Positions 1-26,358 of a DNA stretch of 26,358 bases are shown here, piece by piece. This stretch comes from a virus. Within the stretch, counting starts at the first letter, position 1. Each line of letters begins with the position of its first letter. Where the stretch lies: positions 1 through 26,358 of IMG/VR virus record IMGVR_UViG_3300035698_004885. One strand, 5' to 3'. The position numbers and the translations under genes are program-made. Under the pieces are notes generated by a model. It saw only the letters and a program-made list of their open reading frames with translations, was not told the origin of the DNA and did not search any database.

Positions 1-2
1 AG

Positions 3-377
3 GACGCATGGTGTCCTAAACTTATTTTTAATGGTGGCGGGGGGCAGAGGGTAGCGCTTTGTATTCAACCTGGGGAAATTTACTCCCTCGCCCCGGAGTT
101 CAATGTAGGGGAAATGATTGAGGTGAGCAACACAGGCTTTAACGACGATTGGATGAAAGACAAGTTTTCCGCATACGACAATTTGAACGCAAACCCTTAT
201 ATCTGTGAGCGTAGAAGGTGGCAATACGCCCGCAAGATAGAGCCGAAAGACAAGGACGTGACGGCGGAGGAGATTCGTGGATGGGATTGTGCCCGTCGTG
301 TAGTTGGCTGTGCATTTTGGGATGATTTTATTAAGCACTTCGATGGCCGCAGGATAGCCGGAGGCAAAGATGAGTAA
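3..377 (+). CDS. Hypothetical phage protein, 5'-truncated by window edge
   Basis: The reading frame is open from the first bases of the window to the TGA at 375-377, so the gene starts upstream and the ATG at 114 is probably internal. The upstream codons read as ordinary protein (a short Gly run, then a stretch ending in FNVGEM) without a stop. The visible part is about 124 residues, hydrophilic and mixed charged, rich in Trp and Arg in the middle (CERRRWQYARK). I do not recognise a family. It overlaps the next gene by 8 bases, which suggests translational coupling within one operon. If the upstream extension is not coding, the gene would start at 114 behind the weak site TAGGGGAA and encode 87 residues. 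Confidence 0.65.
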   Translation, partial: DAWCPKLIFNGGGGQRVALCIQPGEIYSLAPEFNVGEMIEVSNTGFNDDWMKDKFSAYDNLNANPYICERRRWQYARKIEPKDKDVTAEEIRGWDCARRVVGCAFWDDFIKHFDGRRIAGGKDE

Positions 378-888
378 GCAAGTTGGCGTACTCTCAGATA
401 TTTCTAGTGGCGCGGACGTGCCGGAGGGATGCGTGCCCTGTGAAGGGCAATCATTCCTTAGAAGTGAATACCCCGATCTGTTCGATAAGATCGGGACGGC
501 TTATGGTGCGGCAGATGAGACACACTTTAATATGCCTGATATGCGAATTGATGGAGTTAGCAGAATGATAATCGCCGTGGGCAAAAAAAGGGATGGGGTG
601 ATGAGTGAGCTAACGAAGGAAGCGCAAGCCGAATATGAACACTGGTTAAAGAGAAAACCACATCGCCAAATATGCGCCCTTTGTCACGAAGTAAGTCGAG
701 TCGATTTTGATGTTTCTAATGAAGTTTGGGAATTTGCAGTTCAAAAGTATTGGCAAAATTCTATCATCTGTTTGCAATGTTTCACGCGCCTTGCCGATGA
801 ACGGGGCGTCGAGTGGGACAAGGATATAAAATTCTATCCGAGGAGCTGGATTTCACAGCAAAAGGTGGGGGGAGAGCATAGGAGGTAG
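370..888 (+). CDS. Tail-collar domain fused to a zinc-ribbon-like domain
   Basis: Residues 5-72 match the phage tail collar pattern: a short beta start, PEGCVPCEGQ (usually PEGWLFCDGQ), SEYPDLFDKIGTAYG, then HFNMPDMR (usually F.LPDLRGR). Such domains normally sit in tail fibre or microcyst-type proteins. Residues 78-172 look like a different protein: a helix (SELTKEAQAEYEHWLKRK) followed by C102-x2-C105 and C134-x2-C137, a likely zinc ribbon of a type common in small phage proteins. Met78 (base 601) follows a G-rich stretch (GGGATGGGGTG) and could be an internal start giving a separate 95-residue protein. The gene follows the previous one with an 8-base overlap. Domain assignment is by motif reading; the fusion could be real, or two proteins from one frame. 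Confidence 0.7.
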   Translation: MSKQVGVLSDISSGADVPEGCVPCEGQSFLRSEYPDLFDKIGTAYGAADETHFNMPDMRIDGVSRMIIAVGKKRDGVMSELTKEAQAEYEHWLKRKPHRQICALCHEVSRVDFDVSNEVWEFAVQKYWQNSIICLQCFTRLADERGVEWDKDIKFYPRSWISQQKVGGEHRR

Positions 889-891
889 AGG

Positions 892-1104
892 ATGGTTAAG
901 AAAATACACAACTGCGAAACTTGTGGCCAAAAGGTGTCAGTCCATACCGCCGACGACTTCGGGAAAAGGGACGGGACGAACTCCTATGTCGGGGAGGAGC
1001 GCAACGAAGCCCTCGAAGATGCGGCGAGGAGGGCAGAAAGAGGGGACAATTCCTACGCACGAGATATTGCGAAACGTATTCGTACGCTGAAAACGGAGGG
1101 GTAA
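892..1104 (+). CDS. Small CxxC protein, unknown function
   Basis: A 70-residue basic protein with an N-terminal CETC pair (C8, C11) and a charged helical remainder (EERNEALEDAARRAERG). One Cys pair alone would make half a zinc site, so it may dimerise or use other ligands. A GGAGG site at 881-885, overlapping the preceding stop codon, is correctly spaced for the ATG at 892. It shares the position of its Cys pair (residues 8 and 11) with the next gene, which hints at distant duplication. No family is recognised. Its place ahead of the replication genes suggests an early-expressed accessory protein. Confidence 0.65.
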   Translation: MVKKIHNCETCGQKVSVHTADDFGKRDGTNSYVGEERNEALEDAARRAERGDNSYARDIAKRIRTLKTEG

Positions 1105-1299
1105 ATGGCAAAGGAAATAATAACATGCACGATATGCCACAATAGATTTGAAATGGATAGTGGTGCATTGGAATCTATAAAAGCCTCAGAGAGAGATCGA
1201 ATAAAGGAAATCATAAGCAAGTATCGGTACAAGGATAGCCGAGGGCTTGAAGGCCCGATGCCGAACATACTTGAGGACATCGTTGAAGACATTGGGTAG
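1105..1299 (+). CDS. Small CxxC protein, unknown function
   Basis: A 64-residue protein beginning directly after the stop of its neighbour, with GGAGGGG at 1095-1101 as ribosome binding site. Residues 8-12 (CTICH) form a zinc-knuckle-like start, followed by an amphipathic helix (GALESIKASERDRIKEII) and an acidic tail. Its N-terminus resembles the preceding protein (MxKxIxxCxxC), so the pair may be diverged paralogues. No enzyme motif is visible. An opposite-strand frame overlaps it but lacks a binding site and breaks the operon order, so I prefer this reading. Confidence 0.6.
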   Translation: MAKEIITCTICHNRFEMDSGALESIKASERDRIKEIISKYRYKDSRGLEGPMPNILEDIVEDIG

Positions 1300-1320
1300 C
1301 AGCAGCAATAAGGGGGACCG

Positions 1321-1626
1321 ATGAAAGACGATAGGCTAGAGGAGATACGGGAAGCATTTGATAGCGAGGAGCCAGGGGATGGTAGTCCATCAACTTTGAG
1401 ATGGGTTGAACGAGCACGTTATCTCCTCGCCAAGCTCGATGAGGCGAATGAGAAGCTAGAGCAAAAAGGCAGAAGACTTTTTGAGCTAACACGAGAGAAA
1501 ATAAAACTCGAGAGGGTAGCAGATGCGGCGGTTGATTTAAATCAATTCTTGCCAAAGGGTTATGCTGGCATTCCAGTATCAAATCTTCGTATAGCCCTAC
1601 GCGACGCAGGAAAATTGGAGGGGTGA
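1321..1626 (+). CDS. Hypothetical early protein with coiled coil
   Basis: A 101-residue hydrophilic protein. About residues 25-70 form a long charged helix with heptad-like Leu spacing (RWVERARYLLAKLDEANEKL), probably a coiled coil; the C-terminal third contains a short Pro/Gly segment (LPKGYAGIPVSNLR). An AAGGGGGA site lies just before the ATG. Similar helix-rich small proteins of unknown role are frequent in phage early regions, but I cannot assign a family. Its TGA overlaps the start of the next gene, so the two are probably translated together. Confidence 0.65.
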   Translation: MKDDRLEEIREAFDSEEPGDGSPSTLRWVERARYLLAKLDEANEKLEQKGRRLFELTREKIKLERVADAAVDLNQFLPKGYAGIPVSNLRIALRDAGKLEG

Positions 1627-1853
1627 TGGGCAGAGACAGCAGACTGAAAGAACTGCTCGGGGAAGAGGCCGAGTTTGCCCTCTGGGACACGATGAGGCAC
1701 GGCAACAATAACACATCCGACATGCTCTACTTGCGCAAACTCGGGGACTGGTTCAAGAAATATCTACAGGCAGGCAACACACGGACACGACTGCTTAGAA
1801 TGTCAGAGAAGATTAAAAAGTCAAGCTCATATATCAACAGACGACAAGGATGA
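1626..1853 (+). CDS. Hypothetical small basic protein
   Basis: A 75-residue basic protein (C-terminal SEKIKKSSSYINRRQG) of unknown function. The ATG at 1626 overlaps the upstream TGA as TGATG and follows GGAGGGG; a GTG at 1623 in the same frame would add one residue. No domain or metal-binding motif is seen. It is the last gene before the repeat-rich region at 1874-1967, so it may close the first early transcript, although no terminator hairpin is visible after it. Confidence 0.6.
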   Translation: MGRDSRLKELLGEEAEFALWDTMRHGNNNTSDMLYLRKLGDWFKKYLQAGNTRTRLLRMSEKIKKSSSYINRRQG

Positions 1854-1872
1854 AAAAACCAGGAGGTAGGCA

Positions 1873-1995
1873 GTGTCGACAAGTTGTCAACAATCGAGTC
1901 AACTAATGTCAAAGACGATGTCAACATTTGTCAACACTTGTCAACACCTGTCGACAGCCAAGTCGACACGGAGTGGTAGGGCATATACTGGTTGA
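1873..1995 (+). CDS. Possible 40-residue ORF over the iteron-like repeats
   Basis: A GTG at 1873 follows a perfect AGGAGG (1861-1866) with 6-base spacing and opens a 40-codon frame ending at TGA 1993-1995. The product is Ser/Thr/Gln-rich and low in complexity because the DNA beneath it is made of TGTCAAC-type repeats. The shared 26-base core of the repeats lies in a different reading frame in the initiator gene, which argues that DNA rather than protein is conserved. I report it because of the strong ribosome binding site, but it is probably incidental or a leader peptide. Confidence 0.25.
   Translation: MSTSCQQSSQLMSKTMSTFVNTCQHLSTAKSTRSGRAYTG
1874..1967 (+). repeat. TGTCAAC/TGTCGAC iteron-like array, candidate origin or operator
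   Basis: Between two genes the heptamer TGTCAAC or its variants occur at 1874 (TGTCGAC), 1885, 1907 (TGTCAAA), 1919, 1929, 1939 and 1949 (TGTCGAC), with shorter GTCAAC and GTCGAC at 1898 and 1962. The copies at 1919, 1929, 1939 and 1949 are exactly 10 bases apart, so they face one side of the helix. This is typical of iterons bound by a replication initiator or of a cooperative operator. The replication module begins 60 bases downstream. A -10-like TATACT lies at 1984-1989, so control of transcription is the main alternative. Confidence 0.75.
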
Positions 1996-2027
1996 CGCTT
2001 CTTGACATTTAATGCAGGGAGAAGATT

Positions 2028-2270
2028 ATGAGCAGGAGAACCTGGAAGATTTTAAAATGGACCGACGAGCCAGCCGAAAAGATTTGGATCCCATTGGACT
2101 GCCCCTGTGGTTGTGAGGCAGAAATCCAGAGCGCACCGTTGAAGGGTGGCGTAATTATTGCTTTAATGGGCATGGCTTATGTCTTTGATCCTCCATCGTT
2201 CAAGCCCCCTGAGAACCATTTACCAGACGAGATCCAATGCAGATATTGTAAACGTAGTTTTGTAAAATAG
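2028..2270 (+). CDS. Small zinc-binding-like protein
   Basis: An 80-residue protein with two Cys clusters: CPCGC at residues 25-29 and CRYC at 71-74, likely one zinc site bridging the ends. The region between holds a hydrophobic beta-like stretch (GGVIIALMGMAYVF) and a Pro-rich loop. A GGGAG site precedes the ATG. It stands between the repeat array and the initiator gene, so a role in replication or its control is possible but only by position. I do not recognise the family. Confidence 0.7.
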   Translation: MSRRTWKILKWTDEPAEKIWIPLDCPCGCEAEIQSAPLKGGVIIALMGMAYVFDPPSFKPPENHLPDEIQCRYCKRSFVK

Positions 2271-2278
2271 GAGAAATT

Positions 2279-3175
2279 ATGTACGGAAAACATCTTGCAA
2301 GTACCTATACTGGTTCAATGTTTGGTGCAGGGCTTCACGTTTTTGCAGTCTGGGGATATGTGATTGCAAATACGAAGTCATCGGCCAGGATCGAATTGAA
2401 CCCGAAAATGCTCACGTCAATCCTCGGAGGGACTGCCGAAGAAATCCAGTCGGCGATAAATTATCTCATGGTCCCTGACCCAGACTCGAGGTCGACTGAG
2501 TATGAAGGCCGAAGACTGGTCAAGGAGGGTCAGTTTCAATACTTTGTTGTCAACCATTTGTCATACCGTGGTATGCGAAACGAGGAAGATCGTAAAATCT
2601 ACAATAGAATCAAGAAGAAAGAACAGCGAGACCGAGATAAAATGTCAACTAATGTCAAGGACGATGTCAGCCGCGGTCAGCCGCGGTCAGCCCATAGAGA
2701 TAGAGATAGAGATAGAGATAGAGATAAAAAACCATCCGGACGTGTTCCGAAAACGGAACACGCCACGGGGGAAGATCCTCCGGGAAAGAGTCCACCTGTA
2801 CAGGCCAGTGACGACCCAGATTTTTGTCCTGCTATCGGCGGCCGGCCGGTGCCGGCGACGCCGGTGAAGAAGAAGCAGACCGGCGGTGGGTTCCCGGCCT
2901 ACGTGAAGCTCTACCGGGAGATGTACCAGAAGCGTTTCGGCCGGGCGTATATCCTGACCAACGTCAAGGAGGACATTGGCAGCCTGTCCTTCGTGAGCGC
3001 CCAGTTGGACAGGGATATGGCCAAGCTGGAGAAGCTGATCGCCAAGTATTTCGAGTCTGACTCAAAGCCGATCGTGGAGTCTGGGTGGAGTATCAGGCTG
3101 TTTAGGAGCAATTTTAACGCGATCGCAGCGAAGGTCTTCGGCGACACAAAGGCCGCGGAACCCTGGAGAATTTGA
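2279..3175 (+). CDS. Replication initiator / replisome organiser
   Basis: This 298-residue protein has the layout of phage replisome organisers. About residues 1-120 form an N-terminal winged-helix-like DNA-binding region (FAVWGYVIANTK, then ELNPKMLTSILGGTAEEIQSAI and a segment ending VVNHLSYRGMRN) followed by a very basic helix (IYNRIKKKEQRDRDK). A low-complexity linker includes five Arg-Asp repeats (140-149) and a Pro-rich stretch; a helical C-terminal domain (about 200-298) would contact the helicase. The linker DNA carries repeats matching the array upstream, as in lambda O, whose origin lies inside the gene. AGGAG at 2269-2273 sets the start. The stop overlaps the helicase start (TGATG). 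No homologue search was possible, so the family name is by architecture and context. Confidence 0.75.
   Translation: MYGKHLASTYTGSMFGAGLHVFAVWGYVIANTKSSARIELNPKMLTSILGGTAEEIQSAINYLMVPDPDSRSTEYEGRRLVKEGQFQYFVVNHLSYRGMRNEEDRKIYNRIKKKEQRDRDKMSTNVKDDVSRGQPRSAHRDRDRDRDRDKKPSGRVPKTEHATGEDPPGKSPPVQASDDPDFCPAIGGRPVPATPVKKKQTGGGFPAYVKLYREMYQKRFGRAYILTNVKEDIGSLSFVSAQLDRDMAKLEKLIAKYFESDSKPIVESGWSIRLFRSNFNAIAAKVFGDTKAAEPWRI
2643..2727 (+). repeat. Intragenic iteron-like repeats plus ATAGAG run, candidate origin
   Basis: Inside the initiator gene, TGTCA copies start at 2643, 2653 and 2665, followed by two perfect copies of CCGCGGTCAG (2671-2690). Bases 2644-2669 repeat 1898-1923 with one mismatch in 26, but in another codon phase. 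Immediately downstream are five tandem ATAGAG hexamers (2694-2723) running into ATAAAAA, a purine-rich, easily melted strand. Iterons next to such a tract are the classical layout of an initiator-dependent origin. The run also encodes an Arg-Asp repeat, so a protein-level reason cannot be excluded. Confidence 0.65.
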
Positions 3176-4407
3176 TGAAATACAGTCCACAGCAGCACGA
3201 GGCGGCTTCCAAGATTTACCTGGGGTGCCTCATGATGGACAAAGAGGCTCTCCTGAAGCGACGGGTGCCCCCAGAGGCGCTCTATGGGGGGTGGCAATAC
3301 CTCTACCTGGGGATGCTCAAGAACCTCGTGGACGGCAAGGGCATCCAGCCGGCTGATCTGTACATGGAGTTCGGGAAAGAGGAGTGGTGGCCTGGGGCAA
3401 AGATCGTCTCAGACCTGCCAAACAACGCAGTGTCAGGCTCGCGTGCGAAGGGCTACGCCGAGAAGTTGATCGAGATGTTCCAATTTCTCCAGGTAATGCG
3501 TTGGAATAAGCAGCTCGAGCTCATGATCGAGGGCGGCGAGGAGGAGATTCTCGCCAAGGCCGAGGCTGGGTTGCTCAAAATACGCTCGGAAGACGAGACT
3601 GTATGCGTAAAACTGTCCGAAGCCATCAGAATGTTGAACGAAAACCCCGGAAATCAGAAGATTTCAGTCGGGGAGTCCCGGTTTGACGCGAAATTGGCGC
3701 TGACCAGGGGCGGATTGCACGTTTTGGCAGCCAGGCCGAGCATGGGCAAGAGCAGTTTGGCGGTGTGGCTCTCGATTATGGCCGCCCGCGGCCACCCGGT
3801 GATGATATTCACCCTGGAAATGACCACATCGGAGCTCGTCAGGCGCATGTTGGGCATGGGGGTCGACATACAGAACCTCCCGATCTGGATAAACGACAAG
3901 GCGGGCATGACAATCGAGGAGATCATGACCAGGGCGCAGATAATGCGCGGTCAGTACGGCATTGACCTCGTGGTGGTCGACTACATGCAGCTTGTGAGGA
4001 CCTCGACCAAGCACCAGAACCGCGAAAGGGAGGTCGCCTACGTCTCTTCCTGCCTCAAGGAGCTGTCGAAGAAGATCGACGCACCTGTGCTGGCGCTATC
4101 TCAGCTCAACAGGGAGCTGGAGGGCCGATCGAACAAGCGGCCCACGCTCGCAAACCTCCGCGAGAGCGGTGCCATCGAGCAGGACGCAGACACCGTGACG
4201 TTTCTCTACCGCGAGGACTACTACGCGGACCAGGAGGGCAAGACGAGCCACGCGCCTGGGGTCGTGGAGGTGCTAATTGCCAAACAGCGCGGCGGGGCTA
4301 CCGGCGTGATGCTTGCGAACTGGGAACGTGCGGCGAATAAATGGCACAGTTGGCGGGACAAGGGCGAGCCCGAATCCCCGCAACGGGATATGGGGGCCTT
4401 ATTTTGA
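3175..4407 (+). CDS. DnaB-type replicative DNA helicase
   Basis: A 410-residue hexameric replicative helicase, which would unwind DNA 5'-3' at the fork. The short N-terminal helical domain (about 1-130) resembles DnaB. The RecA-like domain has Walker A ARPSMGKS (about 186-193), the following FTLEMT segment typical of DnaB, Walker B LVVVDYMQLV (Asp about 269), the ALSQLNRELE motif with its conserved Gln, and the C-terminal ESGAIEQDADTVTFLYR motif carrying the arginine-finger region. Length is slightly below the usual 430-470 because the N-domain is short. It begins at an ATG overlapping the initiator stop, so the two are coupled. No primase or helicase loader is seen here; host primase is probably used. 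Confidence 0.95.
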   Translation: MKYSPQQHEAASKIYLGCLMMDKEALLKRRVPPEALYGGWQYLYLGMLKNLVDGKGIQPADLYMEFGKEEWWPGAKIVSDLPNNAVSGSRAKGYAEKLIEMFQFLQVMRWNKQLELMIEGGEEEILAKAEAGLLKIRSEDETVCVKLSEAIRMLNENPGNQKISVGESRFDAKLALTRGGLHVLAARPSMGKSSLAVWLSIMAARGHPVMIFTLEMTTSELVRRMLGMGVDIQNLPIWINDKAGMTIEEIMTRAQIMRGQYGIDLVVVDYMQLVRTSTKHQNREREVAYVSSCLKELSKKIDAPVLALSQLNRELEGRSNKRPTLANLRESGAIEQDADTVTFLYREDYYADQEGKTSHAPGVVEVLIAKQRGGATGVMLANWERAANKWHSWRDKGEPESPQRDMGALF

Positions 4408-4682
4408 GCGACGAAGTTTTCATCCCGAAGATGCACACCAGGAAGGGCTACGAGAAGTCTGTGCATGTCCCGTGCCGCATAAGGCAGGCGGTGGCCATGG
4501 CGCAGGAGGTCCTCGGGGCCAAGGTCGTGGGTAGGAAGAAGGTCTGGCCGTTTCCGTTCAAGATGACTGACGCCGCGATCTCGTGTATAGAGACGACCTA
4601 CAGTGTTTCACGTGAAACAGCGGAGAAGGCTGCGCGCATGTGTGAAGCGGTGGACAAGGAGATGGTGGATGCCAATCGATAA
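4404..4682 (+). CDS. Small HTH-like protein between helicase and terminase
   Basis: The frame is open from further upstream, but the helicase stop at 4405-4407 and a G-rich site (TGGGGG) favour a TTG start at 4404; an ATG at 4431 is the alternative. The 92-residue product is basic early (MHTRKGYEKSVHVPCRIRQA) and ends with SVSRETAEKAARM, which resembles the recognition half of a helix-turn-helix. It may be a small regulator or DNA-packaging accessory. The parS-like 16-mer lies inside the SVSRET codons. Its last 14 bases overlap the next gene. Family not recognised. Confidence 0.55.
   Translation: MSDEVFIPKMHTRKGYEKSVHVPCRIRQAVAMAQEVLGAKVVGRKKVWPFPFKMTDAAISCIETTYSVSRETAEKAARMCEAVDKEMVDANR
4604..4619. 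other. parS: Perfect parS (ParB-binding) palindrome
   Basis: The sequence TGTTTCACGTGAAACA is a perfect 16-base palindrome and identical to the consensus of bacterial chromosomal parS sites, which bind ParB/Spo0J and nucleate SMC loading and origin segregation. It lies in the small gene before the terminase, 50 bases upstream of the small-terminase start. No parA or parB is in this window, so any binding would use a host (or distant phage) ParB. The bases also encode Val-Ser-Arg-Glu-Thr in a possible HTH, so coincidence with coding is the main alternative. Confidence 0.8.
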
Positions 4683-5142
4683 GAGGTGGGGGCCGTTTAT
4701 CGAACAGTTGGAGGCGCTCGAATTCGATCCAGATGAGTGGATTGACGTATTCAAGGCACTCGTTGAGTCGAAAGTGAATCCTGGGGATATCGAAAATCCA
4801 AAACAGGCAGCCAAGAAGTTGTCATCGCTGATGGTGCTCGAGCTCACAAGGCTTGCCACAACCGCCAGGTCTGAGCAGGTTCGACGTCATGCGGCCACGG
4901 AGCTTGCCCACATGGGAGGGGCGCGGCCGCCGAAACAGAAGGATGACGATTTTTCTGACATGACCGAGGAGGAATTAGATGCCCGTATCGGCAGCTACAT
5001 CGAGGACGAGGCGAGCAAGAAAACTAAGCATCGAGCAAAAAAGAGAGCTCGTACGACTGATCGTCACGAAGGAGAGGACCTCCTTACAGCAGCGGATCAA
5101 GAATTACAAATCTCTGAGGGGTGCCCAGACCCAATTCCATAG
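4669..5142 (+). CDS. Probable terminase small subunit
   Basis: A 157-residue protein directly upstream of the large terminase, where the small, DNA-recognising subunit is expected. It starts at an ATG behind AAGGAG (4656-4661), inside the end of the previous gene. Residues 1-90 are helical (WIDVFKALVES, LMVLELTRLATTARSEQVRR), followed by an acidic DDDFSDMTEEELDARI motif often seen near the end of phage small-terminase-like proteins, then a very basic tail (KKTKHRAKKRARTTDR). It overlaps the large terminase by 164 bases, far more than other gene pairs here. The longer frame from 4603 is less likely because its extra residues lie over the parS-like site and the previous gene. Assignment rests on position and motif. 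Confidence 0.6.
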   Translation: MPIDKRWGPFIEQLEALEFDPDEWIDVFKALVESKVNPGDIENPKQAAKKLSSLMVLELTRLATTARSEQVRRHAATELAHMGGARPPKQKDDDFSDMTEEELDARIGSYIEDEASKKTKHRAKKRARTTDRHEGEDLLTAADQELQISEGCPDPIP

Positions 5143-6382
5143 GGGCCAGAAGCGCAATCGCTATCTTTCCGGGGGCAACCAGTCAGGCAAAACGACAGCC
5201 AACATAATCGAGTGTATCTGGCATTCCCTGGGCACTCACCCGCACCGGAAGGTACGTGTCCCGAACGTCGGGAGGATCGTCACCGGGTCCAACCTCGAGG
5301 ACGGTATCGGGCAAACCCTGTGGCCGAAGTTCCTCGAGTGGATCCCCCAGGGCAGTGTCAAGGACGTCAAGTATTTCTCGGCCGGTGTTGTCCAGCGCAT
5401 CGACTGGGTCAACGGATCCCGCATCCACTTCATGTCGGCGCAGCAGAAGGATGCGGTCTTCGAGTCTGCTACCCTCGACTGGGCGGCCTTCGACGAACCG
5501 CTGAGAAGGGCCATCTACGACGCCACCCGCCGCGGACTGATAAAGTCCAGGGGTCCGCTGTGGTGGACGTTCACACCCCTTACAGAGCCCTGGATGTACA
5601 CGGACCTCATCAACCCGGCACTCTCCGGCGACCCAGGGGCCGATGTCTATCTCCTCAATACATGGGCCAATGCTGAGTCCAAGGGGGGGTATCTACCCGA
5701 TGAATCGATCAAGGAATTTGCTGATGAGCTCTCGGAAATCGACGAAGAGGTTCGTATCTATGGGCGGCCCAAGTTCCTTACGGGGCGCATATATCCAGGG
5801 TTTGACAGGGACAAGGATGTTCTCGATACTTACGAGTATTCTATCGCGTGGCCGATGTGGGAAGGGGTCGATCCTCACCTTGCCAAGCCCCATGCCTGGA
5901 TGCAGGTCGTCATAACCCCGGACAACGATATCGTGATTGTCGATGAGATATACTCGAAGATGGACATCCATGCTCTGGGCGACGAGATCAACGCCCGGAG
6001 ACTGACTGATACCGGCGTCAGAAAGAACGTGGTGGATATGGTGCTTGACACGCCGGGGAAGATACTGGACTGGGGTAGGGAGATTTCGCCTTATACGATC
6101 TTTGCGAAGAAGGGTATTCATTGCACGGTGCCTCCGAAAGTGAATCGCAAGGAGGATTGGGTTATGGCGATAGCCCACATGCTCCGTGAGGGGAAGATCA
6201 AAGTCATGGCGCATTGCACGCGAACGATCACGGAACTTGAGAATTACCGCAAAGACTTGAAGGGCAATATCGTTAAAGATTTTGATGACATGATGGATAT
6301 TTTGGGGTATATCGTTACGATGAATCCAAAATTCCAATATCGACCACGCATCATTTCCTACCGGAGGGATGATGATTCTTGA
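4979..6382 (+). CDS. terL: Terminase large subunit (packaging ATPase/nuclease)
   Basis: A 467-residue motor that cuts concatemeric DNA and pumps it through the portal. After a helical basic N-terminus, the ATPase shows Walker A SGGNQSGKTT (64-73) and Walker B LDWAAFDEP (166-174, catalytic Asp-Glu). FTPL follows as coupling motif. The nuclease half has an Asp in GVDPHLAKPHAW, VDMVLDTPG, and DDMMDILGY near the C-terminus, consistent with the RNase H-fold metal site. The ATG follows GAGGAGG at about 4965-4971 with good spacing, which supports a true 164-base overlap with the small subunit. The end overlaps the portal by 14 bases. Confidence 0.93.
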   Translation: MPVSAATSRTRRARKLSIEQKRELVRLIVTKERTSLQQRIKNYKSLRGAQTQFHRGQKRNRYLSGGNQSGKTTANIIECIWHSLGTHPHRKVRVPNVGRIVTGSNLEDGIGQTLWPKFLEWIPQGSVKDVKYFSAGVVQRIDWVNGSRIHFMSAQQKDAVFESATLDWAAFDEPLRRAIYDATRRGLIKSRGPLWWTFTPLTEPWMYTDLINPALSGDPGADVYLLNTWANAESKGGYLPDESIKEFADELSEIDEEVRIYGRPKFLTGRIYPGFDRDKDVLDTYEYSIAWPMWEGVDPHLAKPHAWMQVVITPDNDIVIVDEIYSKMDIHALGDEINARRLTDTGVRKNVVDMVLDTPGKILDWGREISPYTIFAKKGIHCTVPPKVNRKEDWVMAIAHMLREGKIKVMAHCTRTITELENYRKDLKGNIVKDFDDMMDILGYIVTMNPKFQYRPRIISYRRDDDS

Positions 6383-8505
6383 TAAACGTCCCGATGTAAA
6401 AGCCGACCCCGAAAAAATGGTAAAATATGTGCTTCATCGTTTCAGTAATCTGAAGCTGATGAAGCAGCGATGGACATCGCGCAGGCAGCGGTTCCTCGAT
6501 ACCTATGAGAATTTCCTGAGGCCGAAATCGGATCTTGGGTACGAAAGCGTTGCCAAGGTTCGCGTGCAGGTCACGGAGTGGATGCGACAGACGATCCACA
6601 GTTATTTGTTGCATGCGATCTTTGGGATGGATCCTCCGTTTGCTGCGGTGCCTGAGGGCGACTCGGACAAGGCCCTTGTCGAAACCGTCGAGAAGACCAT
6701 GAAGTGGACGATCGACAAGTACGCAAATTATGGTGCTGGTATCCGTGAGGCTGCTGATGACTGGGTTGACGATCTCGTGAGCGTGGGTTTCGGGATCATG
6801 AAGTTGAGATGGGATGTTGTCGAGAGGTACACCAAGCGACTTGATGTGCAGGCGGATCTCGCCGAGCTCCGAAAGATCGTCAAAGACAAGCAGAAGCTCG
6901 AAGCGTACGCGCAGGACAAGATGGAGGAAGGTATCTTTACGGTGTTTGACGGTCCCGTTCTCGAGCCTGTGGACGTTGACGATATCTATTTCCCGGCCAG
7001 GTCTATCTTTCCCACAGATATCAACCGATATTCAATAGTCATCCACAGGCTTCGCAAGGATGCGAATTGGATTAAGCAACGTGTGGCCGTGGGGACGTTC
7101 GACCCAAAGGCGGCCGAGCTGGTGTTGAGCCGTTCGGAAGATGGGTGGGCTCTCGGCGACAAGGGGACTGAGACAAAGGACCAGCGGGATAAGTACGCAG
7201 GCACGGAGACTCAGTGGCATGGGCCCAAAGGGTATGAGGTGATCGAAGCATATTTTGATTATCCGAGCGAGCTTGACCCCAAGGACGGGGGGCACGAAAG
7301 TGGCAATGATAACGAGACACCGCGTGGCAAAATGGGGATCACGGAAAGATTGGTGGCGACGATCCACCCTGAGTCTAAACAGCTCCTCTCGGTCACGTAC
7401 GTTGATCTCGTCAACCCTACTGGAAATTTCCCCTTCTACAAGATCGATTTCCACAAGCGGCGTGGCCGCACCCACTCGCGGGGGCTCCCAGAGACAGTCT
7501 ACCAGGTTCAAAAGGAAGCGGATATCCTTCACAACATAGCTCTCGATTTCGGCATCTTGAATGCGATGCCGTTTGGTTTGTACAAGCCCATGGCAGGCGC
7601 AACGACTGACGTGATTAAGCTCAAGCCGGGGATATTGTTGCCGGCAACAGATCCGTCAACAGACATGGCATTCCCCTATCGCCCGCAGACGCAGAACTGG
7701 CCTACACAGATGGAGCACCAGGCGATTCAATATGCAGCGAAGTCATCGTTCGTGAATGAGCTGATGATGGGGCAGATGCCGTCCCCTGTCGGTGGTGCGA
7801 GAAGTACGTCTGGCATGAATACACTTCTTGGCCAAATCGGAATCAACCACGAGAAACTCCTGACACGTGTCACCGGAGTTTATTCGAGGATGCTTGTGGA
7901 TCTCTATGCGATGCTCCAGGTCAGGATGCCTGAGGGCGTGAAGACGCGGCTTGGATCCGGCATATCGGGCCCAGGGAAGACATCACGCGCCGATCTCGGC
8001 GGCGTAATGAATTTCAAGCCAACCGCCAACGCAATGAACGTCAATAAACAGTTTGATGTGGAGAATGCCATGCTCTACGTCAATCTCCTGATGAGTCGTC
8101 CAGCGATGGAGACTGGCATTGTGTCCCCTGGGAATATGTACAACATCCTCCTGAATGTTCTCAAGAAGCGTGGGGAGGTAGACCCGAACATGTTTATCAC
8201 TCGCCCGCAAGATGCCGACCAACCGCTGTCGATAAAGGGTGAGCTTGATTCGATCATGCAGGGCGAAATGCCCAGGGTGGCAATCAACGACAGGCACCAA
8301 GACAAGATCGATGCGATAGAAGAGTTCATCGCCAGCGACAAATTCAAGACGACAATGGCTGAGGGGCAAGTATCGCCGGCGTGGCAGATAATCTACAGAC
8401 AACTTATCAAGGCGCATAAGGCGATGGATGAGATGCTGAAGCGTTCCGAGCAGATGGCAAACTACGCGGGTACTCAGGCCCCGATGCAGGAAAAGGGAGG
8501 ATCGT

Positions 8506-8946
<441 letters not shown>

Positions 8947-8947
8947 C

Positions 8948-9169
8948 GTGGCGAAGAAAGCGGCCAAGGCCAAGAAGGTATCGAAGAATGTCCAGAAGGT
9001 GAAGGTGGTGGGTGAGGATTCAGCGTGGAAGCCCACCAGGGAAGTGAACGTCGAGAAGATCAAGAACGGCTACGTGGTGTCGAAGTACACAGGTGAGGGG
9101 CATCAGAAGGAATTTGTAAAACAGAAGGCCGCTGTCGGCCGGGTTGTCAACAAAATGATCGGAGGATGA
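8948..9169 (+). CDS. Small basic head-module protein
   Basis: A 73-residue protein starting at GTG 8948, just after the preceding stop, with AGGAGG at 8937-8942. An in-frame ATG at 8915 would overlap the previous gene and add unlikely residues. The N-terminus is a Lys/Ala-rich helix (AKKAAKAKKVSKNVQKVKVV), the rest beta-like and basic (KNGYVVSKYTGEGHQKEFVK). Positively charged proteins in this position can bind DNA or capsid inner surface. Function not recognised. Confidence 0.65.
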   Translation: MAKKAAKAKKVSKNVQKVKVVGEDSAWKPTREVNVEKIKNGYVVSKYTGEGHQKEFVKQKAAVGRVVNKMIGG

Positions 9170-9170
9170 T

Positions 9171-9872
9171 ATGCCAGGAGGTGGAGAAAGTCTTGAACCA
9201 AAGAAAGTTGAAGTAAAACAGGACTTTGGGGAGGTGCTGGACAGCAAGCTGTCAGTGTTTGGCAAGAATATCGTCAAGGAAGTTGAGCAGAAAGTCGACC
9301 AAGTGAGTGATAAGGTTGACAATCTCGAGACCAAGATCGAGAAGCCGGGCACCGAGCCCGACCCTGAGTTCGAGGACGATGCAGAGCGTGAGCGGTACGA
9401 GGCCATGGGGAGGAAGGCTGAGGCACGGGCCGAGAAGAAGGCTGGGGAGGTCGTAGAGCAGAAGCTCACCGAGAAGGACGCCAAGGATGAGCGTGTAAGG
9501 GCTGAGGCGGGGTGGACTAAAAAGGCCAACGAAGACTTCCCTGACATGGCTAACCAGGATTCTGATCTCTGGAAGAGGGCGGAGAAAATCTACAATGTGC
9601 TGCCGGAGTCTTCAAAGGCAGCCGAGGATGCTGTGTATACATGCGCCGTAAGGGCGAAGGTGGCCCTAGAAGAGGAGGCAAAGGTGGCGAAGAACGCCGA
9701 CAAAACCAGACAGGACGCCGCGAAGAAGCACGCTGCGGCCGGCGGCACAGGCGAAGAGGACATCGACGAGGGTGGGTCTGAGCTCACAGCGCAGCAGAAA
9801 ATGATCTGTAAACAGCACAAGTTAGATCCCAAGAAGTATGCAGCGCGGCTCAAAAAGAAGCAAAAGGCGTAA
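9171..9872 (+). CDS. Capsid scaffolding protein
   Basis: A 233-residue, highly charged, almost entirely helical protein placed between the portal and the major capsid protein, the usual position of the scaffold that directs procapsid assembly and then leaves. The N-terminal half is coiled coil (VEQKVDQVSDKVDNLETKIE), the middle contains an acidic DPEFEDDAERERYEAMGRK segment, and the C-terminus is a short basic helical hairpin (QQKMICKQHKLDPKKYAARL KKK), the typical capsid-binding end of scaffolds. GGAGGATGAT overlaps the previous stop. Scaffold proteins share little sequence, so this rests on composition and context. Confidence 0.75.
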   Translation: MPGGGESLEPKKVEVKQDFGEVLDSKLSVFGKNIVKEVEQKVDQVSDKVDNLETKIEKPGTEPDPEFEDDAERERYEAMGRKAEARAEKKAGEVVEQKLTEKDAKDERVRAEAGWTKKANEDFPDMANQDSDLWKRAEKIYNVLPESSKAAEDAVYTCAVRAKVALEEEAKVAKNADKTRQDAAKKHAAAGGTGEEDIDEGGSELTAQQKMICKQHKLDPKKYAARLKKKQKA

Positions 9873-9898
9873 TTTCTTTGGCAACTGGTATTTTTTTG

Positions 9899-9926
9899 TT
9901 GACACGCCGAAGACAAAACACATAAT
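9899..9926 (+). promoter_or_regulatory. Sigma70-like promoter before the capsid genes
   Basis: TTGACA at 9899-9904 matches the -35 consensus, and CATAAT at 9921-9926 (5 of 6) lies 16 bases downstream, in the 65-base gap after the scaffold gene. A T7 tract precedes it. Transcription would begin near 9933, after the ribosome binding site of the next gene, so it would mainly serve the capsid genes from 10388 on. This would raise capsid output over the portal and scaffold. Confidence 0.45.
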
Positions 9927-9937
9927 GGGGGTAACTT

Positions 9938-10366
9938 ATGATTGAAAATCACTCAGCGAAGATGTTTAAGAACTCCGAGTTGCTACAGCGGCCGGAGATG
10001 AACTATGGCGTTAGCGCCACGAAGATCGATGGCCAGGACCCTGCCTTCCACTACGCTTTCATGAGATGTGACAATGGGGCCAGGGTCCCCATGCACTATG
10101 CCATCGTCGACACCAACGAAACTGGCGAGAAGCCCATCGGGTACTCGGACGGACTGAGGACTGAGGATGGGCATGTTTATTTCCATGATACGGTCCTTTG
10201 TCGCCTGCCGATGGAAAAGTTCAACGAGCGTGAGGCGGCCCGTCAGTACCGCAGGCAGAGAATCTTGAAGACCACCCAGAGAAAGAACGAAAAAGTGCTT
10301 CGTGAGGGCCCTGGTACTGAGCATGTCCAGGTGTCTTCGTCCCTGGAGCTCGAGAAGAGAGCATAG
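9938..10366 (+). CDS. Hypothetical head-module protein
   Basis: A 142-residue soluble protein with alternating beta and loop segments early (FHYAFMRCDNGARVPMHYAI, GHVYFHDTVLCRLP) and a basic helix late (EREAARQYRRQRILKTTQRK). GGGGGT precedes the ATG. It lies between scaffold and capsid genes, so a capsid or assembly role is likely, but no domain is recognised. It lacks a signal peptide or membrane segment. Confidence 0.65.
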   Translation: MIENHSAKMFKNSELLQRPEMNYGVSATKIDGQDPAFHYAFMRCDNGARVPMHYAIVDTNETGEKPIGYSDGLRTEDGHVYFHDTVLCRLPMEKFNEREAARQYRRQRILKTTQRKNEKVLREGPGTEHVQVSSSLELEKRA

Positions 10367-10387
10367 AATAATTTCAAGGAGGATGTT

Positions 10388-10891
10388 ATGGCGAACAAAG
10401 ACTGGCCGCATGGGTTTCTTCCGGTAAATAACTTCAATGGTAGGATTCCTATCATGGAAGTGGATCTTGCCGCGGCGAATACGATCATAGGCATCGGTGA
10501 TCCGGTGATAGCAACCAATGCCGGTGTTGTCGATCGCTGTTCGACGACAGATACCCTGATCTATGGTGTCGCCGCCGAGCCGAAAGCCGCATCGAGCGGT
10601 GGGAAAATTTCAATATGGGCGGATCCGAACATCCTCTATGAGGCGCAGGGAGATGAAACTGAGATTGCTGCAATCACGAATCTCAACTTGAACTACGAAG
10701 TCGTGATCGGCAATGCAGTGAATGGACGTTCGATCGCAGAGATCGACACCAGCTCTGGTGCCAACACAGCAACCTTGCCGTTTAAGGTTGTCGGGTTATA
10801 CAAGGACCCGCGAAACGCATACGGTGAGTTTGTTCGCGTCCTTTGCTTCATCAATGCTGCCTTCCTGGGCAAGGATAAGGCGGGCGTCTAA
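10388..10891 (+). CDS. Putative head decoration/stabilisation protein
   Basis: A 167-residue, beta-rich protein just before the major capsid protein, with AAGGAGG as strong binding site. The pattern IIGIGDPVIATNAGVVDRC, then LIYGVAAEPKAASSGGKISIWADPNILYEAQGD resembles small capsid-decoration proteins that sit on head surfaces, which typically read as a string of short beta strands with a GDPV-type turn. Strong translation signals fit a protein made in capsid-like amounts. The exact family is uncertain. Confidence 0.6.
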   Translation: MANKDWPHGFLPVNNFNGRIPIMEVDLAAANTIIGIGDPVIATNAGVVDRCSTTDTLIYGVAAEPKAASSGGKISIWADPNILYEAQGDETEIAAITNLNLNYEVVIGNAVNGRSIAEIDTSSGANTATLPFKVVGLYKDPRNAYGEFVRVLCFINAAFLGKDKAGV

Positions 10892-10920
10892 AGTAAGCTT
10901 GGCATTCAAGGAGGAAAGTT

Positions 10921-11847
10921 ATGCCTATCGAAATGAGAACCAGTTACGACAAGCTGTTTTTCGAGGATCGCATGCCTGCTCTCGAGGAGATTAGCTACGC
11001 AGAGTGGGAGAAGCATCCCGACCTGATCGAGAAGATGTACAACACGGACACCATGGATCAGGAAATCAAGCAGCAGCTCACGATGGGCGAGATACCCCCG
11101 GCGCAGCAGGTTGCCGAGGGTGCAGACGTTCCCTACGTAGAGCTCCTCCAGGGGTACAACAAGACCTACACGGCCTTGACGTACAAGCTGGGCATCCAGT
11201 GTTCGGAAGAGCTTTACGAGGACGATCGTCAGGACCTCGTGAATAAATTCCACAGGGGTCTGGCGCGAGGTCACTACCAGACGCGACAGATCATCGGTGC
11301 CGGGGTCTATAACGACTCCTTCACCAGCGCAGTGGGGCCCGACGGCAAGGAACTGGTGGCGACCGATCATCCGCTGGTCAATGGCGGTACGGGCTCAAAC
11401 GAGCTTGAGGTCCCGACAGCCTTCGGCGTTGCCGGCCTGGAGGCCATCATCCAGCTCTTCAGTGAGATGGTCGACGAGCAGGGTCTCCCGGTCCTGAATA
11501 CCCCGAGGCTTGTGATTATCCCCCCGAAGCTCCAGTTCACGGCGAAAAGGATAATCGACAGCCCAGGGAAGGCAGACGAAGCGAACCTGGCGATCAACGC
11601 CTTCAACATGTACGACCTGACCTTCATGTGGAATCCGTACCTCTCGGCGGCCCAGGGCGGCTCCGATACGGCCTACTGGGTCATCGGTGACACCGCGGAT
11701 CTGGACATCATGTGGTACGATCGCGTGTCTTTCTCGCTCGAGGTCGGGAAGGACTTCGATTCAGGCGGCACGAAGACGAAGACCCGTCAGCGTTTCGTCA
11801 CTGGCTGGCATGACTGGAGAAATATCGGCGGAACAGCCGGCGCATAG
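10921..11847 (+). CDS. Major capsid protein (HK97-fold type)
   Basis: A 308-residue protein with the strongest translation signal of the region (AAGGAGGAAAG). The sequence follows the pattern of Mu-type HK97-fold capsid proteins: an N-terminal arm with YNTDTMDQEIKQQLT, GIQCSEELYEDD in the spine-helix region, the LVATDHPLVNGG loop, QGLPVLNTPRLVIIPPKLQFTAKRI in the A-domain, and a C-terminal beta segment (MWYDRVSFSLEVGKDFDSGG, RQRFVTGWHDWRN). There is no protease-processed propeptide or delta domain, consistent with a separate scaffold gene. A terminator follows immediately. Confidence 0.88.
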   Translation: MPIEMRTSYDKLFFEDRMPALEEISYAEWEKHPDLIEKMYNTDTMDQEIKQQLTMGEIPPAQQVAEGADVPYVELLQGYNKTYTALTYKLGIQCSEELYEDDRQDLVNKFHRGLARGHYQTRQIIGAGVYNDSFTSAVGPDGKELVATDHPLVNGGTGSNELEVPTAFGVAGLEAIIQLFSEMVDEQGLPVLNTPRLVIIPPKLQFTAKRIIDSPGKADEANLAINAFNMYDLTFMWNPYLSAAQGGSDTAYWVIGDTADLDIMWYDRVSFSLEVGKDFDSGGTKTKTRQRFVTGWHDWRNIGGTAGA

Positions 11848-11874
11848 GTTGATTGAAAAATAGGATAACCAAAT

Positions 11875-11910
11875 GGGCGGTCGGTGTTACGAGCACCGCT
11901 CGCCCTTTTT
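11875..11910 (+). terminator. Rho-independent terminator after capsid gene
   Basis: GGGCGGTCGGTG (11875-11886) pairs with CACCGCTCGCCC (11894-11905), with one wobble and one mismatch, around a 7-base loop, and is followed by TTTTT. This would end most transcripts after the capsid gene; downstream structural genes would need read-through or their own promoter. Confidence 0.85.
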
Positions 11911-11937
11911 ATCGAAAGAAAAACTAAGGAGGTAGTC

Positions 11938-12897
11938 ATGGGTCTCTCAAGATATCCGAATGGGGTTATAAGTTTTGGTAATGTAGTGCACGCTGGATTT
12001 GGAATTGGCAATGTCTACAATGTTTGCCAACCATCCAACTCCGTTGTGTATTCTGATGTGGTGCAGCGGTATGGAGCAGAGAGATACAGCAACGACGGCT
12101 CCAATATGTTCCACACCGAGATCCAGAAGGCCCTCGACGCTACCGTGGCGAGCAGGAACGACTACGTTGTTGTGTGGGGCGACGGGAGTGACTACGACCT
12201 CACGGAACCGCTCACGATGACGAAGAAGGGTGTGCATCTAATCTGCCCCGCTGGTTTGTCGATGGATGGCGGGATGGGTGCAAATGCCTGTAGGATCGAA
12301 CAGACTACGGCTGGAGAGCCCATCATCACATCGACGGCAGATTGCATCGAAGTGGCAGGGTTCTTCTTCAAGGGCATGGCGGATAGCCCGATCATCACGT
12401 TATCGGGAACCCGTTGGCATAACTACATCCACAACAATTTCCTCGGTGGGAAAACAACGGCGGGAGCGGCTATCTATCAGATTTATGGTGATGGTCATGT
12501 GTGGCATTCGGCCATTGTCGACAACTTCATCATGGCGGGTTATGCGCCAGCCGCGAACAAGACGATTTCAGGTTGCATCGGATTTACGTCGGGCTCGAGT
12601 GGCAGAAATCTCATCAAGGGCAACACCATCTGCACAGGCGGGCAGACGGTCGTAACGGCTGGTGTAAAACTTGCCGGAACGAATGATATGATGGTGCGCA
12701 ACATTTTCCATGAGACGATTGCAACGCTTCTGGCTGCGGGAACTTTCACGAAGGCGTGGGATACATCGGCCTCGACGATTTTCATCAAAAACGAGGTTGC
12801 GATGGATACTCCGGCAATGTCAGGCGGAACCGTCAACAATTCCCATGTCGAGAACTGGTCGGCAACGGCCGGCAACACGATCATCGAAGCATCGTAG
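11938..12897 (+). CDS. Beta-helix-like structural protein
   Basis: A 319-residue protein starting at ATG 11938 behind AAGGAGG (upstream in-frame codons run through the terminator and are excluded). Regularly spaced short strands with Asn/Gly turns (IITSTADCIEVAGFFFKG, SPIITLSGTRWHNYIHNNF, SAIVDNFIMAG, NLIKGNTIC) are typical of a right-handed parallel beta-helix, as in tailspikes and pectate-lyase-fold proteins. N- and C-terminal parts are less regular and may anchor it to the capsid or tail. No catalytic triad can be assigned. Its place after the capsid terminator suggests a surface or fibre role. Confidence 0.65.
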   Translation: MGLSRYPNGVISFGNVVHAGFGIGNVYNVCQPSNSVVYSDVVQRYGAERYSNDGSNMFHTEIQKALDATVASRNDYVVVWGDGSDYDLTEPLTMTKKGVHLICPAGLSMDGGMGANACRIEQTTAGEPIITSTADCIEVAGFFFKGMADSPIITLSGTRWHNYIHNNFLGGKTTAGAAIYQIYGDGHVWHSAIVDNFIMAGYAPAANKTISGCIGFTSGSSGRNLIKGNTICTGGQTVVTAGVKLAGTNDMMVRNIFHETIATLLAAGTFTKAWDTSASTIFIKNEVAMDTPAMSGGTVNNSHVENWSATAGNTIIEAS

Positions 12898-13046
12898 ATG
12901 GCAGTAGAGAGGCAAAGGCAATATACGTTTTTGAGGAAGTTAATGGACAGGAGGCCTTGTAGTCGCAATTATCTAGCATGACCTCCTTCACAATGGCGGA
13001 AGTGATTTGTGCTACGGAAGAAGAATAGCAAATAAAGGGGGGTCTT
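12898..13046 (+). other. Intergenic gap with only mini-ORFs
   Basis: This 149-base gap holds no convincing gene. A 27-codon frame starts at 12898 directly after the previous stop and another of 16 codons starts at 12978, overlapping it as ATGA, but neither has a ribosome binding site. A weak GGAGG/CCTCC pairing around 12951-12985 could form a long-looped hairpin. The end holds the AAAGGGGGG binding site of the next gene. Confidence 0.5.
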
Positions 13047-13466
13047 ATGTGGGGGAGAATCACACCGTCTTTAGCTCTTCACACTGGTGCGAGCGATGAC
13101 GTATCAGCCGCAGTAGCAGCCGTCGGAGCTGCCCAGCATAGCAAGGGTGCTGAAAACCTAATCCTAAAAGCTGCTTATACCAAGGGCACCGAGGATGGTC
13201 TTAACCTCTGGGTTGTCTTTCCTCGGACTATCGACGATGCGGTGCTGTATCGAGATAGCGCATGGACTGACGTAGGCGGCGGGGTGCAGTTATATGATGC
13301 CATCCTGTTTAGCATGTTGGCGACTGCGGCAGTGGACATAGTGGTGCCGCTCAATGGCAAGGCCTTCTATCGAGTGTACCAGCAAAGGTCAGGTGCCGTT
13401 GCGGTAAGTGGTACGTTTACGTTGTACCACGAGACACACTGTCTGCGCATAGATGGGGGGAGTTGA
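13047..13466 (+). CDS. Hypothetical virion protein
   Basis: A 139-residue protein with a clear AAAGGGGGG site. The N-terminal third is Ala-rich (SDDVSAAVAAVGAAQHS), the rest beta-like with WVVFPRTIDDAVLYRD, VGGGVQLYDAILF and FTLYHETHCLRIDGGS. It shows no signal peptide, in contrast to the genes after it. It may be a small fibre or chaperone-like partner for the long protein encoded next, whose start overlaps its stop (TTGATG). Not recognised. Confidence 0.6.
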   Translation: MWGRITPSLALHTGASDDVSAAVAAVGAAQHSKGAENLILKAAYTKGTEDGLNLWVVFPRTIDDAVLYRDSAWTDVGGGVQLYDAILFSMLATAAVDIVVPLNGKAFYRVYQQRSGAVAVSGTFTLYHETHCLRIDGGS

Positions 13467-14308
13467 TGGGATACCGAGCGAAGGTAGCTATTGCTTTGGC
13501 CGCGCTGGCGACTCTCGTGCTTGGCGGCCATGCCATAAGTCAGCCCAGATATAGTAGCGCAGGGCCTCGCTATTTCTACGAGCAGTCTGCTGACCCCGGA
13601 GCCATGTCGAGCCGTGACATCCTCTACTCCAAGGATGACGGCGGTGATACGGAACTGTTCTTTAAAGATCCGGCGGCGAACGTCATCCAGTTCACTAAGG
13701 ACGGTTCGATCCCTGCCGGGTCTATATCAGCGCCCGGCGCGGACACTCAGGTTATCTATAACGATGGCGGAGCATTCGGTGCAGAGGCGGGATTCACCTA
13801 TGTCAAGGGCACCGATACGCTTACCGCCGTAGTTCTCACTGATGGTGCGGCTCAAATTACGGCAGGCGCACTCTCGGGCGTGACGACCATCTCGAACGCG
13901 GGGCTAATAAGCAATACGTCGGGCGCGGCGGAAGCTCTAAGGCTGTCCACGAACGGCACGGATTACACGAAGTTCACGATGGGGGCTGATGGCGATCTGG
14001 CGATCGAGTCAACCGACGCAGCAGCCGCAGCGGCCAATATATCGGTCACGGCCGACGGCACATGGGAAGTCACCTCGACTGGCTATAATCTCACTGGCGC
14101 GGGTGCGATTTCAGGGCGTTACGGATATAGGGTTGACCGGTTCGATTACAACGGCCACCGACGTCTCAATGACAGGCGAGTTGGACATGACGGGCGCAGG
14201 GGCGGCGATAGACCTCAATCCATCCGCCACGGGGACGCAGCAAGTTCTCGATATAACTCCCACGGCGGCCCTAGTAGCAGGAAACGAATGGGATGGTATA
14301 AATCTTAA
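13466..14308 (+). CDS. Fibre-like protein, N-terminal part with signal peptide (frameshifted)
   Basis: The ATG at 13466 follows GGGGGGAG. Residues 1-25 look like a Sec signal peptide: R4/K6, hydrophobic VAIALAALATLVLGG, then GHA before ISQ as a possible cleavage site. From about residue 45 the text resembles phage fibre proteins (DTELFFKDPAANVIQFTKDG, ADTQVIYNDGGAFG, TYVKGTDTLTA). It is coherent until about base 14118 (TGAGAISG) and then becomes an Arg-rich nonsense tail (YNGHRRLNDRRVGHDGRRGG), while the +1 frame continues the fibre pattern. It is therefore probably the first 220 residues of one long protein joined to the next feature. A sequencing error, mutation or programmed shift could be the cause. 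Confidence 0.65.
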   Translation: MGYRAKVAIALAALATLVLGGHAISQPRYSSAGPRYFYEQSADPGAMSSRDILYSKDDGGDTELFFKDPAANVIQFTKDGSIPAGSISAPGADTQVIYNDGGAFGAEAGFTYVKGTDTLTAVVLTDGAAQITAGALSGVTTISNAGLISNTSGAAEALRLSTNGTDYTKFTMGADGDLAIESTDAAAAAANISVTADGTWEVTSTGYNLTGAGAISGRYGYRVDRFDYNGHRRLNDRRVGHDGRRGGDRPQSIRHGDAASSRYNSHGGPSSRKRMGWYKS

Positions 14309-16502
14309 TGGTAATGCCCTTGACCCACTCACAGGCGGGGCTACTCTAATTCATGGCTACCACGCGAACTTCACCGGCGTAGTATCAGCCGATGGGGATG
14401 ATGCTAGGATTCAAGCGTTCCGTGTCCAGTTGCCTACGGGTGATACTGGAATATCTCGCGCTTTCGCTCATGCTGTCAATTCAATGACTGTAGATGGGGA
14501 ACAAGTTGGCTTTGCTTCTCTCGGTGCGACGGCCACCTTAAACGCAACGGCTACATATAATGGTGGTTGGGTTGATTGGGATGGTATTACAAGAACAGGC
14601 GGCGCTCCTATATTGCAGGGCCTTACAGCAGAACTCCCTGTCGACTATACAGGCTTCGGCGCTTCATACGCTGGATATTTCAGCGGTGGCGGCGATAGCG
14701 TCACGATAGCCGATGGCACATACGCTATAGTCGCGGCTGGCAATGTTAATGTTGATGATGGCGTGGTGAATTCTCCGATTCTTTATTTAACCGATGAGGA
14801 TAATAATTATCTTGCTTTTGTCAAGAATGATGCCGGTGAGTCGCAAATGGTTAACAACGAGGGCGCGATTTATATTCAGTCTTCGGGTGATACAGACGAT
14901 CACATTTCAATCAGTACGGCGGCCGGTGTTGTTACTTTTGAAACTCTTGCCACCGACGATGGCGACCTGGTTATCGCGGCTGGCGGTGGGGATATATCAT
15001 TCAGCGATGACAACCTGTCAGGCACAGGCACGCTTCAGATAGGCGATATAACGACTGGTGCAGACGGGGCTGATGGCAAGCTGACGATTTATTCCGAGCA
15101 GGGCGTGACAGATTATACTGCGAGCTTCGCGCCTCACGTGACTATGACGGAAACCACCGACTACCTGTTGCCGGCCGCATACGCAACCGGGGCGCAATAC
15201 TTGTCCGACGATGGTGCTGGCAACCTGTCATGGGCTACCCCGGCTGGTGCGGGTGACATAACGGATGTCGGAGATTGCGACACCGGAGCGTGTTTTACGG
15301 CGGCTGGGACTGGCAACAGTCTTTGGTTTGAGGGTGCCACTCCTGACGATTTTGAAGTTATTCTCACAGCGGAGGATGCGACCACGCCTGACAAGACGCT
15401 GACGATGCCGCAGTTCACAGGCTATGTAGTCGCCAACGTCAACAGGGTAACGGACCTTGAGGGTACTGCTCTTTCAGTCGCGGCGAATACATTGAACGTC
15501 ACGGAAGCTGACCCATTGTCAGCTACGAAGGCGTTGGATAACCTGGCGGTGGTGGCAATCAGCGAATCGCTTGTTTCGGATGCGGCATCGACCGACGATC
15601 TCGGTACGGAGGCACTCTATTGGCAGAAGCTATTTCTCGATGCTGAGATCAGTTTTGAGGGCGCGACCGATGACGCTTATCAAACCACGTTTTCGGTCAC
15701 CGATCCGACCCTGGTTGACAAGACCATCACATTTCAGGACGCTGACGGTATCGTAGCGATGGACACAACGGCGGTTAATGACCTAGACGGTACGTTGCTT
15801 TCGATCGCCGGTGGTACGCTGAACGCCACCGAAGCTGATACGTTGGCAGCGGTGACGGGCCGCGGTGCCACCACGGCCACTGCTGTCACGTTCCAGAATA
15901 CAGTCAACATAGACGATGGCGTAGGTGATTCCCCGGTTTTCTATCTCATTGATGCAGACAACAACTACCTTGGGATGGTGAAGGACGATGGCGGTCCTGC
16001 GTATCTCGTCAATAACGAGGGCGCGATCCAGTTAAAGCCGTCCAACGATAGCGACGATTATTTTGACGTATCAACCGCAGCGGGTGTCGTAACGATTCAG
16101 TCGATCGCTAATGACGACGGCGACCTTGTGATAGCAGCGGGTGGTGGTGATATATCGTTTGGCGACGAGAATCTCTCCGGGACAGGCAGGACTACATTCA
16201 CCGGCGGGGTTGTGCGCAACCGCACCGCCGTCAACGATGCGGCATACGAAGCCCTGGAGGCCGACTACATCATTGCCTACACGGCTATATCGGCTGCTCG
16301 CATCATTACGCTCACCGATGCCCTTTGCGATGCGGGCCGTGTCTATATCGTTTCGGACGAGGCGGGCGCGGCTGGCACGTTCAACCTCACGATCGACCCC
16401 GAAGGCGGGACGACAATCAACGGGGTCCTGACCTACGTCATCAATGCAGACAACGGTCGTGCAGAGGTTTATTGTGCTGGCGCAACGTGGTTTGCGAACT
16501 AG
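13989..16502 (+). CDS. Long fibre-like protein, C-terminal part (+1 frame)
   Basis: The frame is open from 13989, but the first about 42 codons are the shadow of the preceding gene; meaningful sequence starts near 14119 (VTDIGLTGSITTATDVSMTG). With the N-terminal part the whole would be about 1,010 residues. It is beta-rich, Ala/Thr/Asp/Gly-rich, low in Cys, and contains two copies of a 93-residue module (ADNNYLxMVK..DDG, VNNEGAI, STAAGVVT, DDGDLVIAAGGGDIS) plus repeated DLxGTxLSxAxxTLNxTEAD segments. Such repeats are typical of fibrous tail or surface proteins. The end (SAARIITLTDALCDAG, GTTINGVLTYVINADNGRAEVYCAG) resembles a small C-terminal domain also seen at 23108-23482. There is no ribosome binding site for an independent start. 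Confidence 0.65.
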   Translation: MAIWRSSQPTQQPQRPIYRSRPTAHGKSPRLAIISLARVRFQGVTDIGLTGSITTATDVSMTGELDMTGAGAAIDLNPSATGTQQVLDITPTAALVAGNEWDGINLNGNALDPLTGGATLIHGYHANFTGVVSADGDDARIQAFRVQLPTGDTGISRAFAHAVNSMTVDGEQVGFASLGATATLNATATYNGGWVDWDGITRTGGAPILQGLTAELPVDYTGFGASYAGYFSGGGDSVTIADGTYAIVAAGNVNVDDGVVNSPILYLTDEDNNYLAFVKNDAGESQMVNNEGAIYIQSSGDTDDHISISTAAGVVTFETLATDDGDLVIAAGGGDISFSDDNLSGTGTLQIGDITTGADGADGKLTIYSEQGVTDYTASFAPHVTMTETTDYLLPAAYATGAQYLSDDGAGNLSWATPAGAGDITDVGDCDTGACFTAAGTGNSLWFEGATPDDFEVILTAEDATTPDKTLTMPQFTGYVVANVNRVTDLEGTALSVAANTLNVTEADPLSATKALDNLAVVAISESLVSDAASTDDLGTEALYWQKLFLDAEISFEGATDDAYQTTFSVTDPTLVDKTITFQDADGIVAMDTTAVNDLDGTLLSIAGGTLNATEADTLAAVTGRGATTATAVTFQNTVNIDDGVGDSPVFYLIDADNNYLGMVKDDGGPAYLVNNEGAIQLKPSNDSDDYFDVSTAAGVVTIQSIANDDGDLVIAAGGGDISFGDENLSGTGRTTFTGGVVRNRTAVNDAAYEALEADYIIAYTAISAARIITLTDALCDAGRVYIVSDEAGAAGTFNLTIDPEGGTTINGVLTYVINADNGRAEVYCAGATWFAN
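14751..15029 (+). repeat. Fibre module repeat, copy 1 (279 bp)
   Basis: This 93-codon block is repeated in frame at 15909-16187 with equal length. Shared residue blocks include DDGDLVIAAGGGDISF, NLSGTG, VNNEGAI and STAAGVVT. DNA has diverged at third positions while protein is kept, so the duplication is old and selected at protein level. Confidence 0.8.
15909..16187 (+). repeat. Fibre module repeat, copy 2 (279 bp)
   Basis: Second copy of the 93-codon block at 14751-15029. The region between the copies holds a further pair of related segments (DLEGTALSVAANTLNVTEAD near 15460 and DLDGTLLSIAGGTLNATEAD near 15780), so the fibre shaft grew by more than one internal duplication. Confidence 0.8.
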
Positions 16503-16511
16503 GAGATGGAT

Positions 16512-17546
16512 ATGAAAATCTGGAAAAGGATTAAGGGTTTAGTGGTCATCGCGCTGTCGATCCCCCTCCTGTGGGCCGGGGTGGCTCATGCCGACGCGAT
16601 AGATGAAGGCCGGATGTATATCACGGAGGCTGGTGGTACGATAACGCTTGGCTGTAAGGCTCCGTGCAAAGTGAAACTTCCTTCGACTACTGGTGGAGCA
16701 GATGTTGTTCTCGATATTTCAGCTAACACCTACACCTACACAGACGGCGGCACAGCTGGCGCGTCTAATATGACGGATATTGGTTTCGGCCTGACTGAAA
16801 CGGTGGATTGGGCCGAGGACAGGCCGCTGTTTCATTATCTCGTCAACGAGGATAATGCGAAGGCTAACGTAGGATGGTTTGTTTCGCTCGTTGCTGATTT
16901 AACAGTAACTCCTGGCGTGACTTACATTCACGACAAGGATGCTGCCGCTGCTAACGATACACAAGATTCCATATTCGGTGCATGGTCTGACGATGCAGGC
17001 AAGGCCGGTAAGCCGTGTCGTATGATTGGTGCGACGCGAGTGCAGTTCGATACGACGGCGACTGTTGACGCTTACGTTACGCAGACGCTCGGCAACACGG
17101 ACGGCATCGGCGATGATAGGATTCAAAAAACTTATGCTACTAAGTGGACAGGCGTTAAATTGCAAAACGGTGCCACGCTAAACTTTCTTTCAGAGGGTGC
17201 GGTTGCCGCTACGACTCTCGCGTTTGAAGGTTCTTCAATGTCTTATTGGGTAAATGGCAGAAATGTTACCGTACGTTTTGCTTGCGGTACTCGTTCAGCG
17301 GCAGATGCGACTGCTGTTGCTGTAAACCTTCACCTTCCGTACGTGGCGACCTCGACCGCTATGACAGGATTTGACCGTACTATATATAATAACGGAACGG
17401 ACATCGCAGGTGGGTGGAGAACCATCGCGGGCAGCGCATATGCACAGGTCTACACAGCGGGCGGGGTGTTATATTGCAGCAGTTTCACTGGCGCAGGCGA
17501 TCATATTCCTGGGAAAGATGGCGTATGGTTACATTATAAAATGTAA
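16512..17546 (+). CDS. Fibre/adhesin-like protein with signal peptide
   Basis: AGGAG at 16501-16505 is correctly spaced for ATG 16512 (an in-frame ATG at 16506 is too close). The 344-residue product begins MKIWKRIKGLVVIALSIPLL followed by WAGVAHA, a textbook Sec signal peptide with cleavage after AHA. The mature part is beta-rich and Thr/Ala/Gly-rich (GTITLGCKAPCKVKLPSTTGGADVVLD), with CKAPC as possible disulfide pair in an oxidising compartment. The middle has VDAYVTQTLGNTDGIGDD, the end a Gly-rich module (AGDHIPGKDGVWLHYKM). It follows the long fibre gene, which also has a signal peptide. Function is unknown; export to the periplasm or cell surface is inferred. Confidence 0.7.
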   Translation: MKIWKRIKGLVVIALSIPLLWAGVAHADAIDEGRMYITEAGGTITLGCKAPCKVKLPSTTGGADVVLDISANTYTYTDGGTAGASNMTDIGFGLTETVDWAEDRPLFHYLVNEDNAKANVGWFVSLVADLTVTPGVTYIHDKDAAAANDTQDSIFGAWSDDAGKAGKPCRMIGATRVQFDTTATVDAYVTQTLGNTDGIGDDRIQKTYATKWTGVKLQNGATLNFLSEGAVAATTLAFEGSSMSYWVNGRNVTVRFACGTRSAADATAVAVNLHLPYVATSTAMTGFDRTIYNNGTDIAGGWRTIAGSAYAQVYTAGGVLYCSSFTGAGDHIPGKDGVWLHYKM

Positions 17547-17560
17547 CCTGGGAAGTTGTT

Positions 17561-17926
17561 ATGACAACTTACATAGAAAAACTTCTTCACTGGCTTTACC
17601 CCACTGGTAATTGGGGCGCGGAGACAAACGATCCGAAGAAACTCCACCCGTGGGGTCAGATGTGGGTGCATCTGTTCATAGGCATTATTGCCATATTGCC
17701 GGTATTTTTGACAATCTGTTTGTTCAAGCGATGGGGATTGATCGGACTGCTCATCCCGGCAGGCGTCCCATTGTATCGGGAATTCATACACGACCGGCAT
17801 CCGATCAAGGACTTGTGGGCGAAGGGAGCGAAAGCGATAGATTGTCGAAGCGACCTGTTGAGTTGCTATGTTGGATCGGCAATAGGACTACCCTTTGTTT
17901 TGTTGTGTGCGGCAGTAAGGGATTAA
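17561..17926 (+). CDS. Membrane protein, holin candidate
   Basis: A 121-residue protein with three hydrophobic segments: about 36-54 (VHLFIGIIAILPVFLTICL), 58-70 (GLIGLLIPAGVP) and 100-118 (LSCYVGSAIGLPFVLLCAA). Between the second and third lies a charged loop (YREFIHDRHPIKDLWAKGAK). Size and topology fit a class I holin, but also other small phage membrane proteins. GGGAAG precedes the ATG. The next gene is a one-segment membrane protein, so the two could form a lysis pair; no endolysin is visible in this window, which weakens the case. Confidence 0.6.
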   Translation: MTTYIEKLLHWLYPTGNWGAETNDPKKLHPWGQMWVHLFIGIIAILPVFLTICLFKRWGLIGLLIPAGVPLYREFIHDRHPIKDLWAKGAKAIDCRSDLLSCYVGSAIGLPFVLLCAAVRD

Positions 17927-17927
17927 A

Positions 17928-18215
17928 ATGAGCGGAGAGAAATGTCAAAAATGGCTCAACGGATCACTGAGAAACTATATCCTGTTTACCGCCCTGATGT
18001 TGTCCACGGCTGGCGGCGGGGCTGGTATATACGCTCGGCTGGATGATAAGATAATACGCGGGGACGAGAAGTCGTATTCACGGGAGGAAGGCGAGCTTAT
18101 CGAGGGTTCGCTGGAGACAATGCGAACCGAAAACCGTGTCGATTTCAGGTTGATGAATAACAAGCTCGACGTATTGCTCGGCATAAAACCCATGTCGGTC
18201 TTGAGCGCGGAATGA
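17928..18215 (+). CDS. Single-pass membrane protein, spanin- or antiholin-like
   Basis: A 95-residue protein starting one base after its neighbour's stop. Residues 14-36 are a membrane segment (LRNYILFTALMLSTAGGGAGIY) after a short basic N-terminus; the rest is charged and helical (EEGELIEGSLETMRTENRVD). N-terminal anchor plus helix is the layout of inner-membrane spanins, and also of regulators of holins. It lacks an overlapping outer spanin frame with lipobox that I could find. Its role is inferred only from topology and pairing with the gene before. Confidence 0.55.
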   Translation: MSGEKCQKWLNGSLRNYILFTALMLSTAGGGAGIYARLDDKIIRGDEKSYSREEGELIEGSLETMRTENRVDFRLMNNKLDVLLGIKPMSVLSAE

Positions 18216-18231
18216 TCTATGAGGGCATCGC

Positions 18232-19224
18232 ATGAAGACCTTCTACGATATAATCTACGGGCCGAGTGGTTGCCTGGCCAAATCCAGAATATCTGAAGCT
18301 CAGACCACCTACGTCAACATGATAAAGGCTGGCGTTAATAAGCGATACGTCAGTCTGATGAACCAAAGGAAGTGGTGGTTTCTCAGGACACCCAGGGATC
18401 TCTACGTGCCGGCGAAGTACGAGGCCGGGACATGCACCGTCACCAACGGATCGAGGGAGGTCACCTTTGGCGGTATAGCAGCGGTTTCGGACAACTTCAA
18501 GGGCAGGTTTTTCAGCCTCACCGGGACCAGCGAAGTTTATCGAATCGTAGCCACGGACGAGACCAACAATAAAATCATCCTGTCGGCGCAGTATATCGGC
18601 ACGACGGTTGCAGATACACAGTATTGGATCTGGCAGGGGGAGTTTGGTCTGTGGCCGGACTGCGAGGAGATCGACGATATATGGCACGACAAGTATCATC
18701 GCTGCATAGATCCTATTGGCCCCAGGGAGCTCACGAAGCTCATTGCACACAGTCCCAAGTGCAGCGGGTATGCGCGGAAGTATACTCGGTCGGGCAGGGT
18801 TGCGTATGGCGGCGTTCCTCTTGGTGTCTTTCTCCTCGGGCATGACTTCTTGGCCGGCGCGAAGGAAAACAGCGAGAATCTTGTCGTATATCCCACGATC
18901 CCTCAGGCCGAATATATTCTGCATGTTGTCTATACGAGAATAATCCGCGAGATGACGGCCAACGCTGACCAGCCCGTTCTCCCGGAGACGTATAACTACA
19001 TGCTTGTCGATGGTGGCCTTGCCGAATTCTTCGGCGATATCAATAACACGGTGAAGCGTGACAAGTTTGAAGCTGCATACCAGAGGCAAGAGGAGGCACT
19101 CCGCAGGAAGCATGACGATGTATTTGACTTGCCGATATTGCGTCCCCCGGATTATTTCCGCGGGGCTTGCATTGACGATGTGGACAATTACGCATGGGAT
19201 GAGCGATGGGATAGGATCTGGTAA
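18232..19224 (+). CDS. Head-tail adaptor protein (short-tailed phage type)
   Basis: A 330-residue protein. Helices at the start (SEAQTTYVNMIKAGVNKRYVSLMNQRKWWFLRT) lead into a beta module with VTNGSREVTFGGIAAVSDNFKGRFFSLTG, YRIVATDETNNKIILSAQYIG and then a TQYWIWQGEFGLWPDCEEIDDI segment. This order of helix bundle, SH3-like beta module and acidic linker is frequent in proteins that bind under the portal of podoviruses. The C-terminal half (YILHVVYTRIIREMTANADQPVLPE, then GLAEFFGDINN) is a typical ring-forming end. It directly precedes the nozzle gene with TAATG overlap. Assignment is by pattern. Confidence 0.7.
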   Translation: MKTFYDIIYGPSGCLAKSRISEAQTTYVNMIKAGVNKRYVSLMNQRKWWFLRTPRDLYVPAKYEAGTCTVTNGSREVTFGGIAAVSDNFKGRFFSLTGTSEVYRIVATDETNNKIILSAQYIGTTVADTQYWIWQGEFGLWPDCEEIDDIWHDKYHRCIDPIGPRELTKLIAHSPKCSGYARKYTRSGRVAYGGVPLGVFLLGHDFLAGAKENSENLVVYPTIPQAEYILHVVYTRIIREMTANADQPVLPETYNYMLVDGGLAEFFGDINNTVKRDKFEAAYQRQEEALRRKHDDVFDLPILRPPDYFRGACIDDVDNYAWDERWDRIW

Positions 19225-20795
19225 TGGCAGAAAAAGAATTCATGGTACATTCATATCCTGCCTGGAAGGGGTTGGACAAGAATTCCATTCCGGGCATAGC
19301 CGATCATGCGTCCATAGGAGATTGTGACAATATCGTTTTGGCCCTGTCTGGTTCCAAGCGTAAGGCTCCTGGAACGATAAAATATAACGTAGGTGGGCTC
19401 GAGGCCTTGACCTCTCCCAGGTTTGGGATAGATTTCTGGCGGACGACCGCATCGGTGCAGAAGCAGAGCATCATCGTCGGCGGAGCTGGAAGGCTCTATG
19501 CTGACGGGGCAGACGGTCAATTTGTTGACATAACGGGCGCAGCCGTCTTCGGTAGCGATGCATATATGAGTGGTCTGGCGTATGTTGGACTGATGATGTT
19601 GTTCGTTGAAGGTTCTGTGCCGTATAAATATACGATGGCCGGAGACATTGTAGTTCTGGGCGGCACTCCTCCGGTATCTAAATACGGACAGAAATTCAGG
19701 AGGAGAACATTTCTGGCAGGGAATCCTGCGGCTCCGCACAGGCTGTATCGTTGCACAAATGTCGACGATCCCGAGAGCGGCTATACAAACTATCTGGACA
19801 TTGATGCAGGTGCCGGCGGTGGCGACGAAGATCCGATCGGCATCACGGCGCTCTTCCCTCAGTGGCGTGACTACATGGTGGTTTCAAAGCGCAACAGTTT
19901 GTATATCGTTTACTATACTGCTGACGCTACCTACCCCTACGGCTATAGACCGATGGACGCATCGCACGGGTGCATAGAGCATAACACGGTGGCGGCGGTG
20001 CCGAACGACGTTATCTATGTCTCAGAGCGGGGGGTTCATTCCCTGGCCGCGACCGATAAATACGGTGACACAGAGGCAGCTTTTCTGTCAGCCAACCTAC
20101 AGGGATCTCCGTCATGGTGGTCTGAGAATGTGGATGTATCGAAGGCAGAGTATTTTTGGGGAGAGTATATCCCAACCGAGAACTCGTATTATTTGCTATG
20201 TCGGAACAAGGATACTGATTATAATCACCAGTTATTGATATACAATTTGGAGTTGAAAGAGTGGACGATAAGAAGGAACTGGCCATCAGGGGCCATATTC
20301 AGGGCGCATGATACGCGGAAGTTTAGAAAACTCATGCGGCTCAATACGACTAACTTGTTAGGTGCGGTGACATGGGCAACGATGGGTGACTTTGGGCAGA
20401 AGTACGATGCAGAGTTTGAGTCGAATGTGATTATACCGAAGGCCCCATGGATATTGCATGAGTTCACTGAGTTTGTACTTTACTATGGTCCGAAGCTCGG
20501 GCATTCAAAGTTGCTGTTTACTTATGAACTAGATGGAGTTGAGATTGAAACTCTGGAGGCCGCGCTTGAGGGCGGTGCGTTGATAGGGGACGCAATCATA
20601 GGTGAAGGCTTGATTGGCAAAGGTAGAGCCTGGCAGAGGGTAACGCTTCCCCTGAAAGGACTAGGGACTGCGTTTAAGTACAAGATCAGACAGAAAGCAG
20701 AAAGCATAGATGATGAATTTGAATTTTTTGGATACACCTTAAAAGGAACTTATGACGATGACGAGCTTGGCCCGTTATCGCTGGAGGAGGCATAA
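19224..20795 (+). CDS. Tail nozzle protein (beta-propeller type)
   Basis: A 523-residue beta-rich protein immediately after the adaptor. The pattern of short blades (SIIVGGAGRLYADGADGQFV, GLMMLFVEGSVPYKYTM, WRDYMVVSKRNSLYIVYY, NDVIYVSERGVHSLAA, SYYLLCRNKDTDYNHQLLIYNL) is that of P22 gp10/T7 gp12-like nozzle proteins, which seal DNA in the head and form the tail tip. The C-terminal part (VIIPKAPWILHEFTEFVLYY, AFKYKIRQKAESIDDEFEFFGYTL) matches the final beta-sandwich often found there. Start and stop overlap the neighbours (TAATG at both ends). It supports a short-tailed virion. Confidence 0.75.
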   Translation: MAEKEFMVHSYPAWKGLDKNSIPGIADHASIGDCDNIVLALSGSKRKAPGTIKYNVGGLEALTSPRFGIDFWRTTASVQKQSIIVGGAGRLYADGADGQFVDITGAAVFGSDAYMSGLAYVGLMMLFVEGSVPYKYTMAGDIVVLGGTPPVSKYGQKFRRRTFLAGNPAAPHRLYRCTNVDDPESGYTNYLDIDAGAGGGDEDPIGITALFPQWRDYMVVSKRNSLYIVYYTADATYPYGYRPMDASHGCIEHNTVAAVPNDVIYVSERGVHSLAATDKYGDTEAAFLSANLQGSPSWWSENVDVSKAEYFWGEYIPTENSYYLLCRNKDTDYNHQLLIYNLELKEWTIRRNWPSGAIFRAHDTRKFRKLMRLNTTNLLGAVTWATMGDFGQKYDAEFESNVIIPKAPWILHEFTEFVLYYGPKLGHSKLLFTYELDGVEIETLEAALEGGALIGDAIIGEGLIGKGRAWQRVTLPLKGLGTAFKYKIRQKAESIDDEFEFFGYTLKGTYDDDELGPLSLEEA

Positions 20796-21484
20796 TGGCT
20801 ATCGTGATAGCAGCGTTAGATGTTACCCAGGACTACGAAGACGGCAAGATACTAACCGAGCAACAGCTCAAGGATGCCCTGGACGAGACTGGCGGCAGTT
20901 CGTGTGAGAGCTATATCAATACGAAGGTTGTCAATAATCTCTTGCAGCTCACGCGAGATGCCTACCCGGATGGCGTCTTTGACTTCACCGACGACGGGGT
21001 GAAGTCTACCTGGAACGCGAACGGAACTTTGTTCGACAAGCAGAACCAAACCACCAAGTACAACGGTGGGGATATAACCATCGGAACGAGCGCCGATGTT
21101 GACTGGGTAGACGTTGATACCATAAATGCTTCGGCGGATTTTACCCCAGATGCGGTTGGTCATTATAAGGTGACATGTCAATTCACCCACAAATACACTT
21201 TCACCGCGACTACTTTGGGGCAGTTGTTCTCGAGGTTCAGGCTAACCGATGGATCGGATGCCAGCGCGATACAGGCGTCAGGTTGTCTGTTGCCGGCACC
21301 GGGGGGCGGGAGTTGTGAGGTAGAAAATCTGGTTACGTTGATGTATATCCTGAACTGGACTGTAGCTGGAGATAAGAATGTCAAGCTACAGAAAAGAAAC
21401 GATACCACGACTGACGTGGCGACGAACATCGTGGCTGCGTCTGAGGCCAACGGCGAGATAGTGATCCTTATTGAAAAGATATGA
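20795..21484 (+). CDS. Fibre-tip-like virion protein with jelly-roll pattern
   Basis: A 229-residue protein with GGAGGAGG before the ATG. Residues 1-50 are helical and acidic (DVTQDYEDGKILTEQQLKDAL), a possible attachment segment. The rest is beta-rich: STWNANGTLFDKQNQTTKY, FTPDAVGHYKVTCQFTHKYT, FSRFRLTDGSDASAIQ and NGEIVILIEKI. The DAVGHYKVTCQF segment is typical of C1q/TNF-like jelly-roll heads, which trimerise at fibre tips. Probably part of the host-binding apparatus, as it follows the nozzle gene. Confidence 0.55.
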   Translation: MAIVIAALDVTQDYEDGKILTEQQLKDALDETGGSSCESYINTKVVNNLLQLTRDAYPDGVFDFTDDGVKSTWNANGTLFDKQNQTTKYNGGDITIGTSADVDWVDVDTINASADFTPDAVGHYKVTCQFTHKYTFTATTLGQLFSRFRLTDGSDASAIQASGCLLPAPGGGSCEVENLVTLMYILNWTVAGDKNVKLQKRNDTTTDVATNIVAASEANGEIVILIEKI

Positions 21485-21491
21485 GGCGACC

Positions 21492-22199
21492 ATGGCAATA
21501 CCTATATTGAAGTTGGAAAAGAATTGGTACAACAAAACCACGGTGATACCAGGGAATTGGGACAACATAAGAAGCCCCCTGGAGAGCTGGGCTTTAATTA
21601 ACAACAAGAACCTTGCCCAGATTGGCAGGGATACGCATGGTGATACTTATGCGTACAACAACAATGGAGCTGCGACGGCCTATCAGGGAACCCTGACCAC
21701 TGTTTTCACCAGGACACCGATAACGAATGTGTTTTATGGGGACGCTGGCACCGAGCCGGCCCTGGGCGTTTACACCCTGGCCATAGGCGGTGTTAATTAC
21801 TATGTCCAGACTTTAGATTTTGCGAAGGACAAGCTCATTTGCTTCAAAGTTGAGATCCCGAAAACGTACAGAGCGACGCCCAGGGATCAGATCAAGTTGA
21901 GGCTGGGCCTTTCTTCTGCTGGAACTGATGTGGCGTATACGTTTAATTGCTACTTTGGACTGCTGGATGAGGGAGATGTTATCGATATTAACATTCCTGT
22001 CCACACTGATCTTGCGCAAACCATAACGTCGGGCGCGGCCGATGAAAAGGTTTACGACGAAACACTTGAGATTACGGATGCGGATGGGAAGATGGGCGGC
22101 GTATTGGTGGCGGCAGGGGATGTCATTACAGGCAAGATAGTCAGAACCAACGTTGATGCCAATGACTTTAGATTGATCTCGCTGGAGACATCATGGTGA
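21492..22199 (+). CDS. Hypothetical virion protein, fibre-associated
   Basis: The ATG at 21492 follows ATGAGGCG; an in-frame ATG at 21471 would add seven residues and overlap the previous gene. The 235-residue product is beta-rich, starting with IPILKLEKNWYNKTTVIPG and later DKLICFKVEIPKTYRATPRDQIKLRL, DVAYTFNCYFGLLD, and ending NDFRLISLETSW. The pattern of alternating strands suggests a beta-sandwich. It lies in a run of fibre or adhesin genes and overlaps the next by 7 bases. No family recognised. Confidence 0.55.
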   Translation: MAIPILKLEKNWYNKTTVIPGNWDNIRSPLESWALINNKNLAQIGRDTHGDTYAYNNNGAATAYQGTLTTVFTRTPITNVFYGDAGTEPALGVYTLAIGGVNYYVQTLDFAKDKLICFKVEIPKTYRATPRDQIKLRLGLSSAGTDVAYTFNCYFGLLDEGDVIDINIPVHTDLAQTITSGAADEKVYDETLEITDADGKMGGVLVAAGDVITGKIVRTNVDANDFRLISLETSW

Positions 22200-23098
22200 T
22201 GTTGCATCCCTTCAACGGAGTGAATATATTTGGCAATGGAGCCGACGGCGCAGGCCCGGCAGCAGGCAATCTGGCGAACAACGCGTACAATTATACTTCC
22301 TGGAATATCACCGGGGTAATAACATTAGACACGGGCACCTCGTACGGTACGACGATTAAGGTCCAGAATGACTTAATCGTAACTGGGAGGATTCAAGTAG
22401 ACGGAGAGGGTGATCCTGGGGTTACGGCCTGGGGGAGCGCGGCCAACGGGCAGGCTGCCGGAGCTGGAGGAGCAGGTGGTGCGGCTTGCGGGGTTGCTGC
22501 GGACAGAATTGAGACTGTGACGGGCCAGGATTTCTGGTCAGGCTGGGGTGAATCAGGATGGTCGGGGTACGTATCGGGACCAGTAAGCCTTGGGCCAGGT
22601 CGGCAGCGGTTAGTATTGCTGGTGGGCGGCAAGATAACGCTAGACATGGATCCTGCCCCAGGCCCACAGATCGGTGCTACGGGCGGCACCGGGATATTGG
22701 CTCCGGCTGGAGGTGGAGGTGGAGGATTGGTTGTCCTGATATCCGGGCAGGGTATCGAGTTTACATTGCAGGCCCCTAACCCTATCGACATTCCCCATAT
22801 TGCCGCCTACGGTGGCCTTGGTGCTGCTGGATCGGCCGTCTATTATGGTGCCGGCGGCGGTGGTGGTGGTGCTGTGATATTGATGGCCCCGAAAATTACA
22901 GGGGATGATGCTGTCGCAATCAAGGTGAACGGGGGTCTCGGTGGAGCACCCGCGGCCGGTGTCGGCACCGCAGGAGGGGGCGGTGGTTCCTTTGGCGCAG
23001 GTGGCAATAGCGGCGCAGGCGGTCATACTAACGGCTACCCAGGGGGCGATGGTGAAATCTATAAATTGCTAACTAGCCCGTTGCCTTTATTCCGATAG
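22193..23098 (+). CDS. Glycine-rich adhesin-like protein
   Basis: A 301-residue protein starting at ATG 22193 (further in-frame starts at 22196 and 22199) behind GGAG. After a beta-like start (NYTSWNITGVITLDTGTSYG) it contains Gly runs alternating with strands: GGGGGGLVVLISGQGIEF, GAGGGGGGAVILMAPKITG, then GGGGGSFGAGGNSGAGG near the end. This resembles glycine-rich sandwiches found in T2/S16-type gp38 adhesins and other phage receptor-binding tips. No enzyme motif is seen. Loops between the Gly runs would be the variable receptor-contact sites. Assignment is by composition. Confidence 0.6.
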   Translation: MVMLHPFNGVNIFGNGADGAGPAAGNLANNAYNYTSWNITGVITLDTGTSYGTTIKVQNDLIVTGRIQVDGEGDPGVTAWGSAANGQAAGAGGAGGAACGVAADRIETVTGQDFWSGWGESGWSGYVSGPVSLGPGRQRLVLLVGGKITLDMDPAPGPQIGATGGTGILAPAGGGGGGLVVLISGQGIEFTLQAPNPIDIPHIAAYGGLGAAGSAVYYGAGGGGGGAVILMAPKITGDDAVAIKVNGGLGGAPAAGVGTAGGGGGSFGAGGNSGAGGHTNGYPGGDGEIYKLLTSPLPLFR

Positions 23099-23107
23099 AG
23101 ATCAATT

Positions 23108-23482
23108 ATGGCTGGCAGAGTAAACACACATGGCACGCAACTGGACATAGAGTTTGACCAGCTCATCAGGTGGTACAGCAGGGATCCGGTCGAGGCAGTG
23201 GCGTCAGTCACAACTACCGGCGCTTTGACGGCCGCTGATGCTGGACTCCTGACAGGAGATACGAGCGCAGGAGCGGTCACCAGCACATTGCCAGCGGCGC
23301 TTGGGAATCCGGGGTTGACATATATTTTCAAGCTCATGGACGCCACGAACGACTGGACGATAGCGAGGGCCGGGGCTGACACGATCGATGGGTATCCGTC
23401 CATTGTCCTCATGGAGGAGAATAGTTCTTTTACCCTGAGGTCTGACGGAGTATCACGCTGGAATATAATCGGGAAGGTGTGA
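23108..23482 (+). CDS. Small fibre-domain protein
   Basis: A 124-residue protein. Residues 1-30 are helical (FDQLIRWYSRD), the rest is a beta domain: SAGAVTSTLPAALGNPGLTY, IFKLMDATNDWTIARAGADT, IDGYPSIVLMEENSSFTLRS and DGVSRWNIIG. This pattern is commonly seen as a small C-terminal domain of phage fibre proteins and resembles the end of the long fibre at 16250-16500. Here it stands alone, perhaps as a split tip or baseplate-like collar. Ribosome binding site is weak. Confidence 0.55.
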   Translation: MAGRVNTHGTQLDIEFDQLIRWYSRDPVEAVASVTTTGALTAADAGLLTGDTSAGAVTSTLPAALGNPGLTYIFKLMDATNDWTIARAGADTIDGYPSIVLMEENSSFTLRSDGVSRWNIIGKV

Positions 23483-23484
23483 GC

Positions 23485-24144
23485 ATGGAGAAGAACGCCT
23501 ACGACAACTTTTTTTGTGATCTCATTGAGGAGAAGAGCCCTGATGTCATGAGGTTCCTGTCCGAGTTCGACGAAGCGATCACGGTGGCGGACGACATCAT
23601 CGATCGGAGGGTGCGCCCCGAGGGTACGCTGTATCTCCTCCACAAGCTGCATAACGCAGCCCTGGCGGCAGACCGGTGCCCAGGCCTATATGTGAGGGTG
23701 ACTGAGCTCTATTCGGTGCTCCTCAGGGGGGAGGGGGCCGACCTCAATTTTGTCCCTGGACAGCGGACGGTTGATGATGAGCTTGAGGTTTGGAAAATCA
23801 GGGGATATCGAGCGAGCATAGGCTTTTCCTGTCTATGCTATGTCGATAAATCTTTTGACACCCATGAGAACTGGGCATGGATTCAAGCGTGCCAAAACGT
23901 AGGCTTGATTCGTAACGATTGTGAGGATATACTGAGCGGGCGATTCGAGGACTTCATCCAGTGTCGCAGGAATTATGTTGCACTTACGTGTTTTGACAAG
24001 GATATTTACTACGATTGGCACACCAAAGAGGATGAGCTCCATGAGAAGGCACTCGATATCCACAACGGGGTTGAACTCGAGGGGCCTGAGGATGAGCGAC
24101 TGATGCCATTGTACGAGAGATTCAAGGAGGTGAAAGATGCCTAG
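23485..24144 (+). CDS. All-helical protein with isoprenoid-synthase-like motifs
   Basis: A 219-residue protein, start at ATG 23485 after GGGAAGG (an in-frame GTG at 23479 is closer to the site). It is almost fully helical. Residues 29-42 read DEAITVADDIIDRR, close to the first Asp-rich motif of trans-isoprenyl diphosphate synthases (HDDIIDxxxxRRG), and 137-148 read QNVGLIRNDCED, close to the second (GLAFQIRDDLLD). The motif spacing (108 residues) is a little shorter than usual, and the protein is shorter than the 290-350 residues of that family, so it may be truncated, diverged or non-catalytic. It lies among tail genes, which is unusual for an enzyme. Chance similarity remains possible. Confidence 0.45.
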   Translation: MEKNAYDNFFCDLIEEKSPDVMRFLSEFDEAITVADDIIDRRVRPEGTLYLLHKLHNAALAADRCPGLYVRVTELYSVLLRGEGADLNFVPGQRTVDDELEVWKIRGYRASIGFSCLCYVDKSFDTHENWAWIQACQNVGLIRNDCEDILSGRFEDFIQCRRNYVALTCFDKDIYYDWHTKEDELHEKALDIHNGVELEGPEDERLMPLYERFKEVKDA

Positions 24145-24454
24145 CCTGTGTTCTTCCGAGACAGAGCAGAAGACTGAGCTTCCAGCGCCGGCACCAGAGG
24201 AGTTGGCGTATCGCAACATGTTCTTCAATGCGATCGTGCCTGAGCTGATGGGCCTGGCGGGTTTTGAGGTGACGCGCCCGGAAGGTGGGGGGAAGTTCAT
24301 CGGGTACAGTGACCCGGAGAGGCAGAAGAAGTTCGTGGCTGGTGAGCTCGGTGCTCCGGGACAAGAGGAGCAACCGGCAGGTCCTCCGGACGCAGGTTTC
24401 AGGTCGGGAGGGGCAGCGCCGGGAAGTACGTGGGCCAAGAGAGCAGGGGGGTAA
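24137..24454 (+). CDS. Hypothetical protein, possible internal virion component
   Basis: A 105-residue protein with AAGGAGGTGAAAG before the ATG and an 8-base overlap with the previous gene. The N-terminus is Pro/Ala-rich, followed by a helix (ELAYRNMFFNAIVPELMGLAGFEVTR) and a Gly/Pro-rich disordered C-terminus. The mix resembles small partners of ejection proteins in short-tailed phages. It ends one base before the start of the next gene. Function not recognised. Confidence 0.55.
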   Translation: MPSLCSSETEQKTELPAPAPEELAYRNMFFNAIVPELMGLAGFEVTRPEGGGKFIGYSDPERQKKFVAGELGAPGQEEQPAGPPDAGFRSGGAAPGSTWAKRAGG

Positions 24455-24455
24455 C

Positions 24456-25724
24456 ATGATACCAGGCGGACAGACCAGAGGAGACTGGCTCCAGAGGCAA
24501 GGCGGGGTCATAGGAGGGGATGCGGCTGGGATGAGGTCGCCGTACAGGCCAAAGGAAAACAGCCAGCAGAAAGTCCCGGATGCAGCCCGTCAGCAATCTG
24601 AGGATGCTTTCCGTCGGCAAGCTGATGCTGCAGCCCGTCGTAGTCAGAAATTTTCCGAGCGAGGACAGGCAACAGAACCGGGTGCAGTCTACCAGGAGTA
24701 TGAGCTGGGTGAGTACCAGGATCCTTTCGAGAAGCAGAACGAGGAATTCTTCCAGTTGGCGATCGATAACTACCGGCGCGTATTGTCGGGAGATATGGAT
24801 CTATCCCCGGAGACCGAGAAGTATATCAACGAGACCGTGGGCCGCGTGCGCGAGCCCATGATGAAGGCCCTCGACGAGATGGACAGCCTCGTGAAGACCG
24901 GCGGATCTACCTACAAGAAGGCCCTGGGTGACTGGGGGCAGAAGATCGAGCAGACCGGCCTGAGCATGATGGACGCTCTCGACGAGATGGGATCGACCGT
25001 CAAGCAGACCGGGGGATCGATCAGCGATGCCCTGGAGAACAGCATAGCCATGAACCGGCAGTTGGGTGAGCTTGGGCTCAAGGACGTCAACAAGGATCTC
25101 CGCAAGAACATGTCGGAGAGGGCGGCACAGCTTGGCCGGGCCCCGACGGACCCAGCCTTCGTGCGTGAACTCCATGACCAGATGTTGGAGCAGCGATCCA
25201 AGATGGAGACGACCCTTGGCGCTCAGGAGGCACAGGCGCGTACCGGCCTCGCAGAGAGGACCGGAGCTGGCCTTGAGGAAGTATCCCGCGGCAGGCTTGG
25301 CGCAACAGAGAGAACTGGGGCCGGGGCCGAGGAGGTAGCGCGGGCCGGCGCGGAGTATGTGCCACAGCAGTTCGCGCAGAGATCGGCAATAGCCGAGCAG
25401 CGGGGGATGGCAGGCGTGCAGGCAGGAGAGCTCGAGAACATCCAGCGTGGGTACTGGGGCACAGAGTTTCCAGCCCAGGCAGCGCGCATGGCCTCAGAGC
25501 CCATCCAGCTACGTGAGCAGGTGAAGTTCGAGATGCCTGCCCGGAGGATCGGCATTGCGGCTGGCCAGATCCAGCCACAGCAGCAGATGGGGCTCCAGGA
25601 GAGGATGGCCCAGCCGACGACTACGCGCACAGAGACACCGAGTGCGTTTGACAGGATGGTACAGGCCGGCGCAGTCGGGGCAGGCGTGGCGGGGGCAGGC
25701 GCACAAGCAGGATGGTGGGGGTAA
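24456..25724 (+). CDS. Internal/ejection protein candidate
   Basis: A 422-residue protein starting at ATG 24456 behind GGGGGGTAAC (upstream in-frame codons overlap another gene and are excluded). It is helical, Gln/Ala/Arg-rich and low in aromatic residues. A 36-residue helical repeat is visible (MKALDEMDSLVKTGGSTYKK at 136, MDALDEMGSTVKQTGGSISD at 172), then ERTGAGLEEV/ERTGAGAEEV repeats. The C-terminus (VQAGAVGAGVAGAGAQAGWWG) is a small Gly/Ala membrane-like segment. These are the hallmarks of DNA-ejection proteins of P22-like and T7-like phages, which leave the virion with DNA and span the envelope. Family not proven. Confidence 0.6.
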   Translation: MIPGGQTRGDWLQRQGGVIGGDAAGMRSPYRPKENSQQKVPDAARQQSEDAFRRQADAAARRSQKFSERGQATEPGAVYQEYELGEYQDPFEKQNEEFFQLAIDNYRRVLSGDMDLSPETEKYINETVGRVREPMMKALDEMDSLVKTGGSTYKKALGDWGQKIEQTGLSMMDALDEMGSTVKQTGGSISDALENSIAMNRQLGELGLKDVNKDLRKNMSERAAQLGRAPTDPAFVRELHDQMLEQRSKMETTLGAQEAQARTGLAERTGAGLEEVSRGRLGATERTGAGAEEVARAGAEYVPQQFAQRSAIAEQRGMAGVQAGELENIQRGYWGTEFPAQAARMASEPIQLREQVKFEMPARRIGIAAGQIQPQQQMGLQERMAQPTTTRTETPSAFDRMVQAGAVGAGVAGAGAQAGWWG

Positions 25725-25733
25725 GGGGGAGTC

Positions 25734-26358
25734 ATGGCCAACATAGATGCTTTGATGCAGGGCTTGGCGATGATGGGCCAAGGTTTTGGTGCAGCCAAGG
25801 AGCGCAAGGCTGCTGCAACTCTTGGCCAGCGTGTGCGTGAGACCGGAGAGGGTGTCTTCAAGGATCCTGAAATAGCGGCGCAACTCTTCGAGCAGGGCAA
25901 GGATTCCCACGCGGTCGCTACTATGTTCTCTGAGGTGTCCAGCCCGATGCAGTTGGTCGGTCGTCTCACTGATGAGGCGATCCGTTCAGGGGACCAGGGT
26001 GCGATAGAAAAATCTAAAAAAGCCATGGCACTCTGGCAGAACATGGAGAAGTACAAAAAGGATCTGACCCTCAGGAATTTGTACGCAAGTAAAGATCCAG
26101 CCGGCACACAAGAGTATTCTCTCGCTGGAAGTGAAATAAATGCTTTCGGTGATCTTCAGCCTGAAGAGTTCAAAACTTTGTATGATGTTGTGAAGGATCC
26201 AGCAGGATATCTCACTGGCGAAGGTTGGTTTACTATGGCTGGTGATAAAAAGAAACTCGATAAGCTAGGGAAGAAAATGTATGGCCAGGGGTTTGATATT
26301 GAGTCCGCCGAGCCTACGACAATCGCTACCACCCTGGTAGCGCAGTCCCTTGCGAACC
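25734..26358 (+). CDS. Internal/ejection protein candidate, 3'-truncated by window edge
   Basis: An ATG at 25734 behind TAAGGGGGA opens a frame that stays open to the end of the window (at least 208 residues). It starts MANIDALMQGLAMMGQGFGA, a Gly/Met/Ala helix typical of virion-internal proteins that insert in membranes, and continues with helical charged segments (SGDQGAIEKSKKAMALWQNM). Later it reads PEEFKTLYDVVKDPAGYLTG and GEGWFTMAGDKKKLDKLGKK. It follows the ejection-protein candidate with 9 bases between. Its full length and function lie outside the window. Confidence 0.65.
   Translation, partial: MANIDALMQGLAMMGQGFGAAKERKAAATLGQRVRETGEGVFKDPEIAAQLFEQGKDSHAVATMFSEVSSPMQLVGRLTDEAIRSGDQGAIEKSKKAMALWQNMEKYKKDLTLRNLYASKDPAGTQEYSLAGSEINAFGDLQPEEFKTLYDVVKDPAGYLTGEGWFTMAGDKKKLDKLGKKMYGQGFDIESAEPTTIATTLVAQSLAN

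Follow-up and report, generated by a model that had tools for sequence, protein, structure and literature searches.

Bacterial chromosomes are segregated and folded mainly by the ParB-parS-SMC system, and the chromosomal parS sites of bacteria, of the Spo0J/ParB type, are said to have been treated by Livny et al. in 2007. To our knowledge, phage use of host ParB-parS is known in detail only for phi29, and no survey of parS across phages was found in a literature search that covered few subscription papers. In the plasmid-prophage partition systems, such as P1 and the actinobacteriophage ParABS, a centromere-like site lies on phage DNA, as it does here; however, these phages encode their own ParA and ParB with their own site, whereas the window, meaning the whole stretch of DNA that was analysed (26,358 bases), has no match to either protein. 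Regarding the host system, it is established that parS is where ParB is loaded as a CTP clamp, from where it slides over nearby DNA and recruits ParA and SMC (PMC8494293, PMC8299390). For phi29, the host Spo0J (ParB) is reported in the entrapment of the phage genome in the spore, in an excerpt of PMC9437464 that quotes Meijer et al. 2005. The orphan kind of parS is thus already known from phi29, and the breadth of the class is the more interesting result. If phages routinely carry the loading site of this machinery, host chromosome organisation would be a common viral resource, and the 16-mer or its VSRET codon string would serve as a simple genomic marker for phages dependent on host segregation.

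The window carries TGTTTCACGTGAAACA at positions 4604-4619, an exact match to the chromosomal parS consensus at all 16 positions. It is a 16-bp palindrome fitting TGTTNCACGTGNAACA exactly, the only perfect palindrome of this length in the window, and the perfect, fully palindromic parS described by the initial annotation is thereby confirmed. The search for further copies that it had proposed was run over the whole window and revealed no second site at up to 3 mismatches, where dinucleotide shuffles gave a mean of 0.07 matches; the site is therefore single, with no cluster around it. While its 16-bp consensus is identical to that of chromosomal parS, the site differs from it in lying on a phage, alone, with neither parAB nearby nor a chromosome origin. 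The absence of parA and parB, also noted earlier, agrees with a profile search in which ParB_N (PF02195) and the ParA-type AAA_31 (PF13614) had no match at E<=1 in this 26-kb linear record, and so the parA and parB genes of a phage-encoded ParABS were not found within the fragment. The window is the entire IMG/VR virus record and is classed as linear, so it is probably a fragment of the genome.

Although it was first described as lying 50 bases before the small terminase gene, and the gap is right (52 bases from the end of parS to the ATG at 4672), the site is coding rather than intergenic. It is part of a 92-codon gene with no assigned family (4404-4682, plus strand, as are the other window genes described here), whose TTG start overlaps the stop codon of a DnaB-type replicative helicase (3172-4407; Pfam DnaB_C, 9.7e-64; PHROG 19, 1.8e-70). 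In this frame the parS codons GTT TCA CGT GAA ACA encode VSRET, residues 68-72, in agreement with the Val-Ser-Arg-Glu-Thr given initially. The codon-position G+C of the gene (0.54/0.42/0.75) is like that of confident genes, such as the helicase (0.58/0.39/0.79), and the reading frame is a genuine gene. Its product had no family above cut-off in Pfam or PHROG. A single-sequence structure model of the 92-residue protein has low confidence (mean pLDDT 63), with helices at 54-65 and 70-91, and a fold search with this model gave no significant match; by the model, VSRET may sit at a helix-turn-helix-like turn between the two helices, with the VS at the turn. When this protein, the large terminase and the portal were compared with IMG/VR, isolate phages and bacterial genomes, no close relatives were found, and no phage sequence matched the window in a near-DNA search either.

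Downstream, the probable small terminase subunit (4672-5142) had no Pfam or PHROG family match, and its name therefore rests on synteny; an AAGGAG ribosome-binding site lies 7 bases before the ATG at 4672. It is followed by the large terminase subunit (4979-6382; Pfam Terminase_6N, 5.5e-6; PHROG 2, 4.9e-19; tblastn to annotated large terminases), the portal or head-tail connector protein (6369-8564; Pfam SU10_portal, 4.6e-10; PHROG 332, 1.3e-19) and the major capsid protein (10921-11847; Pfam Phage_capsid_4, 5.3e-9; tblastn to phage capsid proteins at ~21-33% identity). As adjacent genes overlap, there is no intergenic room in the helicase-terminase block, and because the overlapping genes leave no gap, the site has probably been fitted into coding DNA. 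The small-terminase frame is also open upstream through parS (4603-4671), with a GTG at 4603 and the reading MFHVKQ..., and in other phages there are reading frames whose first codon overlaps parS (MFHVKH), so parS may have a double use as a start region. In the window, the GTG at 4603, inside parS, was dropped as the small-terminase start in favour of the ATG at 4672 with its AAGGAG.

Counts against control words show a strong excess of perfect parS in viral sequence, far beyond chance. At least 120 parS-bearing stretches were found in the 2.9 million viral contigs of IMG/VR, and a 1-in-7 subsample defined by flanking bases also contained at least 120; since 21 of the 146 sites of the first scan satisfy this flanking-base restriction, the IMG/VR total is at least about 890 perfect parS. 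Two control palindromes matched to parS in dinucleotide composition gave 5 and 11 stretches, and a single-base variant that leaves VSRET encoded on either strand gave 94, or ~47 per word. The chance figure given earlier, of about 6 in a million windows, presupposes uniform base use and takes no account of the number of windows read; the control words supply an empirical chance rate, 5-47 occurrences per word in 2.9 million viral contigs. Among phage records of the isolate collection, 213 matched a doubled parS query versus 0 for a doubled control. In 80 capsid-related contigs chosen regardless of parS (746 kb), there was one exact site and one with 1 mismatch, compared to a mean of 0.00 exact matches for 200 control palindromes over the same 746 kb; an exact site in one of 80 contigs indicates a sporadic trait. 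Bacterial DNA may account for part of the signal in IMG/VR and in the isolate records, and some 'Listeria phage LM' isolate records, which look like host fragments, were left out of the argument. Against bacterial contamination as the general source of the parS hits, ParB_N is missing from 48 of 50 parS-bearing records and a large terminase is recognisable in 17 of the 44 records with gene-embedded parS.

The leading alternative, also raised by the initial annotation, is a codon-level coincidence, where the protein needs VSRET, for example where a recognition helix begins, and parS is spelt by its codons only by accident. Helix-turn-helix proteins often contain this pentapeptide, hence a protein-level constraint is possible, and the low-confidence model, with its helices at 54-65 and 70-91, puts the VS at the turn. 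In addition, the synonymous control demonstrates that VSRET with similar codons arises by chance ~20 times per word in IMG/VR. Against it, this exact spelling given VSRET has a probability of only 2.9e-4 under the codon usage of the window, or 7.8e-5 with the preceding T. Reading frames of at least 90 residues have parS in the VSRET frame at 51 of the 146 first-scan sites and at 67 of the 128 subsample sites listed, so that this class totals at least about 310-465, versus 40 for the two-word synonymous control, which is at least about 15-fold above the chance level. From this excess, a random member of the class would be a chance occurrence in ~4-7% of cases; the estimate was raised to ~15% because of the helix-turn-helix context, and coincidence, put at ~5-15%, is considered unlikely here.

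Conservation at the DNA level in other phages also bears on the nature of gene-embedded parS. In phi29, four TGTTTCACGTGGAACA parS-type sites are found at 10445, 15903, 17243 and 18760, three of them within annotated genes (10, 15 and 17) and one just past the terminase gene. Relatives of the phi29 family were picked by homology of genes 10-12 and not by parS, and two of the phi29 sites are kept at the DNA level across three genera (L131, which is phi29, L339, L340 and L341). The parS of the portal gene (TGTTTCACGTGGAACA) is identical at 16 of 16 positions in phi29, PZA, B103, Goe1 and Chedec 11, while the copy of the endolysin gene keeps TGTTTCACGTG(A/G)AACA, even across the residue change VSRGT/VSRET. 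Outside the site, genera of the family share the codon at only ~43-55% of the positions where the residue is unchanged, and the variants found in the family stay within the known parS degeneracy TGTTNCACGTGNAACA. Similar pairs occur elsewhere: in metagenomic phages, a primase/helicase-like gene (L092/L109) keeps the VSRET codons at 74% amino acid identity and 51% codon identity, and a transglycosylase/tail-like gene (L055/L084) keeps them where the neighbouring sequence has diverged; and in Microbacterium phages of two genera parS persists in a linker, with flanks that can no longer be aligned. These three cases are weaker evidence than the phi29 family, because they were found by parS. Judged from these alignments, gene-embedded parS is conserved at the DNA level in other phages. 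Phi29 and its relatives (Salasvirus, Beecentumtrevirus and Bahkauvirus) resemble the window in having parS mostly inside genes and in the same frame (VSRGT/VSRET), and B103, Goe1 and Chedec 11 also carry the perfect 16-mer, as the window does. However, the phi29 kind carries its sites in multiple copies and infects a sporulating host that is known, whereas the window has one site, and its phage is unrelated to phi29, with a different terminase and portal.

A second group of viruses, a marine-type clade, has a perfect parS between genes, 17-135 bases upstream of the large terminase gene, in surroundings that have diverged (L027:4677-4692, L093:7174-7189, L097:334-349 and L119:5928-5943). Its members (L019, L027, L029, L042, L083, L093, L097, L101, L119, L120 and others) were chosen by parS, and most of their large terminases share 82-92% identity, a few outliers falling near 60-65%. 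Two more relatives, L070 and L110, have parS downstream of the terminase match. No parS was found before the terminase in large-terminase relatives at ~49-61% identity from the capsid-survey set, nor in four isolate relatives, so the clade is a subset found through its parS. The clade is like the window in having a perfect parS beside terminase genes and no ParB, in the case of the window none within the 26-kb fragment, and the capsid protein of one member (L083) is a distant relative of that of the window (28%). In contrast, its site is intergenic, compared to one inside a gene in the window, and blastp detected no similarity between its large terminase and that of the window.

Taken as a whole, the site of the window is real and is read as an orphan parS, probably functional, that would recruit host ParB, a reading to which we assign a probability of roughly 0.7, with the binding and the benefit inferred. 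The host ParB recruitment put forward by the initial annotation is partly supported, at the level of the class, by the enrichment, the usual lack of ParB, the conservation in the phi29 family and the published link to Spo0J; for the window phage itself, it may hold by way of its class. Since 48 of the 50 records lack ParB and phi29 is reported to use Spo0J, recruitment of the host protein is the simplest mechanism. Host chromosomal ParB would bind the orphan parS on phage DNA, its CTP clamps would load there and slide onto the neighbouring phage DNA, and the loaded ParB could then bring ParA and/or SMC. The phage genome would thus be organised, positioned or segregated like the origin DNA of the host, including in slow or dormant infections. 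The phage may gain by having its DNA positioned, segregated when infection is slow, folded ahead of packaging or disguised as that of the host, or by disturbing the host. In broader terms, we lean towards the view that orphan chromosomal parS is a widespread viral trait of many unrelated lineages, often concealed as a tolerated VSRET linker and recruiting host ParB/SMC in lytic or dormant infection, of which the window phage would be one case.

A different purpose is also conceivable, namely an attack on the host in which the site soaks up its ParB or upsets its chromosome segregation and does not serve the phage DNA. This would follow from ParB binding and a high phage copy number during replication, and nothing in the sequence speaks against it; however, at low copy number a single site in each genome would soak up little ParB, and phi29, according to PMC9437464, uses Spo0J to get its own genome into the spore. 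Titration is considered quite improbable. Least probable of all is that the palindrome is bound by another protein, either from the phage (a regulator or terminase factor) or from the host (one that recognises CACGTG), and has come to look like parS by convergence. The location 52 bases ahead of the small-terminase-like gene, and that of parS before the large terminase in the marine-type clade, would be suitable for a packaging signal or a regulator, but this reading is opposed by the fit of all 16 bases to parS, by the rarity of CACGTG palindromes with permuted outer bases (the 5 and 11 above), by the agreement of the phi29-family variants with the known degeneracy and by the sites in polymerase, primase, tail and endolysin genes elsewhere, not only at terminases.

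Besides the single orphan sites, several records carry more than one. Two related contigs have five perfect parS each within ~0.8-0.9 kb (L017:2657-3444 and L044:10535-11462), resembling a small centromere array, and the L044 record has no ParB. The 'bajarodino' viruses of ~6 kb (isolate records PQ006097, PQ006135 and PQ006099) have 10-14 parS places, corresponding to ~5-7 sites if both strands were counted, and in one of them a parS site lies under an annotated Zot gene. Ruegeria phage DSS3P8 (KT870145) has 6 parS places, or ~3 sites. Finally, in the L052 record (G054:29137-30840), the large terminase gene of a parS-bearing virus contains six in-frame TGA codons, which suggests TGA recoding.
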